From Pseudocercospora fijiensis CIRAD86 (lineage: Eukaryota; Ascomycota; Dothideomycetes; Mycosphaerellales; Mycosphaerellaceae): a DNA stretch of 64,000 nucleotides. Both the position numbers and the translations under genes were made by a program. Position 1 is the first letter of the stretch, and each line of letters opens with the position of its first letter. Where the stretch lies: contig NW_006921542.1 of NCBI RefSeq assembly GCF_000340215.1, positions 1,330,267 to 1,394,266 on the forward strand, in the 5' to 3' direction. Shown piece by piece: positions 1-64,000 of the stretch. The notes under the pieces are model-generated. The model was not told the DNA's origin, searched no databases, and worked only from the letters and a program-made list of their open reading frames with translations.

Positions 1-764
1 TAAAGAGTTTTTACCGAGTTAGACCTATAGCAATGCTACGAACCTATTAACCTACTTAGTCTATTAACCTACTTAGTAGGAGAGTCGCTATCGAGCCGCT
101 ACTTAAGATATACCTTACTAAAGAGTTTTTACCGAGTTAGACTATTAGCCGCATTATAGGTATACCTTACTAAAGAGTTTTTACCTCCGCTAATCTACCT
201 AAGACCCGCAGTCTATTGCACTAAGACAAGACTGCGATCTAACAATAACTATACTCTTTCGGTTAAATACGTAGTCGACGCCCGCTAAAGCTATAGTATA
301 CCTACTCGCTAAGAGAGTCGCCTTCGTAACGTCTTACGTCGACAAAGCCTATCGGAGACTAAAAGGACTAAACAAACTACCTGCCGAGGAACCTTAACTA
401 ACTTAAGCGGTTCTATCGGTAGCAAGCCGCAGGACTAGTTAGGAGATAGTGTTAATCGCTATAGAGCTACCTATATACGACAAAGAGGTATCGATACTAT
501 TGTATACGCCGATAGCTAGTATGTTACTAGAGGTGTTAGTGTATTAGTATATATAGAAGAAGAAGAAGAAGTTAAACTAGGAAGCGTAGGTCTATATTAG
601 CGCATCGCAGGTAAGGTTTGCCTCTACTAATAGGATTGCGCTATTTAGCTACAATAGCAAGGCAATAATAGCGGCTATATATTATCGCACTTTTAGTCGA
701 ATGCCTGCCTAAGGCTAGAATTGCTCTGCGCTCGCTAGCCGGTTATTAACGAGGCACGCACTCT

Positions 765-1045
765 AGTCTACCTAGGCACGCACTCTAGTCTACTAGGCAC
801 GCACTCTAGTCTACCGCTACTACTTCGCTACTAGGCGCGCACTCTAGTCTACCGCTACTACTTCGCTACTAGGCGCTAGTTAGAGTAACGCTAGTTATTA
901 AGCTATTATCGTACGCCTAGCCTAGCTAGCTATTAAGCTATTATCGTACGCCTAGCCAAACCCTTCGACTTTACAAACACTCCCGACAAGGTACGCACTC
1001 TAGTCTACCGCTAGGTACGCACTCTAGTCTACCGCTATTACTTCG
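765..1045. repeat. degenerate tandem repeat
   Basis: The motif ACGCACTCTAGTCTAC recurs at least six times, singly or followed by CGCTACTACTTCGCTACTAGGC. It is interrupted by a separate duplicated stretch around 893-955. It lies in RIP-mutated DNA and codes for nothing I recognise. Confidence 0.7.
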
Positions 1046-1399
1046 CCGCTAGGCGCGTACAATCTAGAGCTGCTATAGGACAACGACGACATTATAGGCG
1101 TTAGTTTAGTGCTAGCGTTAGTTTAGTGCTTAGATAAGAATAGTCCTACCTTAATATATTAAATATTATACTCTATACTCTATACTCTATGCTCTATGCT
1201 CTATGCTCTGTTCCTTTAGAAGTTACTACTACCCTTACTACTAAGGCTACCTATACGTGCGAGGAGACCTATATTAGCTCCTTCTACTCTACCGTTGCTA
1301 GCGCTAGCGCCCGTGCCTATACCAGTTAGGTCCTAGGTTTCTATACCCTCGAATAGCTAAGCAGTACTATCTATAAGCTAAACCTATACATTATCTCGC

Positions 1400-2640
1400 T
1401 CTAAATTAAGTACTACATCCTTAATTGGACCGTAATTAACACTATCTAGGCGCTCTATAGCATTAGGACCCTCTAAGGCATTAGATTCTAGCACCGTAGT
1501 ACGGCCTCGAATAAAGTTCTAGTTAGTAGCGTTAAAGTTCTCGACGACTAATAGTATCTAATCTACACCGATATTCTAGATATCGTCCGAGAGCGTAAAA
1601 TCTCCGTACTACTACTTCGCGAACCTATCGATACGGATTTTATTAGCTCGATTAAATACGCCTGCGCTAATGTCCTTATTAGTATAGTAACTAGTCCGAT
1701 AGATACTAGAATTCTCCCTAAATATATCGCGGATAAGGCGAGATAACTCTCGGTTTATCGATACTCGTTTAAAGGTAGTAGCAAGTCTATAAGTCGAATT
1801 GGCAAGGCGATTATAGTCCTCGGATAAGGTATAGTTAATAAGCTTAATTATCTTATTACTACCGATAGCATAGCCCTTCTTTCTAGACTAATTAACTGTT
1901 ATAGTAGCAAGGACCGCCTTCTACAGGTCCTTAGTACCGCCCTTATTAAGGAGGAAATAGAAATAGGTTATTAGACGACTATAGTTACTCTGTCTAGCTC
2001 TAAGGAATATAGGGATCGTATAGTCTACGTATCGACGAAGGTAACCGATATCCTGTATATAGACAGTATAGCGGACGCGTAGAAACAAAGAGATCTCCTT
2101 TATTAGTCTATATATAGAGGTAAAGGTCGCATCTAGCCTAGTTAGTACAGCGCTATTGTCGGTAGAGGCAGGTCGATTAGGCATTCCCTCCTATGCTTCT
2201 AGTAATAGGAGCAGCTAATGCATCTCCTTTAGGATATCTATATACTTAGCAGCGGATATCTTCTCGATAATAGCCTACTTAACGACCTTAGGCCGGGTCT
2301 AGTTACCTTTACTAGTAAGATCCTTAGAGATATAGCTACGGTTAACTATAATCTAGAGGAATACGGCGACAGTGCGGGCCTTAAAGCAACGCTTTAGCAG
2401 TCTCTATATATAGAAGAATTTTAGTAACTTTAGATTAACCTCTTTTATACCCTAGAAATCGACATCTAATAATAGAGAGAAGTCTATACGATCGCCGGCC
2501 TTGTTCTTATTCTAATAGGTACGGAATAGTATAAAGTATAGGTTTATAAAGATATAGAACTAAGCGGGCACTAGAAGGACATACTGCTTCCTATCGTATA
2601 TAGCCTTGTTCTCGACACTACTAAAGATTATAGCTAATAT
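1400..2640 (-). pseudogene. RIP-disabled long ORF of unknown family
   Basis: Read on the minus strand in the frame of the short ORF 1921-2184, the sequence stays open for well over 1 kb if TAG and TAA are read as RIP-mutated glutamine or tryptophan codons. It contains coherent stretches such as LLKRCFKARTVAVFL and RARQSNYSRLITYFYFLLNK, which look like real protein and not chance reading. The frame appears continuous from about 2640 down to about 1400. Its repeat setting suggests a transposon protein, but I do not recognise a transposase, reverse transcriptase or other domain in it. The limits are approximate. Confidence 0.55.
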
Positions 2641-4324
2641 GCGCTCGATAGTTAGCTAATTACTAACGTTGATAATTAATCTATTATCGAAAATCGGATC
2701 CTCTAGCTTTAGACCTAGATTGCCCTAGTAGATGTCGTCGTATACTAAGGCGGTGCCCTTATTCGAGATCTTATTATTCTACGATAGAGGTATAGCTAAG
2801 TCTTACTACGAAAGCTATAGTTAATTTCTGGATATACTAGCTCTTCGACTGTATTACTAGTATCCTTCGCTACCTTAAAGATACCCTTAATCGCGTTACT
2901 AAATATATATATACAAGCTTCGTAGAGCTAATATGTTTCGACTGCTACGATAGCATCGTCGCTATCGATATTCTAGATAATGTTCTCGGTAAGTACTAGC
3001 TTCGAGCGGTCTAGTATGTCCTACGTTAACCCCCCCTCTAGTATGTCTTCGTAGAGGGCGATATACGAATTAGTAATATTAACCTGTTTATTATTATCGG
3101 TAATGCCTTAGTCCTTCCGCTTTGCCTAGCGATTGAAGTTGTCGTAGCAGATCTACTAGATATGCAACTTGGCCTACTATAAGATCCTTAGCCGCTAAGT
3201 GTTAGTATTCTTCTTAATTAAGGCCTAGATAGTCTTATACGCTAGAAGTAGACCTATACTATAAAGAGTATCGATAAGAGGGGCCGGTATATTGCTAATA
3301 TAGACAAGTAGAAGACCGAGCGACTTTAGTATCTAAGAGGCCCTCTTTATCGCTATAGAGTATACTACTATATATATAATCGTATAGATACGCTTCTACA
3401 TTATGTTTCGCTTGTCTTCGAAGGATATTGCTCTCTATATAGTATCCTTTCGAGTATTAGGTAGTATAAAGTCCTCGAGAAGGCGGTACTAATTTAGAGC
3501 GATGTTATAGATTACGTCGTATATCTCGGAAAGGCGACGTAGTATAGTAAGGCTGTCTTCTAGCTTATACGCATTAAAGAACTTCTTACTAATCAAGTTC
3601 TTAACCTTAGCACGTAGCTAAACAGCACTAATAAGATGCTTATTCGGCAATATATCTTAAACAGCCTATATACGCTTACGGTAGGTCTTTATACCCTCCT
3701 CGCCGAACTATATAAACATTATCTTCTCTATTAGTAATCTGAGCTAGGCGAGGTGCTTTATAGTAAGGCTATACTTCTCCTTTAGCGTACGACGTAGACT
3801 ACGGAGGCTAGTAGGGTCGAGTTCGCCCTCTTCCTTATCGTTTATCTTATCGAGGCCGCGCTTACTAGGCCGCTATCTAGGCTAATCGTTATCGTCGTCG
3901 TTAGAGGCATTACTAGCACGACTCTCGATCTCTAACTCGCCCTCGCTCTACGAGTCTTTATCTATATTAGTATCCTCGTCTTCCGTTAGACTATTATTAA
4001 CTAGCTAAGCGTATATAACGTTAAGGTTAGCATTTCTTAGGCGGCGAGCAGACCGCTTAGGCTAATAGATAGGTTAGCGGACAGGCTAGCGTCGAGTAGC
4101 TAAGCGATCTTTATCGCCTAGTATATACTTAGAGTTATAATAGTCGCTATAATACTAGCGCTAGCGGCGGCGATCTTAATCGACTATATAGACTAGTAGG
4201 TCGGACGTCTATCCTAGTAGATCTAGATCCTCTAGTGTAACTATGTCCTCGTCTTTATCTTTATTATATTCTAGTCGAGTCGGCAAGGCGGTATTATCTT
4301 CGCTATACCGATCGAGTTTAGATA

Positions 4325-4660
4325 TAGCTAGAATATTAGAGAGATAAGAAGAAGAAGTATACCAAGCGCCTCCGCCCTAAGCGCCTTTGCCTAAATATCG
4401 ATCGAGCTCGGATATAGCTAGAATATTAGAGAGATAAGAAGAAGAAGTATACTAAGCGCCTCCGCTCTAAGCGCCTCCGCCTAGACGACGATCGAGCTCC
4501 GAAGTGTCGGGTTAATTAGTTAAGTTAGAGTCGCTTATATTAGCGATACTATATAGGTCGTATAGGTCGTATAGGTCGTATAGGTCGTATAGGTCGTACA
4601 GGTCGTATAGGTGTTAGTTAGTAGTAGTTAGTAGTAGTTAGTAGTGTTTAGTATTATTTA
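4325..4660. repeat. tandem repeats and 9-bp minisatellites
   Basis: About 90 bp beginning TAGCTAGAATATTAGAGAGA is present twice in direct order (about 4327-4410 and 4427-4500). It is followed by about seven copies of TATAGGTCG (about 4553-4610) and then four copies of TAGTAGTTAG-like units (to about 4650). All of it is RIP-mutated and no coding potential is visible. Confidence 0.75.
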
Positions 4661-6499
4661 GTGTTCGGGGTACCGACTCGAATTGCTAGCTCGAGTCGCG
4701 TCTACTACTTAGCTATATCTTAGCAACGACAGTCCGTAGAGTTATACCGGTTATAGCAAAGTTATTCGGAAATACTAGGTATACGAGCTTATATAGGTCT
4801 TAGGTAGGTTAGTAATAATCTATTTCGAACCTTCTAAGTCGCTAGTAACTAGCGTCGGCAAAGTAACGAGAACTTAGTACTACTATACCGGGCGCAGTTA
4901 TATCTAGTAAGGAAGTCGATTAGAAGTACCTTCCGAAGGGCCTCGAGTTAGTTTAGTTAAAAATAAAGAGGGGTGTTACTACCGCTATTTCCGATATAGA
5001 CGAGAACTCGATAGCGAGAAGTCGCGCGTAGGTACGTATAGCGAAGAAGTTAATCGGATAGCCCTAATTAAGGACCTCTAGGTATTAACTTAGTATATAG
5101 CGATATATTGAGAATCGGTGTATTTAGATAGGCGGATAGCTATAGAAGTAGGCTCGGCTAAATTAGTATAACTTAGCGCGTATACGTCGCATATACGAGA
5201 TTTTTAGATCGTTAGACTCGCAATTAGTAGGGCTACAACCTCCTTGTATTGGATTTGCTAGTTGTCGTTAGTATAGCGAGATCGTATTTTAATAGCGGAA
5301 TCTACGATAAAAATCAGCGGTTTAGCTTTAGGCCTTTAGGCAAAGGATTAGGTAGAGTAGTATATAATTAGTTGTTCGGAAAGACGGAAGCTAGCCCTAA
5401 TTTAAATCTATTACGTACAATCTAACCAATTCACTACCGCGTAACGTAATCCTTAATATATAAAGGCCTAAACGGAGGTAGGTAATTAGATAGGCAACTC
5501 GGATACCTTCTTATAAGCCCTCGCTTATACGGGCGGACCGTTTAGTATATAAATGAGGCTATCGCCGCCGTAGGGACTACGACTTAAAAGTAAGGGAGTA
5601 GTTAGCGGGTTAGAGCCTAAGGCATAGGCAAGCGGGCTTAGTATTAGTAAAAGATACCTCTAACTCGATAGAGACTTTATACTTCTAAATAACGATACTC
5701 GAATACAAGGCCTGCAACACGTCTACTAATACTATACTTATATAGACCCTAAAAATCGATATATACCCTATTAAGGTAACAATCCGCCTTTAGGGTTCTT
5801 CTCGACTTTGTCGTCTATCGGACCTTATAGTAAAATGTGCTCCTAGGCGGCTAGCGCGTGCCTAGAGGAGTGCGAGCGAAGCTTTCGCCTTATATATACT
5901 AAGCTAATTCGGTTCTTTAGACCTCGAAGCTAGACCTTGAAGCTATTACTATTATTATACGATTTAGTTCTATTAGAATAGTTTATTAGGAATAAGTATT
6001 TTTATATTTTTGTATTACTATTTTTCTTTTCTAGTATTTTAGATACTACTTTATTATTTTTAACTTTATATATATTACTTACTTTTATTCTAGTTTTCTC
6101 TAATTTTTTATATCTATTACTACTTTTTATATTATGAAAAAAACTATTTTTAATTTTTTTCTTTAATGTTTTACAGTTTTTCTATTTAGTATCTTACTTG
6201 TTTTACTTACCTATTTTATATTTTCTTATTTATTTTTATTATATGTTTTCTTTTTTCTAATACGTCTAAGTCCTCTTATTGATATCCTTATTTATTACTT
6301 GTTTTCTATCTTACTACTTAGTTTAGTACTAGCTTATTATTTAGTCTATTAATTAGCTTATTATTTAGTTTATTATTTACTTTGTTCTCTAGTTTTTTAT
6401 TTAATCTATTATTTGCTTTATTATTTAGTTTCTTCTCTAGTTTATTATTTACCTTCTTTTTAACTTTATTATAAGTTATTTATTTACTAGAATATAATT

Positions 6500-6835
6500 T
6501 ATTTTATTAATTGTTTAACTAATTGTTTAACTAATTGCTTTACTAATTGTTTAATTAATTATTTAATTAATTGCCTTACTAATTGTTCTACTATTGTTTT
6601 ATTTATTGTTTTATTAATTGTTTTGTTAATTGTTTTGTTAATTGTTTTGTTAATTGTTTTATTTATCGTTTTATTAATTGGTTTATTAATTAGTTTGTTA
6701 ATTGTTTTGTTAATTGTTTTATTAATTGTTTTGTTAATTGTTCTATTAATTGTTTTATTAGTTGTTTTATTAGTTGTTTTATTAGTTGTTTTATTAGTTG
6801 TTTTGTTTGTTGTTTTGTTAATTGTTTTACTAACT
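6500..6835. repeat. 12-bp minisatellite
   Basis: The unit ATTGTTTTGTTA (with TTAATTGTTTTA variants) repeats about 25 times. The unit length is a multiple of three, so the plus frame reads an artificial L-I-V-L-L repeat from 6623. I regard that reading as a by-product and not a protein. The array lies in AT-rich DNA at about 5990-7170 that is otherwise featureless. Confidence 0.9.
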
Positions 6836-7275
6836 AGGATAGTACCCGTACGTAAGTACTTCTGCTCCTTCTACTTACGTAGTAATAGCGGTAGCGCCCG
6901 CGAGTTTTTAAATTTTATATATACCTAGTATAGCGGAGCCGCGAATTTTAGGGTTCCTCGCTCTTATTCTCGCTCTCGTTCCTTTAATATTTTTTCGGTA
7001 ATTTTATAAATTTAAATCGTATGTTTTCTATAATTAAAATTAATTTTTCTATAGGTTCTTTTATTAAAAGTTGTTTTATAAATTCTTTTATTAATGTTTT
7101 AGTTAATTTTCTTATTAATTTTCTTATTAATTGTTTGTATATTTTACTATATATTTTACTATATATTTGAAGTATTAGAAGGAAGGCAAAAGGCTTTACT
7201 AGCGGTTGTTCGGGAAGTCGGCGCTTGTTCGGGAAGTCGGCGCTTGTTCGGAGATACCGGCGCTAGCTCCGAAAG

Positions 7276-7377
7276 TCTCCACTTGTAGAAATTGACCAAT
7301 CAGGTATGTAGGATTCTGAAATCCGGGGTCGGCTTGGCGTCACGTGTGGCTGAGTGCGCATTCCAGCAACTTGCTAT
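7276..7377. other. unmutated island between two RIP blocks
   Basis: About 100 bp with normal CpA and TpG frequency sits between strongly RIP-mutated blocks. The right edge coincides with a TGTAAGGCGAGC sequence that looks like a retrotransposon LTR terminus. I read it as original single-copy host DNA left between two insertions; it is too short to show a gene. Confidence 0.6.
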
Positions 7378-8800
7378 TGTAAGGCGAGCTTCGCTCGCAA
7401 ATATAAGTCTTATAAGACTTATTTAACGTCGAAAGCTCTAGGACTCCTAGTAGTACTTTATTTACGTTACGTTATTTTTCGTCTCCTAGATATCCTATAC
7501 GTTAATACTAAAGTAGTATAGTACCTTTAGTCGTAGTAGTAGCTACTCTCGAAGTCCTAATAGATCCGGATTCCTTTAGATCGTAGGGTCTTCCGGCGCG
7601 TACGCCTTTAGCTAGTTCTTCGTTTCCTCTTCGAAGTATAACCCCTTCTTTAGTAAATAGAGTCGTAATACCTCGTTCCGAGAGTTAGCTTATCGAAAGT
7701 AGGTTATTACCGATCTCGGATACGTATATAACGTCCGGGATCGTAGTCGGAATTCCTTTAAACCGGACGAGGATTATACTAAATCCTACGACCTTTATCG
7801 TTTTACTATTCGCTAGAGTAACTTTTCTAGTTTCTTTCTTATAGTCCGTAAAGTAGTTCTTATTATAAGATATATATCTAGAATATCCGAAGTCTAGAAT
7901 CTAGTTCCCTTTATTAGAAAGTCGGGTCGTAGATTCGATAGCCGTCTAAGCTACGATCTTTAATTCTTCCTTAATATTTTCTTGGATTTTTCTATTCTTT
8001 AGATCCTATTTATGCTTCCTATAGTCGGGTTAAAGTGCCCGATCTTTTAGTAGTAATAATACGTCTTTCCTTTATCTTTATTAGGCCTATTAGCCGTATT
8101 ACCCTTGTTTCCGTTACTAGCCTTATCTTTTACTAAATTCTTAGTATATCGGGCTACTACTTTATCGTTTTTAGAAGTCGTAATAGTATATTTAACGTCC
8201 CGTAGTTATTAAACTAGTTCCTTATAGGAAAGAGTAGATAATCCGGCCGCCTTTAAGGTAAATATAGTAGACGAATACGCTTCTTCTAAGGACGAAATAA
8301 GGACTACCTTCTTAGATGCATCCGAGAGAACTTTGTCTCTATCTACGGACTTAATCTCGGATTAGATTTACGTAAGAGCTAAAGCCGTAGTATCGATATC
8401 CTTAGGGGCCTTAAAAGAGTAGAAACGGGAGAGTAGCGTCGAAACCCGTTCCTTAGTCGATACCTCGCTTACTTCTTTTATCTTTTTAATTACCTCCTTA
8501 GTCGTACCTAGTCCTAGGAGGTATATACGCTTATCCCTAGCTATAGACTTAATAAACGTAACCGATTTTACGTTTTCTTCTTTAGCTTTACTTAGCTTAG
8601 CCGGATCTCGGGTTATAGATTCTAGTATACCGTCTCTATATATATAAATGCCTTATCTAGATAAATAGTCTTTAATTAGATCGATCTAGATAGTATAGTT
8701 CTCGGTAACAAGTTTCGGAATTCCCTCTACCGCGCCGATAGTCGTCTCGATAGTAGATATCTTTATCGTTAGATTTCGCAATTTATACTAGTTATACCGT
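7378..8800 (-). pseudogene. Ty1/Copia retrotransposon remnant, gag to protease
   Basis: On the minus strand, reading through RIP stops, three Copia landmarks appear in the correct order. A gag segment with ENYTI*IDLIKDYL lies near 8710-8665. A zinc knuckle near 8072-8031 has its cysteines turned to tyrosine (YYYY*KIGHFN, expected CX2CX4HX4C). An aspartic protease active site follows at 7910-7869 (*ILDFGYSRYIS, expected WILDSG-type with the catalytic Asp kept), and then NLLSIS*LSERG near 7712. The sequence ends at 7378 in CTCGCCTTACA, a plausible LTR end (TG...CA rule). Integrase, reverse transcriptase and RNase H are absent, so the copy is internally deleted. I found no matching 5' LTR. Confidence 0.85.
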
Positions 8801-9844
8801 TAAGATTTTTAGATTAGTTTATTTAAATTAGTCGGTCCTTTTTACCTAGAGACTAGCCTCTATAGCGGAGTAATAACCGTTATTTTATTATAGTTCGAAG
8901 TTCGCCGCTTTTTCGATTTATAGAGTAATATCGTATAAGGTTTAAGCTTATGTAAGCGGACTGCCTAATTAGATAATTCCTCGAACTTCCTCGCCTCTTT
9001 ACTAATAGTCTACGCCTATAACTACTATAGGTAAGCGGTAAACCGATAGAATTACTTACTATTTAAATAGAGGACTTACTAGCTACTTATATACCCTAGC
9101 GCTAAGAATTATATACTATTACTTAGCCGTAAGTAAGTAATCTTTTAGCCTCTTTCTCCTTCTCTTACTTATAAATCTAACTAGCCTCGTATGTTCTCAA
9201 GTATTCTAATAAGCTTAATATATTAAGATAGGCTAGCTCTACCTACTACGACTACCCTTATAAGAGGGACTATAGTAGTAAAGGCCCTAAGTAAGGGTCG
9301 CCTTAACTAGCTTCTTAGACGGTAAGTACGTCGGCGATTAGATTATCCCTAAGCCACTAGACGTCGTAAGGCATTAGGATGTTTCTAGCCGGATTACTAT
9401 CTCCGGCCGTAGACCTAAGCCTATCGCGAACCCTTAGAGCGAGATCGTTAAGGAGGGGCTACTCGAACTCGTAGCGAATTAGGATATAGCGTAGATATAA
9501 TAGGGTACGCTTACTCTAGGATAGCGGCGTCCTCCTCTACGGAATAATCTAGTCCTAGGCTAGCGACTCGGTAGAGATAGTAGTAACTATAGCCTTCTAG
9601 GCCTAAAACTAGGCCGAAATACTTTAACTTACTTATCTAGCTATTTTTGAAATTAAAAATTTACTAGGAAGGCGTCGAATTACTAAGGGAATCTCTCTCT
9701 AAAGAAGCGGTTCTATACCTAAGTCTCGAGGAGCCTATACGCGGTCTATCTAACGTAGTTCTCTAGCTAGACTTATAGTTAATTTAGTCTTACGGCCGTC
9801 CGCTTAAGCTATAGAAATAGGCTCTCTCCTTTTATAAAATAAGC
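8801..9844. repeat. RIP-mutated DNA, unassigned
   Basis: This is CpA/TpG-depleted DNA between the Copia remnant and the ubiquitin relic. I read both strands and saw no recognisable domain. It may hold the 5' part of the Copia copy on the left and sequence downstream of the ubiquitin relic on the right. Confidence 0.5.
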
Positions 9845-10245
9845 TATAGTCTTAATAAATATCTAGTTAATAACGAAAACAAGACGCTACTAATTCGGTA
9901 GAATATCCTCCTTATCTAAAATCCTAGACTTAACGTTATTAATAGTATCTAAGAATTCTACTTCTAGTATAATAGTCTTACTAGTAAGGGTCTTAATGAA
10001 GATCTATATACTAACTACTATATAGACGAAGGATAAGATAGAGTATAGATTCCTTCTAGATATTATAGTTAGAGAGGATACGGGCGGCCGTCCTCGAGTT
10101 ACTTACTAGCAAAGATTAAGCGCTACTAGTCTAGTAGGATACCCTTCTTACTCTAAATCTTACTCTTAACCTTATTAATAGTCCTAGAGGACTTAATCTC
10201 GAGGCTAATAGTCTTACTAGTAGGAGTCTTAATAAAGATCTATAT
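9845..10245 (-). pseudogene. RIP-destroyed polyubiquitin relic
   Basis: On the minus strand, two head-to-tail ubiquitin units are readable. Unit 1 begins at 10245 with ATATAG where ubiquitin starts ATGCAG (Met-Gln), followed by IFIKTPTSKTISLEIKSS and later RLIFASK*LEDGR. After a small frameshift it gives NYNI*KES.LYLILRL and a degenerate Arg-Gly-Gly. Unit 2 begins at 10009 with the same ATATAG, then [21 protein letters not shown] and **RLVF. It breaks near the Lys48-Gln49 position, where a partial third start (IFIKT) may follow. Polyubiquitin encodes tandem 76-residue ubiquitin precursors for the proteasome pathway. Stops fall at glutamine codons, as RIP predicts. There are frameshifts and no complete unit, so it is non-functional. 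Confidence 0.9.
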
Positions 10246-10354
10246 ACCGTAAAGGGAAGCGAAGCGTAAAAATAAGAAATACTTAAAGGGTAACCTTTAA
10301 GCCTATAGCCTTAATATAGCTAAAGAACTAAAACAAAGCCAAAGGGCACTCCGA

Positions 10355-10461
10355 GTATCTTTATATACTCCTACTCTCTAATTCGTCTTATATAACGGAT
10401 TAATAGGCAGATTGTATCTCTATATACTCTAACTCTCTAGTATGTCTTATATAACGGATTA
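10355..10461. repeat. 48-bp direct repeat upstream of the ubiquitin relic
   Basis: Two copies of about 48 bp (10355-10402 and 10414-10461) share CTTATATAACGGATTA at their ends. They lie just 5' of the minus-strand ubiquitin relic, so they could be old promoter elements or an unrelated duplication. Confidence 0.65.
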
Positions 10462-10469
10462 TAAGGAAA

Positions 10470-12385
10470 AGCTATTACTACTTAAATTCGGTGTCTCCGC
10501 TTAGTCTTCCTAATAGTATTACTTATATATAAATTGTTTTACGCCTAGTTAGATATTAATTAGCTTACCTAAAGATATACTCGTTAATAAGTTAAGATTA
10601 TAAAAAGCGAGTACCGTTAGCCGTATAAAATTATAATAATAATATTTAGCGGTAGAATATTAATAGTTATATACTCGCGAGAATAAATACCTTACTTAAA
10701 ATAGGCTTATCTACTACTAAAGGAGAAACTACTAAGCATACAGGAATTCGATTCAGAGCGTTCGGAAGACCGCGAGGTACCGGCTATAGTAGAGAGTAAG
10801 ATTAGGAAATTAGTACAGCTTAACCATCAGAATTACGTAACTAATCTTCTCTTTCGGTATTTTATTCAGGCTTACATACAGTAGGCACACGAGGCTAAGA
10901 AGCAAGATCTAGCAGAAGTAGGCTTTTAGCGGTATAGTATAGGCAAGTAAGCTTCGGCGAAGGAAAGGCGTATATAATAAGGAGCCGAGAAGTTATTAGA
11001 TAGGAGAAGATATAGCTATTAAGTAAGAACGGGAGAATTAGTACTATTAACTAAGCCTACGATAACGAGTATCTATATATATAGGCCTATAAGAGTATAG
11101 CTAAGTATACGCCCTACTTTTACTAGCTTAACCTCGACTTTCTAATAATTCTAGTATAGATACTAAGAATATATATAACGACTACCTACGTATCTCTAGA
11201 CCTTGTCTTTCGATAAGCTACTTAATATAATAAGTCTATATTTAATCTACTTTCTCGTATATTAGGTAGAATAAGACGATACTCGAGTATATAATCGGCA
11301 GTTTATACGGCTTTAAGCGTCTAGTATTCGACTATATATTAGGCTTACTTTACGTTAGTAGAAGTTCTAGTTAGGTACTAGGTAATTCGAGATATCGTAA
11401 AGAAGTAAGCGGGTTAGCGAGGTAATTATATACTAGTAACTAGAGCGGCCGAGCGATTTTGCTCTCGTATATTTATTTTATAATTCGCGAGTCCTCCGGA
11501 AGGTTCCTATCCTCGCTAATACTTAGATACTAGAGATAGGCTATCTTCTTTTAGGCGCCCCGCTCTTATAGGCTGCTTAGACCTTCTAATAACCTATATT
11601 TCTTCCTTCTATAAGTAACTATCCTTATATTATCTTATACTATACTATATTTAGGTTAGCGGTTTAAGCGAAGCCTATAGCGGAGCGCCTAAAACCAAAC
11701 CGTTCGTCCTCTATATAATTGCCTATAGAATTTTAGCACTTTTTAATATATAGGATAACAACTATATTAGACGAAGACAAACGTAGAAAAAGGGTCCTAC
11801 GCCTTAATTAGAAGATTATATATTCCTATATAAAGCATTCGCTAATATAAGTACTATAGGCTCTATCTTCTATATACTAAGGCTAGTTATCTGTAGAATC
11901 CTTTTAAAATGCGAAATTTTAGCGGCTCTAAGGCTAAGACACTATAATAACGTATTGTCTTTATATACTACGATAGCCGAGGCCCTTCTAGTAGACGATA
12001 ACTCGGACCTCTAAGTATCTAGATTATTATTATTAGCGGGAGGTATATATTATAGAGCTAGAGGGTAAATACTAAGACTTTTATCGCAATTCGCTTTTCC
12101 TCGCGTTAAGTAGTACGCGATAATAATACCCCGTCGTATTCGCTCTTAGAGTTAGAGGGCCTAGTTAGATACGTTACGATAGACCTTAGCTACTTAGATT
12201 ATAATATTATTATAGAGATAGTTATATTATAGCCTCCGAGGGCAAATAGCTATATTCTATATACAAGTTTAGCCCGGTTTATTCTTAGGCTTATAGGAGA
12301 AGAATTAGTTAGGTATCGTTAAAATCTCGTAAAAGTCTAATTAAAGCTTAATGAAATTCTTCGTTACGTAATTCTTTATCCCGCA
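10470..12385. repeat. RIP-mutated DNA, unassigned
   Basis: This is a RIP-mutated stretch running to the junction with host-like DNA at about 12385. Around 10730-11130 the plus strand gives a fairly coherent reading with few stops (for example LNHQNYVTNLLFRYFIQAY), possibly an old gene, but I recognise no domain. The remainder shows nothing. Confidence 0.45.
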
Positions 12386-12421
12386 AGCCTGAATAGAGGT
12401 AGGAGATGGGATCTCGGCGCT

Positions 12422-12450
12422 TCCCGCCCGCCCGCCCGCCCGCCCGCTCT
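12422..12450. repeat. (CCCG)n microsatellite
   Basis: About six tandem CCCG/CGCC units occur just inside the non-RIP side of the junction. The short overlapping ORFs here owe their composition to this tract. Confidence 0.9.
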
Positions 12451-12829
12451 GCCACTTGTACTCGGCGTGGCTTCGTAGCCTCGGCTGCAACACCTCCAGC
12501 AGTGACAGTGGCAGCGACTTCGTGCTGTTTGTCTGCCCTGCCTTGCCCTCGACAGTCGCAATGCATCTCCGGAGCCCATCGCAACTTATAGAGAGACATG
12601 AATCTCAGCAACAATTACTCACCGTGCTTGAAGTCCACCGTAGCCAGCATACCAGCGCTGATTTGATCCAAGTCTGCTGAGTATTATGAGCGGAACGTCA
12701 AGCTTGCCGCTATGAATCTTACCAGCTCGATAGATGCCATGTGGCACAAGACTCACTCATCGCTGATCTACAGACAGATCTCTCTCTCCATTATGATTTT
12801 CTTCTCCTTGCGTGAGCTCACCATCATTA

Positions 12830-13010
12830 TTACCATTGTCGATGAACCCTACACTAAACTCCTGACTCCACAAACCGAAAATTCTCACACCATCGCCATC
12901 ATTACCATCACCATCATTACATCACCCTCATCGATGAACCCATCCCAGACCCCCAACTCCCCAAACAAACCGAAAATTCTCCCACCTCAGCACTATCATT
13001 ATCACCATCA
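12830..13010. repeat. duplicated 3' end of the chromodomain gene
   Basis: The last 45-60 bp of the chromodomain gene, ending in a GAACGTTAGGTTTGG-like sequence and the stop, reappears twice downstream in more diverged form near 12950-13000 and 12850-12890. The copies are separated by CATCATTACCATCA-type simple repeats. The copies do not extend the ORF. Confidence 0.6.
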
Positions 13011-14321
13011 TCAGCGAACCCCATCCCAAGCCCCCAGCTCCCCAAACCTAACGTTCTCCCACTTCACCATCCTCCTCTTCGCTCTGCCTCTCCCTCTCCA
13101 TCCTTCATCATCCAAACTCATCACCTCCACCTTGCCCGTATCCCACTCACACTCCCCAACAATCTCATACCTTCCCATCTTCAATGGTCTCCCACTCTCA
13201 CATTCTCCCGGCCGGCTCTTGCGCTTCCGCATCTCGACCTTCCAATCCTCGAGAGCCGCGGCGGTGACATGCGATTCCGGTTCCCAGGAGTAGGGCCAAG
13301 GTGTTTTTTTGCTGTTGGGTTGGTGGCCGGACCAGGAGATGAGGTATTGAGCCTCCGCCTCACCTTCAGCGTTGTTGGTGTTTGAGCTTGGGTTCTTTTG
13401 GCGAAGGATTTTGTCGATCTGATACCATGTTGAAGAAGAAGGCGAGGCGGTGTTGCGCTTCTGCTTGTCGTTCTGCCTGTGCTTTTCGCCCTGCTTCTGC
13501 TTTTGGGGCTGCTTCTGCTTCTGCTCTTGCCCTTGCTTCTGCTTCTTGGGTGCGCGCGGCCGAGTCGTCGTGGTTGGGTTGGGTGCTACGACTATGACTG
13601 ATTCGTCTTCGTCTTCCGCCTCTTTCTCATGTGCTTGTGGGCGAGTCGTTGGGATTGTGTGGGATCCGAAGGCTGTGGTGGACGCGTCGTCCGCGACTTG
13701 TGTACTCGGCGATGTTGTGATGGTGTCTTCGACTTCCGATTCTTCCTCAGGTGCTTGTGGGGGAGTCCTTGGGATCGTATGGGATGCGAAGACTGTGGTG
13801 GACGCGTCGTCCGCGACTTGTGTGCTGGGCGCTGCTGTGGTGGGCGCTCCTGTGGTGGGCGCTGCTGTGGTGGGCGCTGCTGTGGTGGGCGCTGCTGTGA
13901 TGGGCGCTGCTGGGATGGTGTTGTCGCTGATGGTGTTGTCGGCTACGCTCATGGCTTTCGGGCTGCGCGTTTTGGTGGTGAATGGATCGGCGGCTGAGTT
14001 CATGACTTCCGCGCTGGCCGCAGTGCTGTTGGTATCTTCTGCGAGACCAAGACTGAGGACTTTCGGGTCCATGCTGTTTTGGTGAACGTTGCGACAAGTC
14101 TTTGCTGTTGGAGCTTCGTTCTCCTTCTCGTCATCGGAGGTGATTATGGTGTATGGGTCGCGGCGCTGGCGGCGATGTCTCCAGACCCTGTGGTACGTGA
14201 CCTTGGGCGTCTTGAGCTGGCGCTGGCTCGGGATTGGCAAGTCGCGGGAGCCGACGCTAGCGCCGCCTGCTGGCCGCTTCAATGCACCGCTCGACATCCA
14301 ATTCGGGCTTGGAGGATCCAT
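13011..14321 (-). CDS. chromodomain protein with low-complexity N-terminal half
   Basis: A single uninterrupted ORF of 436 residues. Residues about 299-363 match a chromodomain: an initial aromatic pair (W299/Y300) in TWYQIDKILRQK, then QYLISWSGH (W330), SWEPESHV (W346) and a C-terminal helix LEDWKVEM. Chromodomains bind methylated histone tails, so a nuclear chromatin role is likely; the specific target is unknown. The N-terminal part is low complexity: an AAPTT repeat at about 137-165, a 35-residue segment beginning STQVADDASTT duplicated at 167 and 207, and a Q/K-rich stretch at 259-285. It lies at the edge of a RIP block and diverges from the next gene. It could be a retrotransposon-derived chromodomain, but no integrase is attached. 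Codon use and dinucleotides are normal. Confidence 0.75.
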   Translation of the reverse strand: MDPPSPNWMSSGALKRPAGGASVGSRDLPIPSQRQLKTPKVTYHRVWRHRRQRRDPYTIITSDDEKENEAPTAKTCRNVHQNSMDPKVLSLGLAEDTNSTAASAEVMNSAADPFTTKTRSPKAMSVADNTISDNTIPAAPITAAPTTAAPTTAAPTTGAPTTAAPSTQVADDASTTVFASHTIPRTPPQAPEEESEVEDTITTSPSTQVADDASTTAFGSHTIPTTRPQAHEKEAEDEDESVIVVAPNPTTTTRPRAPKKQKQGQEQKQKQPQKQKQGEKHRQNDKQKRNTASPSSSTWYQIDKILRQKNPSSNTNNAEGEAEAQYLISWSGHQPNSKKTPWPYSWEPESHVTAAALEDWKVEMRKRKSRPGECESGRPLKMGRYEIVGECEWDTGKVEVMSLDDEGWRGRGRAKRRMVKWENVRFGELGAWDGVR

Positions 14322-14809
14322 GTCGTTATCAATGGCAGGGTATTATGTGCAAGAGAGTAATACCTGGCGTTGTTGCATTGTGCATCAACAAACTTTCTGT
14401 GACGCGACGCGAAGAGGATCGAATGAGGCGGAGCGGCAGCGGCCCTGCCCGAGCGGGCCACCCTACCCTTGTATCAAGCTCGCTTATCCGACTTTGCGGA
14501 GAAAGCGGCGCTTACTCCGTGGCCTTTCCTCAGTGATGTGAAATGCTGCCAATCTGTATACCTACACCAACACCAACACCGACCCCCACACGCTTCGCCG
14601 CCCTGTCTGCATACCAAGGACGACCTTTTTGCATGGCAATGGGAATGCAAATGGCGCTCCATGATGCGACTGCCCTCGCCAGAGCGCATGCACCGCTCCG
14701 CGTGCAAAGACATGTGGCTGCGAGGCACTGCAAGACCGGCAAGCGACATGCCGCCACCGTATCAGACGTGTATGAGCATGAGTCCGGCGGACGCGACGCG
14801 ACGGGTTCC

Positions 14810-14895
14810 ATCTCTTGTTTGCAGCCTCCCATCTCTCCTTTGCAGCCTCCCACCTCTCCTTTGCAGTCTCCTCCCTCTCGTCTACAGTCTCCAAG
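14810..14895. repeat. 21-bp tandem repeat
   Basis: Four diverged copies of TTTGCAGCCTCCCATCTCTCC-like sequence lie in the promoter-side interval between the divergent genes at 14321 and 15068. The interval 14322-15067 otherwise shows no gene. Confidence 0.7.
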
Positions 14896-15067
14896 CTTTC
14901 GCAAAGTCCACTTCCACTCCCCTCAGCCCTTCTCTGCTGAATTCCTGGCACTCCTTTGCGAGCGCTTCGCAGCCCGCAGCCCGCAGCCAGGCAATTCCTG
15001 GTGATCATCGTCACCACCATCCAAGCCATCGAGCCACGGCTTTGCACTCGCCCGCTCCGACTGCAAC

Positions 15068-16646
15068 ATGGCCGAGCCAGACCTCTTCTACATGAGCGGC
15101 GAAGTGGTATGTCTCGAACACTGCACACTCATCCCCCATCACTCATCCCCCATCACTGATCCCGTCTTGCTCCAGTGGTATGGCCCAAAGAGCTACGAAA
15201 ACAAATCCAATAACCTTCGGCCAGCCGAGAGGGACGCNNNNNNNNNNNNNNNNNNNNNNNNNNNNNNNNNNNNNNNNNNNNNNNNNNNNNNNNNNNNNNN
15301 NNNNNNNNNNNNNNNNNNNNNNNNNNNNNNNNNNNNNNNNNNNNNNNNNNNNNNNNNNNNNNNNNNNNNNNNNNNNNNNNNNNNNNNNNNNNNNNNNNAC
15401 CGATGCTGTCTATCAGCGCACCTTCATCAACAACATATGGCCATCCCAAGCTCCCAAGTCGGACCTCGATCTGGAACACTTCCTTCGTCGCCTGCTGAAG
15501 TTCGAGGAGAACGACCTCCCAGAATCGACCATCGATCCCAAGGCGGCGTTGAAGTATCCAGACCCGGATGACATCTCGCCAGCGCCAGCATCACCACCAG
15601 CGCCGGCATCACCACCAGCGCCATCATCACCACCAGCGCCAGCGCAGCCCCCAGCCAAGCCCTCATCAGAAGCATCCTCAAAGCCATCTGGGCCGCCCAA
15701 GTCATCGGGCCAGTCCCAGATCAAAGCTTGGTTCAAGCCATCTGGTCAATCTCAACTCGATGCTTCCACCAAGCCGTCGAGCCCTGCTGCCCGGGCACCT
15801 CCGCATTCGCAGCTATTGCCGGTTCCTGATGGTAAGATCACTCGCAGTGCAGTGCTTGTACATCTTTGACTTTTCCACAGTGCTGCTCCCAAAGCTTTCC
15901 CGACTACCGAAGCCAGCCGGTCCACCACCGAATGATCGAGAGGAATACAATTCTCCACCTCATCAGCAGCACCACGCCGGACCGGAGACAGCACCTGTCC
16001 CAGACCAACCTCACTACCCACCTGGCAGATTTCCGGACACACCGGAGAATGTCCCATTCAAGTCTTCTTATGGTCCTGGAGGCTTTCCCGTCTCAGCTGG
16101 TAGACCAGCTCGAACTTCTCCCGCCTCGACCGACGCCGATCCAGCCACGCCTTCCCATCCTCTTACGTCTGTCGCCTGGGCCAATTTTCGACCTCGCGAT
16201 TTGATCCCACCGCCGTCTCCAGCTGGCTCCGGTAAGACTCCTGTTTATGCTGCCACTGGACACTGTCTAACCTCTATGCAGAAGAGACCTCGCCGATGTT
16301 CTCACATCGAGCACCGCACACTAGTTGTCGCCAACAGAACTTCACGCGCATGCCATTCGACCCAGCTCCAGTCTTCGACTTAGGAGCGAATGCGTCTGGC
16401 CTATCTCACCCATCGGCTACACCACCGCGTGACGAGCAGCACACACAGAGCCGCGCTTACTCGCAGACCAACGCAGAGATTGCACCTCGCCCAACTCGCC
16501 CATACCATCCTGCACGTTTCGAGCTCCACGACGACATCGCCGGTGCGCCAGGCATGCCGAGCCTTCGTCATCTCGCCTCCGCCTTCGTCGACATGGATCT
16601 GAGCAGCAGCAAGAGCAAGGGCAAGGGCAAGGGCAGGATGGAGTAA
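15068..16646 (+). CDS. uncharacterised proline-rich protein, four exons, with assembly gap
   Basis: Proposed exons are 15068-15106, 15176-15831 (containing a run of Ns), 15881-16231 and 16282-16646. Each intron has GT(A/G)(A/T)G...CAG ends and the frame is preserved across introns 2 and 3. The protein begins MAEPDLFYMSGEV. It has a Pro-Ala-Ser repeat region (SPAPASPPAPASPP), two KPSGQSQ motifs, and ends with a basic KSKGKGKGRME tail. No known domain is visible. The frames before and after the N run do not agree for 161 Ns, so either the gap length is wrong or an intron is hidden in it. Function unknown; the composition suggests a disordered, possibly nuclear protein. Confidence 0.7.
15238..15398. 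other. assembly gap (161 Ns)
   Basis: A run of N lies inside exon 2 of the preceding gene. Upstream the gene reads in one frame (WYGPKSYENK), downstream in another (TDAVYQRTFINN), so the nominal gap size does not preserve the reading frame. Confidence 0.99.
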
Positions 16647-18119
16647 GGAGATGTCACGGAGTGACGATCGGGACTTAGGCTGAATGGCTGAGGCATCGTG
16701 TGCTGGCAGGGACACTTCCTCGCCCGAACAGACTCCAATGCCCCGGGCAATGCATAGAATCAAGACATGGACCAATATCAGCTCATCGTTTGGAGTAATC
16801 ACTCGTGCCTCTGTCCTTTGCTGTCACTGGCTCTTTTCTCAAAGTCAGCATACCATTTGCCTCGTCGCACAACCAGTTGAGAAGACCGATGGCACCGTCG
16901 CCGCGGAATCCGGATTGCATCACGCGAGATGTTGGTCGTCCACTTGTTATGCTACTTGTGGGCGGTTGTGCCAGGATGGTGATGATGATGATGATGATGA
17001 TGATAATGATGGGTAAGAAGCAGAGCCAAGAGCGAGAACACGCAGACGGGCGGGCATGAGCATCAACTTCATGCACATCTTCGCGGCGAATGGAACCTTC
17101 GGGAGAATTGCAGTACACAAGATGGAACATGTACGACAAAGAAGATCTTGCACAGAAAGGCACTTCGCACCGAGTCATCTTGCACGCGTGCGTTTCGAAG
17201 CATTGCCGCCATCCCATTTCATTCGTGCAGAGTTCAGTGCTACCATCTCGTTCGCTGGGAGGGCGAATCCAAGTGGACGAGTGGAACTTGTTCGGAGGCT
17301 CACGTGTGTTCTTTCTTCAAGCCGACTGCCGAGCTGGGAGGGCCGAAATTTCACATTCATTCTTCTACTGGCACCAACCACACTGTGCAAGAACACTTCA
17401 ATTTGCTTTTCTGGCACTGCATTCTTCTCGAAACGCAAAAGTATTTCTTGCACGAATCATCTGCCTCACGAATGTTCTCCAATATCATGACGACCTTTGT
17501 GAATTCGCTTCTTCCAACCTCTATGCGTCTCATACCTTTGATTTCATCTCCGCACCTTGCGCCAACACGGATGGCTACCTTCGGGAGAGCGGAATTTGCG
17601 CAGAGATGAGAATGCGCACTTTCAAACCAGCAGTGAATCTGCTCCTTGTGGACCGCAGGGGAGAATCACTGCATCACAGGCGGCCATTCTGTGTCGAGGA
17701 ACGGTGAGAATCACGGCAACTGCAGTCTCCCGGCTCTTGGGCAGAGGCTCAGAGTCTACAGTGCAAGTTAGACATCTGCAGCTTGCCTAGAACTTCCCAA
17801 ACAAATACTCGGTGGAGTATTTCCCCTACCAGGTGGGGAATCTCTAGATTGCCCGCTGTCAAGACTCCAGATTGCCCGCTGAAAATACTCTCCCCAGTAG
17901 ATGGAAATACTCTCCCCAGTAGATGGAAATACTCTCCCCAGTAGATGGAAATACTCTGCCCAGTAGAACTGATGGCGAGCAGACCTGATGCACCGAGAAT
18001 CTTGCGGGCAAACATCTTCCCATCTCTTCCAGTATCCTACGAGCCGGCCTGCAAGTCACCCGCCATATCGCTCATCAACGAAACTTCCTCCATCCACCGG
18101 TAGCAATTCAAAGCCCGAT
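16647..18119. other. intergenic region with two short tandem repeats
   Basis: No gene could be supported here. An open frame of about 205 codons (17090-17707) lacks a convincing protein composition and has several equally long overlapping frames. The region contains a GAT trinucleotide run at about 16976-17012 and four copies of a 22-bp unit (AATACTCTCCCCAGTAGATG core) at about 17882-17969. Confidence 0.6.
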
Positions 18120-19691
18120 ATGGCATCCCCATCGCAGACACTCATCGCCGCACTTCTTGATCATCTCAAATCCACCTTCAACTGGAAATCAACCTCATGC
18201 ACTTACGTTTCTGGCAGACTCTGCGCACCCCATTGCCAGAAGAAAGTCGCCGAGAACACGAATGCGCAGATGAAGTACTTCCTTGCTCAAGTTGTCGAGT
18301 GCTACCCACATCGCATGCCAGATGCCGTGGACAGCCTGGTACACCTGCATGAGCAGACTCGTTGCAGCTCTCACACATTTGGTGAGGAGCACAAAGACTT
18401 TCGACTGAGAGCCTGCTTATCTGTCTTCCCAATTTGGATCGAGATTCATGGTTTCCTGCTGAGGAGCGATGTCGAGGTAAGGAGAATGCCCAAGACTCTT
18501 CGAGTAGAGGCTGATCGATACTGACACTCGCGACCGATCAACCAGGCACGTAAGCAGGTTGATTCTATCCAGTTTCTGGTTGGCGGCGTATCACCCAGCC
18601 CTCGGCCGCAGTCACAGAACCGGCTTGCCTTCTTGACACAGGTGAGGGAGATGTGCACAGCATTGGGCCATCTGGGGTCCCCATCGTATGCTGAGTTCGA
18701 TCTGGCGCTGCCCGACTTGGACAACGAACAGGAGGCCGGCGTAGGACAGGCTGGCAATGGACAAGTCATTCATCACCACTCCGAAGCTACGGATAGCAAC
18801 CGTCATGACGCCAATCCTGGCGTCGACTTCGAGAACAATGGCAAGAGCAATCTCATGTCCACAAACGACATGCCAGATGGCGGCGAACAACCAGCAGCAG
18901 TTCCTCCATCTTCCGTCAGCCCTGCCTGGGACCCAAGCTTCGATGAACTGATCGGTAAGGTGCTCACCATGTACAGACTGTCCCTCTTAGTCTGAGCCAA
19001 GCTGACGTCCAGCCAGACTTCTCCAGCCTGTTTGACAGCCAAAACGACACCTCTGATGGCGGCGGACAACCAGCTGCACTTCCCACAGTTTCTGTTGGCC
19101 CTGCCTGGGATCTGAGCTTCGATGAATTGACCGGTAATGTGCAGACTGTCTCTCTTGCCCTGACCCAAACTCACGCTCAGCCAGACTTCCCCAACTTGTT
19201 CGGCAGCCAAAACGACACCATCATGGGCAGCAATGGCATGGTTGACGGCAGTGAAGATCGTGCAGCCTCGAATTCCACTCCTGGCTCTGATGCTCACCAC
19301 TCCAACCCCGAAGCCTCGCCCACCAGCGTGCGCACGCTTGACGGTAGACAACACACCTATGCTGGCCCTCCCGTTTGCACCAGCTCGGTCTCTTCATGCA
19401 GCAGCAGCAGCACAGGTAAATTTCCAGACCTTCTATCCCTGTCTCTCTTCCCCAGTTGCTGACCTACTTCCTCTTGATTCAGGATTTCCCAGCAGCAGCG
19501 CCGGACCAGAATTTCGGCCGACAACTCCAACTCACTCATCAATTCCGCCAACCTCCCCTCCTTCTTCTTCAGGCAGCACTATCATCGTGGCTCGACCCAC
19601 CAAGAAGCGCGCCTTCGAAGACAACGATGCTGAGGTCTCGCCTTCTCTTGCTTCTCGTCGAGCGAGGAAGACAGCTCGTCTTTGGAACTGA
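18120..19691 (+). CDS. uncharacterised five-exon gene with an internal exon-intron duplication
   Basis: Exons are 18120-18476, 18546-18954, 19017-19133, 19185-19415 and 19483-19691. All introns have GTAA donors and AG acceptors and the frame stays open to a stop at 19691. I chose the ATG at 18120 (MASPSQTLIAALLDHL) because the upstream extension has no gene-like composition. Exon 3 and the start of exon 4 are duplicates: both follow a PAWD.SFDEL module, an intron of the same phase, then DF..LF.SQNDT. The C-terminus has a Ser/Pro-rich tract and a probable nuclear localisation signal (PTKKRAFED, RRARK). No known domain is recognised. Confidence 0.75.
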
Positions 19692-19769
19692 TTGTACGTC
19701 AGCAGGTTCTTGGTGATGGCAGGGATGGGAATGAGTTACGAATAAATGATAAATGCATTGATGGCATAA

Positions 19770-19878
19770 TAGAGTGGAATAGAATGGGATAGGATAGAGT
19801 GGAATGAAATGGAATGAAATGGAATGAATAAAATAGAATGAAATGAGATGAAATGGAATGAAATGAAATGAGATGTGG
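19770..19878. repeat. (GAATG/AAATG)n microsatellite
   Basis: About 20 imperfect pentanucleotide units lie just downstream of the preceding gene. Confidence 0.9.
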
Positions 19879-19879
19879 T

Positions 19880-22585
19880 ATGATTACATCCAGTGCTGTC
19901 AGTGTACTTCTATGATATGAGGGCGCCTAGGGAGTAGTTGGGGAGAATTTGTCGAGTTCATTTCGTTGGCCAAATCTCGGGTGCAAAGGTCGGGGAGCCT
20001 CCATATCGGTTTCAAACAGATCTCGGCCAAAGAACTTGGCCTAGAGAGAAATCCTCTACGCAGTTTCACTTAGCGCCCAATTCCGGCCGACTGCAAATGC
20101 CAGACTAGCAGAATGGCTTGTCGTGCGTGCGGGTGAGTCTCGATCTCGCATTCGTAACCAGCACTGAGACGTTGAGCCAACACAAGAACTCCCGAGACGC
20201 GTGGGTCCACGTTGCTTTGCCGCTCCTTGTCGAAGTCCTAATATGACCAGACATTTGCTCAAGCCCGCAACAGATACTATGGTGTCGGCACGGAAAGCTC
20301 GCCATTGCTCGATTGCCAACATCTATGTGCTCAGGTTCCAGCTGGACAGCTCCAGGGTTTGCAGTGACACGTTATATCCCAAGCAAAGCCGCGGCTCCTT
20401 TCTGATCCCAGCTCACTATCTCCATCCCAAGTAATGAGACCATAGGAGTGATCACAGTGCTCCAAACCCATTCATTCCTTCGCATCCCACCGATACAGGC
20501 CACACAGCATAGACTTTCTCCTGCCCGTTTTGAAAGTCGCTCTTCGACTGCGCTAGTCTTCCGAGTCAGTAAAGGCTTGTCTCCAGGCATCCCAGCGAGA
20601 GGAGCACGGGACCACGAGATGTCGTGAGAGATGGCAAGCTGCTACCTATAGCTAAGAGTCAACGTCGTTTGATGATCGACGACTAATGCACAACCCGGTA
20701 TGAATGTAGCTTCCCTCCCGCTGAGCCTGAATGACAGCCATGGAGTCGTATGTCCTTTGCCATCCCACCTTTGTACAAACCTTTCATCTTTCGTATACGG
20801 AATGCTCCGCTTGACACAGGTATGGGAGCGGATTGGGCGGCGACATTGAGTGCGTTGGCTCGCTTACTCCTGTTCGTGAGGACCGGTAGATAGGTTGACG
20901 TTCGATTCGGGGTTGTGGTAGTCATGACTCTACAGTATTACTGTTGCATGCCAAATGGATGTTGTGAAAGAGCACCGCGGTAGCCGGCACGTTAGGGTGG
21001 AGGTGACATAGCCTGTTTTTTGCAGCACGGTCTGTCTTTTGCAGCACAGTCTGGCTTATGCGGTACGGCATGTTTTTTCTTCGGTTTCCCTTTCGTAGGA
21101 GTAGGAGATGCGCGGCGTCAAGGTGTTTGTACGAGGTGATCTTGGTAACAAGCATCTGCAGCACTCGAATCCGATGCGAGAAAAATCTGTGTAGCTACGT
21201 ACGCTGGCTTCGATCGATCCCTGCCTCCTTATCCTCAGAAAGAAGCTTCAATTTAAGCTTCACATGTCGGTTGGACTGCGAAGCTACTCGGCAAATTGAG
21301 CTTTGGAGCTCCCTTTGCCAGCCGAAAGTCGCCTTGTCGCTTTTCCTAAACCACAACATACAATACAACACTTTCGACACTCACGGAACGGCGCTGCATA
21401 TCTTACATGATCCCAACGACTGCGAACTTCTCGCCTCGCCTTCGGCTACCAGAGGGCAACTTCGCAGTTTCCGCAAACGTCAGATGCGCTCGAGCGCAAG
21501 CGGCTCACGAAGCCTTTGCTTGAATACGCCACGGCTTTGACCCAGGCCATCCATGGCGATGGCGATGCAGTCTCTGGCTGAACCGGGAACAGGGCGGAGA
21601 GTCACCGCCAGGAAAGCGCACACATCACGGAATGGAGAAGAGCTGCACACGAAGCTGAGCTCTGGTCGCTCAGCGAAGCCTTTGCTTGATTACAAGACGG
21701 CTTTGACCCAAAAAGCCCATGGGAATCGCGATGGGGTCTCTGGGTGAAGCTCGAACGGCGCGGAGAAGCACGGCTAGGAAGCCGCCTACATCACAGAATA
21801 GAGAAGCGCTGCATACGAAGCCAGGCTCACGTCGCCAGCGTACCAATCGCATCGGCGTCAGCATCCACGGCGGCTTGTCTGTCATGGACTTGGCGGCGTT
21901 GACCAGTCGTAATGGATCAAGTGGTGGTTGCGGGTGTGGGAGACCGGGCTTATGTTCACCGAGCACGCAACGACCAACAGCTCGAATACTGCCTCTCGAG
22001 CACAGGTCGCCAAATACGAGCACGGCTTCACAGAGTCAAGGGTAGAGCAACGTAGCGATGGTGGAATCGGTCGTCAACAATGCCCACACCCAGCACATGC
22101 GGAGTGAGGTCGGCCTTGGCACGACAGCCTCGGTGAGGCTTTTCAGGACTTCCACGATACGCTCGGGCGTGGATCTGGCGTAACCGCTTTCATTGAAGAC
22201 ATGTCATGATACATCAGCCATCGCCATGGTCATCGCCATGATACACCAGTCATCGCGAGAGAGCCCCAATCGCTTCTTTGCCGATGAAGGTACCATACTG
22301 CTCTGCAATCGAGGCAAAGGTTTGGGAAGAGGTGGTGGACAAGAACTTAGCAATGCATGGGAATCTGGCGTCCTCCTCCCTTGCATCTCAGATCATTATC
22401 ACGCCTGCGAGCGGCATAACCGTGGAACGCCGGCATTCATGGTTGTTGGCTGCGGCTGCCAAGACTTCTCCTCCAGCAGCCGGCTGCAGAAGACAAGCAA
22501 CTTCAACTTCAACTGCGCAAAACAACTTCCGATCAGCACCATTCCCTCCGTACATGCCTCATTTTTCAGCAACGACTTCTCGATC
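19880..22585. other. gene-free interval with a 166-bp tandem duplication
   Basis: Normal dinucleotide use, but no supportable gene. About 166 bp starting CGAAGCCTTTGCTTG is present twice in tandem (about 21508-21673 and 21674-21839) with many substitutions. ORFs that cross the pair change frame between copies, so I treat it as non-coding or decayed. Confidence 0.55.
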
Positions 22586-23404
22586 ATGTCGGCATACGTT
22601 CCAAGCTCCGGTCCTAAACAGCAAGACTTCTCCATGGCCGATACGAGCGCCGCCGCCACCACTACCCTGGACGGGAGCCCTCCGCTCAAGCCTGCTGACC
22701 GTTTGAACATGCTGCTGCACCGCCTTCGCCAGCCTTCGCCCATCTTCGAAACCATCGAGCATCGCACATATTCAGTCAAGATGCGCTTGCCAGCGGAAGT
22801 GCTTCAGCTCGCTGCTGCTCCCAAGTATGCAGCTATCAAGCGGCTTCTTGACAATGCTTGCTCGGGCACCAAGGCCAGCACGCCAGTTCAGTCCAAGCAG
22901 CGCACAACGGCCAAGGTCTGCGAGGTTCTGGAAATGCTATGCGCAGCTTTGGGGGTGCCGGAACAGGCTGAGGGCAAGAAGAGAAAGAAGAGGAGGAGGA
23001 GCGGAAATGGGATGCTGCAGCCGCACGAGGTCAAGCAAGAGCCGGGTTTGCAGCCTGCTCAGGGCGTGGGCAGGTATCCTCACAAGCAGCCTTCCAAGCC
23101 TTTGGCTGATGTCGTTCATCTAGAATACTCCCTCGATACAACACCCTCACGCAAGAGGAAACGCAGCGAGCCTACTGCTGCTCAATCCATGCAATCAATC
23201 ATCATTCCGGACGATAACGACGATGGCGATTACGACAAGAGTCACGATGCAACAGGCGGTGGTCTGTTCGTGAGTGAGTCAGAGTCGGGTGGACACACTG
23301 ACTTGGACAGCCCAAGCAGCGACTCGGAGCCAGAGGGAGAGGGAAGCCGTCGAGGAGCCAAGCGTGCTCGAGTACCATGCATCGAGCAGCAGGACAGAAT
23401 GTAG
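22586..23404 (+). CDS. uncharacterised nuclear-type protein with basic and acidic tracts
   Basis: A 272-residue intronless ORF. I use the internal ATG at 22586 (MSAYVPSSGPKQQDF); the frame is open from 22193 but the upstream part looks like leader. Residues 35-125 are probably helical. There are two strong nuclear localisation signals, KKRKKRRR at 131-138 and SRKRKRSE near 190, followed by an acidic Ser/Asp/Glu-rich C-terminal region (IIPDDNDDGDYDK, SESESGG). Function unknown; the composition resembles chromatin- or nucleolus-associated proteins, which is inference only. Confidence 0.65.
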   Translation: MSAYVPSSGPKQQDFSMADTSAAATTTLDGSPPLKPADRLNMLLHRLRQPSPIFETIEHRTYSVKMRLPAEVLQLAAAPKYAAIKRLLDNACSGTKASTPVQSKQRTTAKVCEVLEMLCAALGVPEQAEGKKRKKRRRSGNGMLQPHEVKQEPGLQPAQGVGRYPHKQPSKPLADVVHLEYSLDTTPSRKRKRSEPTAAQSMQSIIIPDDNDDGDYDKSHDATGGGLFVSESESGGHTDLDSPSSDSEPEGEGSRRGAKRARVPCIEQQDRM

Positions 23405-23927
23405 TGAGCGCGATATCTCTCGCTTTGGATATGTATCCGGCATCTTCGCGCAGAATTCTCTGAATTATTACATCTCTTCCGAGGCTACGGCTTCACATAG
23501 CGCACTTTTCAGACTCACTACATTCGCGGCTCAATACTATGCACTCATATCCTGCAGGCGTGCATCCCGTGCCGTTTGGCGAGAGCAAGTGTATAGACCT
23601 GATCCCTAAGGATCGTATTGTATAAGGCACAGTGGTATGCTACAACATGCACAATCCCGAACTGGACCAGCGCATTACTAGAAAGATTCGCTAGCAGTTG
23701 CTGTCTCTATAGCTCGGAAGCCTCGCAAGGGCATTCTACAGTGATATGGTGTGCCGTTAATGGAGAAGTGGCTTACCGAACAGGCCGAGATCCTCTTTGA
23801 TGATTGGCATAGCAGGAGGCGGTTCAATATCCCAGCGAAGGCAACGGTGCTTACTCTACAACTTTTCAATCTTCGCGAGCCGGTTTCAATTAGGAAGGAG
23901 CTGCTACAGTAGTCGAATACTGGTAAC

Positions 23928-24462
23928 ATGGAGATTGAGGAGCTCGTCGTTCAGTCGCGTACTCCGCTGTTTATTGCGTGGCACAAGAGCGCAGGTGCCA
24001 ATCAATACGAGATGCTACTTGATAATCTGTTGGGTCTGCCCAATTCCATCGTCGTTGAGGTATGTGATGAGCGCTGGAAGTCTCGCAAAGGCAGCGAAGA
24101 ATCGCGAGCAGTCACAGTTGCAGAAGGAGAACCAGACCCCGAATCAGAATCCCGAGCAGCTACAATTGCCAAACGAGAGTCGGAATCGGAATTAGAGCCA
24201 GAACGAGAAGCAAGATTAGCATCAGCATCAAGCTCCCCAGTCACAAGCAGAGGCCACTGAGCGGAGCCGAATGGAGGCCAAGAAGCTAACGGAGAAGTCA
24301 GCCGCAGGCACTGCTGCTTTTCGCAAGGAGATGGCCAAGAAGCGAGGCGGGCGAATGCGCAATAGTGTTGTCCACCAAGCCTTGACTCCACCTCCATTAG
24401 ATCTATCGTCTCCATCGCAGCCAGGACTGAAGACATTGGTTGTGAAACTCAACGTCCCATAA
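23928..24462 (+). pseudogene. decayed gene of unknown function
   Basis: It opens with MEIEELVVQSRTPLFIAWHK and AGANQYEMLLDNLLGLPNS. After a probable intron or frameshift near 24060 it continues in another frame through QLQKENQTPNQNPEQLQL, two stops (TAG at probable CAG positions) and a basic end (FRKEMAKKRGGRMR) to a stop at 24462. The TAG-for-CAG changes are RIP-like although the surrounding sequence is only lightly mutated. No domain is recognised. It abuts the Hsp90 relic side of the RIP block. Confidence 0.45.
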
Positions 24463-24756
24463 CTGCTTAGAGACAAGCGCTCCGCAAGCACTGTGACTAA
24501 GGCACAGACACCAGATCGTCGTGCTGCTGCGCGTCGTAGGCTCGATGATGGTGTGACCCCAACACTAGCAGCTCGTCGCCGTCCTGGTGAGCAAGAGGAT
24601 CGAGATGCTTTCGGCCGGAAGCGTGCACCAAGTCGTCGGATGGCGGATGTTCAGGCGAGATTGGCTCTTGCGGGTAGCCTTTGCTGTTTATGATAGAGCC
24701 CCTTCCGTGCGTGGCATCGCGCTGATCACTCCTGGGAGCGTGGTGTAGTGAAAGCG

Positions 24757-25525
24757 TGTGCAATCGACTCAGTTGGGCTGGTAGCGTGAGCTCTGACGTA
24801 GTCGGCGAGGGAGGTAGTCTCCTCGGTGGACTTGGTAGAGTTGTAGCGGAGGAGCTTGGCAAGAGCCTAGCGGTTCTGGGTGTCCTCGTGGATACCGAGC
24901 TTGATGTTCTTGCTGAAAGGACTATAGAACTTGTCGAATTGCTCCTTGTCTTCGGCAATCTCCTAGCGGTTCTGGGTGTCCTCGTGGATCCCGAGATTGA
25001 TGTTCTTGCTAAAAGCACTATAGAACTTGTTGAATTGCTCCTTGTCTTCGGCAATCTCCTAGAAGAGCTCGAGAGTCTTCTTAACAATGTTCTTCTTAAT
25101 AACCTTTATAATCTTGTTCTGTTATAGAGTCTTACGGGATAGGGTAAGTAGGAGATCCTTAGAGTCGACGACACCCTTAACGAAGGAGAGCTAATCTAGG
25201 ACGAGATCGGTAGCATTATTAGTAATAAAGACACGGCGTACGTAGAGCTTGATGTTGTTCTTAGTCTTCTTCGCCTCGAAGAGGTCGAATAGTGCGCGCT
25301 TTAGAACGAAGAGGATAGCGCGGAACTCGAGCTAACCCTTAGCGGAGAAGTGCTTAACTGCGAGATAGTCTTCCTAGTTATTGCTAAGCGACTTGTAGAA
25401 GGCACCGTATTCTTCTTGCGAAATGTCTTATAGGTTGCGACTCGCGTCTAGATAGGCTTAGTCTTGTTAAGCTCTTCCTCCTTAATCTTAGACTCCTTAA
25501 TCTTCTTACGAGGGCGAAAGGCGGC
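24757..25525 (-). pseudogene. Hsp90 middle-domain relic
   Basis: On the minus strand the sequence reads as the Hsp90 chaperone from just after the charged linker through the middle domain. Motifs in order are [111 protein letters not shown] and LAKLLRYNSTKSTEE. The N-terminal ATPase and C-terminal dimerisation domains are missing. There is a frameshift before QEEYG, and stops mostly replace Trp or Gln. A 96-bp (32-codon) segment beginning [14 protein letters not shown] is duplicated in frame at 24866-24961 and 24962-25057, which normal Hsp90 does not have. RIP is heavy on the right and light on the left. Not functional. Confidence 0.95.
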
Positions 25526-25528
25526 GTC

Positions 25529-25612
25529 GTAGCATCGTAGCATCGTAGTATCGTAGCATCGTAGCATCGTAGTATCGTAGTATAGCGGCATCGTAGCATC
25601 GCGGCATTCGCT
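25529..25612. repeat. 8-bp tandem repeat
   Basis: About ten copies of CGTAGCAT/CGTAGTAT lie immediately 5' of the minus-strand Hsp90 relic. Confidence 0.9.
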
Positions 25613-25804
25613 ATAGTTGCGTTCTTGCAACTAGTAGCGTTAATTACGGGATTGTTTCGTTCTAGCGATAGGCAGCTTAAAGGCGATAGTGTTGCGTTCT
25701 TAAGACAGGCAACGTAAAAGGTAGAATGTTCGCAGAAGAAGATACGAGAAGTAGGGAGGCCTATACGTACTAGATTGTCAATATAGCACTTCTAACCGTA
25801 GCGA

Positions 25805-27115
25805 CAATAACGCAATCTTTGCTCCTTTAAGTTCTTTTTAATATATCTTTTTATATAGAGGAGTTATAGCTTAACAATGTAGAACAAAAATACTCTAATT
25901 TGTATTTATTTTTAGAAAATAATAAAATTTCTAGTCGTTACCTATTGAATTTATAGGCTATATAGCCTAAAAGTCTAATTTAGAAGTTTAACAATTTTAG
26001 CATTTTTTAGGCCTTAGCATACTATTTTTAGTAATCTAAAATCTAGATCTTATAGTTTCATCTTATAAAAATCTAAATCTCAATTTATATATTATTATAT
26101 AAACTATTAGTAATATAATCTAGAAAGGAATATTATTTTCTTACTATATTCTCGTTAGTTTATCTTTTTATTTAGAAGAGCTATAGCTTAGTAATATAAG
26201 ACAAATATACTTTAACTTTTATGTATTTTTAGAAAATAACTAAAACTATTATAGCTATATACTAAGATTAGCCTAAAACTCTTAGGTAAAGATTTTAAGA
26301 TTTTAGTATTTATTAAGCCTTAGTATACTATTTTAGTAATCTAAAACCTAGACCTAAAAGTTTTACCTAGTATAAATATATTTTGGGATTCTTATTTTAA
26401 TACGCTTACTATTAGTCTTAAAATCCTAAAGCGAATATTCTTAACAATTGTAGGCTTAGCAATTTAAAGTTTACAATTCTTAAGAATATTCTTTTCTAAG
26501 TTATAAGACTATTTATAGCTTATTTAAAGTAAAAGCTTTAATATAGTTTCCTACTAGGTGAAACTATTAGGTTTAGGTTTTAGATTACTAAAAATAGTAT
26601 ACTAAGGCTTAAAAAAAGCAAAAGTCTTAAAATCTTTATTCTAGAATTTTAGGCTAATCCTAGTAGATAGCTATAACAATTTTAGTAATTTTCTAATACT
26701 AGATTAAGAACAGATTATTTTTGTCTTATATTACTAAGCTATAACTCGTCTAAAGAAAAAGATATACGAAAGGGAACCTAAGAAGAATTTAAGTTTTAAA
26801 TTCTAGATTATAGAACTAATAGTAGCTATATTACGAGAAAAATCTCAAAATAGATTTTTATTAAGTAAAACTATAAGGCCTAGTTTTTAGATTACTAAAA
26901 ATAGTATATTAAGACTCAAGAAAACGCTAAAATTCTAAAATCTCTAACTTAGAGTTTTAAGCTATATAGCTTATTAATTTAGGAGGCAACGACTAGAAAT
27001 TTTAATATTTTCTAAAAATATATATAAATTAGAGTATCTTTGTCCTATATTATTAAGCTATAACTCCTCTAGATAAAAAGATATATTAAAAAGAACTTGT
27101 AGGGGCAAAGATTGC
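25805..27115. mobile_element. 1.3-kb palindromic foldback element
   Basis: The left arm begins CGCAATCTTTGCTCC near 25810. The right end near 27112 is its inverse (GGGGCAAAGATTGCG). The inverted similarity continues through both arms (for example the left GAGGAGTTATAGCTTA against its complement near 27060, and AGTCGTTACC against its complement near 26990) to an axis near 26460. Each arm has two related modules: the outer and inner parts both carry a TATCTTTTT...AGCTATAGCTTA-type block, the inner pair lying near 26160 and 26760. No ORF is present. It is AT-rich and RIP-altered. It looks like a non-autonomous foldback or MITE-like element, possibly one copy inserted in another. Confidence 0.85.
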
Positions 27116-27447
27116 GTTGTGAATTCTTCATTGACAATCTGGTGTGTATAGAGCTCCGTCGTAGGGGCATTTCTTGGCGGGAGTCGGTAGCTTCCGAATC
27201 TCAACTGCTTCTAACTTGGCGCTTCTCTATCTTGATATCAACATCAACAACCACCTATACAATGCAGCGCACATCGAATTTCTCCTGGCCATGGGCAGTG
27301 TTTACCCTGCACACCTGATTCAATCGCCCGCAGCGCTCACAACGACTTCCTGGCCTCGGCGTACCAGCATCTGTCTCCAAGATCCGGCCAGCATGCAAGT
27401 CATGAATCTGATATGTTCTTCACGAACACTCCCATTTCTCCTGCGAC

Positions 27448-28230
27448 TTACCATATTGCCCACGCAACTCCAGCCGTGCGACCTTTACATCCCTTCTTCC
27501 ACGGCAGACGCGGCGATGGCGAGCGAGGTGGCGGTGATGGTGGTGGTTGTGGTGCTGCTGCTGCTTTCTGCATATTGTGGGCGATCATCACCCGACGGTG
27601 GTAGGCACGCAGACAGCCGGCTGAATTTGGGGTTAGTGGGAGGGTAGTATAATGAACAGGTGATGGCGATGGTGAAGATGACGGCGATGGCGCGGATGCC
27701 GTGGTGTCGGTGTTCATACTGCATAGTGACAATATACGGTCGGGACAATGAAGTTGAATGACCGAAGCCTCCTCCGAGTCCGGAAATTCATGGGCCTGCT
27801 GCTGCTGCTGCTCCTGCGGAGCCGCCAGTGCGAACACTTCTTCATCTTGTTTCTGGAAGCCCAAGGCATCTTCCATCTCCTCGTAGAGAGCGAACTCGGC
27901 AGCGTCTCAGCACAGCGGTGAATGCTGTTGGCCACGGCGAGGTGTTGATGTCGCTTGGAAAGAAAGCAAAGGTGAGGGAGAAGGAGGGAGCGTGTTCTGA
28001 GAGTTCATAGAATATGGCTGAGGCTCTGGTAGAGCGCCGCTTATTATCACAGGGACTGTCACATCAGGACTCATCATCGCAGGGTTATGGCCTTCGCCCA
28101 CGCCTTCGCCCTGTCGTGAACCATTGAAATCCACCACTTCCACCCCATCCCCGTCGATCTCAATGAATTTCCAGTCTCTCCATTCGTAACTGCAGCATCC
28201 AGAGGGCTACGATTGGCACCAACACCTTGG
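27448..28230 (-). CDS. possible gene, uncharacterised
   Basis: On the minus strand a coherent reading runs from about 28230 (SYEWRDWKFIEIDGDGVEVV) through SPDVTVPVIISGALPEPQP. A TGA near 27905 follows, and then the same gene appears to continue as AAEFALYEEMEDALGFQKQ with a QQQQQ run and a Pro-rich end, stopping at 27448. An unseen intron around 27910-27960 or a disabling stop would explain the break. No domain is recognised. Confidence 0.35.
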
Positions 28231-28318
28231 GTACGCTCTCTAGCACCCGTACCATCCGTGCTGTCTCATTCGTCGATCGTATCGTCGTTCATTCTGGGCC
28301 CAGCAATACTCTCTTTAT

Positions 28319-29450
28319 CTAGCACTTCCGAGCGCTGGCTTTGATTTTCGACTTCGCACCGGCTCTTACCTTCTTTTTGAACAGCTCCTGGACTGCCAAA
28401 AAGACGAAGCTAAGAGCCCGACCCACATGATACAAGGCACGCAGCTTCTTTGGACCATGCTGGCTGATGTTCTGGAAGATTCGCCGAGCATTCAACTTCC
28501 ACAACAGATCTTCGGTCGAACCGCCCTCGGGCAGCTCCGGGTGGACTGAAATGTTGGATGTTCTCCAGTTCTCCTGGTTCGTATTGCTGCCAACAGCGTA
28601 GGTTCCGCGGCGACTAACTGATCGATGATGGTTGTCATAAATCATGACCCGCTGGCGTGAGCAACGCGCTGTCGGCGATGAGCTTGAGCTGTCTTTTTCA
28701 CGAGTCTCTGGTTGGAGTGGAATGAGCTACAGATGCCCATGGCACTGAGATGGGGACAACTCGAGCCTCAATACCGCTGGTGTACCGGTAGGATGCGATC
28801 TGCTTGCCAAACCAGGACGCTTTCGTCAATGCCATCGAGTGCCCAACAATCTGGGTACTGGTCATGATTTGCTTCCGCATGCGATGATGCTTAGTGGTAA
28901 TGGCGTCCTCCTAGGCGTCTTCGTCTCCAGAATCGTCTCTATCAGCAGCAGCTTTCGTGGCAGCCTTGGCCTTGAGTCTCGCTTCAATCTTGTTGCCACT
29001 GAAGCTTTGAGTGGGAACGAGATTGAGCAAAAGAAGGTACTGGCTGGATCGAGAGTCTTGATCAATTGGTCCATTGCTACGAGCTTCGGTGTATCGCCTT
29101 CTGCAGGATCGGCAATATGCTCTGGGTCGTACTCATCGATGAACTTCCTGCCAATGAGTCCCTCCGCTCTTTGCGCGATCCTCGAGTGCTTAGAAGACCT
29201 TCAGCAGGCAGTCCCTTGTTCAGAATCTGCTTGCAGCGGATGCCGTACTCGTGGGTACCAAAATCACCAACATGCCTTGCAACAAGCTAGGTAATTGAGA
29301 AGTGCTGCTCATCAAGAAGCTTCAGAACCATCCCACACTTCTGATGTTGGGTCGCTCGTGTCTTTCTCTTCTTCCGATGCATGGTCTTCTTCGGTTCCTT
29401 GCAGCAGACAGAATAGCATCATCAGCAGGAATACCTTTGGATTGTGAAGC
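28319..29450 (-). pseudogene. decayed gene of unknown function
   Basis: Minus-strand reading in several frames gives segments that look truly coding: LKLLDEQHFSIT*LVARHVG and FGTHEYGIRCKQILNKGL near 29330-29200, RKFIDEYDPEHIADP near 29140, and a final 108-codon segment at 28645-28319. The segments are joined by frameshifts and a TAG at an apparent CAG. I do not recognise the family. DNA here is otherwise not strongly RIP-mutated. Confidence 0.4.
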
Positions 29451-29957
29451 GGTCCGCGAATTTCTAATGTGCTCGATGGTCTGGGGGCCAGGTTTCTACC
29501 TTTGCACGCTCGGTCGTGGGTATGGTATCGTTATTCCGATGTCTCGTGCAGTTTCCTGTTGGTCGAAAGTGCGCTTGAGTTGCTTGCCGAGCCGTAAGAA
29601 GGGTAAAGAGTTGAAATTCGTAGACGTGACACGCGGAGACGGCGCGTGGCTTCCCCAGATCCATTCGTGACTTCTGGCCCCATCCCTGGGGGTCTGACGA
29701 GAGAGCGGGACGACTTTTGGGATCCGCGGCGCCCTTTGCCTCCTGCTCGACGAGAGCGTGCCGTGAGCGCGATATTTTAGGCCTTGTTCTTGAAGCATAG
29801 GAGCGACACTCGCTGGTCCATCGTCGCGGCGCCTTGCAGTGTTCGTAATAGACGGCTGATGTGGCCTGGGACATCGTGTCGCTGCTTCGCCTTTGGAACG
29901 ACAAGACATAGTCTGGGCGAAGGGGCACGAGAAGAAATAGGAGAAGTACGCGAGCTC

Positions 29958-30512
29958 CTAGTGCTTTGCCATTCTTACTGTATGTCGACCGCCGATGAGG
30001 CTCCTCATCATCCTCCCAACCCGACTCCCACTCTTCTTCCTCTCAGGCATAGTCATGTCGTGGGTTGTAAGCAGGGCCAAGCTCGCTATGGCCTTCTTGC
30101 TTGATTTCATGGCATGGTCATCGCTCATCTGATCGACTTGCTCTCGGACTTCTGGCTCCAAGTGATCCTCATCGGATTCTTCTTTATCCTCGTCCCTACT
30201 CTCTTCTTGGGCAGGATGCTCGCGTCGAGTAATGGTGGGTGTCTGGCGAGAGCGGGAGCAGCGGGACTCAGCAGCATTTTTCACAGCTTCTTCTTCCTGG
30301 CGCTGGCGCCTACGCTGGTCGCGATGAAGCTGATTCTTGCGGTCCGCGATCTCTCGGTTATGAAAACCACCAGCATCGGATTCCAAGGATGGTGCAGAAC
30401 TCCGCCGCGTGTCGCTGACGCAGCTCATCTCAATGTCCCGATTCAAAGCTATGGTTGCGGGAGTGTGTAGGTGCTTCGAGTGCAGAAAGGGAATGTTGAG
30501 ACAAGAAGACAA
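29958..30512 (-). CDS. possible charged coiled-coil protein, uncharacterised
   Basis: A 184-codon ORF with an Arg/Gln/Glu-rich central helix (DQRRRQRQEEEAVKNAAES) followed by an acidic stretch (EDKEESDEDHLEPEV). It may be a fragment of a larger decayed gene, since a further minus-strand frame (29928-29464) follows. No domain is recognised and no introns were confirmed. Confidence 0.35.
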   Translation of the reverse strand: MSSCLNIPFLHSKHLHTPATIALNRDIEMSCVSDTRRSSAPSLESDAGGFHNREIADRKNQLHRDQRRRQRQEEEAVKNAAESRCSRSRQTPTITRREHPAQEESRDEDKEESDEDHLEPEVREQVDQMSDDHAMKSSKKAIASLALLTTHDMTMPERKKSGSRVGRMMRSLIGGRHTVRMAKH

Positions 30513-31104
30513 TCTTCAACGCAATCAGTATCGACAGGAAACGCTGCTGGCTATTGAGGTTGTTCACTGGTGAAGCGTGGTGCAGCACGAGCTGTTCGAT
30601 ACAAGACATAGAGCGTTTCTTATGATGAGGTCTCGCAACCAGTTCCAGAGCGAAACAAATTTGGCGATGGAGTACTCAAACGAAGCCAGCTTGAGGAGGA
30701 TCACATAGTAAGCTCCTCATTCTTCTGCATTCCATGAGAGAGAATGTCATCGGTCATGCATTGATTGGAGATGATCTTCTCTTACACATACTTGGTTGTG
30801 AATAGGCGTTGGCTTGATTCGGGCTGCTGTGAGTCAGGAGTATCTGCCTTAGAAAGTCTCACTTTGCATGTTTCTGTGTGAGACGGTGTGCAAAGGAGAC
30901 ACGGAATGTGAATCGGTGTTGCTGGCCTCGCTGGTAGTCTGACTTGCTTTGTTACTGTACTGAGACAGTAGAGGCTGTGTGTCGCAAGCTGTTTCTCGTG
31001 CCTTCGTGACTGCGACAAAAACCGATGATCGGCGGGCCTGTTCATCAACTCATCATTCTCTTCCGCGATTTCGTCGCTGTTCCTCACTCGAACGAACCCC
31101 AAAA

Positions 31105-31821
31105 ATGCGACACCCGTCATCAAATTCTCGCCGATTCCTGGAGAAGGTACCACCACCTGACGAACAAGATCGCCTCGCTTATGATCACTGGAAAATCAAA
31201 GGAAGATTCTTCGCGGACCTCGACACAGCTTTGTTGAGACGCTGGCATACAGCATCAGGTCTGCGCGAAATGCGGGAGCCTGGGACCATCTTGATCAACA
31301 CTGAAAATATTCTTGCTCCATGCCTCGAGTTACTCGAAATGCTCCGCAAGTCAAGTGCGGCGAAAGCCGAAGATGGAAATGCTGAGCTCGATCACATTCA
31401 TCGCACTCACTTCGCAATGCGTATCACAATGTCCGTGATTCAGAATCTCTGCTCGGATAATAGAAACGACAATCTCTTGATGGACTTCTCGGGAAGAAAA
31501 TTGTACGACTTCTTCATCTGGACTCAGGGCCGGCTATATGAAGAGGACTACAACGATGCTCCTCTATTCGCTGACTGCTTTAAGATATGGCTCGAGGAAA
31601 GTATTGTCGGAAAGGCTTGGGCATCGGAGCCGGCACTGGGGGAAGGAGAGGAGTTTCCGATGATAGGAGGAGATGGTGATGCTGCGATGGCGTGGGTTAC
31701 ATTGAGCCAGGCTTCGTCGGCGGCGAAATTGGAGGCAGGACTGTATTGGCGGAATTTGATGCAGGTTCTGTCAGAGGTGAATCCGCTTTCCAAGCCATTG
31801 ATTGCATATGTGTGGTCGTGA
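31105..31821 (+). CDS. uncharacterised protein, 238 residues
   Basis: An intronless ORF. The ATG at 31105 (MRHPSSNSRRFLEKVPPP) is preferred to the GTG-initiated upstream extension. The protein is mostly helical in appearance, with a charged N-terminus and segments such as HWKIKGRFFADLDTALLRRW and LCSDNRNDNLLMDFSGRKLY. There is no signal peptide, membrane segment or recognised domain. It is the most convincing gene between 27 and 36 kb: normal codon use and no stops over 700 bp. Confidence 0.6.
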   Translation: MRHPSSNSRRFLEKVPPPDEQDRLAYDHWKIKGRFFADLDTALLRRWHTASGLREMREPGTILINTENILAPCLELLEMLRKSSAAKAEDGNAELDHIHRTHFAMRITMSVIQNLCSDNRNDNLLMDFSGRKLYDFFIWTQGRLYEEDYNDAPLFADCFKIWLEESIVGKAWASEPALGEGEEFPMIGGDGDAAMAWVTLSQASSAAKLEAGLYWRNLMQVLSEVNPLSKPLIAYVWS

Positions 31822-33145
31822 TGGCAGGAGGGCTGCTCCATGACGGCCAGTATATTAGTCCAGGGCGGGAAGTGTCCATGAAACGGTACTTACAGTTAGA
31901 GTGAAAATGCCAACCCAAAACGCGGTCTCTCCACTGATCCTTGCTATGCCAGCGAGCCTTTCCATCGCTGACTTGTCAGTCCTGGAACGTCCGAAGGCAA
32001 GCCTTGCAGCAGTGCGGCGCTTTCTTGCACCTCATCTCGAGTATGAGATTTGCTTTTACGATGACGACAAGTATGTCATGAAGGCGCTTTGCAGCATTGC
32101 AGCCTGCGAGAAGGATTCCGTTGCTTCCGCTACCGGTCTGTCCCAAGAAAGTAGATTTGAGCATTGTTTCACGCAAGAATGCGAGCTGTCCAAGTCCTGG
32201 TAGGCTGGGCTTCATCCCTTCCCGTCCTTGGTGCAGCAGTTCTCCTTTGTCCTTGTTATCCTTTTGCTATGCTCATCACATACTCGGGCAGGACCATGAC
32301 CGCCCACTTTGGATTTCGAACGACGTTCTTCGCTCGTCTCCCATCTCTTACCAAAAGCATACTTCGCCTCGCAGACTGCTGCCGCATGCGCAGAAAAGAC
32401 GCGAGTCTCCTCCTTGTTCGCACTCACAGCCTGACTGACATCGATTGTCTGTCTCGTATCGCTTACTTGTCCATCACTGCCTCCTCCTGCTGGTCTCGGT
32501 TGACTCTGCTTCTGCTCTCGAGCCCGATGTACGTATGCTGTTCCGCGCTTCAGCCTGTGCTTCGAAGGATTTCCTTGCTCTCTCGGTCACCTTGTTATGG
32601 TGAGAAGTCGCATGGCGATCAGGCCGAGCAGCAGCAGCTTTTGCCGTAGCCGGATGCCCTTCTGGTTTGGCTACCCTTTCAGCCATAGACTTCTCCTCGG
32701 TGTGTGTCGCTTGGCAGCCATCTGCTGCTCTTTCTCGCGTGCCTTTTCAAACTCGGCAATGTCCCTCGCTTGCGCCTTCATCTCCTTGCCGCGCCTCCTC
32801 TCCCTTTCGTTGGAGCCTCGCCTTGATCCCGCGGTACCGAGTTTTTGTGGATTCTATGGGCGTGGCACAGTGATCTTGGGGAAAGGATGTTATGGGCGGC
32901 GAGCATTGCAGCGGAGGTGATGCTATGCATGGGTCCGTGGGGACAGCATTGGACACCTGGTGTGAGTGGCTGTCTTGCCAAAGCCGAGAAGACACTCGAA
33001 CAGCTGCCGGAAACCCTTGAAGCTCGAGTTCAAGGGACGATCCGATCCGTTACCCGCTGCCGACCGGAATTCCTGCTGGCTGTTGGCGTGAATCGCATCA
33101 TCGAGGCAGCACTATCTCGGTTCGCTGCGGACACGGACAGCTAGA
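31822..33145. other. decayed coding DNA, no intact gene
   Basis: Short plausible fragments are scattered on both strands. A plus-strand piece lies at 31901-32203, a minus-strand basic Ala/Arg/Glu-rich stretch at 32870-32220 in shifting frames, and a plus-strand piece at 32845-33144 (LPETLEARVQGTIRSVTRCR). None makes a complete gene. I read these as relics. Confidence 0.4.
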
Positions 33146-33151
33146 CCTTCA

Positions 33152-33475
33152 AGCGATGTGTAGGCACGATCTGTATGCGGTCGCCGCCAAGCCGATCCCA
33201 GCCGTGAGCGGTCATCACAAGCGCAGCACAGCATTGCCCACCGCACCTCAGCGCCAGAGCAAGCAAAGCACGCCATTCACAGCGCCAGCCTCCAGCCCGT
33301 CGAACAGCTGGAACGACATGTAGGCACGATCTGCATGAGTTCAGTGAAGCCGATCCGAGCTGCGAGCGATCATCACCAGTACAGCACACCATTGTACTCG
33401 CGGAGATACCGCATCCCAGCGTCAGAGCAAGCAAAGCAGACGATCAACAGCGCCAGCCATCAGCCACCAGCCCGC
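33152..33475. repeat. about 160-bp tandem duplication
   Basis: Two diverged copies, each with TGTAGGCACGATCTG near the start and CAGAGCAAGCAAAGCA near the end (about 33152-33314 and 33315-33475). Confidence 0.7.
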
Positions 33476-33951
33476 CGCTCGCAATCCGTATCGCCATCGC
33501 ACCGTGCGCCCTCCCCCTTCTCACACAGTGAACTTAAGGTGGAGATCCGTTCTGTGGGTAACGTCTGAGACTGTGCAGGCGGAGAGTCGGAGAGCGTTGG
33601 AAAGAGAACAACTACACTTGAAAGAGGAGAGAAACTTGTATACCCAGAAGCTGTACGCTGAGAGGAGTTGATAATGCACAATCCATTCACGATGTCGGAC
33701 TCTGCGATTGAGATAGGCTATAGCAATGCCATCAGACTCTGCGGCGTCATCCATCAACGTTTTACCTACCGTATGCTCTTTCCCCCAAACCCCAAAGTAA
33801 GCCAGACCTTGGCGCTCTCATCACACATATCACCAAGTTGGGACTCGCTTGAGCGGACAAGAGCGTCACGATATACTCGAGAAGAGACAGAGAGAAACAT
33901 CGTGTGCCGTGATACAGCCCTTGCCCAAAACACAGAAAGCAACACCGACCA

Positions 33952-34170
33952 CCCAGTATGGTACAGTACAGTGTTGAGCTCAAGCCGAACACCGAGGGAG
34001 AGCCAAACTCGCCCGCCCAATATGATACAGCCCAAATCAAGTCAACGCAAACGCAACCCACCCAGTATGGTACAGTTTTGAGCTCAAGCCGGACACCAAA
34101 AGCAAAACCAAACTCGCCCGCCCAAAATGATACAAACCAAAGCAAAGCAACGAAAACGCGAGCCACCCAA
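33952..34170. repeat. 109-bp tandem duplication
   Basis: CCCAGTATGGTACAGT starts copies at 33952 and 34061, each continuing through GAGCTCAAGCC and AACTCGCCCGCCCAA. A partial third copy begins near 34160. A/C-rich sequence to about 34345 follows. No gene. Confidence 0.75.
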
Positions 34171-34344
34171 TACTCATACACTGAAAACGCAAAGCAAAGC
34201 ATCCACCCAAATCCAAACCCAACCCCGAAAAACCAGAAAGCGAAAACCAAACCCAACCTCCCACACCCACAAAACTATCCAAACTACCCACACAACCCAG
34301 CAAAGCAACCCTACTCGCTTGCGCGCCCACAAAAAATTGAACAA

Positions 34345-35978
34345 AGGCTATCCTCACAACGGACTGCAGATCCTTTGTGAAGCGACCAGATTTGTTCGGG
34401 GGCTCAGCTTTCGGAAAACTGCGAAATTGCTAGGGCGTGGTGTGGATTGGTAGCCCTAGGGGAACGGGGGTGGAGTCTGAGATTGGGAAGGAGAGAGAAG
34501 GGAGGGGAAGGGTAATGGGTTTAGTGACATGTGCTAGTTGGTTGATGGGTTCGATGGCGGCCGCCAAGAGTTTGGGGATTGAGGACAGGAAGTTCGGGGG
34601 ACGGGTAAAGGAGGAGCGAATGAGAGGTTAAAGGAGAACTAATCAATTAACGAACATAAATCCACAGTTATTATCCATCCGCAATATTATTATAAATTGC
34701 CAATAACAACTGCCGCCTTTCCACATTGCACATCTACCAGATACGCCTCCCACGCATAATCCTAGAACAAGTACAAGCACCAAAACCCAGCCCTCGGAAA
34801 TCACTGAGCTGGCCAGACTCAGCGGAGCCCTGAAGACAGGATGCGTGCCTCATGGCTTGGCCTTAGGTAACCAGCATGGACATGATTCTCCACCGCTACC
34901 TTCTATGCTCCTCTGAGTCGCGCTCCTCCCGGCATTCACTTCCGTCACGCCTGTGCGCCCAGCGGAGGTGGCAAGTGGGCAGATCAAGCTCTTCGCCGGC
35001 CTTCTACGCTCCTCCACATCTCCCTCCTCGTCTCCCTCCTCACGGTACCCACCTTCCCTGTCCCCGCGTACCCGGTGGAGATAGCAAGCAGACAGGGCAA
35101 GCTCCTCACCGACCTTCCATACGACAATCAGGCTTTTGCTCGGCGCGATAGACAGATGGGAGTGGTGTGGGCCAGTTGGAGTAGCAGGGAACAAGCAATG
35201 AGATCAGTCACAGTCATTATGGCTTAGCGCGGTGCACAAATGGGCGTAGGCCGGTTGGAGTGGTATGCTCATCTGACTACCCTCTCTACACTCGCTCACT
35301 TTCGGGCAAGGGTGATCAGTCCTTGAACAAATGGGAAAGGAAGAGCAGGAAACAAGCAATGAGATCAGTCGCGGCCATAATTGCTCAGCGCGGTGCACAA
35401 ATGGGCGTGGGCCGGTTGGAGTGACTCGCTCACAGTCGGGCCAGGGTGATTAGTCCTTGCACAAATGGGAAACGAGGAGCAGGGAACAGGCGATGAGATC
35501 GGCCACAGCCAGGCTTGCGCAGAGTCGTTGTTGTTGGATGGTAGCGGCGTTGAGCAGGGCTTGATCTGCTCGTCGTCGGCCTGGGGATAGTATGCGTGCT
35601 GCTCAAAGGGAGCCTGCTGTGGGATTGTTGTAGTAGCTGTTTTCATGATCAGTACGGCATCGCAAATGAGCTGGATTCGAGATCCACGAACACTTTGGGA
35701 TTCTCAAGATCGGGTTCTTTTCCCTTAATGAGGTAGTTCCTGTGATGCTTTGCGCACGCCAGACAGATTGATGTTTGAAGAGACAGGGCTCATCACACGT
35801 TGCGAGCAAGCATGTCAAGGCGTCCTAAGACATAGCTGCTGCGAACAGCACGGCTGGATGCAAAGGCGCCCCTTGTGATTCAGCGTGTGCTATGCTCCGA
35901 GACGCACAGACAGATTTGGGGAGGCGATGGGGCAAGCGAGCGAGTTACGACAAGTCCAATCACTCTACACTAGGGCTT
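34345..35978. repeat. gene-free interval with diverged tandem duplications
   Basis: A unit containing AACAAGCAATGAGATC-like sequence and GCGCGGTGCACAAATGGGCG recurs with starts near 35181, 35346 and 35479. A separate ~130-bp pair with CTCCTC...GGTGGAGATAGCAAG-like ends lies at about 34890-35150. The short minus-strand ORFs here are translations of these units and I do not accept them as genes. Confidence 0.6.
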
Positions 35979-35999
35979 ATGTGGCTCGAAGAGCCACAT
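35979..35999. other. perfect 9-bp-arm hairpin at the satellite edge
   Basis: ATGTGGCTC, a GAA loop, then GAGCCACAT. It lies at the junction between host-like DNA and RIP-mutated satellite, so it may be an element end or a chance palindrome. Confidence 0.7.
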
Positions 36000-36009
36000 G
36001 AGAAGCCTA

Positions 36010-38481
36010 AGGCGACGAGTAGCTAAAGTCTTATCTAGACGCCTATAGTAGGCCTAATCTAAAACGCGTATAGTAAGTTATATCTAAAACGCTAATACTA
36101 AAAAGTAATATTAATCCGGAACGCGTTATAGATATTAGAAAGCACTATTTAGAAACGCTTATAGCGAGCACTATTAGGAACGCTTATAGCAAGATAGTCT
36201 TAAATATCTATAGTAACTACTTCCGGAATATGCCTATAGTAATTACTATCCGGAATACCTATAGCGAGTACTATTCGAAATATCTATAGTAAGTAGTTCT
36301 TTCCGAGTTAGAACGCTTATAGTAAGTACTACCTATAAGGCGTATAGTAAGTACTACCTATAAGGCGGATACTAAGTCTAATCTAAAACGACTATAGGAA
36401 TTCTTATTTAGAACGCTTATAATACTAAGTACTATTCGGAACGCGTATAGTAAGTCTAATCCGGAGCGCTAATAGTTAGTACTACTATCTATAACGCCTA
36501 TACTAAGTTTTATTTAGAACGCGCTATATAGTAATTCTAATCCGAAACGCTTATACTAAGTCTTATCCGGAACGCGTATAGTAAGTACTATCCGGAACGC
36601 GTATAGTAGGTCTAATTCGGAACGCTAATAGTAAGTACTACTAAGAACGCCTATAGCAAGTAGTACTTTCTAAAATACCTATAGTAAGTACTATTTAGAA
36701 TACTTATAGCAAGTTATATCTGAAACGCCTATAGTAAATGCTACTAAAAACGCTTATAGCGAGTAGTATTATTCGAAACGCTTATAGCGGTAACTATCCG
36801 AGATATCTATAGCGAGTAGCACTATCCGGAACGCCTATAGCAAATACTATCTAAAACGCCTATAGGCTATAGTAAATAGCATTAGAACTACTTTTAGCGG
36901 ATACCCTATATAACGCCTACTACGAGTACCTTATAAAACGCCTATAGCGAGCACTCTATAGAACACCTATAGCGAGTAGTACTATACGGAACGCGTAGGA
37001 GTCGATAGGACAAGCCTTATTTTAAACGCTTAGTATAGTTAGTCCTATATAAACCGGAACGCGTATACTAAGTCTAATCTAAAACGCTTATAGAAAGTCT
37101 TATCCGGAATGTATAAATTAAGTCTAAGTCTAATCCGAAACTAAATACTTATATTAAGCACTATCCGGAAGGCCTATAGGCTAAGACTATAGCGAGCAGC
37201 ACTATCCGGAACGCTTATAGTAAGTACTATCTAAAACGCCTATAGTTAAACAGCATTCGAACTATCTATAGCGAGTACCCTATATAACGCCTACTCTAAG
37301 TACCCTATAGAACGCCTATAGCGAGTACTCTATAGAACATCTATAGCGAGCAGTACTATCCGGAACGCGTAGAATAAGCTAACTGTTACTAACAACGCCT
37401 ATAGTAAGGCTAACTTAGAGCACTTATAATAGTAAGTACTATTCGGAACGCGTATAGTAAGTCTAATCCAGAGCGCTAACAGTTAGCACTACTATCTAAA
37501 ACGCCTATACTAAGTTCTATTTAGAACGCGCTATATAGCAATTCTAATCCGAAACGCTTATACTAAGTCTTATCCGGAACGCGTAGAGTAAGTACTATCC
37601 GGAACGTATATAGCAAGTCTAATTCGGAACGCTAATAGTAAGTACTACTAAGAACGCTTAAAGCAAGTAGTACTATCTAAAATACCTATAGCAAGTGCTA
37701 TTTAGAACACCTATAGTAAGTCTAATCCAAAACGCCCGAAACGCCTATAGCAAATACTGCTAAAAACGCTTATAGCGAGTAGTAATATTCGAAACGCTTA
37801 TAGCGATAATTATCCGAGATATCTTTAGCGAGTAGTACTTTCCGGAACGCTTATAGTAGATACTATCTAAAACGCCTATAGTTACTAAATAGTATTCGAA
37901 CTACTTATAGCGAGTACCTTATATAACGCCTACTACAAGTACCTTATAAAGCGCCTATAGCGAGTACTCTATAGAATACCTATAGCGAGTAGTACTATCC
38001 GGGGACCGGAACGCGTAGGACAAGCTAACTACTATCTATAACGCCTATAGAAAGTCTGATTTAGAACGTTTATAATAGTAACTTAGTAAGTACTATTCGC
38101 AACGCGTATAGCAAGTCTAATCTAGAGCGCTAATAGTTAGTACTATTATCTATAACGCTTATACCAAGTTCTATTTAGAACGCGCTATATAGCAATTCTA
38201 ATCCGAAACGCCTATACTAAGTCTTATCCGAAACGCGTAGAGTAGATACTATCCGGAACGCGTATAGTAAGTCTAATTCGGAACGCTAATAGCAGGTACT
38301 ACTAAGAACGCCTATAGCAAGCAGGACTATCTAAAATACCTATAGTAAGTGCTATTTAGAATACCTATAGCAAGTTATATCCGAAACACCTATAGAAAAT
38401 ACTACTAAAGACGCCTATAGCGAGTACTCTATAGAATACCTATAGCGAGTAGTACTATATAGAACGCGTAGGACAAGCCTT
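36010..38481. repeat. 25-26 bp satellite array, left part
   Basis: Repeats of a unit like CCGGAACGCCTATAGCAAG followed by TACTAT fill the segment. Longer phrases recur, for example GGACAAGCCTTATTTTAAAC and GGATAAGCTAACTATTATC, which shows a higher-order organisation. The DNA is RIP-mutated (TpA-rich, CpG kept). No coding potential. The array continues after the transposon insertion. Confidence 0.9.
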
Positions 38482-38489
38482 ATTTTAAA
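38482..38489. other. target site duplication, left copy
   Basis: ATTTTAAA directly precedes the left terminal inverted repeat and is repeated at 48447-48454. The uninterrupted phrase CCTTATTTTAAACGCTTAG occurs elsewhere in the satellite (for example near 37016), showing the empty site. Confidence 0.95.
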
Positions 38490-38509
38490 TAGACCCCGCA
38501 GTGGTTCGG
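38490..38509 (+). repeat. left terminal inverted repeat
   Basis: TAGACCCCGCAGTGGTTCGG, perfectly complementary in inverse order to 48427-48446. Confidence 0.97.
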
Positions 38510-38921
38510 GTTGGTTTGGTTTGGTTTGCCAAGCCGAAACTCTAGTTTGGTTTAGGTTGGTTTGCTAAGCAACTATATAAGTAGCTAGTTCGAACTATAT
38601 AATTTATCGGTTTTTAAGAAGTGTACGAATGTATACGTAGCTTTAAGCAAGCCCTTTGTAAGACTCAGCAGTGTGGCCGGCAGCGTAGCCGGCATTTTTA
38701 GTCCTTAGTACTTATAGAATTTTCGAATCCTACTTAGGCTACGTAGTTGTATAAAGGTACTTATATAACCTCAAATCCATAGACAATCAGCTAAGGGTAC
38801 TAACTAATCAAAAGTATATATATATATACACAAGGCATTATAGTTCAGTTCGGAAACTGCACTCCTTAGGTATGAATTTCATCCTTTCGTTTACGGTTCA
38901 ATTCCCTAACTGCTTAGCAGA

Positions 38922-39461
38922 ATGTCTTTATCTAGATCTAGGCAGAACTTATCGATTTCCCTAGAAGTCCTCCTCCTTAAGAAGTTTATACACTTTCCTA
39001 CCGAACTATTCGATAATATTAAGTACTAGGATAGCTCCTCCCTCGGTATCGGTATAGTATATAAAAGAGCTATAAGGCAGCTCTATAGAACGTTCTACTA
39101 GTCACTCGCTATACTAAGGCCGAATGCTAGTTCGTTCCTTAGAACTCTTAGTCATTTAGGAGATATAAAGGGTAGGGCAGGTAGTAACTTCGTATTGCAT
39201 AAGGAGGTAGAGGCTGCTATAGAAGAGGCCTTCAACCTGTAGAAGATAGTAAAAGATATAGAGGTAGCTATAGGTCTAGGTACCTAGTTGAATTTTCAGT
39301 AGGTAGAGTATAAGGATATTTAGAGGGAGTATTAGGTAGAGTTGCGAAGGCAGGTATATAATATGCTCTAGAAAACAGGGATAGTGCCTATAACTATAAC
39401 TATTAGGCTCTTCAACCTTCCTTATTTTTCCCTGTTTTCTTTTTATAAAAATCTAAACTAA
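38922..39461 (+). pseudogene. transposon cargo gene 1, unknown function
   Basis: An ATG at 38922 opens a frame that runs 179 codons to TAA at 39459-39461 when the internal TAG codons are read as mutated Gln or Trp. Segments such as LEVLLLKKFIHFPTELFDNI, HKEVEAAIEEAFNL and LRRQVYNML look like a real helical protein. No domain is recognised. It is the only plus-strand gene of the element, the nearest to the left end, and convergent with the first histone gene. Confidence 0.55.
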
Positions 39462-39755
39462 TACAAATCAACCGGAATGTCTATCTTCTTTTAGTTCTTT
39501 AAAAAACCTAGTAGCGTAGCTAGTAGCGTAGCCGGCAGCGTGGCCGGCAGCGTAGCCGGCCTTTTTACTCCTTAGTACTAACGGGATTTTGGGAGACTTC
39601 TATTCCGTACGGCTAATAAAGTATACTATACTATATATATATACTTAGAGAGTATTTAGAGCGCGGTATACAGCGCCGTATAACAGCGGCTTATTTCGTA
39701 TATAGAAAAGCTTGCAGATAATACTACGAATATCCTTTCTACTAGAACATCTATC

Positions 39756-40485
39756 CTACCTAGTACCGTCTCGAATGTAGACATTCTAGCCTTTTAGAAT
39801 CTGATCGAGTGCTTTAAAATCCTTGTCTATAATCGTTATACGCTTCGCGTAGATAGCTATAAGGTTGACCGCTAAAATAGTATTAGCATAGTCCGAAAAG
39901 AGGTAGAAGAGAAACATACATTCGAAGATACGAACTAGGTAGGCTTCTGCAGCCTCTTAAAGGGCGCCTATCGCGGAGGCTTAGAAGCGAAGGTCCGTTC
40001 TATAATCCTAGGCAATTTCGCGAACAAGTCGTTAGAAAGGAGTTTTACGGATTAGGAGCTAAGAACTCTTCTAATACTGCCGAATCTTACGGAGGGCTAC
40101 GGCTAAAGAAGGATTAGTAAAAAGATAGTAAGAATGCCGGCTACGCTGCCGGCTACGCTGCCGGCTACGCTGCCGGCTACAAATAGGACTTACTTCCTAG
40201 GCGCTATCGACGCTTCGCACGATTACTACTAGCAGCAGAAGCGCTAGTTGTCGTCTTGCGTAGAGCCTTGCCCGCCGTTGTCTTACGCGGAGCCTTGCCC
40301 GCCGTTGTCTTACGCGGAGCCTTGCTCGCGACGCCCTTTCTAGTACCGGAGCTAGTAGTAGTAGCAGCAGCTATCTTACGTTGATGTACTGTACTCGTTC
40401 TACTATTTCCGATCTTGTTACGACCCGTAGAAGTAGTAGGTCCCTTCTTGCGAGGCGTCGTAACTTAGTTAAGTAGACTCGCTAT
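39756..40485 (-). pseudogene. histone H3-like gene A, RIP-inactivated, three exons
   Basis: Exons on the minus strand are 40485-40194, 40102-39920 and 39871-39756 (591 nt together, 196 codons plus stop). Introns of 91 and 48 nt have GTAAGT/GTATGT donors, CTAAT branch sites and TTTAG/TTTTAG acceptors, and splicing restores frame exactly. The first join gives GTVALRKIRQY as in H3. Then come LLIRKTPF*RLVREIA*D, RTDLRF*ASA, AL*EAAEAYLVRIFES and AIYAKRITIIDKDF. In the histone-fold exons that align with H3, the stops fall where H3 has Gln. The N-terminal tail is about twice the normal length and repeats GKAPRKTTA, recalling H3 GKAPRK. The Met codon is mutated (ATA). Histone H3 packages DNA in nucleosomes; this is a divergent variant. 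The loop 1 length is H3-like and not extended as in CENP-A. Confidence 0.9.
40120..40187. repeat. GCCGGCTACGCT minirepeat in intron 1 of H3-like gene A
   Basis: Four tandem copies of GCCGGCTACGCT (40136-40180) form most of the intron. Related GCCGGC clusters occur in the other introns and gaps of the element. Confidence 0.9.
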
Positions 40486-41057
40486 TATAAAAGTCGTCGA
40501 ATTAAGGAAAAAAGTGCGTTGCGAAGGTATACGAAGGCGCGCGCGGAGCGAGGGTGTTACGGAGGTAGTAGATATAGAGCGTAGAGGTATAGGTATCGAT
40601 GCGAAGGTTAAATATAGCGGTAGTGTCGCGGTGTCGCTAGGCAATAGAGTAAGCTTCGCGCAAGCCTACATTATAGTGACGTTAGAGCAAGGAAAGAAGG
40701 CAGGCACGGCTAAAAAAGGCAGGCACGGCTAAAAAAGGCAGGCACGGCTAAAAAAGGCAGGTACGGCAGACTTTGAAATATAGCCGGTATATGTAGCCGG
40801 CATAGTAATAGGCGAAAGCCTCCTTTTAATGAATAGCCGGCGTGATAATAGTATCCTACTATAGTATAGATATTCTTTAGTAATGCCTTTACTAGCTATA
40901 GTAATCTTATAAGTAACCTAGGCCTATTGCTAGTAAATATAAGAAATATTAGGTAGGCTATACTAAACAAGCTAGTCATTTAGCAGGAAAAGGCCTACTA
41001 CCGTCTCTATATGCCGGCTACGAGTGCCGGCTACGAGTGCCGGCTATCGCTCTAAAT
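40486..41057. other. transposon spacer with minirepeats
   Basis: It contains GGCAGGCACGGCTAAAAAA three to four times (about 40699-40765) and GCCGGCTACGAGT clusters near 41010-41045. A 72-codon plus-strand ORF at 40514-40732 overlaps the expected promoter of H3-like gene A. Its end is a translation of the repeat, so I do not accept it as a gene. Confidence 0.6.
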
Positions 41058-41772
41058 TCAACTCCGCCCTATCTCGGAGGCTAAGGTACCGAGCGGAAAC
41101 CCTACAGCTTATATTTACTCGGTTGTCGCGGAGCGCTTACAGGTGAGGTATTAGAAAAGAGTATAAAAAGTACGAGAAGAGTATCCTAGGATATAGGTCG
41201 TAAGTGAATAAGAGTAGCACGCCTAGTTATTTATATAGTACGTTACTCTATACGACTAAGAGCCTATATTATCTCGTGCTTCGCTTATAAGACCTCGACT
41301 CTACTAATATACTATTATTCTCCTGCTCGGTCGCTGTCTTAAATCTTCTTCGAGTTGCTAGACTTAGTGCGTATCTATAGCTATGCAATAGCGCTACGTA
41401 TTATAGAGAATCAACTCCGCCGTATCTCGAAGGCTAAGGTACCGAGCGGAAATCCTATAGCTTATATTCACTCGGTTATCGCGGAGCGATTATAGGTAAG
41501 GTATTAGAAAAGAGTATAAAAAGTACGATAAGAGCATCCTAGGATATAGGTCGTAAGTGAATAAGAGTAGCACGCCTAGTTATTTATATAGTACGTTACT
41601 CTATACGACTAAGAGCCTATATTATCTTATGCTTCGCTTATAAGACCTCGACTCTACTAGTATACTATCGATCTCCTCCTCGGTCGCTAATACGCTATCT
41701 TAATTCTTCTTCGAGTTGCCGGACTTAGTGCGTATCTATAGCTATACAATAGCGCTACGCATTATAGAGAAT
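41058..41772. repeat. 353-bp tandem duplication inside the transposon
   Basis: Copies at 41058-41410 and 41411-41772 both begin TCAACTCCGCC and end ATTATAGAGAAT, with roughly nine tenths of bases the same by eye. The duplicated segment is part of the 3' region of cargo gene 2. Confidence 0.85.
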
Positions 41773-42055
41773 TTCTCGTTAAAGTTTCTCTCTCGTAGGC
41801 TTGCTATCTACCTCGTAGTATAGAGGATCAAAGTGCTAATACTAAAGAATCTCCTTATAGTTAGGATGCTAGGGCTCCTTAGGACCTTTGTATTTTAGGT
41901 CTGAATAGAGACGTATTATAAACGTTCTATCGCCCTTTCGCTTACTACCCGCTAGGTCGCGATATGCGAAGAAACTAATCTAAATGTAGCTCGTCTCTAT
42001 AAGAGCCGGGTGAATATAGAGCGCTAGGTTTCTACTTCGTACCTTAGATTTAGGG
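41400..42055 (-). pseudogene. transposon cargo gene 2, unknown function
   Basis: Minus-strand reading from about 42030 stays coherent through RIP stops: VPKSKVRSRNLALYIHPALI, FFAYRDLAGSKRKGDRTFI, HFDPLYYEVDSKPTREKL and VRQLEEELR. It runs into the 353-bp duplication. No family is recognised. The frame is the same as that of H3-like gene B just upstream. The two could be one fusion gene or two neighbours; a GCCGGC cluster at 42080-42105 favours a non-coding gap or intron between them. Confidence 0.5.
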
Positions 42056-42162
42056 ACGGCGCGGAGATAAAATTAGAAATGTAGCCGGTACCTATAGCCG
42101 GTAAAAGGATGCGAAAATAGGCCTCCTCCTAGGTTAATCTAACGACTAAATACAATTTCTAA

Positions 42163-42756
42163 CTAATCCGCTGTAAACCGACGCCGAATTTTAGCTAGAA
42201 GCTGCATATCTTTATTTTGAAGAGTAACCCGCTTCGTATAGATAGCAAGGAGGTTTAAAAGCTTAAGCTCGGTTACGAGAAATGCCTCCGTAGCTTCCTA
42301 AAGAGCACTAATCGCCTTAGCCGTAAATCGCATACTAGACCGAAAATCTAATGTAATTTCTCGGACGAGTCGCTAGAAGGGAGTCTTAGGGATTAAAAGC
42401 TCGGTCCCTCTTTTGTTTTAGAAAAGCCGGATCTAGCGAAGGGTAATAGTACCTAGTTTGAAGCGCCGCTTCTTTATCGTCGAGTCCTGCCTTATTCCCT
42501 TTCTTTTAATAGAAAGATAACTTTTCTTCGCGATAGTCTTCGTCCGCCTACTCTTTTTAGCCTTCTCCTGTCTACCTATAGCCTTCTTGTTTTTCGGTAC
42601 TGTTTTCCGAGGAACCCCCTTCCTTCGTATATACTACGGAGAGCCTTGCTCTTCCGATATCTCGTTCTCGCTACGGTCTCCCTATACTTGGCTTACTTTA
42701 CCCTTACCCTTTAGCCTCTAAAGATATTTATCTACGCGTTTAGGCGACGAGGGCAT
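42163..42756 (-). pseudogene. histone H3-like gene B, RIP-inactivated, no intron seen
   Basis: ATG at 42756 (MPSSPKRVDKYL), continuous frame of 198 codons to 42163. A basic tail of about 100 residues (KKAIGRQEKAKKSRRTKTIA) precedes a histone fold: LGTITLR*IRLF, ELLIPKTPF*RLVREITLDF, AISAL*EATEAFLV, then LLAIYTKRVTLQNKDMQLL and AKIRRRF. The long tail and the LLAIYTKRVTLQNKDMQL segment recall centromeric H3 (CenH3/CENP-A), but loop 1 is not lengthened, so the class is undecided. It differs strongly from gene A, so the two are not recent duplicates. It lies just downstream of the transposase, on the same strand. The end is uncertain because the terminal TAG could be a mutated codon. Confidence 0.85.
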
Positions 42757-43115
42757 ATCGGTAGGACCTAGAAAATTAATAAGTATATAATCGTAGGGAG
42801 ACATTAATGCTTCTTACCTTCTAGAACAAATAGTCTTCTATTAAACCGCCTTATTAGGTTATCGTTAGATTCGAATAAAGGATAGTAGCTTAAGGAAGGG
42901 GAGGCAGCCGGCTTAGGAAGGCCCGAAGAGCCGAATCCTTAAGGTATATTTGTCTTTAAGAATATAGGGAAAGGGAAGAAGGAGAGGAAGAGCGAATAGA
43001 GAATTAGAAATAGTCCGCAGGTAAGCGGGGTCGGTTGCTATAGCAACTAGTCTGTTTAGGTCCTAGGAATTCGAAACACATTTCGGATATATGCCGGCTA
43101 TATACGCCGGCTATA

Positions 43116-46100
43116 TTACCTTATACGTAAACGCTTCGTCTCCTTAAAGCTACTCTAAGCCTATATACGTTTCCGCTTCTCGACCCGGTATCGCCTTCTA
43201 CCTCCGCCCTCCTCCTCTTCGTTATCGCTAATTAGGGTTTCGCTTAGACTAAATTTCGTATTCTCTTCGCGCTCCTAGGTTTCTTCGATCTTAAGGTTTT
43301 CTAATTCCTCGATTAACTCCTTTAGTATAATCTTTAGTAACCTACCTTAGCGATTCTAGTAGAGGAGATAGTATCGGAATACTATAATAGATTCGAAGGT
43401 AGTAGGCGAGTATATTCGATTAAAGCGGCCCTAGTAACGAGCGATACTAAAAGACCTCTTATAGCCTATACCTACGCTCGGGATAGCGAGGACGTCCCGA
43501 GCGACCGACGCTATCGTTAGAAACTTAGGCTCTAACCGCTGCTATATAGCGAGAATATCGTCTCCGAATTCGTCTAGAAGACCGGTAAGATCTAGAGATT
43601 ATTAGCCCTCTTTCCGAGCCTACGGGTTTGTACTTACTCGCGCGCCGATAGAGATCGAACTCTTCCTTATTTACTTTAGTAGTTGCTTCCTCTTCTGCCT
43701 CTACTTCCTACCTACGAAATAGGTATAATATCGGAGCCTTCTAAACCTTCTTTTTCTTTGTAGGAGCTGCATTTAGACTAGTTTCTTTCCGACGCTCGTA
43801 GAATATCTTTTCTAGAATAGTCTAGTAATGCTTCGGCTATACCTCGTCCGCCTTCTATTCCGGCCTCTGCTAGTATATATCCTTTTCTACCGGGTTGAGC
43901 AAGTACGCAACGCTATAGATATCCCCGAACGAGTTAAAGGTAGTACTGTAATATTTATATAACTTAGTATAGGAGGTGTCTATAGCTTTCGTTATAGCTA
44001 CTTTCTAGGGAACGCTCTTCTTAGCTAGCTTAGCTACGGTTTCCTCGAGCTCGTTAAAGAGCTAGTTATAGTACGTAAAGATAAGGTAGATCGTCGGTCC
44101 TCGGGTTCTTCTAATCGTAGTAGTAACCTTCGCGTAATGCTTACCAATATCGACGAGATACTCTGCTTAGCGCTATTCGGCGGCGGTAAGGCCGAGCTAC
44201 TTAATACCCTCGGAACTCTAATAGATCTCGAGAGCGGTACGTAAAGTATATCCCCTCGTAACTATATAGAAAGTCGAATCGAACCGAGTCTTAACGTCTT
44301 AGGTAAAACGGAGTAGGCGCTAAGGAGGCCGCTTTTGCTATCGCTTATTCTATGCGATATTCTAGGTATCGGTTTTAGGGCGCTCGATTAGGTTCTTTTA
44401 AATAGCCTCGAATCGGTTATATCTCTATAAGCTCGAGTTCGTATATATTGCTAGACGACGAAGCTAGAGAAAAAGAGTTAGAACTATACTAGGTTGCCGG
44501 CTATAGGTACCGGCTACGGACAAAAGTTATACCTTATATAAAACGAGAGCGAGGCTCTCTGCCTTATCCCGTCTTATTACTATAATAAGTTTCTCGACTT
44601 TCGACTTTGCTTTATCCTTATCTAGGATCTTCTATTAGTCGTCGTTTAATAGTGCAATTTTAAGCGTCTTAAAGAGGGCTCGGATCGCGATTTGAACTAT
44701 ATAAGCGAGGTAGGGAAACTTCTATAGGGATATAACTAGCAACGACGTCGGCTCCGATTTAATAGGGCTAGGGCTATTAATAGGCTCCTCTTCATCGTTA
44801 TTATCGTGCGTATTGTCGTGCGTATCCGGAATCGTAGCGAGCTTAATATTCGGAAGATTAAGCTAGATTGTAGACCTTGTAATCTCCTCTACGCACTCGA
44901 CCCTATCGATACAATTAGTAATTTTAAAGACATATACGAGTGAATTGTATATACAACGCCTTATACAATGTTCGATTATTACTAGCGTTGTCCGTAGTAA
45001 TCGAGATTAGTTTCGTTATTACGCTAACCCTATCTATTACCGTATAGATAAGCTTCGCTATATCCTTACTAGTATAGGAACCTAGAATTTCAGGGAATCC
45101 GATTATAAGTTCCTAGAGTTTCTAATCCGAATTAATAAAGTATAGCATAATCGAGAGGAAGGAGGCTCTTATAGTCCGGCTTAACTAGCTATCGATAGCA
45201 ATAGCTACTCGGCGAGTATTACGGAGGATCTCCCGAATGTCGTCTAACGTAGCCTCTTTGTTCTTTTCGAATATAATACGCTAGGTTGTCGCGCCGAGAA
45301 ATAGGGGAGGGTAGTTTATAAGATATAGGTATGTCTTCTATATAGACTCCCTTTCGTAGAAGTCTTCCGGAAGACCGTTTATAGCTAGCATTTCGTTTGC
45401 TAGTTGCTTAAAGTCTTCGGGGGAGAAATCGGTAGCCTTCAATCCTAGAGCTTCCTTAAGCGTAGCCTATAATAATTAGCTAGATCTCTACGGTTGATTT
45501 AGGTAGCCGGAATCTATAGCCGGTAGCTATAGCCGGCAGCTATAGCCGGCATTTTAGAAGATATACCTCTTTCTAGAACGCTATATCTATATTAACTCTC
45601 CTCTCTCCTTAAGATTCCCGATACCGTTTAGAATAGAGATAGTTCGTAGGCGATAAGTTCCTATCCCCTAGTTTCGGGTATTTTAAGATTGAACCGTAGA
45701 AGTTATAGACAATTACTAGTTAACCTTTAAGTCGAGAAGTCGTATAACGGTACAATGCCCCCTCTATAAAGAACTTCTAGAATATATCCGTTCGCTCCTT
45801 ACTCCCCTATCGCATCGAGTACTTCCGGAGTTTACACTCCTTCGAACGTAAGTATAAAGGGAACTATATCTTATAGACCTATTAATTAAACTACTCTATA
45901 TACTCGGGTTTCTAAAGATACGCCTAGCTAGCCTTTTCGAAGATTTCCGGGTTAATACTCGATGTTCTTATATCTCCGAACAACCTTCTACTTAGACTCC
46001 GTAAAGGTAAGGACTAGGTAGTAGTACCCTATAATGAATTCCTACTACTAGGATTCGGAGAGGATGAATCTAGCCTTAATCGTCGTCTAGGACTCGATAG

Positions 46101-46232
46101 GCTCGAAGGTAAGTATACGACCTCCTCTCGACGTTGTCGCAATCTCGCTCGTATACTAGACTGTTTCGACTGTCGTCTCGTTATTACCCTTCCTAGTATA
46201 GCGCCTAGTGTATATACAATGTCGGTCGGCAT
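43116..46232 (-). pseudogene. hAT transposase, RIP-inactivated
   Basis: Reading through RIP stops gives a long transposase. A catalytic-core segment lies near 45190-44990: VAIAIDS*LSRTIRASFLSI, then TKLISITTDNASNN, with the acidic residues of hAT RNase H-like cores. The C-terminal dimerisation region lies near 43570-43390: RLEPKFLTIASVARDVLAIP, KRSFSIARY and YSPTTFESIIVFRYYLL, the hAT ARDxLxIPxS...RxFSxAR pattern. A charged tail ends at TAA 43118-43116. Two introns are inferred: 45566-45467 and 44532-44464, both with GCCGG repeats, GTATA donors and TAG acceptors. The start at 46232 (MPTDIVYTLGAI) is tentative, and the N-terminal part is poorly resolved. It would catalyse excision and integration of the element. 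Confidence 0.9.
44464..44532 (-). other. intron in the hAT transposase gene with GCCGG repeats
   Basis: A GTATAA donor at 44532, a CTAACT branch sequence and a CTCTAG acceptor at 44464 flank two GCCGG-type motifs. The open frame resumes on both sides. Confidence 0.65.
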
Positions 46233-46496
46233 GTTTTAAGGTTTCGTACGGTAAGGTAAGGACTTAGGAGTAGTAGATATATACTAGTAGCTATAGAGAA
46301 ACACCCTTTCTTTTATAGTATCGTATCGTTAGGAATAGCTAGGTAGTAAATAGCTAGCTACCTTCTTTTTTTGTTTCTTAGCTACCTAACTACTAGATTT
46401 TTTTTCCTAGCTACCCTAGCTAGCCTAACTACTAGAATTTCTTTCCTAGCTACCCTAACTACCTGAATTTTGCCTTCTATACGGCGGCTCTCTCCT

Positions 46497-47860
46497 ACTA
46501 ACGGAACCGAGCTACTATACCTAACGAATCTAAGCTCGTTTTTAGTCTTAATCTATCCTCTTTCGGTATAAGATACTCGATAAGCAAATGCTTAGGCCGA
46601 GTCTAACTACGAAACCTAAGACTAACTAATAGCTCTATTAACCAATCCTAATCCTCGAACTCCTTCCGCTTCTTAGTAAAGACCTTAAAGAGCGCTCGAG
46701 CTTCTTCGGGTACCTACGGAGTAGTCGAGATAAAGCCGTATCGCTAAAATAGGTAATCCTTCGGAGGCTTATATAGAGATTTAGAGAATTCTAACGCCAA
46801 CCTATCCTACTAGTAGCTTAGATTCCGGATACAAGCCCTCTCTGCCTTAGTAAAGATTTTATATAGCAGTAGCACTCTGCCTTCGAGAAACGCTTTCTGT
46901 TTAACTGTTAGTATCTGCCGGCTACGAACGCCGGCTATATATGCCGAGTATAGAATAATTACCTGTACCCCTTCCTCCTATAGTAATACTTCTACCGTCT
47001 CTAGATACCTAGCCCCGATCGTATTAATCGCAAGCCACTTTGCCTTTATAGACGTAAAGGCTTCGCTCTAATACTAATAAAGAAACTTCTACTCTATATC
47101 GAGGATATAAAGACGACTAGTCTCGATTCCAATCCTTGCTAGCTTTTCGTAGTAGCTTTAACTATGATTTTCTAGATTAATAGGACTTATGCCTTAGCCC
47201 TTTACTAGTATCTCGTCTCTTTGACTATGCTCGATCTACTCCTAGCGCTTATCGTCTATAGCGTTAGGCCCTAAGACTGCACCTGTTACTAGATCGACGT
47301 ATAGTATCTCCTCGCTTTTTTTAGTTCCTTTATTCGTAGTATTAAGCTCTATCGCGGCATCCTAAACTCTAGTATTGTTGTTCTCGGCTATCTAAATATC
47401 TCCGTTACTATCGGTCGTATCGATAGAGATAGCGACTATAGGTCTAAATGCTATTAGTTAACGTGTTAAAGAAAAATATACCGGCTACAGCTACCGGCTA
47501 CGGCTGCCGGCTATAGCTGCTAGCTACGGCCGCTAGCTAGATTGACTTACGCTACTAGAACTTTACGCTCGAAAACTAGCCGCAATTCTTTCCTCCTCTT
47601 AGCCTTCTCTTAGGTTGTCTTCTTATTCCAACCTTCACTTTTTTCTATAGGCGCTAGCTATCGATAGAATGCCTTATTCCGCGCCTTTCTTCTCTTATCC
47701 TTAGCTCTTTTATCCTTATCTATCTTGTCCTTTCTCTCGCGGTCTCGTACGGAATTCTTCTTCGTAGAGTACTCCTCTTTAGTCTTACGCTTTTTAGTTA
47801 GACGCTTAGGTAAAACAAACTCGCGGTCTTTAGTTCTATCTTCTATTTAGCGCGCGGCGC
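46497..47860 (-). pseudogene. transposon cargo gene 3, unknown function
   Basis: At least three exons on the minus strand: about 47860-47551, 47450-46963 and 46896-46497. They are separated by introns of 100 and 66 nt with GTAAGT/GTAATT donors, CTAAC branch sequences and AG acceptors; both introns hold GCCGGC repeats. The N-terminal exon is extremely basic (RKDKIDKDKRAKDKRRKAR). The middle reads ILYVDLVTGAVLGPNAIDDK and LYILDIE*KFLYQYQ. The end reads LEFSKSLYKPPKDYLF*RYG and ALFKVFTKKRKEFEDWDWLI. No domain is recognised. The basic N-terminus would suit nucleic-acid binding (inference). The 5' start was not located. Confidence 0.6.
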
Positions 47861-48119
47861 GCTTCTCTCTTACTATTATAAGGGAAAGGGGCGGGGGCGT
47901 AGCGTATAGTAGTTGTTATCGGTATAGGTATAGAGGAAGAAGTTAAAAGTGTAAGAATGTCGCGAAGCCCTAATTGTTGCCGCCTACGTAACGTTATATA
48001 GGTAAGCTTTCGCAACTACGGCAACTACGCCCCGGCAATAGCAACTACGCCCTAGCAACGGCAACTACGCCCTAGCAACGGCAACCACGCCCTAGCAACG
48101 GTAATAAAGCGTAGTAAAT

Positions 48120-48280
48120 ACAACCTAGTAACTATTATAGCCGGCAATCGTGGCCGGCAGTCGAATAAGAGTGTCCTTATAGCAAAACTACGCCCTAGCA
48201 ACGGCAACTACGCCCTAGCAACGGCAAAAGAGCGTAGTAAATGTAACAGAGTTACTATTATGGCCGGCAATCGTAGCCGG
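48120..48280. repeat. duplicated CGCCCTAGCAACGGCAACTA and GCCGGCAATCG repeats near the right end
   Basis: Repeats of CTACGCCCTAGCAACGGCAA (from about 48005) and two copies of GCCGGCAATCGTGGCCGGCA (48143, 48265) lie about 200 bp inside the right terminus. They could be subterminal transposase-binding repeats, but a similar array at the left end is shorter (38676-38695). Confidence 0.7.
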
Positions 48281-48426
48281 CAGTCGAATAAGAGTGTCCT
48301 TGTAGTAAAACCAATACAGTCTCTAGTTCAAACTAGGAATCTATATAGTTCGAAAAAACCAAACCGGAACTAGGGAGCTAGTTCGCCGCTAAGAAACCAA
48401 ACTATATACGTTTAGTGGTTCGGAAA

Positions 48427-48446
48427 CCGAACCACTGCGGGGTCTA
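48427..48446 (-). repeat. right terminal inverted repeat
   Basis: CCGAACCACTGCGGGGTCTA, the exact inverse complement of the left end. Confidence 0.97.
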
Positions 48447-48454
48447 ATTTTAAA
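48447..48454. other. target site duplication, right copy
   Basis: ATTTTAAA, identical to 38482-38489, followed by the expected satellite continuation CGCTTAGTATAG. Confidence 0.95.
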
Positions 48455-51400
48455 CGCTTAGTATAGTTGGTCCGATATAAACCGGAAGGCGTATACTATA
48501 CGCAAGTCTAATCCGAAACGCTTATAGAAAGTCTTATCCGGAATGTATAAAGTAAGACTAAGTCTAATCCGAAACTAAATACTTATACTAAGCACTATCC
48601 GGAAGGCCTATAGCGAGTAGTACTATCCGGAACGCTTATAGCAAATACTATCTAAAACGCCTATAGTTAAATAGCATTCGAACTATTTATAGCGAATACC
48701 CTATAGGGCCTATATAACGCCTACTACGAGTACTCTATAGAATATCTATAGCGAGTAGTACTATCCGGAACGCGTAGGATAAGCTAACTATCATCTATAA
48801 CGCCTATAATAGGTCTAATTTAGAACGCTTACAATACTAAGTACTATTAAGAAGGCGTATAGTAAGTCTAATCCGGAGCGCTACCTGTTAGTACTACTAT
48901 CTATAACGCCTATACTAAGTTTTATTTAGAACGCGCTATATAGTAATTCTAATCCGAAACGCTTATACTAAGTCTTATCCGGAACGCGTAGAGTAAGTAC
49001 TATCCGGAACGCGTATAGTAGGTCTAATTTAGAACGGTAATAGTAAGTACTATTACGAACGCTTATAGTAAGTAGTACTTTCTAAAATACCTATAGTAAG
49101 TACTATTTATAATACTTAGAGCAAGTTATATCCGAAACGCTTATAGCGAATACTACTAAAAACGCCTATAGCGAGTAGTAATACTCGAAACGCCTATAGC
49201 GGTAACTATCTAAGATATCTATAGCGAGTAGTACTATCCGGAACGCGTAGGACAAGCCTTATTTTAAACGCTTAGTATAGTTCGTCCTATATAAACCGGA
49301 ACGCGTATAGCAAGTCTAATAATCTAATCCGAAACGCCTACAGAAAGTCTTGTCCGGAATATATAAAGTAAGTCTAAGTCCAATCTAAGACTAAGTACTT
49401 ATACTAAGTACTACCCGGAAGGCCTATAGCGAGTAGTACTATCCGGAACGCCTATAGCAAATACTATCTAAAACGCCTATAGCAAACAGCATTCGAACTA
49501 CTTAGAGCGAGTAGCCTATATAGCACCTACTACGAGTACCTTATAAAACGCCTATAGCGAGCACTCTATATAATACGGTATATCTATAGCAGTAGTACTA
49601 TCCGGAACGCGTAGGACAGGCCTCATTTTAAACGCTTAGTATAGTTAGTTCTATATAAACCGGTACGCGTATAGCAAGTCTAATCCGAAACGCTTATAGA
49701 AAGTCTTATCTGAAATGTATAGAGCAAGTCTAACTATCTAAGTCTAATCCGAAACTAAATACTTATATTAAGTACTATCCGGAAGGCTTATAGCGAGTAG
49801 TACTATCCGGATTGCGTATAGCAAGTCCAATCCGGAGCGCTAATAGCAAGTACTATTAAGAACGCTTATAGCAAGTAGTACTATTAAATTACCTATAGTA
49901 AGTACTATTTAGAATACTTATAGCAAGTTATGTCCGAAACGCTTATAGTAAATACTACTAAACCCGATTATAGCGAGTAGTAATATTCGAAACGCTTATA
50001 GCGGCAACCGTCTAAGATATCTATAGCGAGTAGTACTATCCGGAATGCCTATAGCAAATACTATCTAAAACGCCTATAGTTTAATAGTATTCGAACTATT
50101 TATAGCGAGTACCTTATATAACGCCTACTACGAGTACCCTACAAAACGCCTATAGCGAGTACTCTATAGAATATCTATAGCGAGTAGCACTATCCGGAAG
50201 GCGTAGGATAAGCTAACTATTATCTATAACGCCTATAAAAAGTCTAATTTAGAACGCCTATAATACTAAGTACTATTTAGAACACAAAGGTCTATTTAAA
50301 ACGCGCTATATAGCAATTCTAATCCGAAATGCCTATACTAAGTCTTATCCGAAACGCGTAGAGTAAGACTATCCGGAACGCTAATACCAAGTACTACTAA
50401 GAACGCTTATAGCAAGTAGGACGATCTAAAGTACCTATAGCAAGTGCTATTTAGAATACGTATAGCAAGTCTAATCCGAAACGCCTATAGCAAATACTAC
50501 TAAAAGCGCTTATAGCGAGTAGTAATATTCGAAACGCTTGTAGCGGTAACTATATCATCCGAGATATCTATAGCAAGTAGTACTATCCGGAACGCTTATA
50601 GCAAACACTATCTAAAACGCCTATAGCAAACAGTATTTTAACTACCTATAGCGAGTACCCTATATAACGCCTGCTACGAGTACCTCAGAGAACGCCTATA
50701 GCGAGCACTCTATAGAATACCTATAGCAAGTAGTACTGTCCGGAACGCGTAGGACAAGCCTTATTTTAAACGCTTAGTATAGTTAGTCCGATATAAACCG
50801 GAACGCGTATAGCAAGTCTAATCCGAAGTACTGCTAAGAACGCTTATAGCAAGTAGTACTATCTAAAATACCTATAGTAAGTACTGTTTAGAATACTAAT
50901 AGCAAGTTATATCGGAAGCGCTTATAGTAAATACTACTAAAAACGCTTATAGCGAGTAGTAACATTCGAAACGCTTATAGCGGTAACTGTTTAAGATATC
51001 TATAGCGAGCAGTACTATCCGGATCGCCTATAGTAAAGACTATCTAAAACGCCTAAAGCTAAACAGTATTCGAACTACCTATAGCGAGTACCCTATATAA
51101 CGCCTACTACGAGTACTCTATAAATATAGGAATTTCAATTTAGAACACTTATAATCCTAAGTACTATTTAGAACGTATATAGTAAGTCTAATCCGGAGCG
51201 CTAACAGTTAGTACTACTATCTATAGCGCCTATAGTAAGTTTTATTTAAAACGCGCTATATAGTAATTCTAATCCGTAACGCTTCTACTAAGTCTAATCC
51301 GGAACGCGTAGCGTAAGCACTATCCGGAACGTATATAGCAAGTCTAATTCGCAACGCTAATAGCAAGTACTATTAAAATTTAAGCACGCTTATAGCAAGC

Positions 51401-52550
51401 GGTACTACCTAAAGTGCCTATAGTAAGTACTATTTAGAATACTTATAGCAAGAAGTACTATATTATATCCGAAACGCTTATAGTAAATACTATTTCAAAC
51501 GCCTATAGGAAATAGTATTCGAACTACCTATAGTAAGTACCCTATATAACGCCTACTACGAGTATCCTATAGGGCGCCTATAGCGAGTGCTCTATAGAAT
51601 ATCTATAGCGAGTAGTACTATCCGGAACGCGTAGGACAAGCCTTATTTTACACGCTTAGTACAGTATAAACCGGAAGGCGTATAGCAAGTCTAATCCGAA
51701 ACGCTTATAGAACGTCTTATCCGGAATGTATAAAGTAAGTCTAAGTCTAATCCGAAACTAAATACTTATACGAAGCACTATCCGGAAGGCCTATAGCGAG
51801 TAGTACTATCCGGAACGCTTATAGCAAATACTATCTAAAACGCCTATAGTTAAATAGCATTCGAACTATCTATAGCGAGTACCCTATATAACGCCTATAG
51901 CGAGTACTCTATAGAATATCTATAGCGAGTAGTACTATCCGGAACGCGTAGGATAAGCTAACTATTATCTATAACGCCTATAATAGCTCTAATTCAGAAC
52001 GCTTATAATACTAAGTACTATTTAGAACGCGTATAGTAAGTCTAATAACTCTAATCCGGAGCGCTAACAGTTAGTACTACTGTCTATAACGCCTATACTA
52101 AGTTTTATTTAGAACGTACTATATAGCAATTCTAATCCGAAACGCTTATACTAAGTCTTATCCGGAACGCGTAGAGGAAGTCTATCCGGAACGCAAATAG
52201 CAAGTACTATTAGGAACGCTTATAGCAAGTAGGACTATCTAAAATACCTATAGTAAGTCCTATTTAGAATACTTATAGCAAGTCTAATCCGAAACGCTTA
52301 TAGTAAATACTACTAAAAACGCTTATAGCGAGTAGTAATATTCGAAACGCTTATAGCGGTAACTGTCCGAGATAGCTATAGCGAGTAGTACTATCCGAAA
52401 CGCTTATAGCAAATACTATCTAAAACGCCTATAGTTAAATAGGATTCGAACTATTTATAGCGAGTACCTTATCTAACGCCTACTATAAGTACCCTATAAA
52501 ACGCCTATAGCGAGTAGTACTATCCGGAACGCGTAGGATAAGCCTTTCGA
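48455..52550. repeat. 25-26 bp satellite array, right part
   Basis: Same unit and higher-order phrases as the left part; the phrase containing CCTTATTTTAAACGCTTAG occurs again near 49256, 50760 and (diverged) 49620 and 51640 at irregular spacing. About 6.6 kb of satellite is present in total, excluding the transposon. No gene. Confidence 0.9.
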
Positions 52551-52950
52551 GCCTACCGCTCCGAGCAAATACCGCCGGATTAGGCGCGAACGATACCGCC
52601 TCGAGCAAAAAACGCCGCCGGATTAGGCGTAAACGACGGAGACGGCCTCGGAAACACTACTATCGCGGCGCCGGAGCGTTATAGTCGATCCCGCGACTCC
52701 TACGCCTTCCGGACCGCGCGAGAATCGAGAAATTTTAAAGTTCCTCGCCGCCGACTAATTAGAGTCGGCTTTTCGGTCGTTTTAAGCCGCACTAAGCCTA
52801 AAGGGGCCCCAACTTTTGTTAAGTTGTTATATTATAGAAGTCTCGTACACTTTTATATATAGCTATTTACCGTATACTTAGCTACCTATACTACTTCTAT
52901 ATAGTGACTGCGGCTTTCGTAGATCTAGGAGTAACATATTTGTTGCTTAA
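52551..52950. repeat. RIP-mutated GC-richer segment
   Basis: It contains two copies of GCCGGATTAGGCG (about 52571 and 52616) and CpG-rich sequence without CpA/TpG. It ends where host-like DNA resumes near 52930. No coding signal was recognised. Confidence 0.6.
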
Positions 52951-53275
52951 TTGATTAGGCACACTGTTCGAAGGTATCTGTTAGTGTGAGGCTAAACAAA
53001 ATTCCGCTGCACACGTCTCGTGAAGCTGCCGTTGCCCGTCTGCCTTCAACGGAATTATTTCTGGGACATCGGCGAACAACTTGCGCTGCACTGTATACAG
53101 GGTCTCGAGACTTGAGCGTGGCCGATTGGGTCGGCTGTCGGATCTTCCCGGCTGTGACCGCCGCGGAGCTGAGCCTCTCCCTCGAACCTCTCTCCTCACA
53201 GACACGACAACAACAGCGCAGAGTATTCCATCGCATCGCATCGACGTGCGCAGCCTCACTGGCCCCATAACTCCC

Positions 53276-54655
53276 ATGTCCTCGCAGCAGTCACCTTCTG
53301 GTCGCACCGCTCTGTCACCGTCACCGTCACCGTCTCCAGGGTCTGTGTCACCGCCGCCGACGACGAGCGGGCTCCCACCATCGCCTCCTGCGTCTCCGCT
53401 CCCCAAGCAGCTCAAGAAGGCGAGCGGCCTTCCCTCTCTCTCCAGCGCGCGCGCATCTGCCTCTTCTCCATCACGCTCCTCCTCGCCACCCTCTACGTCC
53501 GAATCCCTTGCCCGGCAGACAAAGCTTCGCGACATTGCCAGTCAGATTGCCGGCTTACGGTCCGATCACCACGCAGAGCGCCACTCTCAGCTCCACGCCA
53601 TCTGCCTCAGTCCATACACGCTCGCCGACTTTGAACACTATCTTCTGCACGAACATCGAGATCGGGGGCTGTCGGCGTGGTGGCAGCATCGGGCGCGCTA
53701 CGAATACGGCGCCGAGACAAATGCATTGCAGCTGTGGATGCCGGGGGAGATTCACGAGCGCTTCATTCGGAGCTTTGCTACCGAGCTGACTGAACAACTT
53801 GCACATACAATCCGCAACCTCAATGGATCTGAATGGAGGCGTGTTGTAGAAGCATTGAGTGACGTATGTGATACGGGCAGTCCGAACTTGAAGCTGCACT
53901 GGGAAGAGGATGCAATTTCATACCCAAGGCAGCCCGACGCATCGTTCAAACACTCCTCCCACAATACAACATATCCCACTTTTCTTCTCGAGGTCGCCAA
54001 GACGGAAAGTTTGGACAAGCTGCAGAGAGACGGGCACAACTGGATCTCCGGCACGCAGGCCTTGGTGAAATGCGTAGTGGGCGTCCACCTGGATCCTGTG
54101 AAGAATGACCAGAGGGCAATCATCAGTGTGTGGCGAGGGAGTAGGGAAGAGGATGAGTTCACAATTGAAATGCCAGTCCGAGAGGAGGAGTTCCGTTCAG
54201 CGGACGGCCAACCTGTTCCTGGAATGCTGCGCCTCTCCGCCTGGGACCTCTTGAGTGACTCTGTCTTGGCTGAACATTTTCCGGATCTTCTTCCTGCCAC
54301 GCTCCAGTCTGTGTTTATCGACATCCCATATGCACGACTCGCTGCAATGCTTCAGAAAGCGGAAGCGCCGCCAGACGACAACATCGTGGCTCGCGATACG
54401 AAGAAGCTGAAAGGTCCCAAACGGAAGCGAAGTTCCTCGCCGGAAGAATTGAGCGATAACGCAGAGGCCAATTTCGTGGCGCATGAAGCAAAGGCACAAA
54501 AGCGAGCCAAGGCAGAGGCTGGACCTTCTTATCATGGGCGCAGGGGCAGGCATTTGCCAGCAGAATCTTCCCGATCACTCCGATCACGACCTCTACCAGT
54601 TGCCGTCTCGTCTCCGGACTCTTTGCCGCTCTCGCAGCAAGGAGAAGAAACCTGA
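53276..54655 (+). CDS. PD-(D/E)XK nuclease-fold-like protein
   Basis: A 459-residue intronless ORF. The frame is open upstream to 53081, but the ATG at 53276 (MSSQQSPSGRTALSP) starts the typical Ser/Pro-rich tail. The tail (1-80) is disordered. A globular region at about 85-345 contains RQPDASFKH (Asp221), then TFLLEVAKTES (Glu239, Lys242), which fits the PD...ExK active site of restriction-endonuclease-like proteins, with an upstream helix-rich segment. Residues about 365-400 carry basic nuclear signals (KKLKGPKRKRS). Many fungi have families of such proteins, often fast-evolving and near repeats; the function of this one is not known. It is the first host-like gene to the right of the satellite. 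Catalytic activity is inferred from two motifs only. Confidence 0.65.
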   Translation: MSSQQSPSGRTALSPSPSPSPGSVSPPPTTSGLPPSPPASPLPKQLKKASGLPSLSSARASASSPSRSSSPPSTSESLARQTKLRDIASQIAGLRSDHHAERHSQLHAICLSPYTLADFEHYLLHEHRDRGLSAWWQHRARYEYGAETNALQLWMPGEIHERFIRSFATELTEQLAHTIRNLNGSEWRRVVEALSDVCDTGSPNLKLHWEEDAISYPRQPDASFKHSSHNTTYPTFLLEVAKTESLDKLQRDGHNWISGTQALVKCVVGVHLDPVKNDQRAIISVWRGSREEDEFTIEMPVREEEFRSADGQPVPGMLRLSAWDLLSDSVLAEHFPDLLPATLQSVFIDIPYARLAAMLQKAEAPPDDNIVARDTKKLKGPKRKRSSSPEELSDNAEANFVAHEAKAQKRAKAEAGPSYHGRRGRHLPAESSRSLRSRPLPVAVSSPDSLPLSQQGEET

Positions 54656-54693
54656 TCGCCGCACTCTCGACCCCCAACACATCTTCCTTCTTC

Positions 54694-54966
54694 ATGGCAC
54701 GACCCTTCTTCTCCCGAGCTCAGCAGAGAGTCCTGGCACCACGACACCCACTCCGCATGTTTTGCTGTCTCGGTATCGCGTGGTTCGCACAAAAACGCAT
54801 TGGCGACTTTGATGTCTCGGCGTATCGAATTCGAGCAAGCGGCTCCAAAGTACGACATGCCCTGCGCGACGAGATGACTTCCCGAATGGAAGGACAATTC
54901 TCATTCTTGGGGTTGGTTTTCGAGAGAGATTGGGAACTGGGAGTACAGATCTTGGAAGGCTTGTAG
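54694..54966 (+). CDS. small ORF of uncertain status
   Basis: A 90-codon ORF, MARPFFSRAQQRVLAPRHPL through SYR-like charged sequence to FERDWELGVQILEGL. The C-terminal half (VRHALRDEMTSRMEGQFSFL) looks plausible as protein. It follows the nuclease-like gene by only 38 bp and could be a fragment or a separate short gene. No domain is recognised. Confidence 0.3.
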   Translation: MARPFFSRAQQRVLAPRHPLRMFCCLGIAWFAQKRIGDFDVSAYRIRASGSKVRHALRDEMTSRMEGQFSFLGLVFERDWELGVQILEGL

Positions 54967-55051
54967 AAACGTCGATTGCAAGAAGAAAAGAATTCACTCT
55001 TCTGCTTATGCCTCATTCTCACTCCTGTAGCTCATGCCTCGTGCTCATTCC

Positions 55052-55569
55052 TCAATCGCCGTGACCCCTACCACTCTCTGATTTGCTCGACTTCGTGGGC
55101 TTCTTGCAGTCGGCGAGTTCGATATTCTGCAGGACGAGTTGGTGTAGGCCAGCATCGGTGAACTGTAGCAAGTGTCAGTACATTGGGGACCGATCAATGG
55201 AGGTGAACCTACGTTCTCAATGGGAGCCAGTTTTGCAGGTCGTCCCGAGCTCAACAGTGACCTCAATGTCGTCGATGGCGGTGCAGTGGGTGCCTTCATG
55301 AGCATCAGCTCAATACCAAAGAGAATGTTCTCTGGTTCACGAACTCGTAGCGCGATGTCCTCAGAACCAAGGAGAACGTTCTCCAGTTCCAGGACTTGCG
55401 GCGCGACGTCTCTATAGTCTCTGGACCACTCGTAGACGGCGCCTTGCCCGACCCAGTTGCCCTCGTTGCCTCTTCGGCGCTGGAACGCGTCGTAGTCGAA
55501 AGCGACTCTCTCTGTCCACCAGGCAGTGCAGAAGCTCGACATCGGCGGTTTTGGCGGCTGCTGCGACAT
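55052..55569 (-). CDS. uncharacterised protein with PTAPP motif, two exons
   Basis: Exons are 55569-55213 and 55162-55052, with a 50-nt intron (GTAGGT donor, CTGAC branch, CTACAG acceptor). Splicing gives 155 residues and removes an unlikely C-terminal tail of the unspliced frame. It begins MSQQPPKPPMSSFCTAWWTE and contains ENVLLGSEDIALRVREPENI, KAPTAPPSTT and, after the splice, FTDAGLHQLVLQNIELADCK. No known domain. Diverged copies of its central region follow upstream at 55705-56067 and 56222-56659, so it belongs to a small local family. Confidence 0.6.
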
Positions 55570-55704
55570 TTTCGTCTGCGCTTGAGGCGATTGGGTTGGG
55601 TGATGGGCGGCCAGTGAGCTTTGGCGGCTGCTGCGCCGTCGTCGCCTGCTGTTAAGGCGACTGGGTCTGAGATGGGAAGCTCGTAGGCGCTGACGACTGC
55701 TGTG

Positions 55705-56067
55705 TCATTGTCGCCTGCTGTTTAGGCGACTGGGTCGAAGATTGGCAGCTGCTGCTTCATTTTCGGCAGTTGAGGCGACTAGGTCAGAGATGGGCGGCGC
55801 AGTAGGCTTGATGATGCCCATTGGGTGCTTCGACGAATTCGAGGTCGTTGCCTCACGAGTGCTGGAACGCGATCGTAGTCCAATGACTGTCTCTGGACGC
55901 CAATGGCTTTGCGTGGCGGTCTCTACTCGAATACAGATTACCACCCAACCCACCCGAGGAAGGGATTTGTCCGATCTGCAGGCTGCCGCAACCAGCTGAG
56001 TTTCAATGCGTACATCAATGGATGTCAGCCGAGACGTCACCGCATTTGTTTGAGTATCGTGAGACAT
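55705..56067 (-). pseudogene. diverged relative of the PTAPP gene
   Basis: A 120-codon minus-strand ORF with SSKHPMGIIKPTAPPISDL, matching the KAPTAPP region of the neighbour and the EFTAPPISVP region of the next copy. The N-terminal part does not match. It is probably a decayed duplicate. Confidence 0.4.
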
Positions 56068-56221
56068 GTCCTGACTGATTAACCGAATTCGATATTGAGA
56101 ACTCTAAAGCTGCGCCCCGTGATTGCTAGTACTCATCAACATGCTTCTGCCATATGCTTTCATGTCCTCTGCACGCGCGCCAATTCATGACCGCTTCCAT
56201 CCGGCCTTTGCGGCTGCTGCA

Positions 56222-56659
56222 TCATGATCCCCTGCTATTGAGGCAACCCAGTGGGACGGAGATGGGCGGCGCGGTGAACTCATATTTATGTGGAACATCG
56301 TTGGGCGCTTGGAGGAATTCGGACGAGGACGTGGTGAGTGAGGATGGTGACTCGGATGCCTCTGGCAGTGCGTCATGGAGGTCATCGATGCCTTGCACAG
56401 AGGATTCTCGGGGCGGCGCGGTGGGCTCATGGCCGCCTGCAGTATCACTGGGTGTTCCGACGAATTCGTGGGACGATATGGTGGGTATGATGACTCGGAT
56501 GACTCTGATGCAGCGTCGTAGAGGTGTCATCTTTGCCCTGGACAGAGGGATTCTTGAAGTCAAAGTTAGTGAATGGCTTTGGGAGAGGATTGCGCTCGCA
56601 GTGCTTTGGTTTGCCCATAGGACAAGAATTGGTCGACAATTGGCATACGCTGTGGGCAA
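56222..56659 (-). CDS. possible gene with two internal repeats of the PTAPP module
   Basis: A 145-codon ORF with two consecutive units of about 50 residues: SSHEFVGTPSDTAGGHEPTA-PP and SSSEFLQAPNDVPHKYEFTA-PP. The DNA copies are centred near 56440 and 56300, and each has a CGACGAATTC- or GGAGGAATTC-like core. It may be a fragment of a longer gene. No domain is recognised. Confidence 0.4.
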   Translation of the reverse strand: MPTAYANCRPILVLWANQSTASAILSQSHSLTLTSRIPLSRAKMTPLRRCIRVIRVIIPTISSHEFVGTPSDTAGGHEPTAPPRESSVQGIDDLHDALPEASESPSSLTTSSSEFLQAPNDVPHKYEFTAPPISVPLGCLNSRGS

Positions 56660-57244
56660 AGATGAAGTCTTGAAAAACGAGAACTTTGCTGTGGTAGGCG
56701 AATGAAAGGTTGTAAGGAGAACTTGGTGATAGCGCGAATGTCGGAGGTTTGACGAGTCCTACCGATACAGGCTTGGCAGCGCTCAGCGATTCAGCCAGCC
56801 TTGAACCACACCATTATGATACATTGCCATTGTAGTGCATCCCGCACAGTTTTGGATGATAGAACTCGATGCTGCGATTCCTCTGTTGCAGGAATCATTG
56901 CAATCGCATCGTAGTGTAGCGCACGCATATGAATCCAACAAAGATCGAAACAGCATCAGAAACTTCTCCTTCCCCACGTTACGGCAGGCGAGGGGCCGTT
57001 CCGTCGGCCCGCGTAGACCTTTTTGTCCAAGGAGATGGTATGTTCGCCCTCAGAGTGTGTGCGTATCAAAAGCCCATGCGCTGCGACGACAATGAGTGGC
57101 TGTGGAGGTGTGGGGGTTAGAGTGGAAGAAGGAGGGGTGATGCGGTGGCGGTATCATGCATGGTTGGAAGCGGTACAGGCGGTGCAGGCGGCCAGCGGCT
57201 CTCTCGAAGCTCTCTTCTCGCTTGGCCACCACAATCGGAGATGA

Positions 57245-57966
57245 ACCTGCCTTCAGACGACAGGCCTTCAGACGACAAGCCCGAAGACGGTTCAGGTGCA
57301 AGACAAGTTGTCTCTTCCCACACTCTTATGCCCGACTTTCACACCTCGCTGGTGCCGCGTTTCTACACCAAAGGCAGGCACGAAGCCTCTGGATGGAGAT
57401 CAGACAAAGCAAGAATGACTGCAGCGAGGACTCGGACTATGGCTCCAATGGCCGCCGGAGCAAGGAGAGGCTTTCAAGGATTGTCAAGGATGCTATCGTC
57501 AGACCAAGTCACCAAGGCTTCACATTGGCGCGCGTGATGGGTTGTGAGGTAGCATCGTCGGCTGAAACAGCTTCGAAAGGAAGGAAGATTCATATCACGG
57601 ATTGGCGCCAGCAAGCCGAAGAAGCCCTGGATCGAGCGAACCTGGCGGCACAGAAATCGACGCAAAATGATGAGGCGGGTCTCTGATTGCGTCTTCGAAG
57701 AAAGTGGCCCGATTTCCATCAACGCTTACCTGGGCAGGTCTGGCGACACGCCATTCAGCCTTCGCGGGTCTTCGAAGTTCTCTTCGAGGAACATGGCAAG
57801 ATTCCCGTCACGGCAGCACTCGCACCGATTACTCTCGTACCCATCGAACTCCCCAAGCCCAACGGAGATCAATTTGAAAGCATCGACATCACCACGCCTT
57901 TGCAGCAACAAAAGCCGACCTCATCGTTGTGTGGACTCCGGCATTTCTCAGCACTCTTGATGGTAT
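57245..57966 (+). pseudogene. decayed gene of unknown function
   Basis: Coding-like segments appear in shifting frames on the plus strand: SEDSDYGSNGRRSKERLSRI and TLARVMGCEVASSAETASK (to a stop at 57686), then ALAPITLVPIELPKPNGDQF and DITTPLQQQK. After a one-base shift near 57912 comes ADLIVVWTPAFLSTLDG. Restoring one base would join the last two. I do not recognise the protein. Confidence 0.45.
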
Positions 57967-58109
57967 AGGCGCGAAGAACGCACGACTCTCTGCGGAAGGG
58001 CGAAGATCGTCGCGCCATAGCTCATCTCAAGGCAAGGAACGAGGGCGAGACAGCTACCCCCAAGGCGTGGAGCATCACATGGCGTCGCGGCTTCAGCTTC
58101 CTGGTCTTG

Positions 58110-59600
58110 CCCATCAACCCAGAGATGATTGGGATGAGGTTCCACGAGTTGTGTGTAGACGTGGCACCTGGAGCTTCTTGGCTCTGCCCATGAGCTGGAG
58201 ACGGTTGGGATGAGGTGCCGCGAGGTATGTCTGTACGTGGCACCTGAAGCTTCTTGGCCTTGCCCTTGGGCTGGAGATGGCTGAGATGAGGTGCCGCGAG
58301 TTGTGTCTGCGCGTGGCACCTGAAGCTTCTTGGCCTTGCCTATGGGCTGGAGATGGCTGAGATGAGGTGCCGCGAGTTGTGTCTGCGCGTGGCATCTGAA
58401 GCTTCTTGGCCTTGCCCATGGGCTGGAGATGGCTGAGATGAGGTGCCGCGAGTTGTGTCTGCGCGTGGCATCTGAAGCTTCTTGGCCTTGCCCATGGGCT
58501 GGAGATGGCTGAGATGAGGTGCCGCGAGTTGTGTCTGCGCGTGGCTCCTGGAGCTTCTTGGCCTTCCCCATGGGCTTGAAGATGATTCGGCAAGGTCCAT
58601 GAGCTTGCAGATGGTTGGGATGAGGCATGCTGCCTCGAGTGGTATCTGGCGTAGCCCGTGGAGGCATCTTGGTATTGCCCATGAAGTCGGAGATGATTCG
58701 GGATCAGGTGGGTCGAGTTGTATCTGGGCGTGGCTTCTAGAGCTTCTTGGCCTTGTCCACAAGCTTGGGGATGATTGGAATGGGGCATGCAGCCACGATT
58801 TGTATCTGGGCATGCCGCCTGGAGCTTCTTGGCCTTGTCCACGAGCTTGGGGATGATTGGGATGGGGCATGCTGCGTCTGGGCGTGGTGCCTGAGATTCC
58901 TGGCCTTTCCCACAAGCTTGGAGATGATTGGGACAAATCATGCTGCCGGGAATTGTGTCTGGGCGTAGTGTCTGAACTTCTTGACCTTGCCTATGAGCTT
59001 GAAGATGACTGAGATAAGGTATGCAGTGCCCTTGCCGATGCCGTAAGTTGTGTCTAGGCGTGGTGCCTGACCATCTTGACCTTGCCTGTGAGCTTAGAAG
59101 TAATTGGGATGTGGTATGCTGCCGTCTTGCCGCCGCCCGCGAATTGGATCTGGGCGTAGTGCCTGCGCTTCTTGGCCTTGTCCATGAGCCTGAAAGTAAT
59201 TGGGGTGTGGTATGCTGCCGTCTTGCCGCCGCCCGCGAGTTGGATCTGGGCGTAGTGCCTGCGCTTCTGGGCCTTGTCTATGAGCTTGGAACTGATTGGG
59301 ATGGGGTATGATCTCGTCTTGCCGTCGCCCGCGAATTGTATCTCGGCGGAGCGCCTGGAGGTTCTTGCCATCCATCACCTATGAGCTTGGAGATGACTGG
59401 GATAAGGTATGCTGCCGTCGTCTTGCCGCTGCTCGCGAGTTGGGTCTGGGCGTGGCGCCTGGAGCTTCTTCGACTTACACCGATGGGCTTGGAGATGATT
59501 GGGACAAAGGATGCTGCTGTCGCCTTGCCGTTGCTCGCGTGCTATATGCAGGCGTGGCGCCTGGAGCTTCTTGGCCCTACAGACATGGGCTTGGTGGTGG
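58110..59600. repeat. about 76-bp minisatellite array
   Basis: Roughly 20 units, best conserved at 58210-58560 with a measured period of 76 bp (GAGGTGCCGCGAGTTGTGTC at 58288 and 58364), becoming more diverged to the right. Because 76 is not a multiple of three, the minus-strand translation cycles frames and produces long but artificial ORFs of DTTRGTSSQPSPAHGQ type. I treat it as non-coding. Confidence 0.9.
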
Positions 59601-59639
59601 TTGGGACAGGGTGGGTGGAAATCGGTGCACGCGGAGACG

Positions 59640-60775
59640 ACTCAGCAGTCTAAGCGATGCCAGCGACAGACATCATGACCACTCTTCACGGCAGAGAGAT
59701 GGCGTATGCATGTGGGTGTCTTGTAATCAGCGATTTCGAAGTTCTGACGACATGCTTCTTGAATTCCTCACCACCCCACGGCCTTGCTCACCACCCCACG
59801 CCCTTCCATCTCGGCGATCCACTTGAAGCTTGTGCATAGTGACTTCCTTTATATGAACAGCCACCTTTCGGTCCTCGGCTCTTTTCAATATGGTATGATG
59901 TCAGCCTTGCTAATTGAAGCAAGGAGTTCACCAAATTTATCAGTTTCAACCTGCACTCGCGGATGGCTGTACTTGGAGGAGATGTGTCCGAGCTGTTCTC
60001 CTCTGCGAGCACTGCCCCGCCAGTACCAAACATTTCAGCGTAGAAAGAGCGTGCACGCTCTGTCGAATGGTAATGAATAGCACATCCGAGAGCTGCGGGC
60101 GGCTGCAGATTCTCAACCCGTGGGCAGGAATGACGAGCGTGTCCGAACAAGGCAGAAACTCCGAATGGTCTCAAACACGCCCTCGTTACGGCTCGGCTTC
60201 GCTGTACATATCACCGTCAATAAGCATACATCGAGTAAGTTCTTGAAGAGTTCCACATAGCTGATTGCGATACAATCTATACTCCAATTCCAAGCATTCG
60301 CTCGCTACGGCTGTTCAGCAAATGCAAAGCCACCACCAACGACCTCAAGAGGTATCAGTCTCTCGTTGCACATTTCATCAAGGAATTCATGATTTTACGA
60401 CCCGATGTAGCTGCCTTGCGAATCCAGGAACCTTAACATCTGTCTATAGTGACTTGCGAGTGGCAGCCAGCATCGTCGGCGTCGGCGTCGGCGTGCAAAG
60501 TCTGTTCAATGAAGTGGATTCCATGGCCGATGAGGTGCCTTAGGAACTCGTTGTTGTTATGGCGGAGGGCATAGGCATGGGTGGGTTTGGATTTGAGTGT
60601 GGGAGGTGGCAGAGTAGTGTCAAGAACGTGCGAGACAACTCTTAGCTAGTGTGTGAGTAGTGTTCGTCGGCAGGACTTGATAGCAGGAGGGAAGGAGGAG
60701 TTGTTAAGAGCTGAGAGTCAGAAAAGTCAGTTCCTCTGCTGTAGATCCTGAGGCTCGCCTGCTGCTCATTAAGTT
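59640..60775. other. no supportable gene
   Basis: Overlapping short frames on both strands (for example minus 60174-59788 and plus 60265-60543) have no recognisable domain or intron logic. Nothing else is seen. Confidence 0.5.
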
Positions 60776-61140
60776 GCGAATTTTCACAGCTTAATGCGCG
60801 GAAAGAAAAGAGGGCTGCACGGTTGGGAGGGTAGGAGACTCCGTCTTCGAGGGCAGGAGGAGTTGTAGGTAGTTTTCGAGTAAAGAGTAGTCGCTCTCCA
60901 GCAGGTTTCTCACTTACTGCTCAGTATCTTGTGAATTTTCACAGCTTAATGCGCGGAAGGAAGATAGGGCTACACGGTTGGGAGGGTAGGAGACTGCGTC
61001 TTGGAGGGCAGGAGGAGTTGTAGGTAGTTTTCGAGTAAAGAGTAGTCGCTCTCCTATAGGTTTCTCACTCGCTGCTCAGTGTCTTGTGAATTTTCACAGC
61101 TTAATTGGCGGAAAGAGTACGTGGGCTGTACGAGTTCGAT
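60776..61140. repeat. 155-bp tandem repeat, two full copies and one partial
   Basis: The phrase TTTTCACAGCTTAATGCGCG begins at 60781 and 60936 and recurs, slightly changed, at 61091: an exact 155-bp period. The first two copies are highly alike. It lies upstream of the gene at 61463. Confidence 0.9.
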
Positions 61141-61284
61141 GGCAGGAGGAAGGGTTGGGAATGTAGGCAGTGGCTGCGTACAAGAGTGGATGTAAACAAA
61201 TCAGCCTAGGAAGGAGAGCAGCTGCTTTCTTGTCTGGTGGGTAGTCACCTTTGAGCCTTCATACCAAACCTGACTTGAGACCAG

Positions 61285-61432
61285 ACAAGATCAGACCAGA
61301 CCAGACCAGCCAGACCAGACCAGACCAGACCAGCCAGACCAGACCAGACCAGACCAGCCCAGCTCAGCCCAGCTCAGCCCAGCCCAGCCCAGCCCAGCCC
61401 AGCCCAGCCCAGCCCAGCCCAGACCAGACTAG
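61285..61432. repeat. (CCAGA/CCCAG)n microsatellite in the 5' region
   Basis: About 28 pentanucleotide units change from CCAGA-type to CCCAG-type, ending about 30 bp before the ATG at 61463. It is probably in the 5' UTR or core promoter of that gene. Confidence 0.9.
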
Positions 61433-61462
61433 ACCGCACTCTCTCCGACTACAACATCAAAA

Positions 61463-62602
61463 ATGTCTCAGCTCCTCGACTCCGTTACTTTGGAGGGTGA
61501 TGCCGAATACATTAATGTCGTCAATTCATTGGAGCAATACAGTCATAGCAACAAAGTTCGAATTTTGAAGCAGGCATTAATTAATACGACGAAATCGACC
61601 GAAGTGGAAGCGCTAAAGCTGCATGCATATATGCGATACTTTGCGGAAATTGATCGAGAACTCGCGGATTCTTGGTTGAAAAGTTTCGGGGAGAGGAGGT
61701 CGTTGTTCAGCTTTGTGCGTACCGCCAATGAAGTCTATCTCGAAGGCAAGACACTCGCAATCGGCATTGAGGACAAATGGCCGGAGTGGGATTGGAACTT
61801 GGGCGGATATGAGCCAGCTTCCTGGTCGACGCGGATTCTGCGGTCGCTGAGCTTCCTGGCTCGTCGGGTTACGAATGTACCGTATATTATCGGAGCCCTC
61901 CAAGAGATAATCCGGGACCGCGTGCAGAACAGAGAGGGCCGGCAAGGCACTTCGCGGGAGCCGAAGTTGCAGCCAGTAGACTTGCGAATTCTGATCGATA
62001 ACATTAGATCGAGAGATCGGTCGGACTTGGATTTGACGAACGACACCGTCGTTTCTAATGGGAGCCGCAGAAACAGCCGGAGAAGCAGCCGCAGAACCAG
62101 GAGTCGCAGCCCTAGTCGCAGTCGCAGCCGCAGCATTGAAGGTGGCAGGCCACAGCCACCCCCTTTGGACGACTTTTCGTCGTTTCTTCAGAACCATCTC
62201 GATGAGGAGGATGAGCCAAGGTCAGAGCCAGAGCCAGAGTCAGAGCCAGGGCCAGTGCCAGTGCTACCGCCTGTGCCAGCGCCAGCGCCAGCGCCAGCGC
62301 CAGCGCCAGGACCAGGACCAGGACCAGAGCCAGAGCCAGAGCCAACGCCAGAGCCAACGCCCTCGCCGTCGCCATCGCTATCACCCCGCCCTCACCCTCG
62401 CCCCCGCCCTCGCCCCGATCCCGAGAGAGATGCCGAGCGCCTCGCCGCAAGTTTAAACGCGGCAGTCCTAGCCGCAGAGAGAGTTTTCCTCGCAGCGCCA
62501 CCAAACCAGCCAGATCTGGTTCTCGCTGCATTCGACGATCTGCAAAAAGCCCAAAGAAATCGCGACCTTTTCGCGCCCGCATTTCGAAGTGCTGTCTGGT
62601 AA
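61463..62602 (+). CDS. uncharacterised RS- and proline-rich protein
   Basis: A 379-residue intronless ORF; the ATG follows an AACATCAAAA context, and a frame extending upstream from 61251 reads only the microsatellite. Residues 1-165 look like an alpha-helical domain I cannot name (YINVVNSLEQYSHSNKVRIL; EDKWPEWDWNLGGYEPASW). Residues 200-224 are an Arg-Ser repeat as in splicing-type proteins (RTRSRSPSRSRSRS). Residues 254-320 are dipeptide tracts of Pro with Glu, Ala, Gly, Ser and Arg. The C-terminus (325-379) returns to a helical sequence. The RS tract suggests a nuclear location (inference). The repeat tracts should vary in length between strains. Confidence 0.75.
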   Translation: MSQLLDSVTLEGDAEYINVVNSLEQYSHSNKVRILKQALINTTKSTEVEALKLHAYMRYFAEIDRELADSWLKSFGERRSLFSFVRTANEVYLEGKTLAIGIEDKWPEWDWNLGGYEPASWSTRILRSLSFLARRVTNVPYIIGALQEIIRDRVQNREGRQGTSREPKLQPVDLRILIDNIRSRDRSDLDLTNDTVVSNGSRRNSRRSSRRTRSRSPSRSRSRSIEGGRPQPPPLDDFSSFLQNHLDEEDEPRSEPEPESEPGPVPVLPPVPAPAPAPAPAPGPGPGPEPEPEPTPEPTPSPSPSLSPRPHPRPRPRPDPERDAERLAASLNAAVLAAERVFLAAPPNQPDLVLAAFDDLQKAQRNRDLFAPAFRSAVW

Positions 62603-62824
62603 AGCAAAGCCTGTGGAGCAGAGCTTGCAAAGGTTGTGAGTAAACCGAGAAAAAAACTCTCACAGATGGTATAAAAACTGTATAAAAGCCAACCCTTGCT
62701 GATGTGCTCGCACCTTGACGTGGTGCAAGGGCTTGAACTTCTCGGGAATCTGATTTTCTGGAAGGACTAAGACGAGCACCATTTTTACTCTGGCTATGGT
62801 CGATTGCTTCATGTTCGAAATCTC

Positions 62825-63400
62825 CGATCAATCTGCTACACGCTTCATGCTTGCTCCTCTCCTGGCTTGCTCCTCCCTGGGCCGCCTCCTCTCCTGCTGC
62901 TGCTATCACTGCTGCTGCCATTGTTGCTGCTACACGTCTCTACGCTGGCACCTCTGGTCAAGGACGCTGTCATCCACTGTGCTTTGCACGCTCTCGACCG
63001 ATCTGCTGCATACTTCTTGCTTGCTCCTCTCCTGGCCTGCTCCTCTCCCGCTGCAGCAATCGCGGCTGCTACACGACCCTGTGCTGGCACTTCTGGTCAA
63101 GCACGCAGTCATCTCCTGTGTGCCTTCGAGGTTTTCAATCTGCAGCATGCTCCATCAAAGGCTTGCTTCTCTCCTGCTGCAGTCTTCGCTGCTACTACAC
63201 GTCACGCTGGTGGTCGCACTTCTGGTCGGAGAAGCTGTCATCTGCCATGCCTGGAACGCTTTGGATCTGCTGATGCTGCCGCCGCTGCTGCTGCAAGTCT
63301 CTGTGGGCTGGCACTCGTCGTCTCGTCAACGACACTGTTATCTGCTGTACCTGGAACCCTTTCGACCTGCTGCTTCTGCTTTCCAGTCAAGATTGCTGAC
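62825..63400. repeat. four diverged tandem units of 100-170 bp
   Basis: Each unit has a TCTGCTGCATAC-like start, a GCTTGCTCCTCTCCTG block, CTGCTGCTGC-type simple sequence, a CTGGCACTTCTGGTCAA-like block and a TCATCTCCTGTG-like end. Starts are near 62830, 62998, 63139 and 63266. Long ORFs occur in two frames but units change frame, so I regard them as non-coding or decayed. Confidence 0.65.
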
Positions 63401-63549
63401 TTACGGGACTGCTGCCGGTCGGACATGCATAGTGACGATATGGTGAAGTTGGTGGTCATCAACGAGGATTTCGACTTCATCCACCGCTGCTGTACTACGA
63501 AGACACGTTCTCATTTTGCATACTGGTAGTAGCAGCGAGATTTCGCTCG

Positions 63550-63760
63550 AACATGTCCGGGTGTTGGACAGATTTGATCCGAACTTGTCCACTTGCTGGA
63601 CATCTTCGACTTCAATCTCCCCGGGCAGGAATCAGATTCGACTGGAAGCTGTCCAGGTGCCGGACATGTTCGACCCGAACCTGTCCGGGTAGTAGACGGA
63701 TTCAAACTTGCCCAGGTGTCAAATTCGACCCGAACCTGTCGACCTGGCCGACACATTCGA
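63550..63760. repeat. diverged ~45-bp tandem repeat
   Basis: Motifs CCGAACCTGTCC and CGGACATGTTCGACCCGAAC recur about five times. No gene is visible from here to the window end at 64000. Confidence 0.65.
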
Positions 63761-64000
63761 CAAGTCCCCTGCTCTTTGAAAGATTGATTGAGGACTGGCC
63801 TTTCAGCTGTACAACCTCCAGCCTCCCCTCTGCTTCTTTCTGGTTCATGATGCCTGCTTCGGAGATGGTGCCGGTAAGCGATGGAACAAGGCTCGATACG
63901 AGCGCTGGGATCTCAACATGCTCTTTCGTCAAAGACAAGTTTTTGGGTCATACGTACCATCTCATTGGGAAATGGATTTGTGCAACCGCTTGCAGGCTGT

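Follow-up and report, generated by a model that had tools for sequence, protein, structure and literature searches.

Histone H3-like sequences inside hAT transposons have been described in two fungal systems. In Pseudocercospora fijiensis, Dhillon et al. (2019, PMC6710886) reported 784 H3-like sequences in 471 elements, with one or two such sequences in each, and 133 elements of 9.5-9.9 kb (99 complete, with a 20-bp TIR and an 8-bp TSD). As far as the consulted sections of that paper go, every H3 sequence except the host gene on scaffold 6 has been killed by RIP, a similar H3 event took place in five species related to P. fijiensis, and the hAT is read as having captured an intronless H3 transcript, since the deRIPped sequences show exon-exon junctions without introns; one of the H3 copies is noted to have a 16-aa insertion. 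Manning et al. (2013, PMC3538342) described, in Pyrenophora tritici-repentis, a hAT with one H3L per element in a 5.6-kb form (10 copies) and a 2.3-kb form (16 copies), the copies being very similar and ESTs being reported. Dhillon et al. (PMC6710886) state, in the portion consulted, that the Pyrenophora hAT and the P. fijiensis elements have no nucleotide similarity. Among the papers listed by further literature searches we recognised no account beyond these two. An earlier note on the DNA analysed here, written from the sequence alone, knew of no hAT with histone cargo; that statement is contradicted by print, for P. fijiensis and five relatives (PMC6710886) as well as for Pyrenophora (PMC3538342), and the histone-carrying hAT of P. 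fijiensis is thus already known.

We analysed a stretch of 64,000 nucleotides of the P. fijiensis genome (the window; contig C11, 1330267-1394266) and searched the genome (73,937,190 bases in 30 contigs) for further copies of the element found in it. The window holds a complete hAT-type element of 9,957 bp (38490-48446), bounded by exact 20-bp TIRs (TAGACCCCGCAGTGGTTCGG; 38490-38509 on the plus strand and 48427-48446 on the minus strand), and flank comparison gave an 8-bp target-site duplication, ATTTTAAA, at 38482-38489 and 48447-48454 (no strand assigned), so that both the short TIRs and the 8-bp TSD that are hallmarks of hAT elements are present. A search for the TIR allowing at most 1 mismatch returned 149 + 149 (298) occurrences in the genome and 0 for the reversed control. 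We took a sample of 20 copies from the same genome, the window copy counted in, and the other 19 aligned to the element in pieces at 90-97% identity with few gaps. Exact 8-bp TSDs were found in 17 of the 20, as 17 different sequences; the 8-bp flanks of L034 and L039 are not identical, and the left TIR of L029 was unmatched by the search pattern. The core exons (histone-fold regions) of two H3-like genes, H3a and H3b, are kept in 20/20 sampled copies. Both histones are part of the element: copies with the transposase only, the histone regions being separate insertions, which the earlier note had named as the finding that would undo its reading, were looked for among the 20 and none was seen, and both H3 genes occur in a second, related family as well (described below).

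The hAT transposase lies on the minus strand in several exons (43320-46200, boundaries approximate). Over its C-terminal dimerisation segment (43320-43589, minus strand), every one of the 20 copies matched Pfam Dimer_Tnp_hAT with E ≤ 1; the best E was 1.1e-4, and the window copy reached 17.8 bits, under the curated cut-off of 21.4. As to an RNase H-like catalytic core, the middle part matched TNP-like_RNaseH_N in 3/20 copies, with E = 0.026 at best; SelB-wing_3, the most frequent Pfam match there (17/20 copies, best 0.0036), was taken for chance. A search for transposase homologues in 5.8 billion proteins gave 0 of 7,992 scored candidates at E ≤ 0.001. Two further coding relics of unknown kind, at 38922-39404 (plus strand; a segment absent from family 2) and 46500-47440 (minus strand), returned no Pfam match, and no Rfam family matched at gathering scores anywhere in the window. 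The element also contains a tandem duplication of ~353-361 bp (41058-41772, no strand assigned). The motif TAGCCGGC occurs 24 times in the window, against an expectation of 3.17 over its full length, with 2 occurrences outside the element and 22 inside it (38686-48281, no strand assigned), in about a dozen clusters of which one falls inside a predicted intron of H3a. Subterminal motifs of hAT elements bind transposase, and by analogy the TAGCCGGC clusters could be putative transposase-binding sites; unlike a subterminal placement, they run through the whole element.

The presence of two histone H3-like genes, as claimed in the earlier note, is borne out by Pfam Histone matches to H3a (E = 1.3e-14) and H3b (E = 4.9e-21), both on the minus strand and read with X at stops. 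H3a has a tail exon with three KAPRKTTAG-like units, provisionally delimited at its 5' end (40194-40476), followed by predicted intron 1 (40193-40103, 91 nt, GTAAGT...TTTAG, containing four TAGCCGGC), exon 2 with the histone fold (39920-40102), predicted intron 2 (39919-39872, 48 nt, GTATGT...GCTAATAC...TTTTAG) and exon 3 with TAG at its end (39786-39871). Removal of both predicted introns gives a continuous H3 match, including RLGTVALRKIRQY and IFESVNLIAIYAKR. Across the 20 copies, predicted intron 1 keeps donor GT and acceptor AG throughout while its length varies (91 nt in 17, 103 in 2, 67 in 1), and it splits the codon adjoining that split by intron 2 of the host H3, in the same phase. Predicted intron 2 is 48 nt in 20/20 copies; 10 copies have a GT donor and the other 10 an AT donor, and all 20 have an AG acceptor. 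The tail measures 283 nt in 15 copies, 256 in 4 (one 27-nt unit fewer) and 252 in 1, exon 2 is 183 nt in 19 copies and 194 in 1, and exon 3 is 83 nt in all 20; two of these coding stretches thus have off-frame lengths, in one copy each, and the H3a tail of L042 contains a diverged stretch. Over the core, H3a and the host H3 agree at 57/82 residues (70%). A relatives search returned 7,982 matches, of which the best 120 lie at 51-66% identity under animal, plant or algal names; labels among the matches listed are H3 or centromeric H3, and no fungal transposon H3 was picked out among the best 120 of the 7,982.

H3b consists of a predicted exon 1 (42818-42947), a predicted intron of 50 nt situated in the tail (42768-42817) and exon 2 with a basic tail and the histone core (42465-42175), provisionally delimited at its 3' end (42175-42767), all on the minus strand. 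Its coding stretches have constant lengths of 130 (exon 1), 302 and 291 nt across the 20 copies. The predicted intron measures 50 nt in 17 copies and 49 in 3, and 51 nt in family 2, and the reading frames on both sides of it are kept; 12 copies have a GC donor and 8 a GT donor, and the acceptor is AG in 19 and AA in 1. Introns of the GC-AG type are known as a minor class, and the GC donor may be the older state because RIP converts CpA into TpA. The H3b core is 54% identical to the host H3 (47/87 residues); in the PDB it matched histone H3 chains (E = 1.5e-20, the best 60 of 176 all named histone H3), and a protein database search gave 12 matches among 126 candidates at ≤55% identity. Both genes have a histone fold of H3 type by Pfam and by identity to the host H3 core, H3b also by the PDB matches.

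That this copy is dead, as the earlier note had it, agrees with RIP-type mutation: the CpA observed/expected ratio is 0.28 in the element vs 1.17 where the window is gene-rich. All 150 scored H3b places in the genome (of 779 candidates) carry stop codons, and a genome search with PF00125 (150 scored of 772 candidates) left 2 stop-free places, one on C6 (the host H3) and one on C5 (an exon of a centromeric H3). Among the 20 copies, 708 polymorphic sites lie in RIP context and 41 sites differ by transversion. We then counted site pairs showing all four combinations (591 informative sites; any column holding an N, a gap or three bases was left out), at a fraction of 0.703 vs 0.706 (sd 0.001) after shuffling; pairwise copy distances retain some structure (sd 19.0 vs 12.0). 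RIP sites are therefore nearly unlinked across copies: RIP-type mutation hit the copies largely independently, and would have come after the spread of copies from near-identical sources. Several stop codons are common to 20/20 copies; we rejected these as a sign of moving dead copies, and saturation explains them better, because RIP sites are nearly unlinked.

Family 2 comprises L051-L053, reached via PF00125 places of shorter spacing, with L054 adjoining L051. Over the main pieces its DNA is 74-80% identical to the window element; it carries H3b in three copies and H3a in one, a variant TIR was found at one end, and L054 is without ~38618-39572 of the window element. To compare the families we counted transversions only, because RIP cannot make them, and only those fixed between families (gaps, and sites mixing purine and pyrimidine in either family, were dropped). 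For the whole H3b stretch a codon-position test gave no signal (16 of 42 at third positions, p = 0.31), and core, tail and flanks were separated only after this null result. With that split, transversions are rarer in the H3b core (10/291 sites, 5 of the 10 at third positions) than in the tail (23/309) and the flanks (downstream 35/133; upstream 15/179, a region that includes predicted exon 1 and the intron). In H3a, which rests on one family 2 copy, the core has 32/264 transversions (17 at third positions, an excess) and the tail 24/249 (5 at third positions); the H3a introns are closer between families than the exons (1/138 vs 56/513 transversions). Pooling the H3 cores gives 22 transversions at third positions vs 20 elsewhere (one-sided p = 0.006, third positions being taken to make up one third of the core sites and the other positions two thirds). 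The tails of both H3 genes appear unconstrained. Selection on the histone fold thus has modest support, from signs that are partly post hoc.

We consider it likely that the element is a RIP-inactivated, high-copy hAT carrying two probably intron-bearing, working H3 genes, and not a retrocopy. Introns are lacking in a retrocopy, and here two are predicted in H3a and one in H3b. These predicted introns, together with the presence of the genes in a second family, are the reasons to regard the H3 genes as likely working genes of the element. In favour of working genes are also the splice-like ends of the putative introns, the variable lengths of the H3b intron and of H3a intron 1 beside constant H3b coding lengths, the position of H3a intron 1 near host H3 intron 2 in the same phase, the scarcer transversions of the H3b core and the third-position excess of the H3a core as modest signs of constraint, and the near absence of linkage among RIP sites across copies. 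Against them may be set the greater likeness of the H3a introns than of the exons, the offset of intron 1 by one codon from that of the host, the GC donor in 12/20 H3b copies, the off-frame H3a stretches, the seemingly unconstrained tails, the null result for whole H3b, the single family 2 copy of H3a and the post hoc split.

The strongest alternative, in our judgement unlikely, is passive transduplication, by which the element would have captured an intronless host H3 transcript that hitch-hiked unused and decayed under RIP. It draws on the intronless junctions in the deRIPped sequences of Dhillon et al. (PMC6710886), insofar as the consulted text describes them, on the H3b core, which has no internal intron, and on the same seemingly unconstrained tails; it is opposed by the predicted introns in both genes, by the modest core constraint and by the divergence of the two H3 genes, whose cores are merely 55% identical to each other (45/82) and which are both retained in the second family. 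As to the 16-aa insertion, it most simply corresponds to predicted intron 2 of H3a, because 48 nt equal 16 codons. An origin of H3b as a captured CENP-A, which could give the element a role at centromeres, seems very improbable: 2 of the 12 H3b database matches are Yarrowia centromeric H3 proteins and the host has its own centromeric H3 exon (L050), but from alpha-2 to the C-terminus H3b shows no preference between host centromeric H3 (26/53) and host H3 (25/53), about equal, and its PDB matches are named histone H3 (best 60 of 176).

Cut-and-paste by the transposase that it encodes is the likely way in which the element moved, and H3a and H3b, as predicted from sequence, would have had open frames and introns before RIP. 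Near-identical source copies would have spread in a burst, and meiotic RIP would then have silenced the spread copies. The putative H3 proteins would become part of nucleosomes, and in host chromatin they could be of help to the element. More tentatively, and with some doubt on our part, the H3-hAT lineage may keep its own diverged H3 pair under selection, for proteins that would enter nucleosomes and favour movement or escape from silencing; they would then be chromatin encoded by the transposon and no chance cargo. Should the introns and the selected cores prove true, the published case could be read anew, as a transposon with histone variants of its own in place of a housekeeping transcript that it had captured. 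Clear predictions follow from the working-gene reading for Pyrenophora and other species whose copies are unmutated; the earlier suggestion that active relatives may exist is borne out in part by the H3-like ESTs reported for Pyrenophora (PMC3538342, in the part consulted).

Matched by description, the element very likely belongs to the P. fijiensis H3-hAT family of Dhillon et al. (PMC6710886), with which it agrees in length, TIR and TSD length, number of H3 sequences, RIP, copy number and host H3. It differs from the consulted part of that description in its three predicted introns, against an intronless transcript and a 16-aa insertion there, and in its dimerisation match and TAGCCGGC clusters, against no dimerisation domain and no repeats there; a second related family was found besides. 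What the present analysis would add, all of it read from sequence, is the predicted H3 introns, the second family, the apparent core constraint and the independent RIP. Like the Pyrenophora hAT (PMC3538342), as the consulted portion describes it, the window element has TIRs that enclose a hAT transposase, an H3-like gene and another ORF, and it differs in its 9,957 bp and two H3 genes from the 5.6- and 2.3-kb Pyrenophora forms with one H3L.

Within the element, the RIP-killed hAT-type transposon of family 1, a tandem duplication of about 353-361 bp occupies window positions 41058-41410 and 41411-41772, and the pieces aligned by blastn suggest a single unit in three of its genomic copies (L035, L038 and L047). 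The segment that is missing in family 2, the second related family with both H3 genes, contains a plus-strand coding relic and is flanked on both sides by a 67-bp direct repeat (82%; window 38668-38734 and 39535-39601); this segment may have arisen later in family 1, by insertion or duplication. Inverted pairs of the element's TIR spaced 373 bp apart were found at two sites elsewhere in the genome (contigs C7:1843928-1844300 and C14:62379-62751), and are possibly short non-autonomous derivatives.

Degenerate AACGCCTATAGTAAGTACTAT-like repeats of 25 and 53 bp form a long array around the element (window 36032-38459 and 48785-52516), and their composition is also RIP-like. Two other stretches of the window, 6001-7000 and 26001-27000, have a GC content of only 20-23%, and the former is built from 12-bp TTTTATTAATTG-like repeats.

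In the tail of H3a, one of the two minus-strand histone H3-like genes, 27-bp repeats (window 40250-40330) encode three KAPRKTTAG-like units, which resemble the stretch of the H3 tail from K14 to K18. Two such units are seen in family 2.
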